Positions 1 to 64,000 of a DNA stretch of 64,000 nucleotides are shown in pieces. Below the pieces are notes generated by a model. The model searched no databases. It was not told the origin of the DNA and saw only the letters and a program-made list of their open reading frames with translations. The first letter of the stretch is position 1. Every line of letters begins with the position of its first letter. Origin of the DNA: Leucobacter chironomi DSM 19883 (GTDB lineage Bacteria > Actinomycetota > Actinomycetes > Actinomycetales > Microbacteriaceae). A program made the translations under genes and the position numbers. The stretch is from the NCBI RefSeq assembly GCF_000421845.1, contig NZ_ATXU01000004.1, positions 186,001 through 250,000 of the forward strand. The letters are read 5' to 3'.

Positions 1-1
1 A

Positions 2-34
2 ACTGCGCCGACGCCGCACGGGCGCCGGCGCAGT
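2..34 (-). terminator. inverted repeat downstream of the DUF3107 gene
   Basis: A 9-bp perfect stem (ACTGCGCCG at 2-10 with CGGCGCAGT at 26-34) lies 47 bp past the stop of the leftward DUF3107 gene. It has no clear T-run, so terminator function is an inference from position. Confidence 0.4.
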
Positions 35-80
35 GCGAGTACCCCGACCCGGTGCTCGCAGATCGGGGGCATCTCGGCTG

Positions 81-305
81 TCAGCTGATGAAGCCCACCT
101 TGCGGCCGCCCTCGCCGCCCAGCTCGACGTAACTGATCGAGTCGGTGTCGACGAGGTACTGGCGCCCTCGGGTGTCGGTGAGGGCGACGAGCGCCGAATC
201 CTGCGCGATCGCGGCGTCGATGAGGCCGCGCACCTCGCCCGCGCTCGCCTCGGTCTCGAACGCGAGCTCACGGGGCGAGTGCTTGATGCCGATACGAACT
301 TCCAC
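81..305 (-). CDS. DUF3107 family protein (TB9.4-like)
   Basis: A 74-residue protein that starts VEVRIGIKHSPREL and ends EGGRKVGFIS. Its length and N-terminal beta-strand pattern match the actinobacterial DUF3107 family, called TB9.4/Rv3208A in M. tuberculosis; no function is established. I chose the GTG at 305 because GAGGAGG sits just upstream and because a longer reading adds Arg/Ala-rich sequence unlike the family. It is divergent from adnA across about 300 bp. A TACACT box on the minus strand (362-367) could be its promoter, giving a leader of about 50 nt. The family call is good; the role is unknown. Confidence 0.85.
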   Translation of the reverse strand: MEVRIGIKHSPRELAFETEASAGEVRGLIDAAIAQDSALVALTDTRGRQYLVDTDSISYVELGGEGGRKVGFIS

Positions 306-607
306 GGGTGCCTCCTCGGGTGTCGCGGCCGATGCCGCGGAGTGTGATTGCCACTGCTTCGAGTGTATGGCGGAGAGCGCGCTGCGTGCGGCGAACCGGG
401 CGCGCGTTCGCCCTCGGCGCAGTGCGAGGTGGTGCGCTGCGCCTGCTGCTCGCTCTGCTCCGGCTCCGCTTCTCCTGCGGATCGAGGTCACGCGTGAGGT
501 CGTTTCGCGGGGGCGCGAGCAGCCACACGGGTGACCTCGATGCGATTGCGGCGACCCGGTGACGGCGCGCGGCGAAGAATGTCCGAGGTGGTCGATAGGG
601 TGATCGC
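306..607. other. divergent intergenic region, DUF3107 / adnA
   Basis: A 302-bp gap between two divergent genes. I see a minus-strand TACACT box (362-367) that could serve DUF3107 and a plus-strand TAGGGT box (596-601) just before adnA. Open frames here are short and Arg/Ala-rich, with no family resemblance. I see no RNA gene or strong hairpin. Confidence 0.6.
596..601 (+). promoter_or_regulatory. putative -10 box of a leaderless adnA mRNA
   Basis: TAGGGT ends 6 nt before the adnA ATG at 608, and there is no Shine-Dalgarno sequence between them. That spacing would put the transcription start at or next to the start codon. No convincing -35 is visible. Confidence 0.45.
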
Positions 608-3600
608 ATGTTCTCCTTCGACCCGTCGCAGCAGGCCGTCCTGGCCCTCGATCCCGGCCGCCACGCGCGCGTGCTGGGTGCGCCGGGAACGGGCAAGACG
701 ACAGTGCTGATCGAGGCGTTCGCGCGCGTCATCGGCCGTGACGGCTGGGATGAGGATCACGCGCTGGTCGTGGCCCCGAACCGCCTGGTGGCGAGCGAGC
801 TGCGAGGGCGGGTCGAGCGCCGTGCGGGGCGCGCGATCGGCGGCACGCCCGTGCGCACCGCGACCTCACTCGCCTTCGCAGTGCTCGCCCGCGCTGCGGC
901 CGTCGAGGGACGCCCGGCCCCGCGCCTGCTCACCGGCACCGCCCAGGATGAGGCGATCGCCGAGACGATCGAGCGGGGGCTCGCCGGGGCTGCGGGGATC
1001 TCGGGGCTCGTGCCCGAGGTGCTGCAGAGTCCAGCGTTCCGCGCCGAGCTGCGCGAGCTGTGGCGCATCGTCGATGACTTCGACCTTCGACCCACGGAGT
1101 TCGCCGCTCGGCTGCGCGAGATGCGGGGCAGCGCCGGCGGCGAGGCGCAGACGCGGATGCCCGCGCCCGAGACGCTCGATCGCTGGTGCGAGGGCCTCGA
1201 TCTCATCGCGGCCGTCGACGAACGCCTGGCCCGTGAGCGGCCTGGAGAGCTGAGCTCGAGCGCGCTCCTGCGCGCGGCCGCGGCGGCCGTGCGTTCGAGC
1301 GGCGCTGCACGCGACGGCGGGCCGGCCGAACCGGGCACCTTCCCGGTGCCGCGGCTGCTGCTCGTCGACGATGCGCAGGAGCTCGGTGAGGGCGAGCTCG
1401 CCCTGCTCGCCGCCTGTGCGAGCGCGGGCAGCCGAGTGTGGGCCTTCGGCGACCCCGATGAAGCGACCGGGGCATTCCACGGCGAGCGCACCGCGGTGCT
1501 CGCCCGGCTCGGCGACGAACTGCGGAGGCGCGGCGCGGCCGACGGGCCGGAGCAGTGCACCGTGCTGCGCACGGCGCACCGTCAGGGCGCGGGGCTGCGC
1601 GGCTTCGTGCGGCACCTCACCGACCGGGTCGGTGCGGCGGGAACGGGGGAACAGCGGGCAGCCCAGGGCGCGACCGAGGATCCCGGAACGGTGGAGTTCG
1701 CGGTGGTGGGGTCGCCCGCCGAGCAGCTGGGGGTGATCGCGCACCGGTTGCGCGCACGCCACCTCGGGCTGGATGCCCGCGCCCGCACGAACTGGAACGA
1801 GATGGCGGTCGTCTGCCGCAGCCGAGCGGAAGCGCTGCGCGTCTCGCGGGCGCTCGCCGCCCACCAGGTGCCCACCGGGGTCGCGGCGGGCGGCATCGTG
1901 CTGCGAGAGCACCAGATCGTGCGCGAACTCGTGCGGCTGCTGCAGCATGCCCTCGGACTGTCCCCACTCACCGGCGACCAGGTGCTGCAGCTCGCGGGGG
2001 GCACGATCGGGGGCCTCGATCCGGTGGCGATCCGGCGGCTGCGGGGTGCGCTGCTCATGCAGGAGCGGCGAGACGCCCGCGCCGAACAGCGAGAGCCCGG
2101 CGAGATCGGCGAGATCGTGCTCGAAGCCTTCACCCGCCCGGGAGACACCCCGTTGATCGACAGCTCGGGCGGGCGGGCGCTGCGCCGCATTGGCCTCCTC
2201 GCCGCCGCGGCGGTGCGGGTGCGCGAGGCTGGCGGCACGCCCCGTGAGACGCTCTGGGCACTGTGGGAGGGCACTCGCCTGGCAGCGCGGTGGCAGAGCG
2301 ACGCTCTCGACGGACGCGGGGTGCGAGCCGACGAGGCGCATCGCTCGCTCGACGCGGTGATGGGTCTGTTCTTCGCCCTGCAGCGCCATGAAGAGCAGGA
2401 CAGCGACCAGCCGATCGGGGAGCTGCTCGACGAACTGCTCCTCAGCGCCGTGCCCGAGGACTCGCTCGCGCAGCGCAGCGAGCGAGCCGCGGTCACCGTC
2501 ACCACCCCCCAGGGCGCGATCGGCCGCGAGTTCTCCGTGCTCGCGGTCATCGGTGTGCAAGACGGAGCGTGGCCCAATCTCCGCGCGCGCGGATCACTGC
2601 TCGGAACGGCGGCGCTCGAGCGCTGGCTGCGCGGGGCGGAGGCGATTCCGCCCTCCCGCAAAGACACGATGCACGACGAGCTGCGCCTCTTCGTGCACAG
2701 CTGTGCGCGAGCACGCGACGAGCTGCTGGTCGTGGCGGTCTCCGACGACGACCAGCACCCGAGCCCGTTCTTCGGCCTCGGCCGCGAGCACCGCTGCGAC
2801 GGCCTGCCCAGCAGCCGACTCACGCTGCGCGGATCGGTGGCGGAGATGAGACGGCGGATCACGCTCGACCCGGACGATGCCGAGGCGATGCGCGCGCTCG
2901 TCGCACTCGCCCGCGAATCCGCGCCCGGCGCCCGGCCCGCCGAGTGGTACGGCGTGCTGCCGCCCAGCACCACGGCCCCGCTGTTCGACCTGGGCGACCC
3001 GGAGACCACCGTGCCGGTCAGCCCCTCGCAGCTCGAACGCGCAGAGACCTGCCCGCTCGATTGGGCCATCGCGAGTCTCGGAGGCGGCACCGGCAACCTG
3101 CAGGCCAGCCTCGGCACGCTCGTGCATCACGCGTTGGAGACCGCGCAGAGCCCCGATGCCGAAGCGATGCTCGACGCGGTGAAGGCCGAATGGGCCAAAC
3201 TGCCCTTCGACGCCGAGTGGGAGTCGGAGCGCGCCGAACGGCTCGCCCGCGCCATGACCGAGAGCCTTGCCGCCTACCTGCGATCCTTCGACGCCTCGGA
3301 GCGCCGCCTGCTCGGGCGCGAGACGCCGTTCTCGATCCCGATCGACCGGGCCGTGCTGCGGGGCATGGCCGACCGGCTCGAAGCGGTGGAACGCCCCGAC
3401 GGCGAGACCGAGGTGACCGTGCTCGACCTGAAGACGGGGCGCACACCGCCGAGCAAGGCCGCGGCGGAAGAGCACGCACAGCTGCAGGCCTACCAGCTGG
3501 GGGTGGCGCGCGGGGCCTTCGATCTCCCCGACGCGGCAGCGATGCCCGCCCATGCGCACAGCGGCGGCGCCCGGCTCCTCTACGTGCACCCCGACGCCAC

Positions 3601-3799
3601 CAAGCGGGCCGACTACATCGAACGGATGCAGCAGCCCATCACTGCAGAAGCGACGGAGCTGCTGCAGCAGCGCGTCGTCGACGTGGCGGACATCATGGCC
3701 TCCGGCGAGTTCACCGCCCGCGTCGAGCACCACTGCTCCGACCCGCACCAGCCCGGCGAATGCCGGCTGCACATCATTCCGGCGGTGAGCCGCGCATGA
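608..3799 (+). CDS. adnA: AdnA, helicase-nuclease subunit of the AdnAB DNA end-resection complex
   Basis: A 1063-residue UvrD/Rep-type protein, partner of AdnB in the actinobacterial motor nuclease that resects double-strand breaks. Walker A GAPGTGKTT is at residues 24-32. Walker B is the variant DDAQE at 254-258, as I recall for AdnA, which is thought to be the weaker motor. The C-terminal RecB-family nuclease carries D940-x-K942 (LDLKTGR). Cysteines likely to belong to an iron-sulfur knot are C815 (CPLDW), C1043 and C1052; the expected fourth ligand between the last two is missing (see findings). The stop overlaps the adnB start as ATGA (3796-3799), so the two subunits are translationally coupled. 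Confidence 0.93.
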   Translation: MFSFDPSQQAVLALDPGRHARVLGAPGTGKTTVLIEAFARVIGRDGWDEDHALVVAPNRLVASELRGRVERRAGRAIGGTPVRTATSLAFAVLARAAAVEGRPAPRLLTGTAQDEAIAETIERGLAGAAGISGLVPEVLQSPAFRAELRELWRIVDDFDLRPTEFAARLREMRGSAGGEAQTRMPAPETLDRWCEGLDLIAAVDERLARERPGELSSSALLRAAAAAVRSSGAARDGGPAEPGTFPVPRLLLVDDAQELGEGELALLAACASAGSRVWAFGDPDEATGAFHGERTAVLARLGDELRRRGAADGPEQCTVLRTAHRQGAGLRGFVRHLTDRVGAAGTGEQRAAQGATEDPGTVEFAVVGSPAEQLGVIAHRLRARHLGLDARARTNWNEMAVVCRSRAEALRVSRALAAHQVPTGVAAGGIVLREHQIVRELVRLLQHALGLSPLTGDQVLQLAGGTIGGLDPVAIRRLRGALLMQERRDARAEQREPGEIGEIVLEAFTRPGDTPLIDSSGGRALRRIGLLAAAAVRVREAGGTPRETLWALWEGTRLAARWQSDALDGRGVRADEAHRSLDAVMGLFFALQRHEEQDSDQPIGELLDELLLSAVPEDSLAQRSERAAVTVTTPQGAIGREFSVLAVIGVQDGAWPNLRARGSLLGTAALERWLRGAEAIPPSRKDTMHDELRLFVHSCARARDELLVVAVSDDDQHPSPFFGLGREHRCDGLPSSRLTLRGSVAEMRRRITLDPDDAEAMRALVALARESAPGARPAEWYGVLPPSTTAPLFDLGDPETTVPVSPSQLERAETCPLDWAIASLGGGTGNLQASLGTLVHHALETAQSPDAEAMLDAVKAEWAKLPFDAEWESERAERLARAMTESLAAYLRSFDASERRLLGRETPFSIPIDRAVLRGMADRLEAVERPDGETEVTVLDLKTGRTPPSKAAAEEHAQLQAYQLGVARGAFDLPDAAAMPAHAHSGGARLLYVHPDATKRADYIERMQQPITAEATELLQQRVVDVADIMASGEFTARVEHHCSDPHQPGECRLHIIPAVSRA

Positions 3800-6700
3800 A
3801 CCGTCACCACCCGATGCCCGCGCACCGCGAGGCCCCCGTGTTCTCCGCCTCGCGCATCGCCGAAATCCTGGCCGTGCCCCCCAAGCCGGCCCTCACCCCC
3901 ACCGCCGAGCAGCGGGCGGTGATCGAGCACCCCCTCGGAGGCAGCGCGCTGGTGGTGGCCGGGGCCGGCAGCGGGAAGACCGAGACGATGGCGAATCGAG
4001 TGGTCTGGCTCGTCGCGAACGGCCTCATCGAACCCGACCAGGTGCTCGGGCTCACCTTCACGCGCAAGGCCGCCGGTGAACTCCGCGAACGCATCTCGGG
4101 CAGGATCGACGCGTTCGTCGAACGGCTTCGCGACGCCGCCGAACGCGGCGCGCTCTCGACCGACGAGGCCCGGCGGGCGGCCCTGCTCTCCGAACAGCTC
4201 TCCGATGGCCTAGACATCCCAGACGTGAGTACCTATAACTCCTTCGCGGCGCGCGTGCTCCAGGAGTTCGGCGCCGCCGCCGGTGTCGCGCCCGGTGCCG
4301 CGATCATCGACGAGGCGACGGCTTGGCGCATCGCGCGCGAGACGGTGATCGCGAGCCGCGACCCTGAACTCGCCACGAGCGAGCTCAGCCTGCCGCAGCT
4401 CGTCCGCCACCTGCTCAACCTCGACCACGCCGTCTCGGACCACCTCACCTCGCTCGACCGCGTCGATCGCGTCGTCGAGGAGTTCGGCCGTGCGATCCAT
4501 TTGCCCTACAACGAGAAGGAGCTCGGCGGCGAGCCCAGCGGCAAGGTGTACGCACCGGTGCGCGACGCGGTCGCGAGCCTCGCCGAGACCCCCCTCATCA
4601 CCCGCCTCGCGCGGGAGTACTCGGCCGAGAAGCAGCGCCGCGGCGTCATCGAGTTCTCCGACCAGCTCGCGCTCGCCGCGCTCGCCCTCGAACGCTCCGG
4701 CGACGCCGTCGCGGTGCTGCGGCGCCGGCATCGGGCGGTGCTGCTCGACGAGGTGCAGGACACCTCGGTGGGCCAGACGCGGTTCCTCTCGCGCATCTTC
4801 GCGGGCGGCTCCGTCATGGCCGTGGGAGACCCGCACCAGTCGATCTACGGGTGGCGAGGCGCCTCTGCCGAGGGCCTGCAGTCGTTCCACGCCGACTTCC
4901 GGGGCCGCGGCCCCGCGGGCAGCACGCCCCCCGCGACACTCAACCTCTCCACGAGCTGGCGCAACCCCGACCGCGTGCTCGACGCCGCGAACGTCATCGC
5001 CGCGCCCCTCTCCGCCGACGCCGCGATCGACGTGCCGAAGTTGGCCCCGCGTCCCGGTGCCGCCCGCGGCAGCATCGAGTGGCGTTACCCCGAGACCGCC
5101 CATGAGGAGCGCGCCCTGGTGGCCGCGTGGATGCGCGAGGCGCGCGATGCGCACCTCGCCGAACACGGCGAGCCGCCCACGGCCGCTCTCATCTTCCGCA
5201 AGCGCAGCCCCATGGCCGCCTTCTCCGCCGCGCTCGACGACGCCGGCGTGCCCAACCGAATCATCGGTCTCGGCGGGTTGCTCACCACACCCGAGGTCAC
5301 CGACGTCGTGAGTACCCTGCGCTGCGTCTGGTACGCCGACGCGGGGAGCGATCTCATCCGGCTGCTCGCCGGCCCGCGCTTCCGCCTCGGCGTCGCCGAT
5401 CTCGCCGGATTGCGCGACGCGGCCCGGTGGTTCGCGCAGCGCGACGTCTCGCAGCAGCTCCTCAGCGACGAGGACCGTGCCGACGACAGCGTGCTGCCTG
5501 ACCCCGACCGCCGCTTCACGCTCATCGATGCCCTCGACCAGATCGCGACGATGCGGATCCTCGACCACTCGGCGCTGCGGGGGATCAGCGAGATCGGCCG
5601 CGAACGGCTGCGCGACGCGGGTCGCATGCTCGCCAAGTTGCGGCAGGGCGTCGGCGGCAGCATTCCCGAACTCATCGGGGCGACCGTGCAGGCGCTGCGG
5701 CTCGATATCGAACTCGACGCCAACGAGGCGCGCGAGCACGCCGGCAGTTCGGCGGCCCACGCCAACCTCGACATCTTCACCGAGCTGGTCGAAGGGTATC
5801 TCGCCGTCGACAGCCGGGGTACGCTCGCCTCGCTGCTCGAGTGGGTCGAGCGGGCGGTCGAAGCCGACGAGACCGCTGAGCACGTCGCCGCTCCCGCCCC
5901 GGGAACGGTGCAGCTCATCACAGCGCACGGGTCCAAAGGCCTGGAGTGGGATCTCGTCGCCGTCCCGCGTCTCGTCACGGGCGAGTTCCCCGGCACCCCC
6001 CGCAGCGGTGCCGGGTGGTTGCGCACCGGCGAACTGCCCGACGAGCTGCGGGGCGACGCAGCCGCGCGGCCCGAACTGAACTGGCGCATCGCGGCGACGC
6101 AGCAGGAGCTGCGCGACCGCATCGCCGTCTACCGGGAGCAGCTGAAGGAACGGCATCAGGAAGAGGAGCGCAGGCTCGCCTACGTCGCGGTGACCCGATC
6201 CGCGAGCCGGCTGCTGCTCAGCGGTTCCTTCTGGGGCGGCCAGACCCGGCCGCGGACCCCCTCGCCCTACCTGCTCGAACTGCAGCAGGCCGGCCTCATC
6301 GTCGGGCTCCCGGAGCAGAGCGCTCACGAGAGCGACCCCAGCGAACTCGCCGAACTCACACTGCAGTGGCCGCTCGACCCACTGGGTTCCCGCGGTCCCG
6401 CCGTGCTGCGGGCCGCCGATGCGGTGAATCGCGCTCTGGGCGCGGAAGACGCGCACCCCGATCCGCTCGGAGATCCGGAACTCCACCCGACCGTTCGGCT
6501 GCTGCTCGCCGAGCGGCGCGCCTCGCGGAGCGGATCGGTCCACCCCGCGGTCTCGACCTCCGGAACGGACGACGCACTCGGCGCTTCATCGGCCGAGCTG
6601 CCCGAGCGCATCACCGCATCGACATTCCACGAGTTCATCGAGGATCCGGAGCTCGCTGAGCGCCGCCGACTCCGCCCCGTACCCCAGCGCCCCTACCGGC

Positions 6701-7257
6701 GCACCCGAATCGGCAACCGCTTCCACGAGTGGGTCGAGCGGCGAGCCACGACAGCGCGGGGCACCGCACTGGCCCTCACCGGCCTCGACCTCGAAGGGTG
6801 GGACCCCGAGCTGACCGAGTTCGAGGGCGAAGCCGAGCTGCGGCCCCTCATCGAGCAGTTCGAGCAGTCGCGATGGGCGCAGCTGCAGCCCATCGCCGTC
6901 GAGCAGGAGGTCACTCTGCCCTTCGCCGGGCGCACCCTCGTCTGCAAACTCGACGCCGTGTACCGCGTGCCCGGCGAGGCCGACGCGCCCGATCGATTCG
7001 AGATCGTCGACTGGAAGGCCGGGCGATCGCCCGGCACCGATGCCGAGCGCGAGAGCCGGTTCTTCCAGCTCGACCTCTACCGGCACGCCTATGCCCAGTG
7101 GGCCGGCATCGAACCCGAGCGCATCGACGTCTCGCTGTTCTACGTCGCCGAGGGCGTCGAACTCACCGGCAGTCGACCGCGAAGCCTGCGAGAACTCGAA
7201 GAGATCTGGGGCTCAGCGGCCGCCCGCCTGCGCGCGGGGGATGACGGGGGTCACTGA
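3796..7257 (+). CDS. adnB: AdnB, lead helicase-nuclease subunit of AdnAB
   Basis: A 1153-residue UvrD-like helicase with a C-terminal nuclease. The ATG at 3796 overlaps the adnA stop; a longer open frame begins inside adnA but its added sequence is Arg-rich shadow. Helicase motifs include the Walker A VAGAGSGKTE, motif Ia LTFTRKAAGEL, motif II DEVQDTSVGQ, a GDPHQSIYGWRGA segment and VQLITAHGSKGLEWDL. The C-terminal nuclease motif is VDWKAGR with D1072 and K1074. By family knowledge AdnB is the main translocating motor and nicks the strand opposite to AdnA. The full set of motifs suggests an active enzyme. Confidence 0.94.
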   Translation: MNRHHPMPAHREAPVFSASRIAEILAVPPKPALTPTAEQRAVIEHPLGGSALVVAGAGSGKTETMANRVVWLVANGLIEPDQVLGLTFTRKAAGELRERISGRIDAFVERLRDAAERGALSTDEARRAALLSEQLSDGLDIPDVSTYNSFAARVLQEFGAAAGVAPGAAIIDEATAWRIARETVIASRDPELATSELSLPQLVRHLLNLDHAVSDHLTSLDRVDRVVEEFGRAIHLPYNEKELGGEPSGKVYAPVRDAVASLAETPLITRLAREYSAEKQRRGVIEFSDQLALAALALERSGDAVAVLRRRHRAVLLDEVQDTSVGQTRFLSRIFAGGSVMAVGDPHQSIYGWRGASAEGLQSFHADFRGRGPAGSTPPATLNLSTSWRNPDRVLDAANVIAAPLSADAAIDVPKLAPRPGAARGSIEWRYPETAHEERALVAAWMREARDAHLAEHGEPPTAALIFRKRSPMAAFSAALDDAGVPNRIIGLGGLLTTPEVTDVVSTLRCVWYADAGSDLIRLLAGPRFRLGVADLAGLRDAARWFAQRDVSQQLLSDEDRADDSVLPDPDRRFTLIDALDQIATMRILDHSALRGISEIGRERLRDAGRMLAKLRQGVGGSIPELIGATVQALRLDIELDANEAREHAGSSAAHANLDIFTELVEGYLAVDSRGTLASLLEWVERAVEADETAEHVAAPAPGTVQLITAHGSKGLEWDLVAVPRLVTGEFPGTPRSGAGWLRTGELPDELRGDAAARPELNWRIAATQQELRDRIAVYREQLKERHQEEERRLAYVAVTRSASRLLLSGSFWGGQTRPRTPSPYLLELQQAGLIVGLPEQSAHESDPSELAELTLQWPLDPLGSRGPAVLRAADAVNRALGAEDAHPDPLGDPELHPTVRLLLAERRASRSGSVHPAVSTSGTDDALGASSAELPERITASTFHEFIEDPELAERRRLRPVPQRPYRRTRIGNRFHEWVERRATTARGTALALTGLDLEGWDPELTEFEGEAELRPLIEQFEQSRWAQLQPIAVEQEVTLPFAGRTLVCKLDAVYRVPGEADAPDRFEIVDWKAGRSPGTDAERESRFFQLDLYRHAYAQWAGIEPERIDVSLFYVAEGVELTGSRPRSLRELEEIWGSAAARLRAGDDGGH

Positions 7258-7263
7258 TGCGGA

Positions 7264-7289
7264 CAGGCTCGGCATGCCGCGCGAGCCTG
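7264..7289. terminator. hairpin between convergent genes
   Basis: CAGGCTCG (7264-7271) pairs with CGAGCCTG (7282-7289), an 8-bp stem in the 56-bp gap between the converging adnB and phosphotransferase-like genes. There is no T-run, so this is a position-based guess. Confidence 0.35.
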
Positions 7290-7313
7290 GCGCGGGGGAC
7301 ACCGGGAGCGGCC

Positions 7314-8576
7314 TCAGCGTGTCGGGGGCTCCGGCAACTCGTCGGCGTCGATCGGCTCCGTCAGCTGCTCCGCGAGCGGCTCGGTCAGGTGCTCCGAGCG
7401 ATCCGCGCCAGTCCGGCCAACAGGCTCCTCCGCGAGCGCACCATCGGCGCCGTCGCTCGGTTCGCTCGCACGCGCGGCGTCGGCGCCGTCGTTCGCGTTC
7501 TCGTCGAGCGGCTCGATGAAGTCGGTGTCGACCCCGAACATGCGATCCTCGTCCAGCGCCTCGTACGCGGCCGTGTCCGAGAGATGATCCACCACCTCCG
7601 GCGTCTCCTCCAGCAGTGCAGATACCTCCGACTCATCGAGCGGCGACCGGTGCTGGGCGGCGAAGAACGCCGCTCCGAGCGGTCCCGTCGAACCCACCAT
7701 GCGATCGAGCATCCCGACGGCGTCGTCGATCACGGCCTGGTCGTGCGACTCCACGCCGTGCAGCAGCCAGCGGGCGACCTCCAGCTCGTGGTAGAGCGCA
7801 GCTCGCACCCGCAGATGCGAGAGCGAACCCGTGTTGCGGTGCTGCGCATACCTCGCGAGCACCGCGTCGAGCACGTCCGATCCGGCCGCCAGCAGCCAGG
7901 CGAGATCACCGGCAGGATCGCCGACGGAGAGCTCGGACCAGCCCAGCACGCCGGTGATCCGCTCGTCCTCGACGAGCAACTGCTCGGCGTCGAGCGATCC
8001 GTGCACGACTGTCGGCGTGAAATCCCAGATCTCCGCGGTCTCCACCGCCTGCTGCCAGCGACGCAGCACCGTCTCCGGCAGCAGGCGGGTCGCCTCCGCC
8101 CGGTCGATGAGGCGCGTGGCGAGCAGCCGGAGATCCTGCGCACTGCGGATGGGCAGGCCGCCGTGCTGCGCCACGCTCGGCGGGAGGTCGTGCACGGCGC
8201 CGATCACCTCGGCGATCGGCTGCAGCAGCCGCGCGTCGTCGGCGAGATCCTCGGCCTCGAAGTGCGAGCCCGCGAGCATCGTGGACACCACGGCCCGTGT
8301 GTCGCCGGCGCGCGTCATGCCGAGCGTCTCGGGCACCGCGAACGGCAGACGGCTGCGGGATCCCTCGGTGAGCGCGGCGAGCCCCAGCAGCTCCGCCGAC
8401 TGCTGCACCTCGGCGGCCTGCGTACGCGGCACCCGCACGAGCAGTTCGGCGTCCTCGCTCGCGACGACGGCGGAGGCGAAGCTCTCATCGCCCTCGTGCC
8501 CGCGCACCCCGAAGACCACGAGGCCCGGTACGGCCGAAGTCGCGAGCGCGGCTAGAGTGAAGGGAATGGTGGCCAT
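7314..8576 (-). CDS. degenerate aminoglycoside/macrolide phosphotransferase-family protein (probable pseudokinase)
   Basis: A 420-residue protein with an APH-like kinase fold followed by a roughly 150-residue acidic tail ending in TEPIDADELPEPPTR. The ATG at 8576 is the first start after a clear break in sequence character, and a TACCCT box (8583-8588) ends 6 nt upstream, suggesting a leaderless mRNA. The catalytic loop normally reads HGDxxxxN; here it is HGSLDAEQ (192-199), so the catalytic Asp is Ser and the Asn is Gln. The metal-binding Asp of the usual IDW motif is Gly in VLGW (210-213). The structural GDPAGDL segment is kept. Phosphotransfer is therefore unlikely, and a binding or regulatory role is inferred. 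It sits between the adnAB and nudC-uvrD2 pairs. Confidence 0.8.
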   Translation of the reverse strand: MATIPFTLAALATSAVPGLVVFGVRGHEGDESFASAVVASEDAELLVRVPRTQAAEVQQSAELLGLAALTEGSRSRLPFAVPETLGMTRAGDTRAVVSTMLAGSHFEAEDLADDARLLQPIAEVIGAVHDLPPSVAQHGGLPIRSAQDLRLLATRLIDRAEATRLLPETVLRRWQQAVETAEIWDFTPTVVHGSLDAEQLLVEDERITGVLGWSELSVGDPAGDLAWLLAAGSDVLDAVLARYAQHRNTGSLSHLRVRAALYHELEVARWLLHGVESHDQAVIDDAVGMLDRMVGSTGPLGAAFFAAQHRSPLDESEVSALLEETPEVVDHLSDTAAYEALDEDRMFGVDTDFIEPLDENANDGADAARASEPSDGADGALAEEPVGRTGADRSEHLTEPLAEQLTEPIDADELPEPPTR

Positions 8577-8699
8577 GTATTCAGGGTATGCACGTGAGCG
8601 GACTCCGAGGCCGCGCCACGCGCACCGCACGCCACACCGGGCGCAACTTCGGGAGGCCGTGATGCGGCCCCTCGCGGCCCCCGCACGAGAGGAGACCCG

Positions 8700-9788
8700 A
8701 TGATCACCGATCACCCGCCGCTCGCGGGGAGCGCCCTCGACCGCGATGCCGAGACCCGCGCCGAATTCGGGCTCCTGCGCGACGCTTGGAACGATCCGGC
8801 GGCGAGGCTCCTGCGACTGCGCGGCGTCGAGATCCCGGTCGTCGACGGCCAGGACGGGCCTGGGCTGCGGCTCGCGCTGATCCCCACCGCCGGCGAGTTC
8901 GAGACCGCGGATGCGGATCAGGCCGCCCGTCATCTCTTCCTCGGCCGTGCGCACGGTTCTCCCGTCTTCGCGCTCGCGGTTGCGGCGCACCCCGCCGCCG
9001 ACGTCGCTCGCGACGGGGCGCCGCACGCCGCCGGAGCCGCCGACGGCGTCGGCGGCGGATCGGGCCTGCCCGCCGGCGAGCGGTGGTGCCATCCTTTCGA
9101 GATCGCCGATCGGCTGCCCGAGGCGGAGCGCGAGATGATCGCCGTCGCCTCCGCCCTCGTGCGCTGGCATGAATCGGCGCGGTTCTCGTCGCGCGACGGT
9201 AGCCTCACCGAACCTGCGCTCGGCGGCTGGATGCGACGCGACGCGCACGGCGGCGAGCACTTCCCGCGCACCGATCCGGCCGTGATCGTGCTCGTCGAGC
9301 ACGAGGGCCGCGTGCTGCTCGGCTCGAACGCGCTCTGGGAGAGCGGCCGCTTCTCGCTGCTCGCCGGATTCGTGGAAGCAGGGGAGTCGCTCGAGCAGAC
9401 GGTCGTGCGAGAGGTGCTCGAGGAGTCGGGGGTGCGCTTGGGCGAGGTGGAGTATGTCGCGTCGCAGCCGTGGCCGTTCCCGCGCTCGCTCATGCTGGGC
9501 TTCCGCGCCCGGCTTGCGCCCGGGGCGGATCCGAACGAACTGCACCCCGACCCCGAGGAGATCTCGGAGCTGCGGTGGTTCACCCGCGAGGAACTGCGCA
9601 ACCCCGCCCCCGGAATTATCCTGCCGATGCCGCTCTCGATCGCGCGCTGGCTGATCGACCGCTGGGTCGCTGAGGGCGACCCCGACGCTGCGCCGTCGAG
9701 GCACGATCGTGATCGCGCGGTCTCCGGCGCCGTCTCCGAGGAGGACAAGACCGCCGTCACCCTTGCGGAGAGCGCGCATGGCGAGTGA
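8700..9788 (+). CDS. nudC: NUDIX hydrolase, NAD(+) diphosphatase family (NudC-like)
   Basis: A 362-residue NudC-type protein, expected to hydrolyse NAD(H) to NMN(H) and AMP and possibly to remove NAD caps from RNA. GAGAGGAG lies just before the ATG at 8700. The complete Nudix box GX5EX7REUXEEXGU is present (GFVEAGESLEQTVV, then REVLEESGV), and the family signature SQPWPFPRS follows it. The zinc ribbon before the Nudix domain has lost its cysteines: the usual FCxxCG is FSSRDG, and the second Cys pair is replaced in MRRDAHGGEHFPRTDPAV. The stop lies 11 nt inside uvrD2, so the two genes are coupled. Confidence 0.88.
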   Translation: MITDHPPLAGSALDRDAETRAEFGLLRDAWNDPAARLLRLRGVEIPVVDGQDGPGLRLALIPTAGEFETADADQAARHLFLGRAHGSPVFALAVAAHPAADVARDGAPHAAGAADGVGGGSGLPAGERWCHPFEIADRLPEAEREMIAVASALVRWHESARFSSRDGSLTEPALGGWMRRDAHGGEHFPRTDPAVIVLVEHEGRVLLGSNALWESGRFSLLAGFVEAGESLEQTVVREVLEESGVRLGEVEYVASQPWPFPRSLMLGFRARLAPGADPNELHPDPEEISELRWFTREELRNPAPGIILPMPLSIARWLIDRWVAEGDPDAAPSRHDRDRAVSGAVSEEDKTAVTLAESAHGE

Positions 9789-11460
9789 CGCCGATCCCAT
9801 CCTCGAGGCGCTCGACCCGGAGCAGCGGGAGATCGCGGAGAGCCTGCGCGGCCCGGTCGCGGTCCTCGCCGGGGCGGGCACCGGTAAGACCCGCGCGATC
9901 ACGCATCGCATCGCCCATGGCGTGCGCAGCGGGGTGTACGCACCCGAGCGGGTGCTCGCCGTGACGTTCACCCGTAAGGCGGCGGGCGAACTGCAAGGGC
10001 GTCTGCGAGGGCTGGGAGCCGACGGGGTGCGCGCGCAGACGTTCCACGGTGCGGCGCTCGCCCAGCTGGGACACTTCTGGCCGCAACTCGTCGGGGGTAC
10101 CGCGCCGAAGGTGCTGCCCGGCAAGGTCGCGGCGCTCTCTCAGGCGGTCGAGGGCATGGGGGTGCGGATCGGCGGCGAGGCCCTGCGCGACGTCGCGTCG
10201 GAGATCGAGTGGCGCAAGACGTCGATGCTGAGCATCGACGGCTACGCCGAACGAGTGCAGGACCGGCCCCTGCCGATGGGGCTCACCGCCGAGCAGCTCG
10301 TCGATCTGCACCGGGCCTACGGGGCGCTGCTCGAGGAGCGGAGGCAGATCGACTTCGAAGACGTGCTCGTGCTGCTCACCGGCATGCTCGAGGCCGAGCC
10401 GCTCGCCGCACTGCAGGTGCGGGAGCGCTACCGCTTCTTCACCGTGGACGAGTTCCAGGACGTGTCCCCGCTGCAGCACGCGCTGCTGCGGGTGTGGCTC
10501 GGAGACCGGGACGACCTCTGCGTGGTGGGCGACGCGAGCCAGACCATCTACTCCTTCGCGGGCGCCTCGAGCTCGTACCTGCTGCGCTTCGGCGCCGAGT
10601 ACCCGCACGCGCGCGAGATCAGGCTCGAGCGCAACTACCGTTCGACGGAGCCGGTCGTGCGGCTCGCCAACCGGCTCATGCGGGATCGGCCCGGTGCGCT
10701 CACGCTGCGGGCGACCCGCGAGCGCACGGAGGCGGCTCCGCCCACCTTCGAGTGGTTCGGCAGCGAGCACGACGAGGCCGCCGCGGTGGCGGATTCCATC
10801 GCCGACGCGCTGAAGCGGGGCACTCCGGCCTCCGAGATCGCGATCCTCTACCGCACGAACGCGCAGTCCGCCCGCTTCGAGGAGGCGCTGCAACGGCGAG
10901 GGGTCAGTGTGCGCGTGCACGGGGCGCAGCGCTTCTTCGAGCGTGCCGACGTGCGCCAGGCGGTGATGCTCATCAGGGGAGAGGCGAAGGTCGCGGACTC
11001 GCGGCCGCTGTTCCAGATCGTCAGCGATGTGCTGCGCGCCGGCGGATGGACCGGGAAGGCCCCCGAGGGCGCCGCCGCGCGCGAGCGCTGGGAGGCGCTC
11101 AGCGCGCTGCTCGCGCTCGTGGACGAGATGCCGCCTGGCACGGGGATCCGCGAGTTCAGCGAGGAGCTGCTCGCCCGGCAGCGCACTCAGCATGAGCCGA
11201 CACTCGAAGCGGTCACGCTCAGCGCCATCCACGCGGCCAAGGGTCTCGAGTGGTCGATGGTGCACGTCGTCGGGATGAGCGAGGGCCTGCTGCCGATCGC
11301 CCACGCCGATGACGAAGCGGCCATCGACGAGGAGCGGCGGCTCGCCTACGTCGCCTTCACCCGGGCGCGCGATGTGCTGCGGCTCTCCGGGGTGGGCGGC
11401 GGAGCGCGCGCGCCGCGGCAGCCGTCGCGGTTCATCTCGGAGGCCGGTCTGCTGGCGTGA
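9778..11460 (+). CDS. uvrD2: UvrD2-type superfamily 1 DNA helicase, short form
   Basis: A 560-residue 3'-5' SF1 helicase. The ATG at 9778 overlaps the end of nudC by 11 nt and gives the typical N-terminus leading to Walker A LAGAGTGKTRA. Other motifs are VTFTRKAAGEL, DEFQDVSPLQH (motif II), GDASQTIYSFAGA, LERNYRS and SAIHAAKGLEWSMVHVVG. Mycobacterial UvrD2 is near 700 residues, with a C-terminal HRDC domain and a tetracysteine module; this protein stops at SRFISEAGLLA and has neither. The 3' end overlaps the converging next gene by 29 bp. The nudC-uvrD2 order is as in mycobacteria. Confidence 0.9.
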   Translation: MASDADPILEALDPEQREIAESLRGPVAVLAGAGTGKTRAITHRIAHGVRSGVYAPERVLAVTFTRKAAGELQGRLRGLGADGVRAQTFHGAALAQLGHFWPQLVGGTAPKVLPGKVAALSQAVEGMGVRIGGEALRDVASEIEWRKTSMLSIDGYAERVQDRPLPMGLTAEQLVDLHRAYGALLEERRQIDFEDVLVLLTGMLEAEPLAALQVRERYRFFTVDEFQDVSPLQHALLRVWLGDRDDLCVVGDASQTIYSFAGASSSYLLRFGAEYPHAREIRLERNYRSTEPVVRLANRLMRDRPGALTLRATRERTEAAPPTFEWFGSEHDEAAAVADSIADALKRGTPASEIAILYRTNAQSARFEEALQRRGVSVRVHGAQRFFERADVRQAVMLIRGEAKVADSRPLFQIVSDVLRAGGWTGKAPEGAAARERWEALSALLALVDEMPPGTGIREFSEELLARQRTQHEPTLEAVTLSAIHAAKGLEWSMVHVVGMSEGLLPIAHADDEAAIDEERRLAYVAFTRARDVLRLSGVGGGARAPRQPSRFISEAGLLA

Positions 11461-12286
11461 TCGGCCCGCACGCGCACTCGGGGTGCGCGGCGACCCGCGT
11501 GAGCCGGGGCGCACCGCTGACCTGACCCTGGCGCATGGGGATCACCGCTCGCGTCGAGTGCGCCGATGCGTCGCCCGCGCGCCAGCGGCTGATGAGCATC
11601 GTGGCGAAGGCCGCCGCCATGTGCGCGCCGGCGGCGGTCTCGGTGCGCGGCTTCGAGCCGTGGAGCTGCGCGGCGAGCACCGGGTAGGCGGGATCCTCTG
11701 CGAGCAGGGTCAGCGCGCAGCAGGTGTGACAGGGGGCTCCGTCTTCGGAGACGAGCGGGCCCACCAGGATCGCGCGGTCGGTGAACCGGATGAGCAGGTG
11801 GGGCACCGCGAGGCTCAGCCACCGCTGCGCCCGCTCGAGCGGTTCGAGGAACCGTTCGACGTGCACCACGAGCTCGTACGCCTCGTCGGTTTCCGGCGGC
11901 GCGTCGAGCGTGCAGAGGCCGGCCGCGGTCAGCGCGTCGCGCAGCGCGGGGACCTCGCGCCCGTCGTCGCAGAGCAGTGCGCGCAGGACCTGCTGAGAGG
12001 GACCCGCCGTGCAGCCCGGTTCGGTCGGCGCCGGCACCGACTCGAGCGCGGGCGAGAGCGCCGAGAGCACCGCCCGAGTCTCCTGCGGGGTGGCGCCCAG
12101 ACGGCGCGCCTCTTGCGACATGCGCTGGGGCGGAATCCCGGCGACGAGCGCGCCGATGAGGCGCTGCACGCCCGCGCTCGGGTGGTGCACCCGGGCCTCG
12201 GCGCGTTCGAAGCCGACGCGCAGGGTGTCTGGATCCTCCCAGCAGAGCGGAAGGTCGGAGCGGATGCGGGTGATCGTGTCGTTCAT
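11432..12286 (-). CDS. TOMM cyclodehydratase/E1-like (YcaO-partner type) orphan protein
   Basis: A 284-residue protein whose C-terminal half resembles the E1-like leader-binding/cyclodehydratase proteins of thiazole/oxazole-modified microcin (TOMM) pathways: ILVGPLVSEDGAPCHTCC, then DPAYPVLAAQL, an Ala-rich helix, and HPECACGP. The two cysteine clusters (CHTCC and CAC) match the paired zinc ligands of that fold. No YcaO partner, precursor peptide or exporter for such a pathway is in the window. Actinobacteria keep a gene of this type beside uvrD2 (Rv3196 region), so a housekeeping role is likely. The ATG at 12286 was chosen because upstream residues look non-coding. Confidence 0.7.
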   Translation of the reverse strand: MNDTITRIRSDLPLCWEDPDTLRVGFERAEARVHHPSAGVQRLIGALVAGIPPQRMSQEARRLGATPQETRAVLSALSPALESVPAPTEPGCTAGPSQQVLRALLCDDGREVPALRDALTAAGLCTLDAPPETDEAYELVVHVERFLEPLERAQRWLSLAVPHLLIRFTDRAILVGPLVSEDGAPCHTCCALTLLAEDPAYPVLAAQLHGSKPRTETAAGAHMAAAFATMLISRWRAGDASAHSTRAVIPMRQGQVSGAPRLTRVAAHPECACGPITPADRPPR

Positions 12287-12478
12287 GCCACGAGTCTGGG
12301 CCAGGTCGGATCCGCCGGAGCGGTTATCCACAGAGATCGGCCGAGATCGGAAGGACAACCGCCGAACCGATCGCCTGTGAGCGAAGTCCGGCCCGCCGCG
12401 GGACTCCCCGCTCAGGCGGAAATCACCCGCCCGGGAGAGCGGAGGCCCGCTCCGGCCGGCTCGCCCTGTACGAGCGAT

Positions 12479-13876
12479 TCAGGCGGTGCGCCCGCGCCCG
12501 TCCTCGCCGCCCTCGTGCGGGGGCAGCTCTCCGTCGAGCAGCTGCGCCAGCGCGGTGTCGAACTCGTCGGCTTCGGCGTCGGGAGCCGCCCCCGCGAGTC
12601 CGAGCCGTTCGAGCAGCCGCGCCGGGTGGTCGAGCTCCTCGGCGGTGGGCAGCAGATCGGGGTGGGCCCACAGGCCGTCGCGGGTCGCGGCATCGCTGCG
12701 CTCCGCGACGAGCCGCCACACGGCGGCCGCATCCCGCAGTCGCCGGGGCCGCAGTTCGAGGCCCGCGAGCGCGGAGAACGCGTGTTCCGCCGGGCCGCCG
12801 GTAGCGCGCCGCCGCCGCACCATCTCGGCGATCGCATCCGCGCCGGGGATCCGCTTCGCCGCCTCCGCGGTGACCACGTCGACCCAGCCCTCGATGAGTG
12901 CGAGCATGGTCTCGAGACGCGCGTGCGCGGCCTCCTGCGCGTCCGTCTTCGGCGGAATCAGCGCGCCGTTCGAGATCAGCTCCTGGATCTGCTCCGGATG
13001 CTGCGGATCGATCTCCCGCGCCATCTCCTCGATGCGGTCGGTGTCGATCCTGATGCCGCGCGCGTAGTCCGTGATCGCCGTCAGCAGGTGCAGCCGCAGC
13101 CACTTCGTGTGGCGGAACAGGCGGGCGTGCGCGAGCTCGCGCACGGCAAGGTAGAGCGTGACCGCCTCGGCATCCTGATCCAGCCCTTCGGCGAACGCCG
13201 CGACCCCGCTCGGCAGCAGCGCTCCGCCCTCGCGGCCCGGGCCCGACAGCAGCGGGATCCCGATATCGCCGGCCGAGACGACCTCGCCCGAGATCCGCCC
13301 CACGATGGTGCCCAGCTGCACTGCGAAGAGCGCGCCGCCCACACTGCGCAGCATCGGTGTCGCGCCCTGCAGAGCCCCGTTCAGCTCATCCGGCATCTGG
13401 CTCTGCAGCGCCTCCACGAGCGCGCGCGTGATGGACTCGGCGACGGGCTCGGCCAGGCTGATCCACGTGTCGACCGACTGCTGCACCCATTCGATGCGGG
13501 TGAGCGTGCGCGGCGCATCCGGCGTCGCCCCCAGTTCCGTCGCCTCGTCGAGCCACAGCGAGGCGACGGGGAAGGCGCGCATCGCCGGCGCGGGATCGCC
13601 CGCCGGCGCACCGGCGCTCGCAACCTCGATCGCGGTGCGGCGCGCGGTCGACCAGTCGATCTCATCGCTGGGGTGCTGCATGGCCCCCTGCAGCGTGCTG
13701 AACAGGCCCTGCAGCGTCTTCGGATCGACAGGGATCCCCGCGGCCTTCGCGAACTGCTCGGCATCGAGGCCGTTCGCCCCGCCGCCGCCCTGGAGCATCT
13801 CCCGGAGGATGCGCTGCAGCTCCTCGAAGTCCTCCGGACCTCGGCCGCCGGGGTTGTCGTGGTCGCTCTCGCTCAT
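12479..13876 (-). CDS. zinc-dependent metalloprotease-like protein (DUF2342 family, Rv3195-like)
   Basis: A 465-residue protein of the actinobacterial DUF2342 family, often called zinc-dependent metalloprotease or hydrolase. The central segment VRELAHARLFRHT carries an RExxH variant of the HExxH zinc motif; experimental activity is unknown to me. The N-terminus is Gly/Asp-rich and probably disordered. I chose the ATG at 13876 (MSESDHDN) because GGAGG precedes it; a start 33 nt further upstream would lack this. It is divergent from the PDZ-Lon protease gene, as in mycobacteria (Rv3195/Rv3194c), so the two may share a regulatory region of about 140 bp. Confidence 0.82.
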   Translation of the reverse strand: MSESDHDNPGGRGPEDFEELQRILREMLQGGGGANGLDAEQFAKAAGIPVDPKTLQGLFSTLQGAMQHPSDEIDWSTARRTAIEVASAGAPAGDPAPAMRAFPVASLWLDEATELGATPDAPRTLTRIEWVQQSVDTWISLAEPVAESITRALVEALQSQMPDELNGALQGATPMLRSVGGALFAVQLGTIVGRISGEVVSAGDIGIPLLSGPGREGGALLPSGVAAFAEGLDQDAEAVTLYLAVRELAHARLFRHTKWLRLHLLTAITDYARGIRIDTDRIEEMAREIDPQHPEQIQELISNGALIPPKTDAQEAAHARLETMLALIEGWVDVVTAEAAKRIPGADAIAEMVRRRRATGGPAEHAFSALAGLELRPRRLRDAAAVWRLVAERSDAATRDGLWAHPDLLPTAEELDHPARLLERLGLAGAAPDAEADEFDTALAQLLDGELPPHEGGEDGRGRTA

Positions 13877-14018
13877 TGCCCGTTCCTCCGCTCGTGCGTC
13901 GCCATCCACGCTACGGCACCACCGTCAGATCCGCCTGCTAGATTGGCCGTCGCTCGGCGAATCCCATTGCGCCGACTGCGAACAGGCCCGGTGCGGATCC
14001 GCCCGGCGGAGGAGACCA

Positions 14019-15101
14019 GTGAACGACGACCGGATCGAGCGCCGCCGCCTGCGCATCATGCTCACGATCGGCCTCATCGCGTGCGCGGTGCTGCTGGCGG
14101 CGCTGATTCCGTCGCCCTTCGCGATCGAGCGGCCCGGGCCCGTGGTGAACGTGCTCGGCGAGGTGCGGCTCGACGACGGCGATACAGGTCCCGTCATCTC
14201 GATCGACGACGCCGAGCTGTTCGAGACCGAGGGGGAGCTGAACCTGCTCACCGTCTCGATCCTCGGCGATCCCGAGCATCCGAAGAGCTGGCTGTCGCTG
14301 CTGCCCGCGCTCGTCGACCCCGCGCAGCGCATCGCCCCGGTGAGCGAGTTCTACCCCGAGGGGCTGACGGTCGAGCAGCGAGCCTCGCAGAACGCCGCCT
14401 ACATGGACTCGTCGCAGATGCAGGCCGCGGCTGCCGCGTTCCGACAGATGGGGGAGCCCGTGCCGGTGGAGCTGAGCGTCGCGGCGGTGATCGAGGGCGG
14501 CCCGGCCGACGGCGTGCTGCAGGAGGGCGACGTGCTGCTCACCGCCGCCGGCGAACCCGTCGGCGATTTCGCAGCGCTGCGGGAGCGCGTGATCGCCGCC
14601 GGCGCGGGCGGCAGCTTGGTGCTCGGGATCGAACGCGACGGCCGGGCGCAGGAGGCCGTGCTCGAGCCTCAGCTCCCGCAGGGCGGGGACGAGCCCCTCA
14701 TCGGGGCGTCCATCGCCTCCCAGTACGAGCTGCCGAGTGACGTCGACATCAGTCTCTCCCAGATCGGCGGCCCGAGTGCGGGCCTCGTCTTCGCGCTCGC
14801 GATCGTCGACAGGCTGACACCGGGCGCGATGCTGGACGGGCTGACCGTCAGCGCGACCGGCACCATCGACGGAGCCGGGAAAGTCGGCGCGATCGGCGGC
14901 CTGACCCAGAAGATGTGGGCGGCGGATCGGGCCGAGAGCGACCTCTTCCTCATGCCGATGGGCAACTGCGGCGATCTGCCGGACCAGCGCCCGGACGGGC
15001 TCAGGATCGCCCCCGTCGCGACGCTCGACGAGGCGATCGCCGCCGTCGAGGCCGTCGCGGAGGGGGAGGAGCCTGCGGGCGTCGAACGCTGCGGCGCCTG
15101 A
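14019..15101 (+). CDS. membrane-anchored PDZ-Lon serine protease (YlbL/Rv3194c-like)
   Basis: A 360-residue protein with one N-terminal membrane helix (LTIGLIACAVLLAALIP), a PDZ domain in the middle (AVIEGGPADGVLQEGDVLL) and a C-terminal Lon-type protease domain. The Ser-Lys dyad is visible: S253 in GGPSAG and K298 in GLTQKMWAA. The domain should face outside the membrane. The GTG at 14019 follows GGAGGAG by 5 nt. The GDxLPDQRPDGL region ends in Cys-containing VERCGA, and NCGD is an internal Cys; a disulfide is possible. It precedes the UPF0182 gene as in mycobacteria. Confidence 0.88.
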   Translation: MNDDRIERRRLRIMLTIGLIACAVLLAALIPSPFAIERPGPVVNVLGEVRLDDGDTGPVISIDDAELFETEGELNLLTVSILGDPEHPKSWLSLLPALVDPAQRIAPVSEFYPEGLTVEQRASQNAAYMDSSQMQAAAAAFRQMGEPVPVELSVAAVIEGGPADGVLQEGDVLLTAAGEPVGDFAALRERVIAAGAGGSLVLGIERDGRAQEAVLEPQLPQGGDEPLIGASIASQYELPSDVDISLSQIGGPSAGLVFALAIVDRLTPGAMLDGLTVSATGTIDGAGKVGAIGGLTQKMWAADRAESDLFLMPMGNCGDLPDQRPDGLRIAPVATLDEAIAAVEAVAEGEEPAGVERCGA

Positions 15102-15155
15102 CGGCTCGGCGCATTGTCAGCGGCGCCCGATAGGGTGGACGGCAGCCCCCGCCCG

Positions 15156-15172
15156 GCGCGCCTGAGGCGCGC
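15156..15172 (+). terminator. small hairpin between the PDZ-Lon and UPF0182 genes
   Basis: GCGCGCC (15156-15162), a TGA loop, and GGCGCGC (15166-15172) form a 7-bp perfect stem. A TAGGGT box at 15131-15136 lies just upstream, so the hairpin could instead sit in the 5' leader of the UPF0182 mRNA. No T-run follows. Confidence 0.3.
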
Positions 15173-15199
15173 AATCAGGACAGGAAGAACCTCGACGAC

Positions 15200-18100
15200 G
15201 TGACCGACCAGAACGCAGGCGCTCCGGCCGCCAGTCCACGCAGAATCTCTCCGCTCGCCATCACCGTCGTGCTGGTGGTGCTGCTGATCCTCGGCTTCCT
15301 CGCGGTCGCCGCGGTATCGGCCGAGGTGCTGTGGTACCGCCAGATCGGGTACCTGCCGGTGCTCACGACGCAGTGGATCGCGGCGGCGGTGATGTTCCTC
15401 ATCGGCTTCGTCGGGATGGCCGTGCCGCTGTTCTTCGCGATCGATATCGCGTACCGCAAGCGCCCCGTCTACGCGCGCCTCACCGCCCAGCTCGATCGCT
15501 ACCAGGAGCTGTTCGAACCGCTGCGACGCCTCGTGAAGTGGGCACTGCCCTCCGTCTTCGGCCTGTTCGCCGGCATCAGCACCGCCACCCAGTGGCAGCG
15601 CGCGCTGCTCTGGGTCAACAGTGAGCCCACGGGCGAGAAGGATCCGCAGTTCGGCTTCGACGTCTCGTTCTACCTCTTCGACCTGCCGATGCTGCAGGGC
15701 ATCGTCGGCTTCGCGTCTGCCGTGGCGCTCATCGCCCTCATCGCGGGGGTCGCCACGAGCTACCTCTACGGCGGGATCTCGTTCTCGGGACGCGACGTGC
15801 GCGTGTCGAAGGCGACCCGCATCCAGGCCGCGGTGATCGCCACGATCTACCTGGTGCTCCAGGCCGCGAGCCTCTGGCTCGACCAGTACGCATCGCTCAG
15901 CGACAGCGGCGGCCGGTGGACGGGCGCGCTCTTCCAGGATGTGCACGCGGTGATCCCGGGCAAGCAGATCCTGGCGGGCATCGCCGTGATCGTGGCGGTG
16001 CTGTTCCTCATCACCGCGTTCACGGGCAAGTGGCGCCTGCCGGTGATCGGCACCGCGCTGTTCCTCGTGTCGAGCATCGTGCTCGGCGTGGGCTACCCCT
16101 GGGCGGTGCAGCAGTTCCAGGTGGGGCCCGACGAGAAGAGCCTCGAATCCGAGTACATCGAGCGCAACATCGAGGCCACACGCGCCGCTTACGGCATCGA
16201 GAACGTCGAGGTCGAGCGCTACGACGCCGTCACCGACGCCGAGCCCGGCGCGCTGCGCAACGATGCGGTCACCACCGCGAACATCCGCATCATCGACCCC
16301 GAGATCGTGTCGCCCACCTTCGCGCAGCTCGAGCAGATCCGCCAGTACTACCAGTTCCCGCGCTCGCTCAGCGTCGACCGCTACGAGATCGACGGCCAGG
16401 TCGAAGACGCGGTCACGGCGGTTCGCGACATCGACATCAGCGATCAGGAGGGCTGGTACAACCGCACCCTCGTCTACACGCACGGCTACGGACTGGTCGC
16501 CGCCTACGGCAACCAGCGCTCGCCGGGCGGCGAGCCCGTGTTCCTCGAGAACGGGATCCCCACCAGCGGCAAGCTCGGCGAGTTCGAGCCGCGCGTCTAC
16601 TTCGGTACGAACTCGCCCGAGTACTCCATCGTGGGCGGCGAGCGGAAGCGCGCCATCGAACTCGACTACCCGGCGGACGCCGAGAGCGAGGCCGAGGCCT
16701 CCGCCGACGCCGAGGACGGAGCCGCGCCCGCCGAGGGCGAAGCCGTCGAATCCGAGACGGTCGAGGAGGACGGTGGCAACGGCCGCCAGAACATGACGAC
16801 CTTCTCGGGCGACGGCGGTCCCGAGCTGAGCAACCTCTTCGCCAAGCTCATCTACGCCCTGAAGTTCCAGGACATGGAGGTGCTGCTCTCGGGCGCGGTG
16901 GTCGACGGATCGCAGATCCTCTACGACCGCGATCCGGTCGACCGCGTGCAGAAGGTCGCCCCCTACCTCACGGTGGACGGCGCCCCCTACGCCTCGGTGG
17001 TCGACGGGCGCATCGTCTGGATCATCGACGGCTACACCACCTCGGACGACTACCCCTACTCCGAGGTGACCGACATGAACGCGCTGACGGTCGACGCGGA
17101 TAACGAGCGCACCGACCCGCTGCCCAAGCCGGTCAACTACATCCGAAACTCGGTGAAGGCCACGGTCGATGCCTACGACGGTTCGGTGAAGCTGTACGCC
17201 TGGGACACGGAGGATCCGCTGCTCAAGGCCTGGGGCAACATCTTCCCCGGCACGCTCGAGAACGTCTCCGAGATGAGCGGCGACCTGCTCGCCCACGTGC
17301 GCTACCCGAGCGACCTCTTCAAGGTGCAGCGCGCGATGCTCGGCGAGTACCACGTCACCGACGCCGACGCCTTCTACTCGGCCGAGGACCGCTGGCGCAC
17401 GCCGAACGACCCGGTGTCGAGCGCGGGCGCCGGGGCGCAGGCGCTCGCGCAGCCGCCCTACTATCTGACACTCGCCGCGGGTGCCGACGCCGAGCCGAAC
17501 TTCTCGATCTACTCGACCTACATCCCCGATCAGAAGGGCGAGGGATCGCGAGACATCCTCACCGGCTACCTCGCCGCGAACTCGAACGCGGGTTCCGACT
17601 CGGGCAAGGTCTCCGAGGAGTACGGCACGCTGAAACTGCTCACCCTCCCGAAGGGCGACCCGATCCCCGGCCCGGGCCAGGTGCAGAACAGCTTCACCAC
17701 GGACAGCGAGGTGTCACGCCTGCTCAACATCCTGCGCCAGGGTGAAAGCCAGGTCATCAGCGGCAACCTGCTGACCCTGCCGGTCGGCGGCGGTCTGCTG
17801 TACGTGCAGCCGGTCTACGTGAAGGCGTCCTCGGGAACGAGCTTCCCCATCCTGCAGAAGGTGCTCGTCTCCTTCGGCGACCAGATCGCCTTCGAGGACA
17901 CGCTCGATGCGGCCCTCGACGCGCTGTTCGGCGGCAACTCCGGTGCGAGCGCCGGCGACGGCGACACCACGCCGACGACCGAGGACCCGACCGACAGCGG
18001 AGACGGTGACACCGGCTCGGGCGACACCGGCGGTGACGCGGCGACCGGCGGCGGTTCAGCCGGTGGCGGCAACGCGTCGCTGGATGTCGCGCTGCGCGAC

Positions 18101-18217
18101 ATGCAGCAGGCGATTCGGGATCGCGACCAGGCGATGCAGGCGGGCGACTGGACGGCCTTCGGCGAGGCCGATGAGCGACTGCGCGCGGCGCTCGAGGCGG
18201 CGCTGGCTGCGGAGTAG
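15200..18217 (+). CDS. UPF0182 family large membrane protein (Rv3193c-like)
   Basis: A 1005-residue protein of the UPF0182 family. About seven hydrophobic helices occupy the first ~310 residues (for example [19 protein letters not shown] and [19 protein letters not shown]). A long extracytoplasmic part follows, with conserved-looking segments such as [24 protein letters not shown] and QPPYYLTLA. An acidic Ala/Glu-rich insert lies near residues 490-530. A Gly/Asp/Thr-rich linker near 915-960 precedes a C-terminal helix ending ALEAALAAE. The GTG at 15200 follows AGGAAG by about 12 nt. Function is not established in the family; an envelope role is inferred from topology. Confidence 0.9.
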   Translation: [1005 protein letters not shown]

Positions 18218-18236
18218 CTCGGAGGAGCGTCGGCTC

Positions 18237-18272
18237 GCGGCCGGGGAGGGGAGTGATTCCCTCTCCGGCCGC
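18237..18272 (+). terminator. strong hairpin terminator after the UPF0182 gene
   Basis: GCGGCCGGGGAGGG (18237-18250) pairs with CCCTCTCCGGCCGC (18259-18272): 14 bp with one G-T pair and an 8-nt loop, 20 bp past the UPF0182 stop. Downstream is TGTCGTTGTCG, a weak T-rich stretch. Confidence 0.65.
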
Positions 18273-18467
18273 TGTCGTTGTCGACCGGGGTCAGGTTCGG
18301 TGCCCCGATGCCGAGTGCTGCACTTCGCTCACAGGCGGTGCAGAAGACTCGGGCGAAATTGCTCAGTGACGGGAGATGGAACCGTGCTGAGGTTCCCGCT
18401 CAAGGATCTTCGCGCGCACAGGGGTGATCCGCGGCAGCAGGCCAGCGACTTCTGGGAAAGCGAAAGG

Positions 18468-18500
18468 CCCCTGATCTAGTGGTAAACACCTGATCAGGGG
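18468..18500 (-). terminator. terminator of the initiator tRNA gene
   Basis: CCCCTGATC (18468-18476) and GATCAGGGG (18492-18500) form a 9-bp perfect stem with a 15-nt loop, 12 bp past the tRNA 3' end in its direction of transcription. On the minus strand the stem is followed by CCTTTCGCTTT, consistent with intrinsic termination. Confidence 0.7.
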
Positions 18501-18512
18501 TCAATCTCATCG

Positions 18513-18586
18513 TTGCGGGGGCGGGATTTGAACCCACGACCTCCGGGTTATGAGCCCGGCGAGCTACCGAACTGCTCCACCCCGCG
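18513..18586 (-). tRNA. initiator tRNA-fMet (CAT anticodon)
   Basis: The minus strand folds as a complete cloverleaf. The anticodon loop is CTCATAA (CAT), the D-arm contains GCAGTTCGGTAGC and the T-arm contains GTTCAAATC. Initiator features are the unpaired C1-A72 end and the three G-C pairs (GGG/CCC) flanking the anticodon loop. The 3' CCA is not encoded; CGA follows A73. The sequence closely resembles the E. coli initiator tRNA. An intrinsic terminator follows. Confidence 0.95.
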
Positions 18587-18756
18587 GCACAAGAATTAAC
18601 TATACATGGGCATTCGGGTGGATGCAAATCCCGCTCGAATGGTGCCTGTGGACAGAGCGTGCGGGGTGCGGCGCACAGGGACAGCATCGAGGGAGATGCG
18701 TGCCGGTGCGGCGGGGCGGATCGCAGTTCACACCGATCCCGTGAAAGGGGAACCCC

Positions 18757-21171
18757 ATGCTTCGTCTCGATCCGCCGCCGAACCGAACCTGCCCGCACAT
18801 CGGGAAGGAGCGCGCCTCCGGCCACAGTGGCCCCGGGTCGCTTTCCGTGCCGCGAGCCCTGCTCCGGGCCGCGGGGCTCGGGATCATCAGCATCGTTCTC
18901 GCGGGTGCAGCCTGCGTCTCCGCTGCGGCGGCGCACGCGGCACCGCAGACGGCCCCACACCCCCGAGCCTCGCAACCGCCGTCTGCGGCGCCTCCAGCGG
19001 CTGCGTCTCCTGCCGGAGGAGGACAGCCCGGCGAATGCGCGATCGCGCAGGCCGTGATCTCTCGCAACACTGTCACGGGGACCGCCGGCTCGGTGCTCTA
19101 CGACTATCGCCTGCGGCAGTTCCGCTGGTTCGCCGGGGCCGGAAACTACACCCTCGATCTCGAACTCGCCGCGTCGGTCGCGGCCGGCAGCCGTGTGCGG
19201 ATCGACTTCGAGAACGCCTACGCTTCGAGGCCGGATGCGCTTGAGATCGACGGCGTGCAGGTGGCGCGGGCCGTCGGCGGCGGCGCCCCCTACAGTGCGA
19301 ACGACCGGGCATCGGCCTGGGTCGAGTACGAGTTCCTGCCGTCGATCGACGGCCTCGTCGATCGACGCATTTCGTTCTCGTCGTTCTACGAGTTCTACGG
19401 ACTCGGAGACCTGCCCGCTCTCGGCACGCAGCTCACCGGCCGAGTGTCGAGCTGCGTGCCAGTGGCGAACGCCGACCTCGGTCTCGTGCTCGAAACGGCC
19501 GTTCCCATGGGCGTGAGCAGTTCGTACGCGGCGGCGCCGGGGGCCGGGATGAACTGGCAGCTCTCGCACCACGCCGACGCCGGGCCGGCGGCTGCGCAGG
19601 GTCGTCGCATCGAGGTGGTCCTGGCGAACCCGCACGAATACCGGCTCAATCCGCGAACGATCAAGGCCGCGAGCTACGCGGTGAACGAAGCCCGGTTACG
19701 TCCGATCATCGGCACGGAGCAGCAGTTCGATGCCCAGAACGGCATGACGGTGACCGATCTACCGAACGGCGACGTGAGCTTCAGCTTCACGGCACCGCGG
19801 TTGGGCGATCATCGACGCTTCGTCGTGCACGTGACCGGTACTTCTGCTCTGACCGGACAGCATCTCGACCCGCACCATCGTCAGATCGCCGGCAGTTTCC
19901 GGATCGACGGCGGAGAGGCGGCCCTCGTCTCGCCGGAGGCAGGCTACGGCTCGGTCGGCGGGCAAGCGCGGCCGGTCGGGCCGCCGATCTTCGAGAAGAC
20001 TCTCGACGGCGATCGGGGGTACCTGCTGCGGATCAGCAATCCGTCCGAGGGTGACGCCGGCTACGTGGTGCGTCCGGGGACGGCAGTCGATCGCTTCCTC
20101 GTCAACGGCGACGCGAACACCCCTGGGTTGCCCATCGTCGAACCCTCGCGCGGCACCGTCGCGGGGAGCAGCTGGAACTATCCCATGCTGGAACCGGGCG
20201 AGAGCATCACCGCATCGGTGCCGTTCGACCCCGTCGCCTGGCTGGAGACCGGCGGGTCGCGGATCGCGTCCTCCGTCAATGCCTTCGGACTGGAGGGCAT
20301 GGGCGAGTGCGTGGCGGGGCCCGTGCTGCTGGAGCAGGGAACCGAATGCTCGAAGGTGGACGGTGGCGCACCGACGACCCCTCCCGCGAAGCTGCAGATC
20401 GACAAGGCTCAGCTGGGGGAAGCGGCACCCACCGAGGACGGCGCCGCGATCACGGTGAGCTACCGGATCGAGGTGCGGAACGCCGGAGGCATCGAGGCCT
20501 GGGCCGACGACGCAGTGGTGCGCGACGCGTTTCCCGAGGGCGCACGCGAGGTGACGCTGCTGACCCCGCCGATGCTCGTCGCCGGCGGAGTGCCAGAGAC
20601 GGGGGCTGCTGCGACGCCGACCGGCGCTCCGGCGGGGTCTTTCGACCCGGAGACCGGCGTGTGGGACGGCTTCGCGTTGAACGGCGGAGCGGTTGCGGCG
20701 ATGGAGTACTCCGTGGTGCTGCCGATGCCGGAGGCGGCGGGCGAACGGCTGAGTCATGTCAATCGTGCGACCGTGGAGGCCGCGGGGCTGACGCCGCATG
20801 AGGCCGGTGCCCGCTGCGCCCCGAACGACACGCTCGATGATGACGATGACCGTTGCGACGAGGTGACGACGGTGGCGGAGCGCCAGCCGGTCGAGAGCGA
20901 GGGCGACCTCGCGCCCGCGCCGTCACCGCAAGCACCCGCGACCCCCGGGGTCGAGCCTCCCGCGGCGGCCCGCCTCGCGGTGACCGGAGGCGACCGCGGT
21001 ATGCTCGCGGTCGCGGCCGCCGGAGGTGCGCTGCTCGTCGGGGGCGCGATCGCGGCAGGAGCGGCGGCTGCGCGCACACGACGCCGGAGGCTCCGCATGC
21101 ACGTCGCTGGGCCGGACTTGGGCGACGGGAGTCGGGCCGGAGCAGCGCAAGGGCACCGTCCCGGGGACTGA
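18757..21171 (+). CDS. secreted surface protein with LAxTG-type sortase anchor
   Basis: An 804-residue protein. A basic N-terminus leads to a hydrophobic segment (LGIISIVLAGAACVSAAAAHAAP) that looks like a signal peptide, then a Pro/Ala-rich linker. Beta-rich domains follow, including one with isopeptide/DUF11-like character near residues 540-690 (YRIEVRNAGGIEAWADDAVV). The C-terminus is a Pro/Ala stalk, LAVTG at about 748-752, a membrane helix (GMLAVAAAGGALLVGGAIAAG) and an Arg-rich tail: the sortase substrate pattern, of the LAxTG type used by class E sortases. No sortase gene is in the window. The ATG at 18757 follows AAAGGGG. I do not recognise the ectodomain further. Confidence 0.72.
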   Translation: MLRLDPPPNRTCPHIGKERASGHSGPGSLSVPRALLRAAGLGIISIVLAGAACVSAAAAHAAPQTAPHPRASQPPSAAPPAAASPAGGGQPGECAIAQAVISRNTVTGTAGSVLYDYRLRQFRWFAGAGNYTLDLELAASVAAGSRVRIDFENAYASRPDALEIDGVQVARAVGGGAPYSANDRASAWVEYEFLPSIDGLVDRRISFSSFYEFYGLGDLPALGTQLTGRVSSCVPVANADLGLVLETAVPMGVSSSYAAAPGAGMNWQLSHHADAGPAAAQGRRIEVVLANPHEYRLNPRTIKAASYAVNEARLRPIIGTEQQFDAQNGMTVTDLPNGDVSFSFTAPRLGDHRRFVVHVTGTSALTGQHLDPHHRQIAGSFRIDGGEAALVSPEAGYGSVGGQARPVGPPIFEKTLDGDRGYLLRISNPSEGDAGYVVRPGTAVDRFLVNGDANTPGLPIVEPSRGTVAGSSWNYPMLEPGESITASVPFDPVAWLETGGSRIASSVNAFGLEGMGECVAGPVLLEQGTECSKVDGGAPTTPPAKLQIDKAQLGEAAPTEDGAAITVSYRIEVRNAGGIEAWADDAVVRDAFPEGAREVTLLTPPMLVAGGVPETGAAATPTGAPAGSFDPETGVWDGFALNGGAVAAMEYSVVLPMPEAAGERLSHVNRATVEAAGLTPHEAGARCAPNDTLDDDDDRCDEVTTVAERQPVESEGDLAPAPSPQAPATPGVEPPAAARLAVTGGDRGMLAVAAAGGALLVGGAIAAGAAAARTRRRRLRMHVAGPDLGDGSRAGAAQGHRPGD

Positions 21172-21315
21172 TCGCCGCCGGACGTCTGCACCGCCGGACG
21201 TCCGCACCCTCGGGATTCCGGGAGGCGATCCGCGATCCGCAGCCGACACGCAGCGTGCGTAAATGCAATTCATAAGTTCGCACGCCAGGGTGGGATACAC
21301 GAGAAGGGAGCACCC

Positions 21316-22983
21316 ATGACCACCACCCCCGAGCACGATCACCCGGGCGCCCAGCCCACCCCCGGAACCCCCGCAGGGGCTGGTGACGGTGCAGCGCCGC
21401 AGCACCCCGCCCCCGAGGCTCAGCAGCCGGCCACCCACCTCACGCAGCCCACCACGCCACTGCCCGAGAGCCTCGCGGAGCAGCGAGACTCGTGGCACGA
21501 CGTCCCCGCGACTCAGACGCCCGCGGCGCACTCGGCCTCCCAGCAGCAGACTTCTCAGCAGACCTCTCAGCAGGCGCCGACGCAGGCGCAGCCGTACGCT
21601 CCGCAGGCGCCGGTGGCCGGTGTTCCCGGCGCACCGCAGGGCGAGCCGGGATCGAACGGACAGTTCCCGGTCGGCGATGCGAACGCTGATCCTCACGCGG
21701 CACCGGGCGCGAGCTTCGGGCAGCCGCACGGCCACCAGGCGCAGCCCGCCACGGCGACCGCTCAGGCGCATCCGAAGAGCCGCAGCGGTGCGCTGCTCGC
21801 GGGCCTCGCCATCGGTGCGCTGCTGGGCGGCGTCGTGGGCGGCGGCGTCGCGGCCATCGTCGCATCGAACGTCGCACCGCAGACCGTCGCCGAGAGCGGC
21901 AGCACGGGCAGGCTCACGCTCAACAACGCCGAGAACGCGACCCAGATCTCGGGCGTCGCGGCAGTCGCCACCCCGAGCGTCGTGACGCTGCAGGTCACGG
22001 GCGAGAATGCCTCCGGGTCGGGGTCCGGGGTGATCTACCGCGAAGACGGGTACATCATCACGAACGCCCACGTGGTCACCCTCGACGGCGCCACCTTCGA
22101 TCCCCAGGTGCGCGTCAAGCTGAGCGACGGCCGTATCCTCGACGGCAAAGTGGTCGGCACTGCTCCGTACTCAGACCTCGCCGTGGTGAAGGTCGATGCC
22201 GAGGGGCTGCCCGCCATCGAGGTGGCAGACTCCGAGAAGCTCAACGTCGGCGACCTCACCGTCGCGATAGGCGCTCCTCTCAATCTGGCGAACACCGTCA
22301 CGAGCGGCGTCGTCAGCGCGGTGAACCGCGGCATCTCGGTCGGCAGCGCGCTCGTGCCGCAGGATCCGACGCCGCAGGAGGACGAAGGCGGCGGCAGCCA
22401 GAGCCCCTGGGACTTCCGCTTCGGCCTCCCGGGGGAGCAGCAGCAACAGCAGCAGGAACAGACCACGGGCGGCACCGTCACCCTCCCCGTGATCCAGACC
22501 GACGCCTCCATCAATCCCGGCAACTCGGGCGGTGCACTGCTCAACGGCAACGGCGAACTGATCGGCATCAACGTGGCGATCGCGTCCCCCACGAGCTCGC
22601 AGGGCGTGGCGGGCAGCGACGGTCTCGGCTTCGCGATCCCCGTGAATCTCGCCACCCGCGTCGCCGATGAGATCATCGCCGGAGAGCAGCCGTCACACGG
22701 CCTGCTCGGCGCCTCCGTGGCCGACTCCACGCAGGATACCGACGAGGACGCGAACCACGCCGGCGGCCTGCTCGTCGAGGTCGTCCGCGGTGGGGCGGCC
22801 GACGCCGCCGGACTGCGCGCCGGCGACGTTATCACCGCGGTCGACGGCGTCCCCGCGGTCGACGGCACCTCGGTCTCGGCCCTCGTGCGCATGCACCCGG
22901 GCGGCAGCAAAGTGTCGATCGAGTACACGCGCGTCGGCGAGGCGAACCAGACGGAGGCCACCCTCGGCACGCTCGAGTGGTGA
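21316..22983 (+). CDS. membrane-tethered HtrA/DegP-type serine protease with PDZ domain
   Basis: A 555-residue trypsin-like protease. Residues 1-150 are Pro/Gln/Ala-rich and likely cytoplasmic and disordered; a membrane helix follows (GALLAGLAIGALLGGVVGGGV). The catalytic triad is H252 (TNAHVV), D287 (YSDLAVVKV) and S404 (GNSGGAL). A Gln-rich loop interrupts the protease near 376-384. The C-terminal PDZ domain includes GGAADAAGLRAGDVITAVDG. The ATG at 21316 follows AGAAGGGAG. By family it would degrade or refold damaged envelope proteins. It is separated by 144 bp from the surface protein and by 69 bp from the next gene. Confidence 0.93.
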   Translation: MTTTPEHDHPGAQPTPGTPAGAGDGAAPQHPAPEAQQPATHLTQPTTPLPESLAEQRDSWHDVPATQTPAAHSASQQQTSQQTSQQAPTQAQPYAPQAPVAGVPGAPQGEPGSNGQFPVGDANADPHAAPGASFGQPHGHQAQPATATAQAHPKSRSGALLAGLAIGALLGGVVGGGVAAIVASNVAPQTVAESGSTGRLTLNNAENATQISGVAAVATPSVVTLQVTGENASGSGSGVIYREDGYIITNAHVVTLDGATFDPQVRVKLSDGRILDGKVVGTAPYSDLAVVKVDAEGLPAIEVADSEKLNVGDLTVAIGAPLNLANTVTSGVVSAVNRGISVGSALVPQDPTPQEDEGGGSQSPWDFRFGLPGEQQQQQQEQTTGGTVTLPVIQTDASINPGNSGGALLNGNGELIGINVAIASPTSSQGVAGSDGLGFAIPVNLATRVADEIIAGEQPSHGLLGASVADSTQDTDEDANHAGGLLVEVVRGGAADAAGLRAGDVITAVDGVPAVDGTSVSALVRMHPGGSKVSIEYTRVGEANQTEATLGTLEW

Positions 22984-23052
22984 CCGGTGCGGGTCGATGC
23001 CCGGTGAGGGTATCGGCCCGCACGCCTGCCGCTCGCCGCTAAGCTGAGTCAG

Positions 23053-25437
23053 ATGAGCACTGCCGGATTCAGCTTCGCGAGCGGCAACCTCGCCAAGCTG
23101 CTCGCGCTTCCCAAATATCTGCTGTCGCTGCTGGTCTCGTGGTTCGTTCCCCGAGGCGAGCAGCGATGGGTCTTCGGCAGCGGCATCGGCGTGGGCGAGG
23201 GAGCGCTGCCCCTCGCTCGCGCCCTCCGCGACGCCGATCCCGCAGCCCGCATCGTCTGGCTGGTCGCCGACGAGGACGAAGCGGATCTCGCCCGGGCCGA
23301 AGGGTTCGAGCCGGTGCCGCGGATCGGCTGGGCCGGATACTGGGAGACGCTCCGGGCGAGCCGCATCGTGGTCACCCACGGGCTCGGCGACGCCAACCGC
23401 TTCGGCATCTACGGCGCCACGGTCGTGCAGCTCTGGCACGGCGCCCCGCTCAAGCGACTGCATCTCGACTCTCCGGTCACCACCGCCGTGCGCGGCCCGG
23501 CCCTCGTGCGAGGGCTGCTGCGCCGCATGTACCTCGCCGGCTCTCGCGAGGTCGACCTCTTCGTCGCCGGATCCGTCGCCGCCGCCGAGCGGCTGCGCTC
23601 GGCCTTCCGCGTCGATCCCGGCAAGGTCCGCGTACTCGGCGATCCGCGCGACGATGCCCTCGCGCGGCAGGCGCACGACGCCGACGCCGCAGCGGACGCC
23701 CGCGCCCGACTCGTCGCGGCCCTCGGCGATACCGGATCCGCGCTCAGCAGCGCGGACGCGATCGTGCTCTACGCGCCCACCTGGAGGGACGGGGAGCCCG
23801 ACCCGGCCGTCCCGGACACCGCCGAGATCGAGACGATCCGGCGCACCCTCGCCGAGACCGGCGCCCACCTCGTCATCCGATCCCACCCCCTCGGCAGCGG
23901 CGCCTACGAGCCGCTCGTGGGGGAGCGCGTGCACCTGCTCGGCGCCGATAGGGTGCGCGACATCACGCCGCTCCTCGGCGGGGTCGACATCGTCGTGACC
24001 GACTACTCCTCGCTCGCCGTCGACTTCTCGCTGCTCGGGCGCCCGATCGTGTGGTTCGCACCCGACCTCGAGCACTACACCGCCACCCGCGGCCTCTACG
24101 AGCCGCTCGAAGTGACGAGCTGCGGTCGCGTCGAACGGAGCTGGGCCGAGGTGATGCGCCGGCTGACCGAGCTGCGCAGCAGTGCCCTCGAGCGCCGTGC
24201 TGCGCAGGCCGACGCGCGAGCCCTCGCCGCACGCTTCCACGCCAACCCCGAAGGGGGAGCAGCGGAGCGGGTGCTCGCCGAGATCGCCGTGCTGCGCACC
24301 CCGCTGCGCCAACTCGGCACCGCCGATTCGGTGTTCTTCGAGAGCTTCTACGGGCGTCAGGTGGGCTGCAACCCGCTCGCCCTCGACCGCGAGATCGCCG
24401 AGCGCTTCCCCCGGCTCATCCGCTACTGGAGCGTCACCAGCGAACGCCAGCAGGTGCCCGAGGGCGGGGTGCCGCTGCTCGTGGGCGGTCGCGAGTGGGT
24501 CGCCGCGCGCCGCGCGGCTCGGCTGCTCGTCGTGAACGACTGGCTGCACGGGGGCGTCGGCGGACACCGGTTCCGCCGGCGCCGCGGGCAGACCGTGCTG
24601 CAGACCTGGCACGGCACCATGCTCAAGCACCTCGCGCTCGGGCGGCCCCGGGTGGGCCTGCGCACCCGCCTCGCGATCCGCCGCGAGAGCCGCCGCTGGA
24701 GCCTGATGCTCTCGCAGAACCCCCACTCGACCGAGCAGTTCCGGTCGAGCTACGCCTTCCGCGGAGAGATCCTCGAAACCGGCTACCCGCGCGATGACCG
24801 CCTCGCCCGAGCCATGCTCGGCCGGGAGCGCAACCCGATCGCGGTGCGCACCGCCCGCGCGGCGCTCGGTATCGCGCCCGACGCCCGGGTGCTCGCCTAC
24901 GCGCCGACCTGGCGTGACGGCGGCCTCACCCTCGTCGACGAACTCGACGTGCGGGCGCTCGCCGAGGATCTCGGCGACGACTGGACCGTCGTGGCGCGCG
25001 GGCACACCCGCACGCACGCTTTCGGCCGTTACGGAGGCGCTTCGGCCCGAGTGGTCGACGCGTCGCAGCACCCCGACGTGAACGATGTCATCCTCGCCGC
25101 AGACCTGCTCGTCACCGACTACTCGTCGATCATGTTCGATGCTTCGATCGCGCAGCTGCCGATGCTCTTCTTCGTGCCCGATCTCGCCGCCTACCGCGAC
25201 CGGGAGCGCGGCTTCACCTTCGACTTCGAGCGGGCCGCGCCCGGCCCGCTGCTCTCGCGGCGATCCGAAGTGGTCGAGCGCGCGCGGCAACTCGCCGAAC
25301 TCGGTGCCGATGCGGAGTGGCTGCGCTCGGCGGAGCCCGCGGCCGCAGCCTGGCGAGCGCGCTTCAACCCGCACGACGACGGCGGTGCCTCCGAGCGCGT
25401 GGTGACCGCGCTGGTCGAACGTGGTGCGATCGGCTGA
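23053..25437 (+). CDS. tandem-domain CDP-glycerol glycerophosphotransferase (TagF-like)
   Basis: A 794-residue protein holding two TagF-type catalytic domains in one chain. Domain 1 (about 70-400) has QLWHGAPLKRLHLD, VLYAPTWRDG, VIRSHPLG and VTDYSSLAVDF. Domain 2 (about 425-790) has LQTWHGTMLKHL, LAYAPTWRDGG, VARGHTRTH and VTDYSSIMFDA. The two histidines expected for catalysis (WHG and R-x-H) are present in each, so both may be active. The family transfers glycerol phosphate from CDP-glycerol to a growing polymer at the inner membrane face. A second TagF-like gene and a TagGH-like exporter lie downstream. CDP-glycerol synthesis (tagD) is not in the window. Confidence 0.85.
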   Translation: MSTAGFSFASGNLAKLLALPKYLLSLLVSWFVPRGEQRWVFGSGIGVGEGALPLARALRDADPAARIVWLVADEDEADLARAEGFEPVPRIGWAGYWETLRASRIVVTHGLGDANRFGIYGATVVQLWHGAPLKRLHLDSPVTTAVRGPALVRGLLRRMYLAGSREVDLFVAGSVAAAERLRSAFRVDPGKVRVLGDPRDDALARQAHDADAAADARARLVAALGDTGSALSSADAIVLYAPTWRDGEPDPAVPDTAEIETIRRTLAETGAHLVIRSHPLGSGAYEPLVGERVHLLGADRVRDITPLLGGVDIVVTDYSSLAVDFSLLGRPIVWFAPDLEHYTATRGLYEPLEVTSCGRVERSWAEVMRRLTELRSSALERRAAQADARALAARFHANPEGGAAERVLAEIAVLRTPLRQLGTADSVFFESFYGRQVGCNPLALDREIAERFPRLIRYWSVTSERQQVPEGGVPLLVGGREWVAARRAARLLVVNDWLHGGVGGHRFRRRRGQTVLQTWHGTMLKHLALGRPRVGLRTRLAIRRESRRWSLMLSQNPHSTEQFRSSYAFRGEILETGYPRDDRLARAMLGRERNPIAVRTARAALGIAPDARVLAYAPTWRDGGLTLVDELDVRALAEDLGDDWTVVARGHTRTHAFGRYGGASARVVDASQHPDVNDVILAADLLVTDYSSIMFDASIAQLPMLFFVPDLAAYRDRERGFTFDFERAAPGPLLSRRSEVVERARQLAELGADAEWLRSAEPAAAAWRARFNPHDDGGASERVVTALVERGAIG

Positions 25438-25520
25438 GACCGCAGCCTGCGGTTCCGGTCCCGCCTGCGGCCCGGGTTTCGGACGGGGCCGCGGTGGGCT
25501 CCGGGCCGGTCGGCCAGGCC

Positions 25521-25562
25521 CGATCGGATCGGCACGATCGGATCGGCACGATCGGATCGGCA
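25521..25562. repeat. three tandem 14-bp repeats between convergent genes
   Basis: The unit CGATCGGATCGGCA occurs three times exactly (25521, 25535, 25549) and decays into CGGTCGGTGA. It lies in the 159-bp gap between the converging TagF-like and GT2 genes. Each unit is rich in overlapping GATC and CGATCG palindromes. Confidence 0.9.
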
Positions 25563-25596
25563 CGGTCGGTGAACGCGGATCCCGTGGCGTGCGCCG

Positions 25597-26637
25597 CTAC
25601 ACCCGCGAGCGGTCCACCACCCGGCCACCGCCGAAGACGATGCCCCGCAGGAAGCCGGACCCCCAGCTGAGGTGCATGGTCATGAGCGTGGCTGCGGTGA
25701 GCAGCCGATCGCGCGTGCCGCGCTGATCCGGGATCCGCGCCGTCGCGTAGGCGATCCCGAGCAGATACAGCGCTGCGGGCGTGAGCAGCAGCGGCCATGC
25801 CGAGCCCCAGGGGAGGATGCCGCAGGTGAGCAGCACGAGTCCCACGAGACTCGCCGTCACTCCGAGCACCAGCGCGCCCGGAGCGAAGAACCGCCACGGG
25901 TTCGCGCGGCCGTAGCGCCGTACGAGCACGGCCCGCCACGTTCCGGTCGCGAAGAACTGCCGGGCGAGATCGCGAAGCGACGCGCGTGGCCAGTAGGTGA
26001 CCCCGAGGGCCGGTTCGAACCACACGAGCCCGCCGGCGCGGCGGATCCGGAGGTTGAGCTCCCAGTCCTCGCCGCGCAGGATCGACGGGTCGTAGCCGCC
26101 GACGGCTTCGAGCGCTTCGCGCCGGAAGATGCCGAGGTAGGCCGATTCCGCCGGCCCGGCGACGCCGTCGCCGTGATAGGCGCCGCCGCCGAGGCCGAAG
26201 GGACTGTTGTAGCCGCGCGCGATCGCCCGCTGCACGGCCCCGCGTCCGGCCGCGCGCATCACGCCGCCGACATTGGCCGCGCCCTCGCGGCGCAGGGCTT
26301 CGATGCCGCGCCGGGTGTAGTCGGGGGTGAGCTCAGAGTGGGCGTCGACCCGCACCACGACGGGGTGGCGGCTCGCCGCGATCGCCAGGTCGAGGCCGGC
26401 GGGGATGTGCGTCAGCGGATTCTCGACGAGTCGCACACGGGGGTCGGCCGACGCGAGCGCCGCTGCGATCGCGTCGGTGCGGTCGCGCGACGGGCCGAGC
26501 GCGAGCACGATCTCCTTCTCGCCCGCGTAGTCCTGGTCGAGGATCGTGCGCACGGCCGTTTCGAGGTAGTCCTCTTCGTTCAGCACCGGCATCACGTAGC
26601 TCACTGCGGGCTGCTCGGGAAGCGGGGGAAGATGCAC
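25597..26637 (-). CDS. GT2 family glycosyltransferase with C-terminal membrane helices
   Basis: A 346-residue inverting GT-A glycosyltransferase. The N-terminal domain begins VSYVMPVLNEEDYLETAV; VRVDAHSEL is the DxD-type nucleotide-sugar site, and GYDPSILRGEDWELNLRIRRAG contains the ED catalytic-base region. Two hydrophobic segments follow (LVLGVTASLVGLVLLTCGIL and LLLTPAALYLLGIAY). The family resembles succinoglycan/ExoA-type enzymes. I chose the GTG at 26637 because GGGAGG precedes it by 9 nt; an upstream GTG at 26676 is the alternative. It is divergent from the second TagF-like gene by 63 bp, so the two may be co-regulated. Confidence 0.85.
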   Translation of the reverse strand: MHLPPLPEQPAVSYVMPVLNEEDYLETAVRTILDQDYAGEKEIVLALGPSRDRTDAIAAALASADPRVRLVENPLTHIPAGLDLAIAASRHPVVVRVDAHSELTPDYTRRGIEALRREGAANVGGVMRAAGRGAVQRAIARGYNSPFGLGGGAYHGDGVAGPAESAYLGIFRREALEAVGGYDPSILRGEDWELNLRIRRAGGLVWFEPALGVTYWPRASLRDLARQFFATGTWRAVLVRRYGRANPWRFFAPGALVLGVTASLVGLVLLTCGILPWGSAWPLLLTPAALYLLGIAYATARIPDQRGTRDRLLTAATLMTMHLSWGSGFLRGIVFGGGRVVDRSRV

Positions 26638-26700
26638 TCCACGATCCTCCCACAGGCTCGCGAGCAGGGGCTTCACGGCGACTGACGATATTCTGGAGGG

Positions 26701-27933
26701 ATGCAATTGGCGAACGATGCGAAACGCGCGGTGCGACTGGCGAAGCGGGTGCTGAAGGGTCGGCGGGCCTACTTCGAGCTGAAGGAGCAGCTGCAGCAGC
26801 GGGGCCCGCTGCCCGAGCAGCGTTTCCGCGTCGGCGTCTACTTCGCCGACAGCGACGTCAATATCTACCAGATGCGGCAGTGGTACGCGCCGCTGCAGGA
26901 GCTGTCGAAGCGCTGGCCCGTCCTGGTGCTCGCCCGCAACGCGGCCGGCGCGCGGCAGCTCATCGCGGAGAGCGGCCTCGACGTCGCGTTCGTGCAGAAG
27001 GTCACCGACATCGAGCGCCTTGTCGAGGAGCAGCCGCTCGACGTGATCCTCTACGTGAATCAGAACACCCGCAACTTCCAGATGATGCGCTACGGCCGTC
27101 GCTGGCACGTGTTCATCAATCACGGCGAGAGCGACAAGATGTACATGACGAGCAACCAGCACAAGGCGTACGATCGTGCGCTGGTCGCGGGCGACGCCGC
27201 CCGGGCCCGGCTGTCGAGGACTCTCTGGGACTACGACGTGGAGCGCCGCACCATCGCGATCGGGCGCCCGCAGGCCGATCATCTCGGGGGCACTCCGCCC
27301 TTCGCTCCCGACGACCGCACCGTCGTGTTCTACGCTCCCACCTGGGAGGGGGACCGGCCCGCCGCGTGCTACGGATCCGTGGCGACCCACGGCGAGACCC
27401 TCGTGCGCGAGCTGATCGCAACCGGCCGGCACCGAGTCGTCTACCGTCCGCACCCGCGCAGCGGCGTCGTCGACGCGGCGTTCGGCGCCGCGAACGAGCG
27501 CATCATCGAGATGCTGCGCGAGGCGAACCAGCACGATCCCTCGGCTCAGCACGTGTACGACACCTCTCCGGCGCTGGGCTGGCAGCTGAGCCTGCCGGAC
27601 GTGGCGATCTGCGACATCTCCGCGATGGTCTACGATCGGCTCGCCACCGGCAAGCCGCTCATGGTGACCCGCCCGGTCGCCCCCGAGGCCGAGGTCGACG
27701 AGGGCGGCTATCTGAGCGTGTGCGAGTGGCTCGACGCGAATGAGACCGGTGACATCGCGGCCGTGCTCGACCGGGTCATCGGCGACGATGCCGCCCGTGA
27801 GCGCCTGGGCACTTGGTCTGAGCGCTACTTCGGCGACACCTCGCCCGGTGCCCCGACGCGGCGCTTCCACGAGGCGATCGAGGGGCTGCTGGCGGAGGCC
27901 GACGCGTGGCGGGAGCGGCAGTCCGCGGCGTAG
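26701..27933 (+). CDS. CDP-glycerol glycerophosphotransferase family protein (single domain)
   Basis: A 410-residue TagB/TagF-fold protein. Recognisable segments are VFINHGESDKMYMTSNQHKAY (the WHGxxxK site in altered form), VVFYAPTWEGDR, VVYRPHPRSG and VAICDISAMVYDRLATGKPL. It lacks the long N-terminal region of TagF. A TATTCT box (26689-26694) ends 6 nt before the ATG at 26701, and GGAGGG touches the ATG without the usual spacing, so a leaderless start is likely. It probably adds or primes glycerol phosphate or another polyol phosphate on an envelope polymer, together with the tandem-domain protein; the exact substrate is unknown. Confidence 0.82.
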   Translation: MQLANDAKRAVRLAKRVLKGRRAYFELKEQLQQRGPLPEQRFRVGVYFADSDVNIYQMRQWYAPLQELSKRWPVLVLARNAAGARQLIAESGLDVAFVQKVTDIERLVEEQPLDVILYVNQNTRNFQMMRYGRRWHVFINHGESDKMYMTSNQHKAYDRALVAGDAARARLSRTLWDYDVERRTIAIGRPQADHLGGTPPFAPDDRTVVFYAPTWEGDRPAACYGSVATHGETLVRELIATGRHRVVYRPHPRSGVVDAAFGAANERIIEMLREANQHDPSAQHVYDTSPALGWQLSLPDVAICDISAMVYDRLATGKPLMVTRPVAPEAEVDEGGYLSVCEWLDANETGDIAAVLDRVIGDDAARERLGTWSERYFGDTSPGAPTRRFHEAIEGLLAEADAWRERQSAA

Positions 27934-27945
27934 CAGAGCGGATCC

Positions 27946-27961
27946 GGCCCGGTTCCGGGCC
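27946..27961. terminator. short GC hairpin between convergent genes
   Basis: GGCCCGG (27946-27952), a 2-nt spacer, and CCGGGCC (27955-27961) lie in the 39-bp gap between the TagF-like and DUF1801 genes. The loop is tight and there is no T-run. Confidence 0.3.
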
Positions 27962-27972
27962 CGGCGCAGGGA

Positions 27973-28335
27973 CTAGCGGGCTTCCCAGACCAGCGCCAGA
28001 TACTCGGCCACATGTCGAGACTCGATCTCTTCGAGCGCGGAGAGTCTCAGATGCTTCCGGCCCTCCGCGCCTCCCTGACCGGCCAGGAACCCGTAGGGGT
28101 CTTCGATGCGGGCGGCTCCGCCGAGCTCCAGGGTGACGTACTCCTTGCGAGCGAAAATGCCGGCGTAGAGAAACGGTCCGTCTTTGTAGAGCAGGCCTCC
28201 GTATTGGAACGTCTCCTCCGCGTCGGGGTAGCCGTTCGTGACGAGTCCGCGGAGCCTGACGATGATCGCGTGGCGCCCGTCCGCCTGCTCTTCGAGGGAT
28301 GTCAGGAACTTCTCGATCTTCGCGTCGCTCTTCAT
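27973..28335 (-). CDS. DUF1801 domain protein
   Basis: A 120-residue protein with the DUF1801 pattern (YdhG/YjbR-like fold): KIEKFLTSLEEQADGRH near the start, GYPDAEETFQYGGLLYKDG in the middle, and ARKEYVTLELGGAARIEDP near the end. Small stand-alone proteins of this family have no established function. The ATG at 28335 is clear. It lies 159 bp upstream of nothing in particular on its strand, following the ABC exporter genes in the same direction, and may be a separate unit because a hairpin (28414-28432) lies between them. Confidence 0.82.
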   Translation of the reverse strand: MKSDAKIEKFLTSLEEQADGRHAIIVRLRGLVTNGYPDAEETFQYGGLLYKDGPFLYAGIFARKEYVTLELGGAARIEDPYGFLAGQGGAEGRKHLRLSALEEIESRHVAEYLALVWEAR

Positions 28336-28413
28336 GGTTCAGATGCTAGGCGCGGAGATGAGGCGGCGTATTGAACGATTCGGCCGCCTTCTCGCGGCCT
28401 GGAATCGCCCCGT

Positions 28414-28432
28414 GGCGGGCGGGACGCCCGCC
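28414..28432. terminator. hairpin downstream of the Wzt-like gene
   Basis: GGCGGGCG (28414-28421), a 3-nt loop, and CGCCCGCC (28425-28432) make an 8-bp perfect stem 63 bp past the stop of the leftward exporter operon. There is no T-run. Confidence 0.4.
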
Positions 28433-28494
28433 GTGCCGGATCTCGGCAGAAGCGGGCTCGCGGCGAGCCGCGGCCTGCTCGTGAACGTGCGCGG

Positions 28495-29280
28495 CTAGTC
28501 GTTCACGGGATGGTCGCTGTTGTAGCGATCCAGCACTTCGTCGATCGGCGCGTCGAGCGCGAGCCGGCCCCGGTCGAGGTAGAGCCCGCGGGTGCAGAAG
28601 CGCCGCAGGTCGCCCTCCTTGTGGGAGACGAGGAAGAGCGTCTTGCCCTGCGCGAGCAACTCTTCGATGCGCCGGTAGCACTTCGCCCGGAACGCGCGGT
28701 CGCCCACCGCGAGCACCTCATCGACGAGCAGCACCGGCTCGTCGAGCTGCGAGACCACTGAGAACGCGACGCGCACTTTCATGCCGCTCGAGAGGTGCTT
28801 GAAAGGAGTGTCGATCACGTCTTCGGCACCGGCGAAGTCGATGATGTCGTCGAAGCGCCCCGCGATCTCCTGGCGGCTGAGCCCGTGCAGGCCGGCCGCG
28901 AGCGTGACGTTGTCGCGCACGGTGAGGTCGCCGACGAAACCGCCCGTGATCTCGATGAGCGGTGCCACGCCGCCGTGCACGGTCACCGAGCCCTCGTCGG
29001 GCAGCAGCACACCGGCGACGAGCTTGAGCAGCGTCGACTTGCCCTGGCCGTTGCGGCCGACGACGCCGATCGCCTCGCCCGGGCGCACCTCGAACGACAC
29101 GTCGCGCAGCGCCCAGAACTCGCCGGGGCGATTGCGGCGGGACCGGCCGGAGAAGAGATCCTTGAAGCTGCGGCGGGAGCCCTTGTTGCGCCGAAAGCGC
29201 ACGCCGAGGCCCCGCACGGAGATGATGGGCGACGCCTCGGAGGAGCTGTCGCACCCGGTGGTCTCATCGAGTTTGGACAT
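28495..29280 (-). CDS. polysaccharide/teichoic acid ABC exporter, ATP-binding subunit (Wzt/TagH-like)
   Basis: A 261-residue ATPase. Walker A is GRNGQGKSTLL, the signature is HLSSGMKVRVAFSVVSQ, Walker B is PVLLVDEVLAVGD and the H-loop is LVSHKEGD. The NxGQGKST form and the FWALRDVSFEV N-terminus are typical of the Wzt/TagH subfamily that moves lipid-linked polymers outward. It lacks the C-terminal carbohydrate-binding domain of O-antigen Wzt proteins, which fits the teichoic-acid type. The start lies 3 nt after the permease stop. With the TagF-like genes nearby it probably exports a glycerol-phosphate polymer. Confidence 0.9.
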   Translation of the reverse strand: MSKLDETTGCDSSSEASPIISVRGLGVRFRRNKGSRRSFKDLFSGRSRRNRPGEFWALRDVSFEVRPGEAIGVVGRNGQGKSTLLKLVAGVLLPDEGSVTVHGGVAPLIEITGGFVGDLTVRDNVTLAAGLHGLSRQEIAGRFDDIIDFAGAEDVIDTPFKHLSSGMKVRVAFSVVSQLDEPVLLVDEVLAVGDRAFRAKCYRRIEELLAQGKTLFLVSHKEGDLRRFCTRGLYLDRGRLALDAPIDEVLDRYNSDHPVND

Positions 29281-29283
29281 CGG

Positions 29284-30072
29284 TCACAGCTCCTTCAGGA
29301 CGCCGCCGGTGGAGCGTCGGAACACGAGCACGCCGACGGCGAGGAAGACCAGCGTGCCCAGGGCGGAGGCGCCGACGAGCGCCCAATCGAGCTGATCGGG
29401 GAAGAACCCGGCGCGGAACAGCGCGAAGATTCCCGAGAGCGGGTTGAGCCACGCGAGCGGGCGGGCGAACTCGGGCAGGTCGGCGGCGCCGTAGATGATC
29501 GGGGAGGCGTAGAAGAGCACGCGCAGGATCAGCTTCGTGGCCCGTTCGAAATCGCGGAAGAACACGACGAGCGGGGCGACGAGCAGTCCGATCCCGAGTG
29601 TGAGCGTTGCGAGCATCAGCACGGCCAGGGGGAACAGCACGAGCTGCCAGCCCACGGTGGCGCCGGTGGCGATCGCGAACGCGACGAGCACCGGCAGGCT
29701 CAGCAGGAACTCGACGCCCTTCGAGCAGACGATGCGCCCCACCCAGATCCAGCGCGGCAGAGCCACCGAGCGCACCAGCTTCACATCGCGCAGGAAGGCG
29801 CGCGTCGAATCCGACACCGCGCCGTTGAACCAGACCCAGGGCAGCAGCGCCGTGAGCAGGAAGACGATGTAGGGCGCCTCGCCGACCGAGCGGCTGAAGA
29901 CCTGCGTGAAGATGAACCAGTAGATGAGGCTCATCAGCAGCGGATCGAGGATCGACCACAGATAACCCAGCAGCGAGGTGGAGTAGCGCACCTTGAGGTC
30001 GCGCCGGGTCAGCAGCCACAGCGACGACCACGCACGCCTGCGCGCCGACCGGGACTCGGAGGAAAACGTCAC
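29284..30072 (-). CDS. polysaccharide/teichoic acid ABC exporter, permease subunit (Wzm/TagG-like)
   Basis: A 262-residue ABC-2 type permease with six hydrophobic segments and the typical N-terminal amphipathic region LTRRDLKVRYSTSLLGYLWS. The segment ending LVAPLVVFFRDFER precedes a conserved YASPIIYG and LNPLSGIFALFR. The GTG at 30072 (VTFSSESRSARRR) was chosen because it gives the usual family length; no strong ribosome site is visible and longer readings add unlikely sequence. It forms a two-gene operon with the ATPase downstream (3-nt gap) and is divergent from the second ABC exporter. Confidence 0.88.
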   Translation of the reverse strand: MTFSSESRSARRRAWSSLWLLTRRDLKVRYSTSLLGYLWSILDPLLMSLIYWFIFTQVFSRSVGEAPYIVFLLTALLPWVWFNGAVSDSTRAFLRDVKLVRSVALPRWIWVGRIVCSKGVEFLLSLPVLVAFAIATGATVGWQLVLFPLAVLMLATLTLGIGLLVAPLVVFFRDFERATKLILRVLFYASPIIYGAADLPEFARPLAWLNPLSGIFALFRAGFFPDQLDWALVGASALGTLVFLAVGVLVFRRSTGGVLKEL

Positions 30073-30199
30073 ACAGCCATTCTGCCCGGTTTTCCCTGAG
30101 CCGTCGGCAGCGGAGGCTGCTGAGATGTTCCGCTCGCGCCTATTCCGCCGCCCGGCGAGGGCGCGCGCCCCCGCGGCGAGGATTTGATAAATTAGACAT

Positions 30200-31282
30200 G
30201 TGCCGCCCGTATCGCCTTCGACCGAGCCTGTTTTCGAGCCAGCAGAGAGCTCGAGGTCGAGCGGACCGGTTTTGGCGGACAGCGATGAGGCCGGCGTCCA
30301 GGACGAGGATCCCACGGCAGAGGCGAGCACGGCTGCCGGATCCCCCCGGGTGCGTCCGAGCCGGGCGGGCGAGGCCGGGGGCGGGCCCGCACCCGCCCGA
30401 TCCGCTGAGGAGCCCGCACCGTCGGAGCCCGGATCAGCACCCCGCACGGGCCGTATCCAGGTGCCGGTGCCCTCCGTCGTGCGCGCGAGGGAGCGCGGTC
30501 GACTGGCCGAGCAGAACCCCATCGTGCTGCGCACCGAGATGCTCACCAAGACCTACGGCTCGCTCGTCGCCGCCAACGAGGTGTCGATCGAGGTGCACGC
30601 AGGCTCCTTCACCGGGGTCGTCGGCCCCAACGGCGCGGGCAAGACCACCACGCTCTCGATGATCAGCGGCCTGCTGCGCCCCACGTCGGGCCGGGTGAGC
30701 GTGCGCGACGTCGACGTGTGGAGCGATGGCCCGGCTGCGAAGCGTCTCATCGGCACGCTGCCGGATCGGCTGCGCCTGTTCGACCGCCTCACCGGCGCGC
30801 AGCTGCTCTACTACTGCGGCGTGCTGCACGGCGTCGAGGAGGGCGTCGTCGCGCAGCGCTCGACGGAGCTCGCCGAGGCGTTCGGCCTCGAGTCGGCGCT
30901 CGGTCGCCTCGTCTCCGACTACTCGGCGGGCATGCAGAAGAAGATCGCGCTCGCCTGTTCCATGATCCACGCCCCCGAGGTGCTCGTGCTCGACGAGCCC
31001 TTCGAAGCGATCGACCCCGTCTCGGCGTCGAACGTCACCGAGATCCTCGAGAAGTTCGTCTCCGGCGGCGGCAGCGTGGTGATGTCGAGCCACAGCCTCG
31101 ACCTGATCCAGCGGGTCTGCGATCACGTCTCGATCATCGTCGACGGCAGCGTCATCGCGCAGGGCACCGTCGACGCGGTGCGCGACGGCCTGAGCCTCGA
31201 AGAGCGCTTCACGAAGCTGACCGGCACGAGCGACGCCAGGAAGGGGCTCGAATGGTTGCACGGCTCTTCCGACTCCGAGTAG
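30200..31282 (+). CDS. ABC transporter ATP-binding protein with long disordered N-terminus
   Basis: A 360-residue protein. Residues 1 to about 105 are Pro/Ala/Ser/Glu-rich and look disordered. The ATPase domain then begins (VLRTEMLTKTYGSLVAANEV), with Walker A GPNGAGKTT at 142-150, signature DYSAGMQKK, Walker B VLVLDEPFEAIDP and SSHSLDL. It resembles the CcmA/YhaQ-like exporter subfamily. The start is uncertain. A TAAATT box (30188-30193) ends 6 nt before the GTG at 30200, supporting a leaderless long form, but an internal start near residue 93 or 114 would give a normal-length ATPase. It overlaps the permease gene by 31 bp. Confidence 0.82.
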   Translation: MPPVSPSTEPVFEPAESSRSSGPVLADSDEAGVQDEDPTAEASTAAGSPRVRPSRAGEAGGGPAPARSAEEPAPSEPGSAPRTGRIQVPVPSVVRARERGRLAEQNPIVLRTEMLTKTYGSLVAANEVSIEVHAGSFTGVVGPNGAGKTTTLSMISGLLRPTSGRVSVRDVDVWSDGPAAKRLIGTLPDRLRLFDRLTGAQLLYYCGVLHGVEEGVVAQRSTELAEAFGLESALGRLVSDYSAGMQKKIALACSMIHAPEVLVLDEPFEAIDPVSASNVTEILEKFVSGGGSVVMSSHSLDLIQRVCDHVSIIVDGSVIAQGTVDAVRDGLSLEERFTKLTGTSDARKGLEWLHGSSDSE

Positions 31283-32823
31283 CGCTGCTCGGCGGCGCGT
31301 TCCGGGGCTCGGTGGCGAAGGGCCTGCGCACCGCACTGCTCTACGTCCTGCTCGCTTCGGCCGCGGTGCTGCTCGCCGTGGTGCCCGCTCGCCTCCTGCC
31401 CGTGGGGCAGGAGCGCGCCATCGTCGACGTCATCATCGGCACCATCGTGCTGGGCGGCGTGTTCGTGGTGCCGTTCTTCGAGAACCGGCGCAACCTCGAA
31501 CCGCGTCAGTTCGCCCAGTTCCCAGTCGGGGCCGGCGCGATCGGCGTCTCGCTGCTCGTCACCTCGATCGTGACGTGGCCCTTCCTGCTGCTGCTCACCT
31601 GGTTCACGGCGCTCGTCGTGCTGCGGCCCGAGTGGGCGCAAGCCGGCTGGATCGCGCCCGTCGCCCTGGTGCTCGCCGCGATTCTCGCACTCTGCGGCGT
31701 GCGCGTGGTGTCGGCCCTCTCGAAGCTGCTCGCGGGCGCCCGCAACGCCGGCACGATCCGCACCGTGGGCGTGGTGCTGCTCGTCGCCTTCCTGCCGGTC
31801 GCGGTGTTCGCCGCGGCGACCGCATTCGGGGCCGAGGGATCCGCGGCTGCTGCGAGCACCGCGGCCGCTGCGGCGTGGACGCCGTTCGGCGCGCCCTTCG
31901 GCGCGGTGACGCTCGCTGCGTCGGGCGAGCAGGGCGGCGCCCTGCTGCACCTCGCGGTCGTGGCCGCCGCGATCCTCGCCCTGCTGCTGGCCTGGTTCCC
32001 ACTCGTACGCTTCTCCAACCAGCGCGTCGACCGCCCGGTGGCCCCCGATGCGGCACGCGCCGGCCTCGGCTGGTTCGAGCGCTTCGCTGCGCGGCCCGCG
32101 CAGGTCATCGCCGCGCGCCAGCTCACCTACTGGGCGCGGGACCCCCGCTACCGCGTCGCGCTGTTCGCGATCCCGATCGCACCCGTCGTGATGCTCGTCG
32201 CCTTCGCCGTCGCCGGGGCCGACCTGCGGCCGCTCTCGCTCGTGCCGCTTCCGGTGATCCTGTTCCTGCTGGGCTGGTCGCAGCACAACGACGTCTCCAT
32301 GGACTCGACGGCCATCTGGGAGCACGTGGCCAGCGGCATCCGCGGCCGGGCCGACCGCGCGGGAAGGCTCGCTCCGGTGCTCATGATCGGCCTGCCGCTC
32401 GCGCTCATCGGATCCAGCATCACCGTGACGATCCTCGGCGAGTGGCGGGTGCTGCCCGCCGTGATCGGCATGAACATCTCGGTGCTGCTGGTCGCCTGCG
32501 CGGTGTCGAGCGTCTTCTCCGTGCTCATGCCGTACCCGGCGACCCGGCCCGGCGACAGCCCCTTCTCGCAGCCCCAGTGGTCGGGATCGGGGTCGGGCCT
32601 CGCGCAGACGCTCTCGATGATCCTGGCCCTGCTGCTCGCCGTGGCGCCCGTCTGGTACGCGATCATCGCGATCGTGAACGTCGAGTTCGGGAGCAACATG
32701 TGGGCGCTCGGCTTCGGCGTCGGCTACGGCGTCGTCGTGCTACTGCTCGGTGTGGTGATCGGCGGCCGACTCTTCGATCGCAGCGGCCCCGAACTCATCG
32801 CCGTCACCCAGATCTTCGACTGA
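31252..32823 (+). CDS. ABC-2 type exporter membrane protein
   Basis: A 523-residue, very hydrophobic protein with about ten predicted membrane segments (for example GLRTALLYVLLASAAVLLAV and LALIGSSITVTILG). The ATG at 31252 lies inside the ATPase gene and is preceded by AGGAAGGGG. A segment HNDVSMDSTAIWEHVASGI followed by a basic stretch RGRADRAGR sits between helices, as in actinobacterial permeases paired with CcmA-like ATPases. The 31-bp overlap indicates a two-gene transporter. The cargo is unknown; the position beside the polymer locus suggests an envelope substrate, but this is only inference. Confidence 0.8.
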   Translation: MVARLFRLRVALLGGAFRGSVAKGLRTALLYVLLASAAVLLAVVPARLLPVGQERAIVDVIIGTIVLGGVFVVPFFENRRNLEPRQFAQFPVGAGAIGVSLLVTSIVTWPFLLLLTWFTALVVLRPEWAQAGWIAPVALVLAAILALCGVRVVSALSKLLAGARNAGTIRTVGVVLLVAFLPVAVFAAATAFGAEGSAAAASTAAAAAWTPFGAPFGAVTLAASGEQGGALLHLAVVAAAILALLLAWFPLVRFSNQRVDRPVAPDAARAGLGWFERFAARPAQVIAARQLTYWARDPRYRVALFAIPIAPVVMLVAFAVAGADLRPLSLVPLPVILFLLGWSQHNDVSMDSTAIWEHVASGIRGRADRAGRLAPVLMIGLPLALIGSSITVTILGEWRVLPAVIGMNISVLLVACAVSSVFSVLMPYPATRPGDSPFSQPQWSGSGSGLAQTLSMILALLLAVAPVWYAIIAIVNVEFGSNMWALGFGVGYGVVVLLLGVVIGGRLFDRSGPELIAVTQIFD

Positions 32824-32849
32824 CGCGCTGGGAAGCCCCGAGGTACAAT
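32820..32849 (+). promoter_or_regulatory. promoter of the DUF3039 gene, leaderless type
   Basis: CTGACG (32820-32825) and TACAAT (32844-32849) are separated by 18 bp, close to the housekeeping sigma consensus. The -10 ends 6 nt before the ATG at 32856 and no Shine-Dalgarno is present. A short CCCCGAGGTACAATCGGGG palindrome frames the -10. Confidence 0.6.
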
Positions 32850-32855
32850 CGGGGC

Positions 32856-33131
32856 ATGGGTATTTTCTCACGTCGTGATCCGGAGACCGTGGGCGGGGGC
32901 ACCGACGTGCTCGACCGCGAGCTCGAGAAGCTGCTGGAAGACTCGCAGATCGAGGACGGCGACCACGAGCGCTTCTCCCACTACGTGCCCAAGGACAAGA
33001 TCCTCGAGTCGGCAGTGACCGGCAAGCCGGTGCGCGCGCTCTGCGGCAAGAAATGGACGCCCTCGCGCGATCCTGAGAAGTTCCCGGTCTGCCCCGACTG
33101 CAAGAAGGTCTACGAGCGCATGAAGAAGTGA
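32856..33131 (+). CDS. DUF3039 family small zinc-binding protein
   Basis: A 91-residue actinobacterial protein of the DUF3039 family. The C-terminal part holds Cys residues in ALCGKKW and FPVCPDCKKVYE that would bind one metal ion together with HYVPKDK-region histidine; that ligand set is an inference. The N-terminus MGIFSRRDPE is typical. The ATG at 32856 is directly downstream of a good promoter, so the mRNA is probably leaderless. It converges with pncB across a strong terminator hairpin. Function is unknown. Confidence 0.88.
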   Translation: MGIFSRRDPETVGGGTDVLDRELEKLLEDSQIEDGDHERFSHYVPKDKILESAVTGKPVRALCGKKWTPSRDPEKFPVCPDCKKVYERMKK

Positions 33132-33176
33132 CGCTCGCGCGCGTTGGTATCCATGCTGAGTCGACGCTGGCTCTGC

Positions 33177-33220
33177 GCTGGCGTTGATTCTGCGCTGTCG
33201 CTGGCGTTGATTCTGCGCTG
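33177..33220. repeat. two 21-bp direct repeats
   Basis: GCTGGCGTTGATTCTGCGCTG occurs at 33177-33197 and 33200-33220, separated by 2 bp, in the gap between DUF3039 and pncB. A related CTGCGCTGGCGTTG stretch occurs in the dnaE2 repeat region near 38053. Confidence 0.85.
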
Positions 33221-33224
33221 ACCA

Positions 33225-33265
33225 GCAGCAGGCCGCCGGTATCGCGGATATCGGCGGCCTGCTGC
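33225..33265. terminator. strong bidirectional terminator between DUF3039 and pncB
   Basis: GCAGCAGGCCGCCG (33225-33238) pairs perfectly with CGGCGGCCTGCTGC (33252-33265). The stem continues through GTATC/GATAT to give about 19 bp with a 3-nt loop. It sits between two converging genes, 5 bp from the pncB stop. There is no T-run on either side. Confidence 0.7.
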
Positions 33266-33270
33266 GCGTG

Positions 33271-34593
33271 TCAGCGGTACTCGGTGGGGATCGCGGGGTC
33301 GCCCCGGGTGAGGCTCAGCGCGACCGGCGGCAGCTCGGCGACGCGGGCGCGGTGCCGCTCGCGTGCGGCGGCCAGCCCCTCGGCCCCGGCGTGCTCGGCC
33401 AGGATCTCGCCCGACCGCACGAGCGGTGCGAGCACTTCGCGCGTGGTGCCCGCGAGCTCTTCGCCCTCGGGCTCGCCGCCCGGGCCGTCGCCGAGCAGGA
33501 TGAGTTCGGCGGTGGCGGTGCCGCGCGAGTCGTAGCGGCGGCGCACGCTCTTGCGGCCGCCCACGGAAGCCTTCTCCGCCGACTTCTTCGCGACCGCGAT
33601 CCACTCGCCCGACTCGTTCTCATGCGCCACGAGCTTGTAGACCATGCCCATCGTGGGGGTGCCGGATCCGATCACGACCGATGTGCCGACGCCGAAGCTG
33701 TCGACGGGTGCAGCGGCGAGGGCGGCGACCGTGTGTTCGTCGAGGTCGTTCGTCACCGTGATGCGGGTGCGCGTGGCGCCCAGCTCATCGAGCAGTCGGC
33801 GCACCTGCGCGACGACGACCGGCAGATCGCCGGAGTCGATGCGCACGGCGCCGAGCTCGGGGCCCGCGACCTCGATGGCGGTGCGCACGCCCTGCTCGAT
33901 GTCGTAGGTGTCGACGAGCAGCGTCGTGTCGGTGCCGAGAGCCGCGATCTGCGCTTCGAAGGCCTGCCGTTCGCTGTCGTGCAGCAGAGTGAAGCTGTGG
34001 GCGGCCGTGCCCATCGTGGGGATGCCGTAGCTGCGCCCTGCCTCGAGATTGGAGGTGGCGCTGAACCCTGCGAGATAGGCGGATCGGGCCGCGGCGACGG
34101 CGCTGTACTCGCCGGTGCGCCGGGACCCCATCTCTGCGAGCGGTTTACCCGCGGAGGCGTGGCTCATGCGGGACGCCGCCGTGGCGACCGCGGAGTCGGC
34201 GTTGAGGATGCTCAGAGCGAGGGTTTCGAGCAGGACGCCCTCGGCGAAGCTCGACTCGACGGTGATGACGGGGGAGCCGGGGAAGAAGACCTCGCCCTCC
34301 GGATAGCCCCAGATGTCGCCGGAGAAGCGGAAATCGCTCAGCCAGTCGAGGGTGGCGGGGCTCACGATCCGCCGCTCGCGCAGGAAGTCGAGCTCGGTGT
34401 CGGTGAAGCGGAATCGTTCGATGGCGTCGAGCAGGCGACCGGTCCCGGCGACCACGCCGTAGCGGCGCGCGCCCGAGAGGCGCCGGGCGAAGAGCTCGAA
34501 GACGCTGCCGCGGTGGGCGGTGCCGGCCTGCAGCGCGGCATCGACCATCGTGAGCTCGTAGTGGTCGGTGAGGAGGGCCGTTGACGTGTGCAC
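33271..34593 (-). CDS. pncB: nicotinate phosphoribosyltransferase
   Basis: A 440-residue enzyme of the Preiss-Handler NAD salvage pathway, converting nicotinate and PRPP to nicotinate mononucleotide. The N-terminus STALLTDHYELTMVDAAL is characteristic. GTAAHSFTLLHDSE holds the autophosphorylated His region, and VRIDSGDLPVVVAQVR and TNDLDEHTVAAL match the phosphate-binding strands. Start GTG 34593: a TATGCT box (34600-34605) ends 6 nt before it, so the mRNA is probably leaderless. With NudC in the same window, both NAD synthesis and NAD breakdown are represented. Confidence 0.93.
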   Translation of the reverse strand: MHTSTALLTDHYELTMVDAALQAGTAHRGSVFELFARRLSGARRYGVVAGTGRLLDAIERFRFTDTELDFLRERRIVSPATLDWLSDFRFSGDIWGYPEGEVFFPGSPVITVESSFAEGVLLETLALSILNADSAVATAASRMSHASAGKPLAEMGSRRTGEYSAVAAARSAYLAGFSATSNLEAGRSYGIPTMGTAAHSFTLLHDSERQAFEAQIAALGTDTTLLVDTYDIEQGVRTAIEVAGPELGAVRIDSGDLPVVVAQVRRLLDELGATRTRITVTNDLDEHTVAALAAAPVDSFGVGTSVVIGSGTPTMGMVYKLVAHENESGEWIAVAKKSAEKASVGGRKSVRRRYDSRGTATAELILLGDGPGGEPEGEELAGTTREVLAPLVRSGEILAEHAGAEGLAAARERHRARVAELPPVALSLTRGDPAIPTEYR

Positions 34594-34644
34594 GCCGTCA
34601 GCATAGCCGGTGCCCTGGCGCCTGCGCGGTCACCGGGCACGCGG

Positions 34645-37600
34645 CTACCTGAAATCCCGGGATGTGACGCCGGCGGGCGCCGCGAGCGGCTCGAACGCCT
34701 CCGCGATGACGTTGATCACCCCCTCGGGGGAGCGTTCGACCATGCCGCGGATCACGAGTGCCGGAGCGGAGCGCGCCACGAGGCGGTTGCGCAGCCAGAC
34801 GTCGCGCCAGGTCACGACGTTGACGCTGCCCGCCTCGTCTTCCAGTGTTACGAAGACGATGCCGCCAGCAGTGCCCGGCCGCTGGCGGTGGGTCACGAGG
34901 CCCGCCACCTCGACGAGCGATCCCGGACGGGTGAGCCGTACCCGATCCGAGCGCACCACGCCGCGCGCATCGAGCGAGTCGCGCAGCAGTTCGAGCGGGT
35001 GCATCGCGAGCGGGATGCCGGTGCTCCACATGTCGAGTGCGGTCTGCTCGGCGGGATTGAGCACGGGCAACAGCGGCGGCTGCACGTGTACGGCGATGCC
35101 CGGCAGGAACCGCTCCCGGTTGTCGGCGGCCGGCGCAGCCGCCCAGAGCGCCTCCCGGCGGCCGATGCCGAGGCTCTCGCACGCGCCGGCGGAGGCCAGC
35201 GCCTCGATCCTGCCGTGGTCGAGATCCGCCCGTCTGGCGAGATCGGCGAGGTCGGCGAAGGGGGCCTGCTCGCGGGCGCGGGCGATGCGCTCGGCTGCTT
35301 CGGTCTCGATGCCCCGGATCCCGGTGAGGCCGAGGCGCACCGCGAAGGCGCCGTCGCGGCGGTGGGTGCCGCTCGTGTCGGGCGATCCCGGGACGAAGGC
35401 GCCCACCGGGGGCTGCGAGTGCGCGAGGCAGGCCTCGGAGCCGGAGCCGGTGCTGGATCCAGCGTTGCGGGCGGTGCCCGAGCGGGGCAGCCGTTCGAGG
35501 TCGGCCTGGGCATCCGAACGCTGCACATCGGGCGGCAGCACTGCGACCCCGTGCCGCCGCGCATCCTGCACGAGTTCGCGGGAGGAGTAGAACCCCATGG
35601 GCTGCGAGCGCAGCAGACCCGCGAGGAAGGCCGCGGGGTAGTGCAGTTTGAACCACGAGCTGACGTAGACCAGCAGCGCGAAGCTGAGCGAATGGCTCTC
35701 GGCGAAGCCGAAACTGGCGAAGGCTTCGATCTGCTCGTAGAGGCGCTGCGCATCGTCGTCGCCGATGCCGTTCTTGCGCATCCCCGCGAAGAGCTTCGCT
35801 TTCAGGCTGTCCATGCGCTCCTGCCCGCGCTTCGAACCCATGGAGCGCCGCAGCAGGTCGGCGTCTTCGCCCGAGCAGTTGCCGATGGCGATGGCCATCT
35901 GCATGAGCTGCTCCTGGAAGATGGGCACGCCCAGCGTGCGCTCGAGCACCGGGACGAGCTTCGGATGCGGGTAGTTCACCGGCTCCTGGCCGTTCCTGCG
36001 TCGCAGATAGGGGTGCACCGCCCCGCCCTGGATCGGGCCGGGACGGATGAGCGCGATCTCGATGACGAGATCGTAGAAGCTGCGGGGCAGCAGTCGCGGC
36101 AGGGTGTTGAGCTGCGCGCGGCTCTCCACCTGGAACACGCCGACGGCGTCGGCGCGGCACAGCATGTCGTAGACGCCGGGCTCTTCCTTGGGAATGGTGT
36201 CGAAGGTCCAGCGCTCGCCAGTGCTCGCCTCGACGATGTCCATCGTCTTCTGCAGGGCGCTCAGCATGCCGAGGCCGAGCAGGTCGAATTTGACGAGGCC
36301 CATCGTCTCGCAGCTGTCCTTGTCCCACTGCAGCACCGTGCGCCCCGTCATACGGGCGTGCTCGATGGGGCAGACCTCGCCTACGGGGCGCTCCGTCAGC
36401 ACCATGCCTCCCGAGTGGATGCCGAGGTGGCGCGGTGCTCGCATGAACTGCCGGGCCAGCTGCTGCACGGGGGCCGGGATCGGGCTCTCGGGATCGTCGT
36501 CGATGCCGCTCCACCGTTCCAGGCCCTTGGTCCAGGCGCGCTGCTGGCCCGCGCTGTAGCCCAGAGCCTTGGCGGCGTCGCGGATCGCGGCCTTGGGGCG
36601 GTAGCTGATGACGTTCGCGACCTGCGCCGCGTTGCGCCTGCCGTACTTCTCGTAGACGTACTGGATGATCTCTTCGCGGCGCTCGGAGTCGAAATCGACG
36701 TCGATGTCGGGCTCTTCGTCGCGCAGGCTCGACAGGAAGCGCTCGAACGGCAAGCGGTAGTAGATGGCGTCGACCGCGGTGATGCCCAGCACGTAGCAGA
36801 CGGCGGAGTTCGCAGCCGATCCGCGCCCCTGGCACAGGATGCCGCGCTCGCGCGCCTCGCGCACGAGGTCGTGCACGATGAGGAAGTAGCCCGGGAAGTC
36901 CTTCTGCTCGATCACGGCGAGCTCCTGCTCGATCCGGTCGCGGTGCCCGGTGGGGATGGAAACTCCGTAGCGGCGCTCGGCTCCCGCCCACACGAGACTG
37001 CGCAGCCAGCTCATCTGGGTGCGGCCCTCGGGCACGTCGAGTCTGGGGAGCTTCGGGCGCGCGGCTCTGAGCGGGAACGCGAGCTCTCGCGCGAGCGGCA
37101 CGGTGCGCGCGACGGCGTCGGCGTGACGGGCGAAACGGCGCATCATCGCGGCTCCGCTGCGCAGGTGGGCGGCTCCGGTGGCGGGGAGGTGCGGATCGAG
37201 TTCGTCGAGGCTGCGTCGTGCTCGGACCGAGGCCATCGCTTCGGCGAGGGGGGCGTGGGTGCGGGAGGCGTAGTGCACGTTGCCCGTGACGATCGTGGGG
37301 AGGCCGCGCTGCGCGGCCAGGCCCGCGAGTCTGTCGTTCCGGGGATCGTCGCCGGGGTGTCCGTGGTGCGTCAGCTCGACGTACACGCTGTCGGCGCCGA
37401 AGAGGGCGGTGAGCCGGTCGAGCTCTGCCAGGGCCGCCGTGTCGCCGAGTTCGCGTGACGGGCTCCCCGCCTGTTCGGGTCCGAGCGCACGGCGCACGGC
37501 CCCCTTGCGGCAGCCGGTGAGGATCGCCCAGTGGCCGCGCCCCGCCTCGGCGAGCGCCTCCAAATCGTAGACGGGCCGGCCTTTCTCGCCACCAGCCAGC

Positions 37601-38310
37601 TGCGCCTCCGTGATCGCGCCGGCGAGCCGGTGATACCCCTCCGGGCCGCGGGCGAGTACCAGCAGGTGGGAGCCGACAGGGTCGGCGACCCCGAGCTGTG
37701 GCACATCGAGCCCCAGGGAGAGTTCGGCGCCGTAGACGGTGAGGAGCGGGGGTCGCTCCGGTTGTTCCGGCTGCTCGGGCTGCGCCGCCTCTTCCGCCCG
37801 CTCCGCGGCGTCTTTCCGGGTCTGCGTTTCGGCAGCCTCCGCGAATCGTGCCGCGCCGTAGAGGCCGTCGTGATCGGTGATCGCGAGGCCCGTGAGCTCG
37901 AGCCGCGCAGCCTCCTCGACGAGTTGCTCCGGCGACGACGAGCCGTCGAGGAAGCTGTAGTGGGAGTGCGCGTGCAGCTCGGCATACGGCACGGCGGCCT
38001 CTGCGGTTCTCTGCGCTGGTGCTGCGGTTCTCTGTGCTGGTGCTGCGGCTCGCTGCGCTGGCGTTGTGTTTTCAGCGGAGTCCACCGTTTCCGGGCGCTC
38101 CGCGCTCTGCGGGCGTTCGGCGTTCTGAACGTGTTCCGTGTGGTGCGCGTGCGCCGGGTCATCACGGCTTCCGGTCTCGGCGCGCTGGCGCCCGACGGTC
38201 TCGGCGGGCGGCAGCGCGGCGGTCTTGGCGGGCGGCAGTGCTGCTGGGGCTCTGCCGGAGAGTCGCCGTTCGAACTCCTGCCAGGACAGCGGAGAGTTGT
38301 GCCACTTCAT
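34645..38310 (-). CDS. dnaE2: error-prone DNA polymerase III alpha subunit DnaE2 (ImuC)
   Basis: A 1221-residue C-family polymerase acting in SOS translesion synthesis with ImuB and ImuA'. The N-terminus MKWHNSPLSWQEFERRLSGR is typical. Residues 21-107 are an unusual low-complexity insert before the PHP domain (PYAELHAHSHYSFLDG) that contains three 7-residue repeats. The catalytic acidic cluster is PDIDVDFDSERREEI; the helix-hairpin-helix and OB regions follow (TGIRGIETEAAERI and LVEVAGLVTHRQRPGTAGG). The ATG at 38310 overlaps the imuB stop by one base (TGATG). The gene is the last of an operon with a LexA box. Confidence 0.95.
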   Translation of the reverse strand: MKWHNSPLSWQEFERRLSGRAPAALPPAKTAALPPAETVGRQRAETGSRDDPAHAHHTEHVQNAERPQSAERPETVDSAENTTPAQRAAAPAQRTAAPAQRTAEAAVPYAELHAHSHYSFLDGSSSPEQLVEEAARLELTGLAITDHDGLYGAARFAEAAETQTRKDAAERAEEAAQPEQPEQPERPPLLTVYGAELSLGLDVPQLGVADPVGSHLLVLARGPEGYHRLAGAITEAQLAGGEKGRPVYDLEALAEAGRGHWAILTGCRKGAVRRALGPEQAGSPSRELGDTAALAELDRLTALFGADSVYVELTHHGHPGDDPRNDRLAGLAAQRGLPTIVTGNVHYASRTHAPLAEAMASVRARRSLDELDPHLPATGAAHLRSGAAMMRRFARHADAVARTVPLARELAFPLRAARPKLPRLDVPEGRTQMSWLRSLVWAGAERRYGVSIPTGHRDRIEQELAVIEQKDFPGYFLIVHDLVREARERGILCQGRGSAANSAVCYVLGITAVDAIYYRLPFERFLSSLRDEEPDIDVDFDSERREEIIQYVYEKYGRRNAAQVANVISYRPKAAIRDAAKALGYSAGQQRAWTKGLERWSGIDDDPESPIPAPVQQLARQFMRAPRHLGIHSGGMVLTERPVGEVCPIEHARMTGRTVLQWDKDSCETMGLVKFDLLGLGMLSALQKTMDIVEASTGERWTFDTIPKEEPGVYDMLCRADAVGVFQVESRAQLNTLPRLLPRSFYDLVIEIALIRPGPIQGGAVHPYLRRRNGQEPVNYPHPKLVPVLERTLGVPIFQEQLMQMAIAIGNCSGEDADLLRRSMGSKRGQERMDSLKAKLFAGMRKNGIGDDDAQRLYEQIEAFASFGFAESHSLSFALLVYVSSWFKLHYPAAFLAGLLRSQPMGFYSSRELVQDARRHGVAVLPPDVQRSDAQADLERLPRSGTARNAGSSTGSGSEACLAHSQPPVGAFVPGSPDTSGTHRRDGAFAVRLGLTGIRGIETEAAERIARAREQAPFADLADLARRADLDHGRIEALASAGACESLGIGRREALWAAAPAADNRERFLPGIAVHVQPPLLPVLNPAEQTALDMWSTGIPLAMHPLELLRDSLDARGVVRSDRVRLTRPGSLVEVAGLVTHRQRPGTAGGIVFVTLEDEAGSVNVVTWRDVWLRNRLVARSAPALVIRGMVERSPEGVINVIAEAFEPLAAPAGVTSRDFR
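38003..38065 (-). repeat. three in-frame 21-bp repeats within dnaE2
   Basis: Three tandem 21-bp units (38003-38023, 38024-38044 and a diverged 38045-38065) encode three copies of a 7-residue unit close to PAQRTAA at DnaE2 residues 82-103. The first two units differ at one base. They fall in the disordered insert before the PHP domain. Confidence 0.85.
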
Positions 38311-39953
38311 CAGTCGTACTTCCCTTCGGCGCGCCAGTGCCCGGCCTCGTGCAGCAGCAGCCAGGCATCGCCGTCGGCGAGCTGCAGTTGCAGCCTGAAG
38401 CGCACGGCGGCCCCTCGCCACCACTGCTCTCGCAGAGGCCAGATCGGCGACCAGCCGCAGACCGGAGCTGTGAATGGGGTGCTGTTCACCCGCAGCTGTG
38501 CGGGCCGGCCGGTGAGCAGTTCCTCCTCGTCGACGCCCACGACGCCCCCCGCGCTGTCGAGAAGCTCGGCGGGGAGCGGATCGGGGAAGACGAGGCTCGG
38601 CACCGGCCCCGGGATCGAACCGGGCCAGGGCCCGGCGGCGGATCCGCGCGCCCCGCGCCGCCCCATGCGACCGGTGCTCCACGGCACGAAGCTCTGCCGG
38701 TCGGCGAGCAGACGGCCGCCGATGAGCCCGACTGTGCCCACGCTCGTGTGCCCGAGCCGGCTCTGCACCCTGCTGAGATGGTGGTGCACTCGGGTGTCCG
38801 GCTCGGTGCTCCAGAGCCCCGGCTCGTGCGCAGCGGCGCGGTCGGTGTGGACCGGTGACAGGCGTACGTGGCCGATCCCTGCACCTTCCCGGCCGTGTTC
38901 CGAGCCTTCGGGCGCCGTCGGCATCGCGGCGACCTGCCAGCGCACCCGATTGACGGCGTCGGCCGCGGTGAAGCGATGCGGGTGGGCCCACACCCGCTCG
39001 TGCCGGACGCCGATGTCGTCGGTGAGCTCGACGCGCAGCGCGGTGCAGACGAGGCGGTCCTCGGCGAGCCCTGAGATGAAGCGCTCGGCGAGGGCCATGC
39101 ACGCGAAGGCCAGCTGCTCGGCGCTCTCGACCGGGGGCTCGAGCGCGAGCTCCACCGAGAGCTCGCGCACCGGCGTGCGCGGACGCACCTCGGAGCCATG
39201 CTGCGGGCCGGATGCCGAGGCTCGCCGGTGGGCCGCGACGCCCTGCGGCCCGAACCGCTGCCGCACTGCATCTTCGGGAAGCGCCGCCAGCGCCCCCAGG
39301 GTGCGAATGCCGAGGCCGTGCAGCACCTCGGCGAAGGCGGGATCGGCGGCTCGGGCCACGGGGAGGTCGCTGAGGAACGCGGCTGCGGCTTCCGCGGGCA
39401 CGATGCGCACGCCCTCGGACGGGGCCAGGATCCCGGGGTCGCTGGAGGCCGCACGCGCGGCCTGCTCCGCGGCGAAGCGGCCGTCGGCGATCCCGATCCT
39501 CGCCCCCGGCAGACCCAGCTCCGCGGCGAGGCCCAGGAGCGCTGCGGCGGCGCGCTGCTCGCCCCCGTAGTATCGCGCCGGGCCGCGGGCGCGCATGGCG
39601 CAGAGCCCCGCCCGCAGCGGCTCGACTCCTGGGATGAGTCGTTCGATCGCGGCGAGCACGGGAGCGAAACGGCGCTCGTCGACCTCGGCATCGTGCGGCG
39701 GGACCGCGAGTGACGGACAGCGGGACTGGGCTTCCGTCTCCCGCAGTCCGACCCGCACCCCCTCCGCGCGCGCGGCCTCCGAGCACGCGATCACCTGCCG
39801 GTTCGCGATCAGCGCGATGGTGGGGGAGTCGGGCGGATCCTCCCCGGCGCCCTGCAATTCGCGCAGATAGGCGTGCACCGGCCAGTCGGGCACCCAGAAG
39901 ACGATGATCCGCTCCGCGGCGCTCGGCGCCGCGCGATCGACCGCGGTACTCAT
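38310..39953 (-). CDS. imuB: ImuB, Y-family polymerase-like mutasome adaptor
   Basis: A 547-residue ImuB protein, a catalytically dead Y-family polymerase relative that links ImuA', DnaE2 and the sliding clamp. The N-terminus IIVFWVPDWPVHAYLREL replaces the catalytic Asp-bearing strand of true Y-family enzymes, and the palm-like ALCAMRARGPARYYGGE follows. An HhH-like LHGLGIRTLGALAALPEDAVRQRFG segment is present. The clamp-binding motif usually found after the little finger (QLxLW) is degenerate: HEPGLWSTEPD. The ATG at 39953 overlaps the imuA' stop as ATGA, and the stop overlaps the dnaE2 start, so all three are coupled. Confidence 0.92.
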   Translation of the reverse strand: MSTAVDRAAPSAAERIIVFWVPDWPVHAYLRELQGAGEDPPDSPTIALIANRQVIACSEAARAEGVRVGLRETEAQSRCPSLAVPPHDAEVDERRFAPVLAAIERLIPGVEPLRAGLCAMRARGPARYYGGEQRAAAALLGLAAELGLPGARIGIADGRFAAEQAARAASSDPGILAPSEGVRIVPAEAAAAFLSDLPVARAADPAFAEVLHGLGIRTLGALAALPEDAVRQRFGPQGVAAHRRASASGPQHGSEVRPRTPVRELSVELALEPPVESAEQLAFACMALAERFISGLAEDRLVCTALRVELTDDIGVRHERVWAHPHRFTAADAVNRVRWQVAAMPTAPEGSEHGREGAGIGHVRLSPVHTDRAAAHEPGLWSTEPDTRVHHHLSRVQSRLGHTSVGTVGLIGGRLLADRQSFVPWSTGRMGRRGARGSAAGPWPGSIPGPVPSLVFPDPLPAELLDSAGGVVGVDEEELLTGRPAQLRVNSTPFTAPVCGWSPIWPLREQWWRGAAVRFRLQLQLADGDAWLLLHEAGHWRAEGKYD

Positions 39954-40600
39954 CGCGGCACCAGCCTGCGGATCTCGGAGACGGCGGGATCCGCTACGGC
40001 GCCGCCCGCGAAGCGCACGGTGTGCCGCGCCGTGCCTCGCCGATCGAGGGTCTGCACGGTGAGCTCGCGCTCGTCGAGCAGGCCGTGCCCCTCGCCGAGT
40101 CCGCGCCACCGCGACTCCGTCACCCGGAGCGTGCTCTCGGGGCGGGGCCAGTCGCCCACCGCGACCAGCGCGGAGCCGTGCTCGCGCAGCCGGGCCGAGA
40201 TCCGCTCGACCTCGCCTGGCCGCACTCGCGCCGGCGGGCGCAGCAGCACCATGGTGAGCACCTCGCTCAGCGCGCCGGCGATGCCCAGGGCGTCAGAGCC
40301 CGGGCTGGGCACGAGCACGCAGCGATCGAGCGCAACACCCAGCGCGGCGGCAGCCTCGGCGCCGAAGGCGGGACAGCCGATCACCCCGCACCATGAGCCG
40401 GCCGAGGAGGCCTCGGCCAGCAGCGCGAGCGCGAGTTGCATCGAGCCGTGCACCGCATAGCTCGCCCCCTTGCGCAGAGCCCCGCCCGGCAGCAGCGGGC
40501 GCAACCCGGGCGAGGTGGGGAGTGCGCGATCGTCGAGCCGCAGGGGCTGCATCTCGGTGATGCGCTGCTGCAGCGAACGGACGGTCGCGGCGGGATTCAT
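39950..40600 (-). CDS. imuA': ImuA' mutasome accessory protein
   Basis: A 216-residue RecA-like accessory protein, first gene of the mutasome operon. The segment LLPGGALRKGASYAVHGSMQLALALLAEA corresponds to the RecA-like P-loop region in degenerate form, with no intact GxxxxGKT. Later parts (RVTESRWRGLGEG and VRFAGGAVADPAVSEIRRL) fit the actinobacterial ImuA' pattern. I chose the ATG at 40600 (MNPAATVRSLQQRI); it lies 11 nt downstream of a perfect LexA box and 6 nt from a -10-like box, so the transcript is probably leaderless. A further upstream ATG would read through the operator. Confidence 0.88.
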   Translation of the reverse strand: MNPAATVRSLQQRITEMQPLRLDDRALPTSPGLRPLLPGGALRKGASYAVHGSMQLALALLAEASSAGSWCGVIGCPAFGAEAAAALGVALDRCVLVPSPGSDALGIAGALSEVLTMVLLRPPARVRPGEVERISARLREHGSALVAVGDWPRPESTLRVTESRWRGLGEGHGLLDERELTVQTLDRRGTARHTVRFAGGAVADPAVSEIRRLVPR

Positions 40601-40606
40601 GCAGCA

Positions 40607-40635
40607 ATATTCGAACATATGTTCGAATAAGTCAA
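40607..40635 (-). promoter_or_regulatory. SOS promoter of imuA'-imuB-dnaE2
   Basis: On the minus strand TTGACT (40635-40630) and GAATAT (40612-40607) form a -35/-10 pair with a 17-bp spacer. The LexA box occupies that spacer. The -10 ends 6 nt before the imuA' ATG. Confidence 0.7.
40611..40626. promoter_or_regulatory. LexA binding site (SOS box)
   Basis: TCGAACATATGTTCGA is a perfect 16-bp palindrome matching the Gram-positive/actinobacterial SOS box TCGAAC-N4-GTTCGA. The symmetry extends to 20 bp (40609-40628). It overlaps the spacer and -10 of the imuA' promoter, so bound LexA should block polymerase until DNA damage. Confidence 0.93.
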
Positions 40636-40698
40636 TCCGGGCGCGCCCATCGCGGATCGGGATCGGGGCTCCTGCCAATACCGCGTAGGATAGTGGGG

Positions 40699-41022
40699 AT
40701 GAACGAGGACGAGCTAGACGATTACGAGCGCGAGGCCGAGCTGTCGCTGTTCCGCGAGTACCGAGACATCGCCAGCCAGTTCCGCTATGTCGTCGAGACC
40801 GAGCGCCGTTTCTACCTGGCCAACGAGGTCGACCTCAAGCGGCAGGACGCCGGCAGCGATTTCTACTTCGAGCTGTCGATGAACGATGTCTGGGTGTGGG
40901 ACGTGTACCGTTCCGACCGCTTCGTGAAGTCGGTGCGGGTGCTCACCTTCAAAGACGTGAACGTCGAAGAGCTCTCCGCCCGCGAGTTCAAGCTGCCGCA
41001 GGAGCTGTCGCTCGACGAGTAG
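40699..41022 (+). CDS. DUF2469 family protein (Rv2901c-like)
   Basis: A 107-residue highly conserved actinobacterial protein. YEREAELSLFREYRDI, VVETERRFYLANEVD, DVWVWDVYRSDRFVKSVRV and TFKDVNVEEL match the DUF2469/Rv2901c pattern as I recall it. Function is unknown. The ATG at 40699 has a TAGGAT box (40686-40691) ending 7 nt upstream, so it is probably leaderless; an in-frame GTG 6 nt upstream is the alternative. It is divergent from the mutasome operon, 98 bp away, and the LexA box lies between them, so indirect SOS effects are possible. Confidence 0.92.
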   Translation: MNEDELDDYEREAELSLFREYRDIASQFRYVVETERRFYLANEVDLKRQDAGSDFYFELSMNDVWVWDVYRSDRFVKSVRVLTFKDVNVEELSAREFKLPQELSLDE

Positions 41023-41032
41023 CAGTCGTTGT

Positions 41033-41050
41033 TGAGCGGGACTCCGCTCA
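41033..41050 (+). terminator. hairpin after the DUF2469 gene
   Basis: TGAGCGG (41033-41039), a GACT loop, and CCGCTCA (41044-41050) form a 7-bp perfect stem 10 bp past the stop. There is no T-run. Confidence 0.4.
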
Positions 41051-41140
41051 CATCCGCGCAGATGAGGCCTCGGCGGTCGGGTTCTCCACAGATCACGGGA
41101 TCCCGCCCCGCCCGCCGTCGTGCGATGCGAGAGTCGGAGC

Positions 41141-41776
41141 ATGACTCCTTCCGCTCGCGTCGCCGCCGTCCTGCTCACACTGCTCGTGCTCCCGGCGAGC
41201 ACGGGTGCGGCTGGGGCGGCACCCGCGGTCGCGGCCATCTCAGATGAGGGTGCACCCGCCGCCCGGAACGTGCGGGCGGCGGAGCCTATCCCGGTGGCCG
41301 CGAGGCCGCTGGAGCCTGCTCCGGAGCCCGCGAAGCCCTCGGCGGTGGCCCTTGCAGCGCTCGCCGCCGAGAGACCGCCGACGCTCTGGATTCCGCCCTT
41401 CGGGTCCCTCGATGTGACGGGTCCGTACCGACCCCCACCACATCGCTACGGCTCGGGCCACCGGGGGATCGATCTCGCCGCCGCAGGAGGGACGACGGTG
41501 GTGGCGCCCACCTCCGGAACGGTCACCTTCGCAGGCACGGTGGTGGACCGGCCTGTGGTCTCGGTGCGAGCGAGCGAGGGCGTCGTTTACTCCCTGGAGC
41601 CCGTGCGCAGCCGGCTTGCGGCGGGAGACGCGGTGGCGGCCGGCGACCTGCTCGGCGAGGTGGCGGGAAGCGGTCACTGCCTGGAGGAGTGTGTGCACCT
41701 GGGGGTGCGGGTGAGTGGCGAGTATGTGAATCCGCTGCGGTACTTCCGCAGCCGCCCGCAACTACTGCCCTGGTGA
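41141..41776 (+). CDS. secreted M23 family peptidase (LytM-like)
   Basis: A 211-residue protein with a signal peptide (MTPSARVAAVLLTLLVLPASTGAAGAAP), an Ala/Pro-rich linker and a C-terminal M23 domain. GSGHRGIDLAAAGGTTVVAP carries the H-x3-D zinc ligands. The HxH ligand pair appears as CVH in ECVHLGVRVSGEYVNP, so the first His is Cys, a variant I associate with the actinobacterial subfamily. If active it would cut peptidoglycan cross-links. I chose the ATG at 41141 (GGAG upstream) over a GTG at 41120 because it gives a proper signal peptide. It corresponds to the M23 gene near rpsB in mycobacteria. Confidence 0.85.
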   Translation: MTPSARVAAVLLTLLVLPASTGAAGAAPAVAAISDEGAPAARNVRAAEPIPVAARPLEPAPEPAKPSAVALAALAAERPPTLWIPPFGSLDVTGPYRPPPHRYGSGHRGIDLAAAGGTTVVAPTSGTVTFAGTVVDRPVVSVRASEGVVYSLEPVRSRLAAGDAVAAGDLLGEVAGSGHCLEECVHLGVRVSGEYVNPLRYFRSRPQLLPW

Positions 41777-41880
41777 TCGAGCGATGAGGTGATCCGCTCC
41801 TCGACGACCCGGGCGGGCTTGTGGTCGCAACCCGTGGGAGCGGCGCTGCGCGGTGCGGTCCCGCATCGACGCCGTGCGGT

Positions 41881-42795
41881 TCAGGCGCGCGGGTGGGCCT
41901 GCCGGTAGCTCTCAGCGAGCCGCTCCGTGGAGACGTGGGTGTAGACCTGGGTGCTGGCGAGGCTCGCGTGGCCGAGCATCTCCTGCACCACGCGCAGATC
42001 GGCTCCGCCATTCAGCAGGTGAGTGGCGGCGGTGTGCCGCAGAGTGTGGGGGCCGCGGGGACCGCCCCCGGGTTCGCGTTCGAGCTCGCGTGCCACCAGG
42101 CGGTAGACGGCGTTGGTGCCGAGCCGTGCGCCTCGTCGGCCGAGGAAGCACGCAGCGGCGTCGGGCTGCTCGGCGCGTAGCGCGAGCGCCGGTCGCCCAG
42201 CCTCCAGATACGCGCCGAGGGCGCTCGCCGCCGGTCCACCGAGCGGCACCACGCGCTCCTTGCCGCCCTTGCCGAGCACCCGCACGGTGCGTTCGCGCCG
42301 GTCGATGCCGTCGAGATCGAGTGCGCAGAGCTCGGAGACCCGCAAGGCGGACGCGTAGAGCAGTTCGAGCACGGCGCGGTTGCGCAGCTGGTCGGGATCG
42401 CCGCTCTCGGCGAGCCGGGCGGCGCGGTCGAGGATACGGGTGATTTGCTCATCGGCGAGCACCCGGGGGAGTTCGCGCCGGCTCTTTGGCGCGCGCAGGC
42501 GCGAGGCCGGGCTGCCGGGAACGAGACGGCGCCGCTCCAGCCACGAGCCGAACGACTTGAGCGTTGCCACGTTGCGGGCGAGCGTGCTCGGGGCGAGTCC
42601 GTGCTGCTGCCGCTGCCAGAGCCATCCGCGCATGAGCTCGAGGTCGCATGCGGCGAGCGTGGTGGCACCGGACTGCTCGGCGAAATCGCAGAAGCTGCGC
42701 AGGTCGCGCTCGTAGGCGCGTACCGTGTGCTCGGAGTAGCCGTACTCGAGGCGCACCGCGGCGATGAATCCCTCGATCGCCGCCGCCAACTCCAT
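41881..42795 (-). CDS. xerC: tyrosine recombinase XerC
   Basis: A 304-residue tyrosine recombinase of chromosome dimer resolution. The N-terminal SAM-like domain has GYSEHTVRAYERDLRSF; the catalytic domain has LYASALRVSELCAL (Arg), LGKGGKERVVPLG (Lys), HTLRHTAATHLL (His, Arg), MLGHASLASTQVYTH (His and the nucleophile Tyr). All six catalytic residues are present. The ATG at 42795 begins MELAAAIEGFIAAVRLEYG, the usual N-terminus. It lies next to a 43-bp repeat of dprA sequence. Its place next to dprA is conserved in actinobacteria, so it is chromosomal XerC rather than an element integrase. Confidence 0.95.
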   Translation of the reverse strand: MELAAAIEGFIAAVRLEYGYSEHTVRAYERDLRSFCDFAEQSGATTLAACDLELMRGWLWQRQQHGLAPSTLARNVATLKSFGSWLERRRLVPGSPASRLRAPKSRRELPRVLADEQITRILDRAARLAESGDPDQLRNRAVLELLYASALRVSELCALDLDGIDRRERTVRVLGKGGKERVVPLGGPAASALGAYLEAGRPALALRAEQPDAAACFLGRRGARLGTNAVYRLVARELEREPGGGPRGPHTLRHTAATHLLNGGADLRVVQEMLGHASLASTQVYTHVSTERLAESYRQAHPRA

Positions 42796-42799
42796 ACCT

Positions 42800-42944
42800 T
42801 CATTCTCGCCGCTGCAGCGCCTGCCGAAGGGCGGATCCATCCGGCGTTTCGCGGCACTCCGCCGTTCCGAGGAATTCCAGCCCGGCGTCATAGTCGCGGA
42901 TCAGCCGATGGCACCCCGCCGAGGCGGGAGTGCTGCAGCCGTTC
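42800..42944 (-). pseudogene. possible dprA remnant
   Basis: The minus strand reads CSTPASAGCHRLIRDYDAG and then LEFLGTAECRE before stopping 5 bp from the xerC start. Intact dprA has ASAGCHRLIRDYDA followed by TLVTSGTELLE. The shared core is nearly identical at DNA level over 43 bp, while the flanks are only weakly similar. This could be a decayed dprA copy or one side of an insertion site. Confidence 0.4.
42885..42927. repeat. 43-bp direct repeat, copy 1 (dprA core sequence)
   Basis: Matches 44313-44355 at 42 of 43 positions in the same orientation; the last 37 bp (42891-42927) are exact. Contains GATCAGCCGATGGCACCCCG. It lies in the xerC / unknown-gene gap. Confidence 0.92.
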
Positions 42945-43046
42945 ACCGGCGGATGCAGCGCGTCAGGGGCCGGTCGAGGTGCGATGCTGGTCAGCGAGAC
43001 CCTGCACCTTTCTCCTCGCCGCGAGCAGCGCACTAGGATCCCTATT

Positions 43047-43910
43047 ATGCGCAGCAGGCTCGGAGGCAACGAGGACCAAGTGATCCGCTTCATCGACGCG
43101 GCGCGGAACCTGAGCGCCGAGGACATCGAGCCGGTCGTCGTGGGCTCTCGCGGGCAGGAGGTCCGCGATGCGAGTTTGCGGATCCTGGACGTCCCTCGGT
43201 CTGCCTCGCACTACGCGGCCGTAGCGTCTGCTGTTCGCGGCCTCGAGAGGGACGTGCGGGCGAAGCTCCCGCAGCCCACCACGACTGCCGAGCGAATGAC
43301 AATGGGGAGCTTCACCTCGCTGCTGGCGTCTGCTGTGTTCGCTCTCGCGTCGCGGACGCAGCTCGATGACGACACTGTGGCCTTGGTGGTGGATCCGTTC
43401 GCGAAGCGACTCGGGTTCGAGTGGCGCTCCTGGGGAGTGCACAGCGCAACAAGGAACTTCTGGAGCGGCGAGCCCGACGACGACGATGAAGCTCCTGAGC
43501 CGAGGTTTGATCGCAACGATCCAGCATCGGCGGCGCGCATAGCATTCGGGGTGAGCGAAGAGCTCGGTGACAGGGAACGGCAGCAGCTCGCCCATTTCCT
43601 CGACCCCGACTATTCGGCGAGGATCGAGGACGACGAGCCGGAGACGATGTTCGAGGATCTCTACGACTCGTACGAGCATCGCTTCTCGCTGGGCGCGGAG
43701 ATCATGTACGGCCTCAAATACCTTTCGTTCCCGGTGTCGACAGGCCTCGTCGACTACGAGGAGTACTACGCCCTCAACGACGACGAGTCCGAGCGGTTCC
43801 GCAAAGATCCCGAGCTGGCGCTTCCGCTGCTTGAGCAGTGCCGCCGACGCGAGCAGGACGGCCGCCTCATGCAGCAGCTGCCTGTCAGCAACCGGGGTAC
43901 ACCGGTCTAA
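43047..43910 (+). CDS. unrecognised protein between xerC and dprA
   Basis: A 287-residue acidic, soluble protein that I do not recognise. It begins MRSRLGGNEDQVIRFIDAAR. A predicted helical segment MGSFTSLLASAVFALASR lies near residue 95. A run of Asp/Glu (EPDDDDEAPEP) near 150 and a Tyr/Glu-rich region (LVDYEEYYALNDDESERF) near 245 follow. It has no signal peptide or membrane segment. The ATG at 43047 is preceded by TAGGAT (43034-43039) with a 7-nt gap, suggesting a leaderless mRNA. One 60-bp stretch I counted (43501-43560) is 62% G+C, lower than neighbours. It lies inside the segment bounded by the two dprA direct repeats, which suggests transfer. Confidence 0.75.
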   Translation: MRSRLGGNEDQVIRFIDAARNLSAEDIEPVVVGSRGQEVRDASLRILDVPRSASHYAAVASAVRGLERDVRAKLPQPTTTAERMTMGSFTSLLASAVFALASRTQLDDDTVALVVDPFAKRLGFEWRSWGVHSATRNFWSGEPDDDDEAPEPRFDRNDPASAARIAFGVSEELGDRERQQLAHFLDPDYSARIEDDEPETMFEDLYDSYEHRFSLGAEIMYGLKYLSFPVSTGLVDYEEYYALNDDESERFRKDPELALPLLEQCRRREQDGRLMQQLPVSNRGTPV

Positions 43911-43954
43911 GCCGGCGGCCGCTCGCCGTGCGACCATCGCTCCTCGCCATCGGG

Positions 43955-43989
43955 TCAGGGCTCAGGGCTCAGGGCTCAGAGCTCGGGGC
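43955..43989. repeat. five tandem 7-bp repeats
   Basis: TCAGGGC occurs three times exactly (43955-43975), then once as TCAGAGC and once as TCGGGGC. It lies in the 116-bp gap between the unrecognised gene and the converging dprA. Confidence 0.85.
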
Positions 43990-44026
43990 GCGGGACTCCC
44001 GGCTGCATCGTGTCGCGCACCAGGCG

Positions 44027-45352
44027 CTACCGCACTGAGTGTGCGAGTGAGTACCGTCTCCCGTTCGTCGCGTCGTCGTGGCAGCGCACTCGCCCGAGCA
44101 GTTCGAGCTCTGCCAGCACGCCCTGGATTCGATGGGGGTCGATGCCTGCGACCGTTGCGAGTTCTTCGAGTGAACGACTGCCTCTGAGAGGGAGAGCGTC
44201 GATGACGCGCACGTGGAGGGAGAGCTCACGTTCATCGGTCTCCGGGAGATCGAGCATGTTCGGGGACACGCCAAGCAGTTCAAGAAGTTCCGTGCCGCTC
44301 GTCACGAGGGTCGCGTCGTAGTCGCGGATCAGCCGATGGCACCCCGCCGAGGCGGAGCTGGTGATGGGGCCGGGCACGGCTCCGAGCGGACGCCCGAGCG
44401 CGGCCGCGTGCCCGGCTGTGTTGAGGGAGCCCGACCGTACCCCGGCCTCGGTGACGAGCGTGGCCCGAGCGAGTGCGGCGATGGTTCGATTCCGCTGCAG
44501 GAACCGCCATCGGGTGGGGGCGGCTCCCGGTACCATCTCGGAGCAGACGGCCCCCGTCTCGGCGATGCGGGCCAGCAGCGGGCCGTGCGAGCTCGGGTAG
44601 ACCCGGTCGGCTCCGCCCGCGAGCACCGCGACGGTGGGGGAATCGAGGGCGAGCGCGGTACGGTGCGCGACGGCGTCGATGCCGTAGGCGGCCCCCGAGA
44701 CGATCGCCGCACCGGCCGCGCACAGGGCCTCGGTGAGCTCGGCGGTGACGCCGGCCCCGTAGCCCGTGCAGGCTCGAGCGCCCACCACCGCGACCGAGAA
44801 TGCCGAGAGTGCGGCGAGTTCACCCCGCGCCCAGAGCAGCAGCGGGGTGTGCTCGCCGAGGTCGTCGAGCGCGCTCGGCCAGTACGCGGACCCCGGCGCG
44901 ACGAGCCGCATTCCCGCATCGATGCCGCGCTCGAGATCGCCGAGGCTCGCCGCGCGGTCGAGTCGCAGCCGCCAGCGCGCGAACGCCTTCGACATCGCTG
45001 CGGAATCCAGTTCGACCCCGCCGTCCGCGAGCGCCTCCTCGCGGGCGCGCCCGGCCTCGACGCCCCCGAGCAGCAGTCCGAGCGCACGCACTGGGCCGAG
45101 CGCCGACACGAGGCCGCCCGCGATGGCGTCGCCGGGCTCCACGAGCCGCGCCCACACCACGCGGGCGAACAGGGCAGCGCCCCCGTCGTCGGCTCCATCC
45201 CCGTCGCCGGATCCATCCGGGTCACCTGTGTCACCCGTACCGCCGGGGTCGCGCATCGCGCCATTCGGGGCGGGCTCCAGCCGGGCCAGCCGCTCGCGCA
45301 CCTCGCCGTCGACCCCGAGCAGCCGACGGGCCTCCGACTCTCCGCCGCTCAT
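44027..45352 (-). CDS. dprA: DNA processing protein DprA
   Basis: A 441-residue DprA/Smf protein that loads RecA on incoming single-stranded DNA in competent species; in actinobacteria the role is less clear. The Rossmann-like core has VAVVGARACTGYG, IVSGAAYGIDAVAHRTAL, AVLAGGADRVYPSSH, FLQRNRTIAALA and VTEAGVRSGSLNTAGHA. A C-terminal winged-helix domain follows (VIDALPLRGSRSLEELATVAG). An N-terminal Gly/Asp-rich insert (TGDTGDPDGSGDGDGADDGG) is near residues 38-58. The ATG at 45352 overlaps the comM stop as ATGA. A 43-bp stretch encoding ASAGCHRLIRDYDA is repeated beside xerC. Confidence 0.93.
   Translation of the reverse strand: MSGGESEARRLLGVDGEVRERLARLEPAPNGAMRDPGGTGDTGDPDGSGDGDGADDGGAALFARVVWARLVEPGDAIAGGLVSALGPVRALGLLLGGVEAGRAREEALADGGVELDSAAMSKAFARWRLRLDRAASLGDLERGIDAGMRLVAPGSAYWPSALDDLGEHTPLLLWARGELAALSAFSVAVVGARACTGYGAGVTAELTEALCAAGAAIVSGAAYGIDAVAHRTALALDSPTVAVLAGGADRVYPSSHGPLLARIAETGAVCSEMVPGAAPTRWRFLQRNRTIAALARATLVTEAGVRSGSLNTAGHAAALGRPLGAVPGPITSSASAGCHRLIRDYDATLVTSGTELLELLGVSPNMLDLPETDERELSLHVRVIDALPLRGSRSLEELATVAGIDPHRIQGVLAELELLGRVRCHDDATNGRRYSLAHSVR
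44313..44355. repeat. 43-bp direct repeat, copy 2 (inside dprA)
   Basis: The in-gene copy of the repeat at 42885-42927, one mismatch in 43. It encodes the end of the DprA Rossmann core, just before the winged-helix domain. Confidence 0.92.
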
Positions 45353-46929
45353 CGGGAATCACCGCCCCGCATCGCGAGGGCCTGTGCGATCTCCTCGCGC
45401 CCCGGGCGCTGCCGGCCCGCGAGGTCGGCGATGCTCCAGGCCACGCGCAGTACGCGGTCGTAGCCTCGCAGCGTCAGGGCGCCCCGAGCATAGGCGCGAT
45501 CCAGCACCGCGGTGTCCGCCCGCGGCAACCGCACTGTCGGCCCGCGCAGCCAGCTGCCCGGCACCTCGGCGTTCGTGTGCCACGGCGTGCCGCTCAGACG
45601 GGCCGCCGCCGCCTCGCGCGCCCGAGTCACCCGCCGCCGAAGCTCGGCGCTGGAGGGACGAGCGGCTCCGGTGTCGCCGAGCAGCGCGCTCGGCACCCGC
45701 TGCACCGTGAGGCGCAGGTCGATGCGGTCGTTGAGTGGCCCCGAGATGCGCTGCAGGTATTTCACGCGCCTGCTGGGGGAGCACCGGCACTCTGCCGCGG
45801 TGTCGCGCGAGCCCGCGTTGCCGCAGGGGCAGGGGTTCGCCGCGAGCACCAGCTGGGTGCGCGCGGGCAGTACGGTGTGCACGCGTGCGCGGTGGATCTC
45901 GATGCACCCCGACTCGAGCGGCTGGCGCAGCGCGTCGAGCACCGAACTCGGGAACTCGGGAGCCTCATCGAGGAACAGCACGCCGTGGCAGGCCCGCGTG
46001 ATGGCGCCGGGCCGCACCCCGCCGCTGTCGCCGCCTCCGATCACCGCCACCTTCGACGCCGTGTGGTGCGGGGACTCCATCGGGGGCCGCCGCACGAGCG
46101 CGGTGAGCGACACGCCGCCCAATGCGGCGATGCTGCTGGCGGTGAGCGATTCGTCGGCCGTGAGATCGGGCAGGATCGTGGGCAGCCGGGAGGCGAGCAG
46201 CGTCTTCCCGGCCCCGGGCGGCCCGAGCAGCGAGAGGTGGTGCCGTCCGGCAGCGGCGACCGTGAGCGCCTCCACAGCCTCGGGCTGCCCGATCACATCG
46301 GCGATGTCGAGCATCGGGTCGTCGAAACCCGGCGAGCCGAGCTGATGATCGCGGATGCGCTCACGGCCGCGCTCGCCGCCGTGCCCTGCCGTGATGCGCT
46401 CGGCGGCGCGGTCGCCTCGGTACCAGGCCACTGCGGCGGCCAGATCGGGCATGGCGATCACCTCGAGGTCGGGCACGAGCGCGGCTTCGGCACTGCACGC
46501 CTCGGGCACCATGACCCTGCGGAAGCCCAGGGAGCGCGCCGCGACGGCCGCGGGGAGGAGCCCGGCGGGTCTGCGCAGCTCACCGTCGAGCCCGAGTTCG
46601 CCGAGGTGAGCCACCTGGGGGAGCTCGGCGGCCGGCAGATGCCCGAGCGCTGCCAGCGCGGCGAGGGCGATCGCGAGGTCGAAGCCTGATCCCTGCTTCG
46701 GGAGCGAGGCCGGACTCAGGTTCACCGTCACGAAGCGCTCTGAGACGGGCATGCCGAGCTGCGCGGTGGCGGAGCGCACACGCAGCTTCGCCTCGGCGAG
46801 CGAGGCATCGGGGAGACCGATGATCGCCATTCCCGGAAGCTGCTGCGAGACGGCGGCCTCGACCATCACCGCCGTGCCCTCGAGTCCCGTGAGCGTGATC
46901 GCCGCCGCGCGGCAGACCGCGCGGCTCAC
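45349..46929 (-). CDS. comM: ComM/YifB family AAA+ ATPase (Mg-chelatase-like)
   Basis: A 526-residue protein. The N-terminal Lon-like domain (MAIIGLPDASLAEAKLRVR) is followed by an AAA+ core with Walker A GPPGAGKTLLASRLP and Walker B GVLFLDEAPEF, then a sensor/zinc-like region with CPCGN and CRCSPSRRVKYLQRISGPLNDRIDL. In naturally transformable Gram-negative bacteria ComM is a branch-migration helicase aiding integration of donor DNA; the actinobacterial role is inferred. The GTG at 46929 overlaps the yraN stop (GTGA) and the stop overlaps the dprA start (ATGA), so yraN-comM-dprA is one coupled operon. Confidence 0.92.
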   Translation of the reverse strand: MSRAVCRAAAITLTGLEGTAVMVEAAVSQQLPGMAIIGLPDASLAEAKLRVRSATAQLGMPVSERFVTVNLSPASLPKQGSGFDLAIALAALAALGHLPAAELPQVAHLGELGLDGELRRPAGLLPAAVAARSLGFRRVMVPEACSAEAALVPDLEVIAMPDLAAAVAWYRGDRAAERITAGHGGERGRERIRDHQLGSPGFDDPMLDIADVIGQPEAVEALTVAAAGRHHLSLLGPPGAGKTLLASRLPTILPDLTADESLTASSIAALGGVSLTALVRRPPMESPHHTASKVAVIGGGDSGGVRPGAITRACHGVLFLDEAPEFPSSVLDALRQPLESGCIEIHRARVHTVLPARTQLVLAANPCPCGNAGSRDTAAECRCSPSRRVKYLQRISGPLNDRIDLRLTVQRVPSALLGDTGAARPSSAELRRRVTRAREAAAARLSGTPWHTNAEVPGSWLRGPTVRLPRADTAVLDRAYARGALTLRGYDRVLRVAWSIADLAGRQRPGREEIAQALAMRGGDSR

Positions 46930-47291
46930 AGGATGCCCCGGAGATGGTCGATGCGGGGCGCCTGGGTGTTGCAGAGGGTGATGCCCACGGCGTCGATGCG
47001 CAGCTCGGGGGCGCGGGTGCCGTGGGCCCGCGCCCAGTCGAGCAGCAGTCGCCTGAGTCGCCCGGCCTTGCGGGCGGTGATGGCCGAGAGCGGGCTGCCG
47101 TAGCCGTCGCCGCTGCGGGTCTTCACCTCCACGGCTACGAGCGCTCGCCCGTCGTAGGCGATCAGGTCGAGCTCGCCGTAGCGGTTGCGCCAGTTGCGGT
47201 CGAGGATCACGAAGCCTCGCCCTTCGAGGAACGCCGCCGCGATCGCCTCGCCGCGGGCGCCGAGCGCCTGGTTGTGTGCCGAAGTGTTCAT
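46926..47291 (-). CDS. yraN: YraN/UPF0102 family nuclease-like protein
   Basis: A 121-residue UPF0102 protein with a Holliday-junction-resolvase-like fold. The motif pieces RNRYGELDLIAYD and LVAVEVKTRSGDGYGSP hold the conserved E, D and E-x-K residues of the PD-(D/E)xK nuclease site. It starts the yraN-comM-dprA operon in the usual actinobacterial order. The ATG at 47291 follows GGAGG in AGGGCAGGAGGCACCC. Divergent from rpsB. An actual nuclease activity is an inference from the fold. Confidence 0.92.
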   Translation of the reverse strand: MNTSAHNQALGARGEAIAAAFLEGRGFVILDRNWRNRYGELDLIAYDGRALVAVEVKTRSGDGYGSPLSAITARKAGRLRRLLLDWARAHGTRAPELRIDAVGITLCNTQAPRIDHLRGIL

Positions 47292-47420
47292 GGGTGCCTC
47301 CTGCCCTCAGCCTGCGGCAGAGCGCGGGGCGATTCGGGCGGAATCTGCAGATTGTGGATGGAAGAAAGGAAATCGGCGAAACGGGCGGCCTGTGAGCGAA
47401 GTGCGGCGGAGCGCGGATGC

Positions 47421-47612
47421 TACACTGGACGACGCATCTCGAAAGAGATGACTTCGCGTGCCCGCACAGCGGAGCGATGCCGACGGTCCCCGTTCGTGTG
47501 TTCCACACGTCACGGGGCGGCTGAGCCCGGGGCACCAGGATCTGGTCGCATCCGCGACCGATGACAACCGCAAAGCGCGTGCCCGCAGGGCGCGCAGAAC
47601 AGGAGAACGGCA
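47421..47612 (+). promoter_or_regulatory. rpsB promoter and structured 5' leader
   Basis: A TACACT -10 box (47421-47426) gives a predicted leader of about 180 nt. It holds a 6-bp hairpin with a GAAA tetraloop (47435-47450) and a longer hairpin (47488-47517) pairing CCCCGT and CGTGTG with CACACG and ACGGGG around a 3-nt loop. Long structured leaders often mediate ribosomal-protein autoregulation; S2 control here is an inference. The rest of the 321-bp yraN-rpsB gap (47292-47420) shows nothing else clear. Confidence 0.5.
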
Positions 47613-48470
47613 ATGGCCGTCGTCACCATGCGTCAGCTGCTCGACAGCGGTGTCCACTTCGGGCACCAGACCCGCCGCTGGAACCCGAAGATGAAGCGCT
47701 TCATCTTCACCGAGCGCTCGGGCATCTACATCATCGACCTGCAGCAGTCGCTCGGCTACATCGATGCAGCCTACGACTTCGTGAAGAACACCGTCGCGCG
47801 CGGCGGCAACGTGCTCTTCGTCGGCACCAAGAAGCAGGCCCAGGAGGCCATCGCCGAGCAGGCGACCCGCGTGAACCAGCCCTACGTGAACCAGCGCTGG
47901 CTCGGCGGCCTCCTCACCAACTTCCAGACCGTCACCGGTCGCCTCGAGCGCATGAAGGAGCTCGAGCAGCTCGACTTCGAGGGCACCACCAGCGGCTTCA
48001 CCAAGAAGGAGCTGCTGCTCAAGAAGCGCGAGCTCGAGAAGCTGCAGAAGTCGCTCGGCGGCATCCGCAACATGGGCAAGACCCCGTCCGCCCTCTGGGT
48101 GGTCGACACCAAGAAGGAGCACCTCGCCATCGACGAGGCGCAGAAGCTCGGCATCCCGGTCATCGCGATCCTGGACACCAACTGCGATCCCGACGAGGTC
48201 ACCTACCCGATCCCGGGCAACGACGACGCGATCCGCTCGGTGGCGCTGCTCACCCGAGTGATCGCCGACGCCGTGGCCGAGGGCCTCATGGAGCGCCACC
48301 AGAAGCCCGCCGAGGGTGCTGAGGCCGCTGCCGAGCCCCTCGCCGAGTGGGAGGTCGAGCTGCTGAACACCGACGCCGCCGAGACCGCCGAAGCTCCCGC
48401 TGAGGAGGCCCCCGCTGCCGAGGCTCCCGCCGAGGAGGCTCCCGCAGCCGAGGCCCCCGCCGCCGAGTAA
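47613..48470 (+). CDS. rpsB: 30S ribosomal protein S2
   Basis: A 285-residue S2 protein. The N-terminus [20 protein letters not shown] is diagnostic; [29 protein letters not shown] and [16 protein letters not shown] follow. GAGAACGGCA precedes the ATG. The last ~40 residues are an acidic Ala/Pro/Glu extension with three near-repeats of [10 protein letters not shown], longer than in many S2 proteins and likely disordered. It is the first gene of the rpsB-tsf unit, with a 13-bp hairpin between the two genes. Confidence 0.98.
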
Positions 48471-48495
48471 GCCCACACCACAACGATTTGATGTT

Positions 48496-48527
48496 CCTGC
48501 GCCCCGCGATCACTCGCGGGGCGCAGG
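48496..48527 (+). terminator. intercistronic hairpin between rpsB and tsf
   Basis: CCTGCGCCCCGCG (48496-48508), a 6-nt loop, and CGCGGGGCGCAGG (48515-48527) form a 13-bp perfect stem 26 bp past rpsB and 22 bp before tsf. No T-run follows, so it probably attenuates or stabilises mRNA rather than ending it. Confidence 0.6.
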
Positions 48528-48549
48528 ACGACACAAGAAGGAGTCACAC

Positions 48550-49380
48550 ATGGCTGCAGTGAGCATGGCCGCTGTGAAGGAGCTGCGCGACCGCCTCGGC
48601 GCCGGCATGGTCGACAGCAAGAACGCGCTCGTCGAAGCCGATGGCGACATCGAGAAGGCGATCGAGATCCTGCGTCTCAAGGGCCTTAAGGGCGTCGCCA
48701 AGCGCGGCGACCGCGAGGCGAGCGAGGGTCTCGTCGCCGCCAAGCAGAGCGACGGCGCCGCCACGATGATCGAACTCGTCTGCGAGACCGACTTCGTCGC
48801 GAAGAACGAGAAGTTCCTCGCTCTGGCCGATCGCGTGCTCGACGCCGTGGTCGCCGCCGGTGCGAAGAACGTCGAGGAGGCCCTCGCGGCTCCCGCCGAC
48901 GGCCGCACGGTCGCCGATGTCATCACCGATGAGGCCGCCGTCATCGGCGAGCGCATCGAGCTGCGCAAGGTCTCGCGCGTCGAGGCCCCCGCGACCTCCA
49001 TCTACCTCCACCAGACCTCGAAGGATCTGCCCCCGCAGATCGGTGTGGTCGTGGGCTACGAGGGCGACGACGCCGAGACCGCTCTCAGCATCGCGCGTCA
49101 CATCTCGTTCGCCGACCCCGTGTACCTCAGCCGCGAGGACGTGCCCGAGGCCGACGTCGAGAAGGAGCGCGAGATCGTCACCGAGATCTCGAAGAACGAG
49201 GGCAAGCCCGAGGCCGCTCTGCCGAAGATCGTCGAGGGTCGTCTCACCGCGTTCTTCAAGCAGGTCGCGCTCAACGAGCAGGTGCACGCTCTCGACGCCG
49301 ACAAGCGCGAGGTGAAGAAGGTCGCCGAGGCCGCCGGCATCACCGTCACCGGGTTCGCCCGCAGCAAGGTCGGCGCCTAA
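48550..49380 (+). CDS. tsf: elongation factor Ts
   Basis: A 276-residue EF-Ts, the guanine-nucleotide exchange factor of EF-Tu. The N-terminal domain has VKELRDRLGAGMVDSKNAL and the core has the diagnostic CETDFVAKNE. The C-terminus VAEAAGITVTGFARSKVGA is typical. The ATG at 48550 follows AGAAGGAG by 6 nt. It is co-transcribed with rpsB in the usual order and ends before a strong terminator. Confidence 0.97.
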   Translation: MAAVSMAAVKELRDRLGAGMVDSKNALVEADGDIEKAIEILRLKGLKGVAKRGDREASEGLVAAKQSDGAATMIELVCETDFVAKNEKFLALADRVLDAVVAAGAKNVEEALAAPADGRTVADVITDEAAVIGERIELRKVSRVEAPATSIYLHQTSKDLPPQIGVVVGYEGDDAETALSIARHISFADPVYLSREDVPEADVEKEREIVTEISKNEGKPEAALPKIVEGRLTAFFKQVALNEQVHALDADKREVKKVAEAAGITVTGFARSKVGA

Positions 49381-49390
49381 GCGTCTGCCG

Positions 49391-49425
49391 GGGCCCGGGT
49401 CGCATTGCGACCCGGGCCCTTCTGC
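49391..49425 (+). terminator. intrinsic terminator after tsf
   Basis: GGGCCCGGGTCGC (49391-49403), loop ATT, and GCGACCCGGGCCC (49407-49419) form a 13-bp perfect stem followed by TTCTGCT, 10 bp past the tsf stop. Confidence 0.85.
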
Positions 49426-49484
49426 TGCGTACAGCGGCAACCCCATAAGCTACCTACCAGACCACCCGAGCGAAGGAGTACCCC

Positions 49485-50201
49485 ATGACCGAGACCGCAC
49501 GCAAGCGCCGAGTGCTGCTGAAGCTGTCGGGGGAGGCCTTCGGCGGCGGTACGCTCGGGGTGAACCCCGATGTGGTCAGTCAGATCGCTCGTGAGATCGC
49601 TGCGGCGATGGACGACGCCGAGGTGGCCGTGGTGGTCGGAGGCGGCAACTTCTTCCGCGGAGCCGAGCTCTCGCAGCGCGGCATGGACCGGGCTCGGGCC
49701 GACTACATGGGCATGCTCGGCACGGTGATGAACGCGCTCGCCCTGCAGGACTTCCTCGAGCAGGCCGGGGTGTCCAGCCGGGTGCAGTCGGCCATCACCA
49801 TGACCCAGGTCGCCGAGACCTACATCCCGCTGCGCGCGATCCGCCACCTCGAGAAGGGGCGCGTGGTGATCTTCGGAGCGGGAGCCGGCCTGCCGTACTT
49901 CTCGACCGACACGGTCGCGGCTCAGCGCGCGCTCGAGATCCACGCCGACGAGGTGCTGGTGGCGAAGAACGGCGTCGACGGCGTCTACACCGCGGATCCG
50001 AACAAGGATCCTGACGCGACGCTCATCGAGGAGATCACCTACAACGACGCGCTCGTGCGCGGTCTCAAGGTGGTCGATTCGACGTCGTTCAGCCTGTGCA
50101 TGGACAACGGCATGCCGATGCGCGTCTTCGGCATGGAGCCGGCGGGCAACGTGACCGAGGCGATCCGCGGCAAGCAGCTCGGCACCCTGGTGCACCGCTA
50201 A
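49485..50201 (+). CDS. pyrH: uridylate kinase (UMP kinase)
   Basis: A 238-residue amino-acid-kinase-family enzyme that phosphorylates UMP to [14 protein letters not shown] is the N-terminal phosphate loop; [43 protein letters not shown] and [16 protein letters not shown] are family landmarks. GCGAAGGAG precedes the ATG at 49485. The order tsf-pyrH-frr-cdsA is standard in actinobacteria. Its own promoter probably lies in the 60 bp after the tsf terminator. Confidence 0.97.
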
Positions 50202-50245
50202 GCTGGTATCAGAGCGTTTTCAGTAGGTTTCAGAAGGAGAGCACC

Positions 50246-50800
50246 GTGATCGAAGAGGTCTTCGTCGATGTCAAGGACCGCATGACCCGAGCGGTCGAGG
50301 CGGCGAAGGAGGGCTTCGCCACGGTGCGCACCGGCCGCGCCAACCCTTCGCTGCTGCAGAACGTGCAGGTCGACTACTACGGCACCCCCACCCCGCTGTC
50401 GCAGCTCGCGTCGGTGCAGAATCAGGACGCCCGCAGCCTGCTCATCACGCCCTACGACAAGGGCGCGATGAAGGACATCGAGCAGGCGATCCGCGACATG
50501 CCGAACCTCGGTGCGAACCCGAACAACGACGGCAGCGTGATCCGCGTCTCGCTGCCCGAGCTCACCGAGGAGCGCCGCAAGGAGTTCGTGAAGATCGTCA
50601 AGGGGCGCGCCGAGGATGCGCGTGTGGCGATCCGCAATGTGCGCCGCAGCGGCAAGGACGACCTCGACGCGCTCAAGAGCGAGGTCGGCGAGGACGAGGT
50701 GGCTCGCGCCGAGAAGGAGCTCGAGTCGGTGACGAAGCAGTTCATCGATCAGGTCGATGACGCGCTCAAGCGCAAAGAAGCCGAACTGCTCGAGGTCTAG
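50246..50800 (+). CDS. frr: ribosome recycling factor
   Basis: A 184-residue RRF that splits post-termination ribosomes with EF-G. Diagnostic pieces are [46 protein letters not shown] and [13 protein letters not shown]. The GTG at 50246 follows AGAAGGAGA by 5 nt; a longer frame reaches back into pyrH but lacks support. It starts 44 bp after pyrH and is followed by cdsA after 5 bp. Confidence 0.97.
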
Positions 50801-50805
50801 TCTTC

Positions 50806-51723
50806 ATGACCGGCTCTGACAGGCGTGACGAGCTGCGCAGCGCGCTCGAGAGCAAGCGCGCGCAGCTCGAGGCGACGAATGCCAGGATCGAGGCGCGGGC
50901 CGGCCGCAACCTGTTCTTCGCGGTGCTCTCCGGCCTCGTGTTCGCGGGGGTCTTCCTCGCGAGTCTGCTGCTGGTGAAGCAGGTGTTTGTGCTGCTCGTC
51001 GCGGTGATCGTGGCGGTGGCTCTCGTGGAGCTGGCTGCGGCGTTCCGGGTCGCCGGTCGTCGGGTGCCGCGGATCGGCGTGGTGCTCGGCGGCCTCGTCG
51101 TGGTAGGCGGTGCCTACTTCTGGGGTGCCGAGGGCATGCTGCTCGGCCTGTTCGCCGGATCTGCCCTGCTCACCGTGTGGCGCCTGATCGAGGGGCTGGT
51201 GCCGGCGTGGGAGACACCGCGGCGCACGCTGGTGCGGGATGTCTTCTCGGGGCTCTTCACGCTGGTCTACGTCGGTTTCCTCGCCTCGTTCGCGGTGCTG
51301 CTCGTGGCGGCCGACGGGGGCGAGTGGTGGGTGTTCGCGCTCGTGCTCGTCGTCGTCTCGGTCGATGTCGGGGCGTATGCGGCGGGTGTCACGGTCGGCA
51401 AGCACAAGATGACGCCGCGGATCAGCCCGAACAAGACCTGGGAGGGTTTCGCCGGCGCCGCGATCGTGGCAGCCGCGGCGGGTGTCGGGGTGTCGGTGCT
51501 CGCACTGCAGCAGCCCTGGTGGGTGGGGATCATCCTCGGCGTCGTCGTGCTGCTCACGGCGACGATGGGCGACCTCACGGAATCGCTCATCAAACGCAAC
51601 CTGGGAGTGAAGGATATGAGCTCGTGGATTCCGGGGCACGGGGGCTTCCTCGACCGTCTCGACTCGCTGCTGCCGTCGGCCGTCGGGGTCTACGGCGTCG
51701 CACTGGCGCTGGGAGTGGTGTGA
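50806..51723 (+). CDS. cdsA: phosphatidate cytidylyltransferase (CDP-diacylglycerol synthase)
   Basis: A 305-residue membrane enzyme making CDP-diacylglycerol from phosphatidate and CTP. A basic, coiled N-terminus of about 35 residues is followed by about seven to eight membrane helices. The family signature near the C-terminus is SLIKRNLGVKDMSS followed by WIPGHGGFLDRLDSLL. The stop TGA at 51721-51723 shares its last base with the ATG of the next gene, so the two are coupled. Confidence 0.95.
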   Translation: MTGSDRRDELRSALESKRAQLEATNARIEARAGRNLFFAVLSGLVFAGVFLASLLLVKQVFVLLVAVIVAVALVELAAAFRVAGRRVPRIGVVLGGLVVVGGAYFWGAEGMLLGLFAGSALLTVWRLIEGLVPAWETPRRTLVRDVFSGLFTLVYVGFLASFAVLLVAADGGEWWVFALVLVVVSVDVGAYAAGVTVGKHKMTPRISPNKTWEGFAGAAIVAAAAGVGVSVLALQQPWWVGIILGVVVLLTATMGDLTESLIKRNLGVKDMSSWIPGHGGFLDRLDSLLPSAVGVYGVALALGVV

Positions 51724-52322
51724 TGACAGGGCCTTCACAGCCGTCCGCTCGCACGGTCCGCAAGAATGGTGCGGTGCACTCGTCGTTCCCCACCGCGTCC
51801 GGATCCCAGCTCGGCTACCAGCCCGAGCAGGTCGATGCCTTTCTCGACCGAGCCCGCGCGACCTACGAGGGCTCGGGCGAGGCGGCGATGACGGCCGAGG
51901 AGGTGCGCCGTACCGCCTTCGCCGTGAAGCGCGGCGGGTACGCCTCGCGCTACGTCGACGCCGCGATGGATCGTCTCGAGGAGGTCTTCTTCGAGCGTGA
52001 GCGGCGGGCCCGTGTGCGGGCGGACGGCGAGGAGGCCTGGTGGGATGAGACCCGTCAGCTGCTCTCCGAGGTGCGGGGGCGCATGCAGCGGCCTCGCGGC
52101 AAGCGTTTCCGCCGTCGCGGCCTCTTTGCGACCGGGTACCGGCGCTCGCAGGTCGATGCGTTTCTCGACAGGGTCTTCGACATGTTCGAGCGGCGCGAGC
52201 TCGGGTTGTCGCCGGCCGAGGTGCGGGATGTCGTCTTCCACTCGCAGTGGCGCGGCTACGATGAGGATCAGGTGGATGCCCTGCTCGATTCGGTGGTCGA
52301 GCTGATCCTCGCCACGCGGTGA
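51723..52322 (+). CDS. protein with two DivIVA-like modules
   Basis: A 199-residue protein. Two copies of a DivIVA-type N-terminal module are visible: LGYQPEQVDAFLDRARATYEG with GGYASRYVDAAMDRLEEVF in the first half, and TGYRRSQVDAFLDRVFDMFE with RGYDEDQVDALLDSVVELIL in the second. Each half contains the pattern twice: G-Y-x3-Q/Y-V-D-A-x-L/M-D. A basic linker (RPRGKRFRRRG) joins them. Coiled-coil tails of true DivIVA are absent. Its ATG overlaps the cdsA stop, so envelope synthesis and this protein are co-expressed. The role in polarity or cell shape is inferred. Confidence 0.8.
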   Translation: MTGPSQPSARTVRKNGAVHSSFPTASGSQLGYQPEQVDAFLDRARATYEGSGEAAMTAEEVRRTAFAVKRGGYASRYVDAAMDRLEEVFFERERRARVRADGEEAWWDETRQLLSEVRGRMQRPRGKRFRRRGLFATGYRRSQVDAFLDRVFDMFERRELGLSPAEVRDVVFHSQWRGYDEDQVDALLDSVVELILATR

Positions 52323-52358
52323 TGCGGCGCGTCTGCATCGTCGAATCCACCATTCTCG

Positions 52359-52387
52359 TTGAACGACTCGACTGTCTGAGATAGAAT
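52359..52387 (+). promoter_or_regulatory. promoter of the transglycosylase-like gene
   Basis: TTGAAC (52359-52364) and TAGAAT (52382-52387) are separated by 17 bp, a good housekeeping-type promoter. The GTG start at 52397 lies 9 nt downstream, with no Shine-Dalgarno. Confidence 0.7.
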
Positions 52388-52396
52388 CGTTACATT

Positions 52397-53020
52397 GTGT
52401 CTGCCGTGAACTCCGCCTCCGTGTCCCGCTGGTCCCGTTTCAAGGTGCCGGTCGCGGTGCTCGCGGTCGCCGGAATCTTCGGCGGCGCCGTGGTGGCCCC
52501 GCTCGCGATGCCGAGCGCACCGGCAGATGCCGAGTCGATGGCGTTCCAGCAGCGGATCCACCAGGAATTCGTGCCGAACGATGCGCCCGAGGCCGATCTG
52601 GTCTACGCCGAGGTGCCGGCTGAGATCTCGCAGGACGAGCAGCGGCGCGTCAAGGCCGAGGAGGAGGCCGCAGCTGCGAAGAAGGCTGCCGAGGCCGAGG
52701 CATCGCCGAAGGCTGCGGCCGCGCCGCCCAAGTACACCGGCGGCGGCTCGCCGGCCGAGTGGATGGCTGCCGCAGGCATCGCCGAGAGCGATTGGGGCTA
52801 CGTCGACTACATCGCCTCCAAGGAGAGCGGCTGGAATCCGAACGCGACGAACGCCAGCTCGGGTGCCTGCGGGCTGATCCAGGCCAATCCGTGCAGCAAG
52901 GTGCCGGGCAGCGGTTATGACCCCGTCGACAACCTGCGCTGGGCGAACGGCTACGCCGTGGGGCGCTACGGCAGCTGGGCGGGCGCCTACGCCTTCTGGA
53001 CCTCGAACCACTGGTGGTGA
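52397..53020 (+). CDS. secreted lytic transglycosylase-like protein
   Basis: A 207-residue protein with a signal peptide (FKVPVAVLAVAGIFGGAVVAP), an Ala/Glu-rich linker near 80-115, and a C-terminal SLT/Rpf-like domain. DYIASKESGWNPNATNASS carries the catalytic Glu in the ES-GWNP motif; GACGLIQANPCSKVPG and WANGYAVGRYGSWAGAYAFW follow. Two cysteines may form a disulfide. By family it would cleave the glycan strands of peptidoglycan at the surface. The GTG at 52397 follows a strong promoter closely, so the mRNA is probably leaderless. Confidence 0.88.
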   Translation: MSAVNSASVSRWSRFKVPVAVLAVAGIFGGAVVAPLAMPSAPADAESMAFQQRIHQEFVPNDAPEADLVYAEVPAEISQDEQRRVKAEEEAAAAKKAAEAEASPKAAAAPPKYTGGGSPAEWMAAAGIAESDWGYVDYIASKESGWNPNATNASSGACGLIQANPCSKVPGSGYDPVDNLRWANGYAVGRYGSWAGAYAFWTSNHWW

Positions 53021-53058
53021 GCGGCCGGTGAACCGGTCGCATCGGGTGGGATCGCGCC

Positions 53059-53355
53059 GTGGCGCGTAACCGCCGGGTCACCAAGTACCAGCGGGCTGCG
53101 GCGACCCCGCCCCGCGATGTGACCCGCCTCGCGTACGGCGGCGCGCGCCGCGAGTCGCGCCGCGGCGAGGAGTGGTTCGTGCGCGAGATCCCGGCGCACC
53201 GGGCGGAGAAGAGCTACCGCTGCCCGATCTGCGCGAACGAGGTGCCTCCGGGGCAGGCGCACATCGTCGCCTGGAGCGCCGAGCACTTCTTCGGCGACGA
53301 GGCGGCCGTGCGCGACCGGCGCCACTACCACTCGTACTGCTGGCAGTCGGTCTGA
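53059..53355 (+). CDS. small conserved zinc-ribbon protein
   Basis: A 98-residue basic protein. The C-terminal half has CPICANEVPPGQAHIVAW and HYHSYCW, giving Cys-x2-Cys and His/Cys ligands for one metal ion. Similar short proteins, without known function, are common in actinobacteria. The GTG at 53059 gives MARNRRVTKYQR; there is no strong ribosome site. It lies 38 bp after the transglycosylase-like gene and converges with rnhA. Confidence 0.7.
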   Translation: MARNRRVTKYQRAAATPPRDVTRLAYGGARRESRRGEEWFVREIPAHRAEKSYRCPICANEVPPGQAHIVAWSAEHFFGDEAAVRDRRHYHSYCWQSV

Positions 53356-53378
53356 GAGCGCGCCCGCGCGCCGCGCTC
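53356..53378. terminator. hairpin between convergent genes
   Basis: GAGCGCG (53356-53362) pairs with CGCGCTC (53372-53378) in the 21-bp gap between the zinc-ribbon gene and rnhA, overlapping the rnhA stop. There is no T-run. Confidence 0.45.
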
Positions 53379-53904
53379 AGAAGAGCGTCGGGGGAGCGGG
53401 CGGTGCCGTCACGTCGACCTGCGGGGTGGGCGCCTCGGCGCCGGCGAGGCCGGGCCCGTGATCGGGTCTGGTGCCCGCCTGGAAGGCGAGTGCCACGGCG
53501 CGTGCGCGCTGGTCAGCGGCCTCGTTGAGCGGGTGACCGGCGTGGCCCTTCACCCACTCGAAGCGCACGTCACGACCGGCGAGGGCGGCATCGAGCTGTT
53601 CGAGCAGTTCTCGGTTGAGCACCGGCTTGCCGTCCGCCTTGCGCCAGCCGCGACGCTTCCAGCCGGCCATCCATTGCGTCAGCGAGTTGATGACGTACTG
53701 ACTGTCGCAGAGCACGCGCAGCGGCTCGTCGGCGCGCTCCGCCGTGGCGTGCAGCAGGTCGAGCACGGCCATGAGCTCGCCCTGGTTGTTGGTGGCGCGC
53801 GGCCATCCGCCGGCGCGCCACTGCTCGCCGTCGATCACCCACGCCCAGCCGGCGGGGCCGGGGTTGCCGAGGGCGGAGCCGTCGGCCGCAGCGGTGAGCG
53901 TCAT
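53377..53904 (-). CDS. rnhA: ribonuclease HI
   Basis: A 175-residue RNase H type 1, which cuts RNA in RNA-DNA hybrids. The catalytic acidic residues are D8 (AADGSALGN), E43 (NNQGELMAV), D67 (CDSQYVI) and D131 (NEAADQRA), with H124 in HAGHPLN. The C-terminal 35 residues are a Pro-rich extension ending PPAPPTLF. The ATG at 53904 overlaps the stop of the coiled-coil gene (ATGA), so it is translated with that scaffold protein. This operon pairing is unusual for rnhA. Confidence 0.94.
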   Translation of the reverse strand: MTLTAAADGSALGNPGPAGWAWVIDGEQWRAGGWPRATNNQGELMAVLDLLHATAERADEPLRVLCDSQYVINSLTQWMAGWKRRGWRKADGKPVLNRELLEQLDAALAGRDVRFEWVKGHAGHPLNEAADQRARAVALAFQAGTRPDHGPGLAGAEAPTPQVDVTAPPAPPTLF

Positions 53905-56828
53905 GCCTGCTCGCCCTCGGCCGTCTGCGCGGGCGCATCGTCGCCTGCGTCCGTGAGCGGTTGCTCGACGACGCGCCCTGCGACGCTGCTCATCTTCTGA
54001 GCGTTGGTGAGCACTTCGCCGAGGCTCTCGAAGTAGCGGGCCACCGCGCCGCGCTCGACCTTCAGCTGGACCATGCGGTCCTCGGCCGCGGCGAGCACCT
54101 TCGTCGCACGGTCTTCGGCGGCGGCGAAGGTGTTCTGCGCGCGCTGCTCGGCCTCGACCACGATCTCGGCAGCGTGGCGCTCCGCCTCTGCGCGGGTGTT
54201 GCGCGCGTCCTGGGCGGCTTCGGAGGTGATGCGCTGGTACTCGGCCCGTCCCGTCTCGAGCTGCTCGCGGAGCGCGGACAGCTCCGCGCGGGTGGCCTCG
54301 ATCTCCCGGCGCGACGCCTCTGCGGCCTCCTGCTGCCGAGCCGCGAGATCCTGCTCGAGGGCTTCGCGCTGCTGCGTCGAGGAAGTCGTGAACTCGAGGG
54401 TGTCGGCGTCGATCTGCTCGCGGAGGGCGCGCACGGCGTCCTCGGTCTCGCTGCGCAGCTGCGCGAGGCGCGCCTCCTCGGTGGCGCGGTGCTCGGCGAG
54501 CTCGGCGACAGTGTCGGTGCGCAGCAGATCGGTCTCCTCGGTGACCTCGGCCCGCTTCGCGGCGACCTCGCGTTCGATCGCGGCGGCCTGGGCCTCGCGC
54601 TCCCGGCGCAGGTCGTCCTCGTGCTGGGCACGGGCTGCCGCCATGGCTCGATCGTGCTCTTCGCGTTCGCGCGCGATGTCGGCCGCGAGCTTCGCGCGCT
54701 CGCGATCCACCTGCAGTTCAAGTTCTTCGCGCTGCAGCCCGAGGCTTTCGGCGGCCTCTTCGCGCTGGATCCGGAGTCGCTCCTCGGCTGCGGTGGCCTC
54801 GTCGGCGATGCGCTGCTCGTGCTCGCGCAACTGCGACGCGAGCCGCTCGGCGTGCACGGTGGCCTCGTCCGACAGCTGCGCCCGGTGCTCCTCGTGCTGT
54901 CGGGCGAGCTGCTGCTCCTGATGCGCGCGCTCGTCGGCGAGCTCGGCTTCGTGGGCCTGACGCTCGGCGTCGATGCGCCCGCGGTGGTCCTCCCACTCTG
55001 CGATCAACCGGTCCTGATGGCCGGCGAGCTCGCTGCCGATGCGGTTCTCGTGGGCTTCCCGCTCACGGGCGATGCGGATCTCGTGCGCCTCGATCTCGGT
55101 CGCGAGAAGATTCTGCTGCGAGGTGCGCTGCGCGGCGAGCTCGCGCTCCTGCAGCTCCTGCTCGTCAGCCAGACGGCCCGCGTGGGCCTCCGACTCCCGG
55201 GCGATGCGGCTCTCGTGCTCTTCGCGCTCGCGAGCGATGGCGGCGTCGTGCTCCTCGCGCTCCTGCGCGATGCGTGCCTCGTGTTCTTCGCGCTCCTGCG
55301 CGATGCGGCTCGCGTGGGCCTCCGATTCGCGGGCGATGCGGCTCTCGTGCTCCTCCCGCTCCCCGGCGAGCGCACGGTCGTGAGTCTCGCGCTCCTCGGC
55401 GATGCCCTGCTCGTGCGTCTCGCGCTCCCGCGCCAGACGGGAGACGTGGGCCGACAGCTCGGCGGACAGGCGCTCCTCCTGGGCGTCGCGCTCGTTCTTG
55501 AGCCGTGCCTCGTGCGAGACGATCTCGGCGCGCATCGACTCGTCGTGGGCGTCGCGCTCCTCGCGAACGGCCTGCTCGTGGGTCTCGCGCTCGGCGGCGA
55601 TCCGCGCCTCGTGGGCTTCGAGATCCTGGCGCAGCTGCTGCTCCTGCCGCTCGCTCGCCGCGGCCAGTTCGGCTTCGAGGCGCTGCTGCGCCTCGAAGCG
55701 GTCGCGGGCGGCCAGTTCGTCGGCGCGCGACCGCTCCCGAGCTCCCTGTTCGGCGAGCGTGGTGAGTTCGGCCTGCTGCGCTTCGAGGCCGCGCGCGATG
55801 TCGGCGTCGTGCTCCGCGCGCTCCTGCGCGATGCGCTCGGCGTGCGTCTGCTGCTCCGAGGCGATGCGGCGCTCGTGCGCCTCGCGTTCGGCGGCGAGGG
55901 CTTCGTCGTGCTCCGCGCGCTCCTGCGCGATACGGCCCCGCAGCGTCTCCATCTCGGTGCTCAGGGCGCGTCGCTCGGCGTCGAGGCGGCCTTCCAGTTC
56001 GCGCTGGCGCTCGGTGTAGCGCTCCTCGAGTTCGGCTTCCTCGCGCTGGCGCTTGGCCTCGAACTCGGCGCGAGCGCGCTCGGCCTCCTGCACGAGCCTG
56101 GCGCGTTCGAGCTCGGCTTCGCGCTCGCTCTCGGCCCGCTGCCTGCTGAAGTTCTCCGCGTGCCGCTCGGTCTCGGCGCGCAGCTCGTTCGCGGCGGTGC
56201 GGGCGTCGGCGGTCACGCGCTCGGCCTCTGCGCGGGCGGCGGCGAGCTCTGCCTGGGCGTCGCGGTGGGCGGTCTCGCGCTCCGTCTCGGCTTCGCGGGC
56301 GGCGGAGCTGAGGGTGAGTTCGGCGTCGCGGCGGGCCTCGGCCACGAGGCGCTCGCGATCGGCGTTCGCGGCGGCGGTCTGCTCGGCGAGGTCGGTGCGC
56401 GCACCGGTGATGATGATCTCAGCCTGTTCGGAGGCCGAGGAGAGCAGTTCGTCGGCCCGGCTCTGCGCTTGGGTGAGCACGCGCTTGGCTTCCTCCTCCG
56501 AGGAGCGGCGCAGCTTCTCGGCGTCGAGGTCGGCCTGGGCCATCAGGCGCTGCGCGTGATCCTCGGCGATCTTGAGGCTCTTTTCAACGCGCAGCCCGAG
56601 CCCGGAGTAGCCGGTGGCGCCGAGTTCGGCGACCTGATCCTGGAGCTCGGCGATGAGCTGTCGCTGCTCCTGGCCCACATGCGTGGCCTGCTGGTGGGCG
56701 GACTGCAAGGATTCGAGGTGCGACTGCAGCGTGGTGATGTGGCCGGTGAGTGAGCCGATGCGCTCGTCCACTTCTTCGCGGTTGTAGCCGCGGAAGGCAG
56801 GGGAGAACTGCTGAGCTGATTCGGACAC
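53901..56828 (-). CDS. giant DivIVA-like coiled-coil scaffold with 11-residue repeats
   Basis: A 975-residue, almost fully helical protein. The N-terminus FSPAFRGYNREEVDERIGSL is a DivIVA-like membrane-targeting/head module. Residues about 300-750 form a hendecad coiled coil: a His or Gln recurs every 11 residues, with H at 21 of 25 positions from 406 to 670 (consensus HEaRIAqEREe). The same register holds at 307, 318, 329, 340 and at 725 and 736. The C-terminus reverts to ordinary coiled coil and ends in an acidic tail. It recalls Streptomyces Scy/FilP cytoskeletal coiled coils, which mix heptads and hendecads. GTG start 56828 is preceded by GGAGG. rnhA follows with an ATGA overlap. Confidence 0.85.
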   Translation of the reverse strand: MSESAQQFSPAFRGYNREEVDERIGSLTGHITTLQSHLESLQSAHQQATHVGQEQRQLIAELQDQVAELGATGYSGLGLRVEKSLKIAEDHAQRLMAQADLDAEKLRRSSEEEAKRVLTQAQSRADELLSSASEQAEIIITGARTDLAEQTAAANADRERLVAEARRDAELTLSSAAREAETERETAHRDAQAELAAARAEAERVTADARTAANELRAETERHAENFSRQRAESEREAELERARLVQEAERARAEFEAKRQREEAELEERYTERQRELEGRLDAERRALSTEMETLRGRIAQERAEHDEALAAEREAHERRIASEQQTHAERIAQERAEHDADIARGLEAQQAELTTLAEQGARERSRADELAARDRFEAQQRLEAELAAASERQEQQLRQDLEAHEARIAAERETHEQAVREERDAHDESMRAEIVSHEARLKNERDAQEERLSAELSAHVSRLARERETHEQGIAEERETHDRALAGEREEHESRIARESEAHASRIAQEREEHEARIAQEREEHDAAIAREREEHESRIARESEAHAGRLADEQELQERELAAQRTSQQNLLATEIEAHEIRIAREREAHENRIGSELAGHQDRLIAEWEDHRGRIDAERQAHEAELADERAHQEQQLARQHEEHRAQLSDEATVHAERLASQLREHEQRIADEATAAEERLRIQREEAAESLGLQREELELQVDRERAKLAADIAREREEHDRAMAAARAQHEDDLRREREAQAAAIEREVAAKRAEVTEETDLLRTDTVAELAEHRATEEARLAQLRSETEDAVRALREQIDADTLEFTTSSTQQREALEQDLAARQQEAAEASRREIEATRAELSALREQLETGRAEYQRITSEAAQDARNTRAEAERHAAEIVVEAEQRAQNTFAAAEDRATKVLAAAEDRMVQLKVERGAVARYFESLGEVLTNAQKMSSVAGRVVEQPLTDAGDDAPAQTAEGEQA
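54588..55910 (-). repeat. 33-bp-periodic coding repeat (hendecad region)
   Basis: DNA encoding residues 307-747 of the coiled-coil protein follows a 33-bp period. The most uniform part is 55152-55415 (residues 472-559), where successive units such as EHESRIARESE, AHASRIAQERE and EHEARIAQERE are nearly identical. Confidence 0.85.
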
Positions 56829-57199
56829 GTGGCCTCCGGGAATCGTACGAGATCGTGCGGGCCAGACGGGGCGGCTGGGCTGGCACGGAGAATGAGGTCC
56901 AGATTATCGCACTCGCCCTCGGGGTGAATCGGGATCCGGGAAAAATCACCCGCGGGCGGTCGTGCCGGAGGCCGGCACCGAGGGCGACGTATTCGGAGCG
57001 TGAGCGAGTCCGTCACGCACTGCGCAGAGTTGCGACGCTCGGGCGGGAGCGGAGACACCGGAACTTGGGGGTTCCCCGGGCCGCACCCATGCCGCTTCGA
57101 GGAAGCTCCGGTAGCGTTGTGGTGAAGAGTCGCGCTCGACCCGTCCGCCGCCGGCTGCGACGGGCGGCCGAGCGCCGTCATCCGTGGATAGGAGCCCCC
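56829..57199. other. divergent intergenic region
   Basis: A 371-bp gap between the divergent coiled-coil and membrane-protein genes. I see a plus-strand TAGCGT box (57112-57117) followed closely by GTG 57122, an alternative start for the next gene. A 5-bp hairpin lies near 57060-57075. No RNA gene, repeat or convincing small gene is visible. Confidence 0.5.
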
Positions 57200-59128
57200 G
57201 TGCGATATGTGCTCGCGATCGCAGCGCTGGTGATCTCCGGTGTTCTGCTACTGCTGGGCATCGGCCAGCGCACTTTCCTCGCAGGCCCCTCCGAGATCAG
57301 TTTTCCGGTCGAGACCAACTCCGAGGCCGGTTACGCGCTGGTCGACGGTTCCGAACTCGCGAAGGTGCCGGGTCAGGCCAACGTCGTGGTGCGGGGCGGG
57401 CAGGCGTTCGTCGCCACCGGTCAGACGCGCGACGTCGAGGGCTGGCTCGAACCGTACCTGCACGCCGAACTCACCGTCGACAAGAAGCAGCAGCGGCTGC
57501 TGAGCGCGCTCATCGCGCCGGCCGTGCTCGAAGCGCCGGAGGCCGGGGGAGAGGCCGAGGAGCCCGAGCCCGTCGATCCCCAAGGCAGTGACCTGTGGCT
57601 CGAAGAGCGCTCGGTCGACGACGACCGGCGCGGCGCCGATGCCAGCACGCTGCGGGTGCCAGTCGCGCTCGACGCCGGACAGTCGGTGCTGATCGCCTCG
57701 AACGGAGAGGACCCCGTGCCAGCGGACGTCTCGCTCGTGTGGGCCCAGGATCGCAACACGCCCTGGGTCGGTCCGCTGCTCGTGGGCGGTGCGCTGTTCG
57801 CGCTCCTCGGCGGCGTGCTCTACCTGCTCGCCGTCGACCACAACCGTCGCGGGCTCGGCCCGCGTCGCGGCCGTCGCGGGCCGCTGCAGGGCATTCGCAA
57901 CGCCTTCGGCAAGTCCTCTCGCGGCACTGCGGCGCCCGTCGACGGTCGCGATGGCGGCGATGGCGGATCCGCTCCCGCTGATGCGACCCGCCCCGAGGGC
58001 GGCACCGCGCCGATGCGCTCCGAGCGTCGTGCGCGCGTGCGCCGGGGCTTCGCGATTCCGGCCCTCGGGCTCGTCGCGGTGGTCGGGCTCACGGGCTGCT
58101 CGCCCAGCTACTGGCCGCAGCTCGGCTCGGACACGAAGCAGGAGGAGCCGGTCTCTCCCACGCCGTCGTCCGCGGCGCCCGTGCCCGTCACCGACGGGCA
58201 GCTCAGCCGGATCGTGGAGCGCGTGTCTGCGGTGGCGAACGAAGCCGATGACGCCCTCAGCGTCGACCTGCTCCGCGACCGCTTCACCGGGGACGCGCTC
58301 ACCCAGCGCACGGCGAACTACACGATCAGGGCCGGCATGCCCGATTACAGCGTGGTGCCCCCGCGCATCACCGATGAGGAGCTCGACTACGAGCTCGTGC
58401 AGAGCACGGAGTCGTGGCCCCGCACGCTGTTCGTGACGGTCGCCTCCTCGCGCGACAGCGGGAAGGCCGACGACGCCGAGAGCGGTGACAAGGAGACGCC
58501 CGCGGCATCGCCCTCGCTCGCCCTCGTGCTCACGCAGGAGACACCGCAGCAGAACTACCAGGTCTCGCGCGTCATCGCGCTGCGCGGCGGGATCTCGATG
58601 CCGCAGGCGGCCCCGGCCGAGGAGGGCACCGCGCTGCTCGCGAACGACATCGAGTCGCTCGTGCTGCCTCCCGGAGAGGTGGGTGCGCAGTTCGCGGCGG
58701 TGCTGCAGGGCGGCCCGGACGTGCCCGAGGCCGAGGCCTTCGACATCGCCGAGGACACTCTGCTGCAGAACTACGGCAAGACCCTCGCGGAGCAGGCGCA
58801 GGCGCAGTCGGATGCGAAGGGCCAGACGATGGCCTACTCGGTCGCGGCACGGCAGGGGGACGAAGACCCGGTCGCGCTGTCGACCGGCGTCGGCGGCGCG
58901 CTCGTGGCGACGACCGTGATCGAGGAGCAGATCGTCGACGCGGCCGGCGGCCGCTACAAGCCGCAGGCGAACGGGGCGGTCACCGCCCTGTCCGGAATGT
59001 CGGGCGAGCAGGAGCGGCTCGTGCAGGAGGTCGCCCACCAGCTGCTCTTCTTCGTGCCCAGCAAGACCGACGGAAGCAAGATCCAGCTGCTCGGCGTGAC
59101 GAGCGAACTCGTAGGAGTGAGGAACTAG
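57200..59128 (+). CDS. bitopic membrane protein with internal lipobox-like segment
   Basis: A 642-residue protein I do not recognise as a named family. Part 1 has an N-terminal helix (YVLAIAALVISGVLLLLGIG), an extracytoplasmic domain with many Val/Glu-rich strands, and a second helix (LLVGGALFALLGGVLYLLAVD). A basic linker (GLGPRRGRRGPLQG) leads to Part 2, which opens like a lipoprotein: FAIPALGLVAVVGLTGCSPS, then a Pro-rich linker and a soluble domain. The GTG at 57200 has AGGAG 5 nt upstream and was chosen over GTG 57122. It looks like a membrane protein and a lipoprotein fused into one chain. The next gene, a thioredoxin-TPR protein, starts 2 nt after the stop. Confidence 0.7.
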   Translation: MRYVLAIAALVISGVLLLLGIGQRTFLAGPSEISFPVETNSEAGYALVDGSELAKVPGQANVVVRGGQAFVATGQTRDVEGWLEPYLHAELTVDKKQQRLLSALIAPAVLEAPEAGGEAEEPEPVDPQGSDLWLEERSVDDDRRGADASTLRVPVALDAGQSVLIASNGEDPVPADVSLVWAQDRNTPWVGPLLVGGALFALLGGVLYLLAVDHNRRGLGPRRGRRGPLQGIRNAFGKSSRGTAAPVDGRDGGDGGSAPADATRPEGGTAPMRSERRARVRRGFAIPALGLVAVVGLTGCSPSYWPQLGSDTKQEEPVSPTPSSAAPVPVTDGQLSRIVERVSAVANEADDALSVDLLRDRFTGDALTQRTANYTIRAGMPDYSVVPPRITDEELDYELVQSTESWPRTLFVTVASSRDSGKADDAESGDKETPAASPSLALVLTQETPQQNYQVSRVIALRGGISMPQAAPAEEGTALLANDIESLVLPPGEVGAQFAAVLQGGPDVPEAEAFDIAEDTLLQNYGKTLAEQAQAQSDAKGQTMAYSVAARQGDEDPVALSTGVGGALVATTVIEEQIVDAAGGRYKPQANGAVTALSGMSGEQERLVQEVAHQLLFFVPSKTDGSKIQLLGVTSELVGVRN

Positions 59129-59130
59129 AC

Positions 59131-60114
59131 ATGACCCAGCAGATGCCCGCCCGCATTCCCGGCGGCGGAGTCGACCTGAGCCATCTCGCAGCTCGCGGCC
59201 AGGCCGCGCCCGGCGGCCAGCCCGGTGGGGCGCCGGCGGGCCAGTCGCAGGCCGCGGCCCAGACCGTCGACGTGCCCTCGCTCGTGCTCGACGTCACCGA
59301 CGCCACGTTCGAGCAGATCGCGCAGCTGTCGTCGGTGGTGCCGGTGGTCTTCGACCTCTGGGCCGAGTGGTGCCAGCCCTGCAAGACGCTGAGCCCCGTG
59401 ATCGAGAAGATCACGCGCGAGTTCGACGGCCGCGTGCTGCTCGCGAAGGTCGATGTCGACGCGAACCCCGGCCTCGCGCAGGCGTTCCAGGCGCAGTCGA
59501 TCCCCACCGTCGTCGCGCTCGTCGCGGGCCGCCCGGTGCCCCTCTTCCAGGGCGCGGTGCCCGAGGCGCAGGTGCGCGAGTTCTTCACGCAGCTCGTGCA
59601 GCTGGCCGAGCAGCACGGGGTCGTCGGCCGGGTGAGTGCTCCGGATCAGGGCGACGCCGAGGGCGAGGACGCGCCCGCCGGCCCCGTCGAACCCGAGATC
59701 CCCGAGGCGCACCGGGCCGCGGTGGAGGCGGCCGAGCAGGGCGACTACGCCGCAGCGGTAGCCGAGTGGGAGGCGGTGCTCGCGAAGGCCCCGGCCGACG
59801 CGGAAGCCCGCGCCGCGCTCGTCCAGATGCGTTTGCTGCAGCGCCTGCAGGGGCGCACCGTCGATGAGATCCGCAGCGCGGCCGCGGCCGATCCGAGCGA
59901 TGTCGCCGCGCAGATGGGCGTCGCCGACCTCGACGTCTCGGGCGGCCACGTCGAGGATGCCTTCCTGCGGCTGCTCGAACTCTTCGCCGCGAGCACCGAC
60001 GCCGATGACCGCGCCGCGATCCGCGAACGCCTGCTCGAACTCTTCGAGGTCGTCGGGATCGCGGATCCGCGAGTCATCGCCGCCCGCGGCCGTCTCGCGA
60101 GCCTGCTCTACTGA
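59131..60114 (+). CDS. thioredoxin-TPR co-chaperone (CnoX/YbbN-like)
   Basis: A 327-residue cytoplasmic protein with a Gly/Ala/Gln-rich N-terminus, a thioredoxin domain and a C-terminal TPR-like helical domain. The redox motif is WCQPC with C81 and C84 (DLWAEWCQPCKTLSPV). QSIPTVVALVAGRPVP carries the cis-Pro. TPR-like repeats follow after a linker (AVEAAEQGDYAAAVAEWEAVL). Such proteins protect substrates from oxidation and hand them to chaperones in other bacteria; the client here is unknown. The ATG at 59131 lies 2 nt after the previous stop, which implies coupling. Confidence 0.88.
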   Translation: MTQQMPARIPGGGVDLSHLAARGQAAPGGQPGGAPAGQSQAAAQTVDVPSLVLDVTDATFEQIAQLSSVVPVVFDLWAEWCQPCKTLSPVIEKITREFDGRVLLAKVDVDANPGLAQAFQAQSIPTVVALVAGRPVPLFQGAVPEAQVREFFTQLVQLAEQHGVVGRVSAPDQGDAEGEDAPAGPVEPEIPEAHRAAVEAAEQGDYAAAVAEWEAVLAKAPADAEARAALVQMRLLQRLQGRTVDEIRSAAAADPSDVAAQMGVADLDVSGGHVEDAFLRLLELFAASTDADDRAAIRERLLELFEVVGIADPRVIAARGRLASLLY

Positions 60115-60118
60115 GCGG

Positions 60119-61336
60119 GTGCGACCCGGCCTGAGCGACGTGCGAGCCTATCTCGACCACGCGGCGACCTCGCCGATGCCCGACGCGGTGCTCGACGCCT
60201 ACGCCGAAGCGCTGCGCACGGTGGGGAACCCCGCCTCCACCCACGGGCACGGGCAGCGTGCGAGCGAACGACTCGAGCAGGCGCGCGAGCGCATCGCCCG
60301 CGGGCTCGGCTGCGACGCGGCCGAGCTGATCCTCACCGGCGGCGGTACCGAATCGATCAACCTGGCGCTGAAGGGCGTCTACTGGGCACGTCGTGCCGCG
60401 CTGGCGCTCGATCCCGTGATCCTCGTCGCCGAGGGTGAGCACCACGCCACCGTCGAAGCCGCCGAGTGGCTGCGCGACGCCCAGGGCGCGCGGTTGCGGT
60501 GGCTGCCCGTCGACGCGGAGGGGGTGCTGCACCCCGCCGTGCTCGAGGCCGCGATCGCCGAGGAGGGGGCCGATCGCGTCGCGCTCGTCTCGTTCCTGTG
60601 GGCGAACAACGAGGTGGGAACGGTGCAGCCGGTCGCGGAGCTGTGCCGGATCGCGGCGGCGGCGGGCGTTCCCGCCCACGTCGACGCCGTGTCGGCGCTG
60701 GGGCAGCTGCCGATCGACTTCGCGGCGTCGGGAGCGGCGGCCGTGTCGGTCTCGGCGCACAAGATCGGCGGGCCGGTCGGCGTAGGGGCCCTCGTGCTCG
60801 GGCGGCGCACCGCCGCCGATCCGCTGATGCACGGCGGCACCCAGCAGCGGGCCCGATCCGGCACCCAGGACGTCGCGGGCGCCGTCGCCTTCGCCGCCGC
60901 CCTCGACATCGCCCTCGACGCCGACGAGCGCCCCCACCCGGAGCGCACCGCACGCCTGGCAGCGCTGCGCGACCGCCTCGTCGCCGGGGTGCGCGCGATC
61001 GACGCCGATGCCGTGCTGCGCGGGCCCGAGCCCGGCGCTGAGGTCGGCGCATTCCGGCTGCCGGGCAATGCGCACTTCACGTTCCCCGGCTGTCAGGGCG
61101 ACTCGCTCGTGTTCCTGCTCGACGCCGCGGGGGTGTCGGTCTCCGTCGGTTCGGCGTGCCGTGCGGGCGTCGCCGAGATCTCGCACGTGCTGCTCGCGAT
61201 GGGGCTGCCCGCGGCGGAGGCCGCGGGGGCGCTGCGCTTCACCCTCGGCCCCGACACCCGGGACGACGAGATCGAGGCGCTGCTCGGCGCGCTGCCCGCT
61301 GCGCTCGAGCGGGCGCGGGCGGCCGGGCTCTCCTGA
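60119..61336 (+). CDS. cysteine desulfurase (NifS/IscS family)
   Basis: A 405-residue PLP enzyme (with the first GTG) that releases sulfur from cysteine to an active-site persulfide. LDHAATSPMPDAVL begins the fold; the PLP lysine is K215 (SAHKIGGPVGVG) and the catalytic cysteine is C347 (SVGSACRAGVAEISH). The start is uncertain: GTG 60119, 4 nt after the previous stop, or GTG 60140, which gives the usual MRAYLDHAATSP N-terminus. It is upstream of mnmA, the tRNA thiolase it would feed with sulfur, but its promoter is that of the preceding genes. Confidence 0.92.
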   Translation: MRPGLSDVRAYLDHAATSPMPDAVLDAYAEALRTVGNPASTHGHGQRASERLEQARERIARGLGCDAAELILTGGGTESINLALKGVYWARRAALALDPVILVAEGEHHATVEAAEWLRDAQGARLRWLPVDAEGVLHPAVLEAAIAEEGADRVALVSFLWANNEVGTVQPVAELCRIAAAAGVPAHVDAVSALGQLPIDFAASGAAAVSVSAHKIGGPVGVGALVLGRRTAADPLMHGGTQQRARSGTQDVAGAVAFAAALDIALDADERPHPERTARLAALRDRLVAGVRAIDADAVLRGPEPGAEVGAFRLPGNAHFTFPGCQGDSLVFLLDAAGVSVSVGSACRAGVAEISHVLLAMGLPAAEAAGALRFTLGPDTRDDEIEALLGALPAALERARAAGLS

Positions 61337-61398
61337 CCGCGCTTCGCCCGTGGCGGGTGTGCTGAGAAGTGGATCGGGCGCGCGCCGCGCCGAGCGCG

Positions 61399-61404
61399 TA
61401 GAAT
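61399..61404 (+). promoter_or_regulatory. putative -10 box of leaderless mnmA
   Basis: TAGAAT overlaps an upstream ATG (61403) and ends 7 nt before ATG 61412. The position favours 61412 as the true start and a leaderless mRNA. No clear -35 was found. Confidence 0.45.
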
Positions 61405-61411
61405 GGCTCGG

Positions 61412-62578
61412 ATGAAGATCCTGGCGGCGATGAGCGGGGGCGTGGATTCCGCCGTCGCGGCGGCACGCGCCGTTGAAGCGGGTCACGACGTGGTGGGCGT
61501 GCACCTCGCGCTCAGTCGCATGCCCGGCACCCTGCGCACCGGCTCCCGCGGCTGCTGCACGATCGAGGATGCGATGGACGCCCGCCGCGCTGCGGGGCTG
61601 CTCGGCATCCCCTTCTACGTCTGGGATCTCAGCGAGCGTTTCAAAGAAGACGTCGTCGACGACTTCATCGCGGAGTACGCCGCCGGTCGCACCCCGAACC
61701 CGTGCATGCGCTGCAACGAGAAGATCAAGTTCGCGGCGCTGCTCGACAAGGCGATCGCCCTCGGCTTCGACGCCGTGGCGACCGGGCACTACGCGAGCCT
61801 CCAGGACGGCCCTCACGGTCGCGAGCTGCACCGCGCGAGCGCCTGGACGAAAGACCAGTCGTACGTGCTCGGCGTGCTCACCGAGCGGCAGCTCGCGCAC
61901 TGCTACTTCCCGCTCGGCGACACGCCCTCGAAGGAGCTGATCCGGGCGGAGGCCGAGGATCGCGGGCTGCAGGTCGCGCAGAAGCCCGACAGTCACGACA
62001 TCTGCTTCATCCCCGACGGCGACACGCGCGGGTGGCTCTCGGATCACCTCGCGCGCGAGCCGGGGGAGATCCTCGACGAGTCCGGCGAGGTGGTCGGCCG
62101 CCACGACGGCGCCCACGGCTACACGGTGGGGCAGCGGCGCGGCCTGCAGCTCGGGCGGCCCGCGCCCGACGGTCAGCCGCGCTACGTGCTGTCGATCCGC
62201 CCGGTCTCGAACCAGGTCGTGGTCGGCCCGAAGCAGAGCCTCGCCATCGGCCGGATCGCGGGCGGACGCTTCAGCTGGGCCGGGGATCCGGGGTTCGACG
62301 TGGGCGACAGCTTCGATTGCGAGGTGCAGATCCGGGCGCATGCCGACCCCGTGCCCGCGCGGGCGCGGCTCGAACCGATCCTCGACTCCGAGCGCACCGA
62401 GCAGCACCGCACCGGTGCGACGCACGAGATCGTGGTCGACATCGATCTCAACCGGGCGGAGCCGCTGCTGGGCGTCGCACCCGGCCAGACCGCGGTGATC
62501 TACATCGGCACGCGGGTGCTCGGCCAGTTCACGATCGACCGGGCGGTGCCCGCCGCAGTTCCCGCTGCCGCTCATTGA
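61412..62578 (+). CDS. mnmA: tRNA 2-thiouridine synthase MnmA
   Basis: A 388-residue enzyme that makes 2-thiouridine at the wobble base of several tRNAs using sulfur relayed from a cysteine desulfurase. The PP-loop is [12 protein letters not shown]. Catalytic cysteines are C98 (NPCMRCN) and C198 ([11 protein letters not shown]). [14 protein letters not shown] and [15 protein letters not shown] are typical of the C-terminal domain. The preferred start is ATG 61412; the ATG at 61403 overlaps the -10 box. It lies 75 bp after the desulfurase gene, an actinobacterial arrangement that pairs sulfur donor and acceptor. Confidence 0.96.
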
Positions 62579-62675
62579 GATCGCTCGGGGAGGGTCTGCG
62601 CCCCGGCGAAACGTCAGCGCTGGCGACCTCGGATCGCAGGAGACGCGGATGGGCGCGAATGTCTGCGGTCGCTCC

Positions 62676-64000
<1,325 letters not shown>

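Follow-up and report, generated by a model that had tools for sequence, protein, structure and literature searches.

Our analysis of a 64,000-nucleotide stretch of the Leucobacter chironomi DSM 19883 genome (the window) reveals a 975-amino acid protein that is a FilP/Scy-type rod of the DivIVA superfamily and that carries, along its central region, a ladder of histidine residues recurring in 11-residue steps. With moderate confidence, we propose that these histidines, probably paired with glutamate, lie on the core face of the coil beside an isoleucine, where each unit would contribute a polar layer and the series of layers would hold a straight coil in register within an expanded rod of this type. 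Hendecad coiled coils are far less understood than heptads, and the FilP/Scy family takes part in polar growth in Streptomyces. The 46 homologous rods that carry the ladder form a natural set: His is retained at one place of the register, the residues around it vary, and length shifts in register. What a polar residue contributes to the core of a hendecad coil, be it straightness, register, oligomeric state or pH response, can thus be tested directly.

The rod is encoded on the reverse strand at 53901..56828, as reported in the initial annotation, by an ORF with a GTG start; all features described here lie on that strand. Its N-terminal DivIVA-like head (residues 1-69; 56622..56828), delimited through domain profiles and alignment, contains RGYNREEVD at residues 13-21 and a helix at 17-69, which agrees with the RGYDxxEVD motif ahead of a coiled-coil helix that characterizes the DivIVA-like superfamily (PMC9858780), with N replacing the D of RGYD; both RGY and EVD are invariant in 18 aligned proteins. 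The Pfam DivIVA profile scores 19.2 bits for the protein alone (cut-off 28) and 35.1 bits with in-frame neighbours in the genome search. The NCBIfam Wag31 profile yields 1.1e-8 but 35 bits, so that the rod has the head domain superfamily in common with DivIVA/Wag31 while scoring far under the Wag31 cut-off of 260; a separate 225-aa DivIVA-like ORF is present in the same genome (G000:C2). A Y-S-G-L-G loop (residues 70-79; 56592..56621), located by alignments and the AlphaFold2 model, joins the head helix to the rod; it is non-helical in the model and its GLG is invariant in both alignments (A1 and A2). Hydrophobic autocorrelation and predicted helices place the hendecad rod at residues 80-942 (54003..56591), a helix length of about 860 residues, and a C-terminal motif (residues 915-945, AEDRMVQLKVERGAVARYFESLGEVLTNAQK, including YFESL; 53994..54086) has 26 of its 31 residues invariant in the alignment of 18 proteins.

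Of the 38 His in the protein, 28 share one modulo-11 class. The main ladder (residues 406-680; 54789..55613), identified by His autocorrelation and conservation, comprises 25 consecutive rungs from 406 to 670 that are all His or Gln (21 His, with Gln at 450, 560, 571 and 637), exactly as first described. The same class includes a first block at residues 307-350 (His 307, 318, 329 and 340; 55779..55910), supported by His autocorrelation and alignment, and the later His 725 and 736 (units 725-746; 54591..54656), so the earlier claim that phase is kept across all three stands as well. The description of the register as unbroken holds for 406-670 only: the 40 register positions between 307 and 736 comprise 27 His, 6 Gln and 7 others, which are G, A or L at 362-384 and 681-714. 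Autocorrelation of His peaks at lag 11 (21 pairs, z 16.9 against 300 shuffles), followed by lags 22, 55, 33 and 44, and His positions are flat modulo 7; the check put forward in the initial annotation, a main peak at 11 and not 7, thus came out in its favour. Large hydrophobic residues give z 13.1 at lag 11 versus 1.4 at lag 7 over residues 86-925, as expected of a long FilP/Scy rod dominated by hendecads, and 11.8 versus 3.4 over the whole protein. The peaks at 11 and the low lag 7 led us to reject a heptad coil. The proposed hendecad coiled coil of the Scy/FilP kind is supported by the dominance of lag 11 and by the register held in homologues, but its extent had been put at some 430 residues, and the hydrophobic register reaches well past the His-marked stretch. 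The ladder unit reads H-E/D-x-R-I/L-A-x-E-R-x-x, and 98% of 968 units have Ile, Leu, Val, Met or an aromatic residue at the fifth position; on this ground a single stable alpha-helix without a partner, considered in view of the many Glu and Arg residues, was set aside.

Comparison with 18 orthologues indicates that the rung is the best-kept place of the unit, with an identity of 0.88, followed by the Glu at position 8 (0.86) and the remaining places (0.37-0.65). Aligned His within 406-670 were kept in 342 of 364 cases, 19 of the 22 replacements being Gln, and H307, H318 and H329 are invariant in all 18 aligned proteins. Across 677 rungs, 109 are not His, and 84 of these are Gln. Among 568 His rungs 97% have a Glu at -4, against 75% of 84 Gln rungs (a comparison uncorrected for shared ancestry); this Glu is also kept with Ala rungs (86% of 7) and Leu rungs (64% of 11). 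Nearly all rod indels against the orthologues (22 of 24) are of 11, 22 or 33 residues, and one orthologue (L011) presents a -4/+4 indel pair near 379-388. The distance between the GLG and YFES anchors ranges from 713 to 1065 aa; 41 of the 46 ladder proteins share one modulo-11 class for it, and the remaining five fit added heptads. The expectation that homologues would keep the His register is therefore borne out inside the ladder clade. The sequences thus show a conserved 11-residue register in which His, the Glu at -4 and the Ile/Leu at +4 are all under constraint, along with near-exclusive length steps compatible with a coiled coil. Since lengthening and shortening of the rod so rarely disturb the register, its histidines seem to do real structural work.

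In the arrangement we favour, the central hendecads of the rod would have expanded into a ladder in the Leucobacter lineage, and two or more helices would pack along the His/Ile face. The His would sit in the core or at its edge, at a position frequently filled by Leu in the rod's own tail and by Ala, Glu or Thr in relatives, and would hydrogen-bond to the Glu of the preceding turn or to a partner chain. One polar layer per 11 residues (~16 Å) could keep a long, near-repetitive rod straight, restrict inter-chain register shifts to multiples of 11 residues and tune lateral assembly, and His protonation would offset much of the surplus of negative charge on the rod. The presence of Leu at unit position 1 in 8 of 22 tail units supports the core-face place for His. 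The conserved face of the unit is oriented at -19 degrees relative to Ile, which puts it between His and Ile. The moment and Crick-type calculations are simple geometry, and the angle of facing varies with the C-beta offset assumed and with the oligomer. The AlphaFold2 monomer, a poor model that shows no partner (pLDDT 68, pTM 0.24), has helices over 80-942 with breaks at 242-248, 377-381, 539-549 and 711-717. The hydrophobic stripe is thin, with one large residue per 11, and for this reason another oligomer, or a helix binding some other partner, is possible. Membership in the family suggests that the protein may act as a pole or envelope scaffold beside DivIVA.

The ladder might instead be a zipper whose response to protons or to Zn/Ni drives assembly or release of the scaffold, a reading we regard as doubtful. 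In a rough parallel dimer with the axis between His and Ile or at Ile, His C-beta atoms are 6.7-8.5 Å apart, within a range of 4.8-13.4 Å over the six facings tried. Under a simple pKa model, lowering the pH from 7.5 to 6.0 takes the net charge of the ladder per 100 aa from -11.2 to -5.2, whereas two ladder-free homologues shift only from -7.5 to -6.3 and from -8.3 to -7.2. FilP assembly is itself pH dependent (PMC6599971), and histidine zippers elsewhere have been proposed as metal scavengers (PMC8616854). Yet FilP shows this pH dependence anyway, though the Streptomyces-type relative examined lacks a ladder, and the rungs are some 16 Å apart. Cytoplasmic pH is normally held near neutral, which also counts against a pH switch. 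Gln, the only common rung replacement, neither titrates nor binds metal well; its predominance makes it unlikely that every rung must bind metal or a proton, and favours a polar or hydrogen-bonding layer. A more elaborate version seems to us unlikely: a conserved core His-Glu ladder would give an intracellular cytoskeletal rod one protonatable layer per hendecad, and protons or metal bound cooperatively along tens of layers would determine both the stiffness of a polar scaffold and its register, which would move by 11 residues at a time. Such a histidine-gated hendecad filament would probably have been fixed once, in the ancestry of Leucobacter and its neighbours.

It is quite unlikely, in our assessment, that the His/Glu stripe serves as a repeated docking face for another protein, such as ParA or a wall-synthesis partner, and not as a dimer core. 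Two well-kept residues (H and E) do run along one side of the helix in most units, and ParA binds the non-canonical coiled coil of Scy (PMC3718342). Against docking, the frequent Leu at position 1 of the tail is what a core place would produce, and one would not normally expect a single partner to have tens of equivalent sites whose number varies.

That the ladder lacks function, as a by-product of 33-base repeat expansion and recent copying, is highly improbable: some unit pairs are near copies (494/538, 94% DNA identity), unit number varies widely and one genome of genus g69 bears a short His block inside a longer His-free array, but variation at other places spares His, Glu-8 and the hydrophobic character of position 5, length steps keep register over many species, and third-codon identity is about as low between orthologous units (0.48 for L008, 0.41 for L010) as between different units within the rod (0.50), yet His is kept. 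The third-codon comparison led us to reject recent repeat homogenisation as the sole cause. L008 has no indel relative to the rod and keeps 25 of 27 ladder His; at a residue identity of 0.49 across its units this retention has P = 1.8e-6, a rough yardstick. Pairwise alignment of repeats may favour His-to-His matches. Neither drift nor recent copying explains this pattern of conservation and length change.

Among the nearest known parallels are the histidine zipper coiled coils (Hartmann and Lupas; CASP14 T1083, T1084 and T1087; 5LOS), in which regularly repeated His are placed in the coiled-coil interface (PMC8616854), as proposed here. Those zippers, according to the same source, form hairpins or antiparallel dimers whose His interdigitate; in the rod, His recur every 11 residues within a protein of 975 aa that has a DivIVA-like head. 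No sequence similarity between known histidine zippers and the ladder was found with phmmer against the PDB to E = 10, which returned 22 sequences, 21 of apolipoprotein E (best E 0.0045) and one ribosome-binding factor; no relative was detected among solved structures at E 0.001. A fold search of the AlphaFold2 model against the PDB gave no match, and is uninformative because the query is a low-confidence rod. Megablast of the rod gene against phage records yielded no match. Among the titles listed in our literature searches, none dealt with a Leucobacter rod or with His in hendecads; we do not claim absence in print.

The rod resembles the FilP/Scy group in its DivIVA-like N-terminal motif, its long hendecad rod and its occurrence in Actinomycetota. 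In a 7.1-Mb genome of the same class (G374), the A2 head profile detects a 322-aa ORF (9e-24) and a 1289-aa ORF (8.5e-7) about 4 kb apart, which we call FilP-like and Scy-like, names inferred from size, motif and adjacency; unlike the rod, they have zero His pairs at lag 11. A further, shorter FilP-like ORF of 374 aa in that genome, with 2 His pairs, carries no ladder. The rod differs from Scy in holding a single 11-residue register, bearing His and Glu, over most of its length. The Scy rod has been described as a 51-residue repeat (PMC3718342); z at lag 51 is 3.7 in the rod and 3.8 in the Scy-like ORF (9.1 at lag 11), and with scores so alike this test does not discriminate Scy. Scy proper begins directly before RGYD without an N-terminal helix; in the rod, 12 residues precede RGY, with one 3-residue helix only at pLDDT <50 in the AlphaFold2 model. 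Proteins of the FilP/Scy group are dimers that build filaments. Scy and some FilP genes adjoin crotonyl-CoA carboxylase/reductase or methylmalonyl-CoA epimerase (PMC9858780). Thr/Ala hendecad arrays of this family in other Microbacteriaceae (for instance L161, unit VETTKAALAEE) have a similar head, C-terminus and regular 11-residue organization, but in our reading of their register place Thr, not His, four before Leu.

The ladder is lineage-specific. It is present in 38 of 38 complete Leucobacter orthologues and, beyond Leucobacter, in 8 genomes of 6 neighbouring genera, weakly in 2; the 46 ladder proteins hold 4-29 neighbouring His pairs at lag 11. Genera g49 and g87 match the ladder query weakly. 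Among 21 other Microbacteriaceae homologues read, 20 have at most 3 such pairs and one has a short block. The short His block of L163, from one genome of genus g69, likely represents a second, short origin. Five weak phylum-wide matches, with some frame bearing 3-5 His pairs at lag 11 at 4 loci, were rejected as ladder rods: the L125 and L126 frames are not Glu-rich, L128 is a short frame and L124 is a sensor kinase. L163 is absent from both trees computed, a first one leaving out 18 of 71 rows, all ladder-free, whose C-terminal motif the script did not detect, and a head-only tree of all 71 rows, midpoint-rooted and with bootstrap not settled. Outside the ladder, the start of the neighbouring rnhA (RNase H; 53377..53904; RNase_H 1.2e-33) overlaps the rod gene stop by 4 bases, and a flank survey that looked for rnhA and a divergent ORF only found rnhA in the retrieved flank at 31 of 40 Leucobacter loci.

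The ORF at 56828-53901 on the reverse strand encodes a product of 975 aa in which, as the initial annotation had described, each of the 25 positions taken at steps of 11 from residue 406 to 670 is occupied by histidine (21) or glutamine (4). One modulo-11 class takes up 28 of the 38 histidines of this rod protein, and their autocorrelation reaches its maximum at lag 11 (21 pairs, z 16.9) and at multiples of 11, with no peak at lag 7, which confirms a period of 11 rather than 7. Large hydrophobic residues between 86 and 925 follow the same period, with autocorrelation maxima at 11 (z 13.1), 22, 33 and 44 and z 1.4 at lag 7; for the entire protein the scores are z 11.8 at lag 11 versus 3.4 at lag 7. 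The register does extend to histidines at 307, 318, 329, 340, 725 and 736, but it is not unbroken as had been claimed: its 40 positions from 307 to 736 hold 27 His, 6 Gln and 7 other residues, and the ladder is therefore interrupted at about 351-395 and at 681-714. On the forward strand, a 930-aa open frame antisense to the gene (53961-56753) probably just reflects the codon bias of GC-rich repeats.

Comparison with 18 orthologues (59-88% identical to the rod protein) bears out the expectation that the histidines are held in register, since 342 of the 364 residues aligned to His of 406-670 are His, the others being 19 Gln, 1 Ile, 1 Asn and 1 Leu, with gaps left out. Identity is highest at the rung, the register position of the histidine (0.88), and at the Glu four residues before the next rung (0.86), falling to 0.64 at the Ile/Leu place, which stays hydrophobic in character, and to 0.37-0.65 elsewhere in the unit. 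Recent copying has occurred for some units (494/538, 94%), but at third codon positions orthologous units (identity 0.48 for orthologue L008 and 0.41 for L010) are as divergent as different units of the rod protein (0.50), so the likeness of the histidines is not due to copying within the gene.

Rod length, too, changes mostly in whole units. Comparison with the 18 orthologues shows 24 indels in the rod. Of these, 22 span a multiple of 11 residues, and the remaining two, of -4 and +4, occur together in L011 near 379-388, within an interruption of the ladder. The alignment-free distance between the GLG loop after the head and the C-terminal YFES motif spans 713-1065 residues in 46 ladder proteins and equals 9 modulo 11 in 41 of them; the exceptions (L019, L033 and L036 at 5, L037 and L059 at 1) can be explained by the insertion of one or two heptads, or by changes of -4 and +3. 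Both anchors are present in 6 of 16 ladder-free members, with a distance of 2 modulo 11 in four and 9 in two. At the middle rung between two histidines 22 residues apart (677 cases in 38 orthologues) we find His in 568, Gln in 84, Leu in 11, Ala in 7 and other residues in 7. The Glu at -4 accompanies 97% of His, 75% of Gln, 64% of Leu and 86% of Ala rungs; for His versus Gln (taken as 551/568 and 63/84, not corrected for ancestry) Fisher's test gives p 9e-11.

Against a Pfam cut-off of 28 bits the protein scores 19.2 with DivIVA, and its NCBIfam match to Wag31 (1.1e-8) reaches 35 of 260 bits; a genome search that counts it together with its neighbours in the frame puts it over the Pfam cut-off, at 35.1 bits. 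Its RGYNREEVD agrees with the DivIVA-like motif RGYDxxEVD given by Martinez-Goikoetxea and Lupas (PMC9858780). A head profile (A2) built from nine heads of Microbacteriaceae and other families has matches in 105 of 148 genomes of the class. In a 7.1-Mb genome it finds ORFs of 322 and 1289 aa, about 4 kb apart, whose sizes, motifs and adjacency suggest FilP and Scy; neither contains a His pair at lag 11. The rod protein's own genome (2.96 Mb) also encodes a 225-aa DivIVA-like ORF and a 374-aa frame (L166, G000:C2:256900-258900) with a FilP-like head (A2 profile 1.0e-22), an NFSGLG loop and 14 His forming 2 pairs at lag 11. L166 is a shorter paralogue without ladder, and the ladder protein is therefore the long member of a set. 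A low-confidence AlphaFold2 model from 18 aligned proteins (pLDDT 68, pTM 0.24) is nearly all helix (17-69, loop 70-79, and 80-942 with short breaks). We file the protein as a FilP/Scy-type rod.

Scy is described as having a 51-residue repeat and binding ParA (PMC3718342) and as consisting of hendecads almost throughout (PMC9858780). A nearly pure hendecad rod is therefore not new; what is new is the ladder of His and Glu and how closely its register is kept. Among described coiled coils with a His ladder, histidine zippers (PMC8616854) are the nearest found; no sequence match of the rod protein to them was found.

The gene is present in all 36 other Leucobacter genomes searched. Among 40 distinct Leucobacter rows, the 38 complete ones (852-1194 aa) all have 11 or 22 as best His lag, and their 7-28 His pairs at lag 11 exceed the maximum of 200 shuffles of each. 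Beyond the genus, the ladder recurs in eight genomes of six neighbouring genera (4-29 pairs), weakly in both g27 genomes among them (4 and 9), and not in twelve other members of the family (0-3 pairs). Homologues from Pseudoclavibacter/Zimmermannella (n=4) and from other families (n=9) have 0-1 pair. The head as query has matches, some weak and possibly via paralogues, in 123 of 150 Microbacteriaceae genomes and 71 of 85 genera. The ladder as query (E 0.001) matches 29 of 249 family genomes in 13 of 85 genera, with g49 and g87 among them; the loci read, from g27, g69, g75 and g76, include two further g27 genomes (4 and 7 pairs), one g69 locus with a short His block (7 pairs) and four g76 and g75 loci with no His pair at lag 11. 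Two midpoint-rooted trees, neither of which includes the g69 short-block protein, were built, one from head plus C-terminus (53 rows, after 18 ladder-free rows had been dropped) and the other from the head alone (71 rows). In each, all 46 ladder rows (those with at least 4 pairs) fall to one side of a branch supported at 100/100. That g69 protein, L163 (a 1070-aa frame), combines Thr/Ala hendecads with a block of about six His at spacing 11, with Leu, Ile or Val at +4, probably an independent small ladder. L161 (g76) has 2 His and many units like VETTKAALAEE; here the family has expanded with Thr in the place that His takes in Leucobacter. Across 396 genomes of the phylum, the only strong match is in the own genome and five weak ones are left. 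One of these, L124 from an 8.9-Mb genome, presumably a sensor-kinase-like protein, carries a few His hendecads in a linker helix, with the His-to-Leu spacing of 4 seen in the ladder.

In ladder windows the hydrophobic moment points within about 30 degrees of Ile, and the conserved face lies at -19 degrees, between His (-33) and Ile (0). In the rod's tail, 8 of 22 units have Leu at the rung position. Other members of the family have Ala (25%), Glu (21%) and Thr (13%) there (16 proteins, with 72 of 113 hendecad-like segments used), and the L161 arrays have Thr (register as read by eye). Together, these sequence features argue that the ladder histidines occupy the coiled-coil core or its edge. 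A rough parallel-dimer geometry with its axis between His and Ile, or at Ile, sets the His C-beta atoms 6.7-8.5 Å apart (4.8-13.4 Å across six facings tried). The histidines would form a polar layer every 11 residues, which would keep a rod of such length and uniformity straight and hold it to its 11-residue phase. That proton or metal binding is the sole role seems disfavoured by Gln as an accepted substitute. Sensitivity to pH is plausible given the charge loss modelled on protonation: in a simple model the ladder's net charge per 100 aa goes from -11.2 at pH 7.5 to -5.2 at pH 6.0, a larger change than in two ladder-free homologues. FilP is reported as pH dependent (PMC6599971); the FilP-like ORF of the 7.1-Mb genome lacks the ladder.

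The rod gene's stop and the start of rnhA share 4 bases (53901-53904), and rnhA lies in the fetched flank at 31 of 40 Leucobacter loci (several flanks short), 2 of 8 neighbouring-genus loci and none of 25 other homologue loci. A PolyDIV-type protein (TIGR03543, 1e-52) is encoded at 51177-52322 on the forward strand, downstream of ORFs that we take to be pyrH, frr and cdsA, in agreement with the published PolyDIV-UMP kinase link. The divergent ORF at 56750-59128 (forward strand), with a weak match to the SCO2278 lipoprotein family, continues from a membrane segment, without leaving its frame, into a lipoprotein-like signal (GLTGCS); it could represent two genes or a single fused protein.
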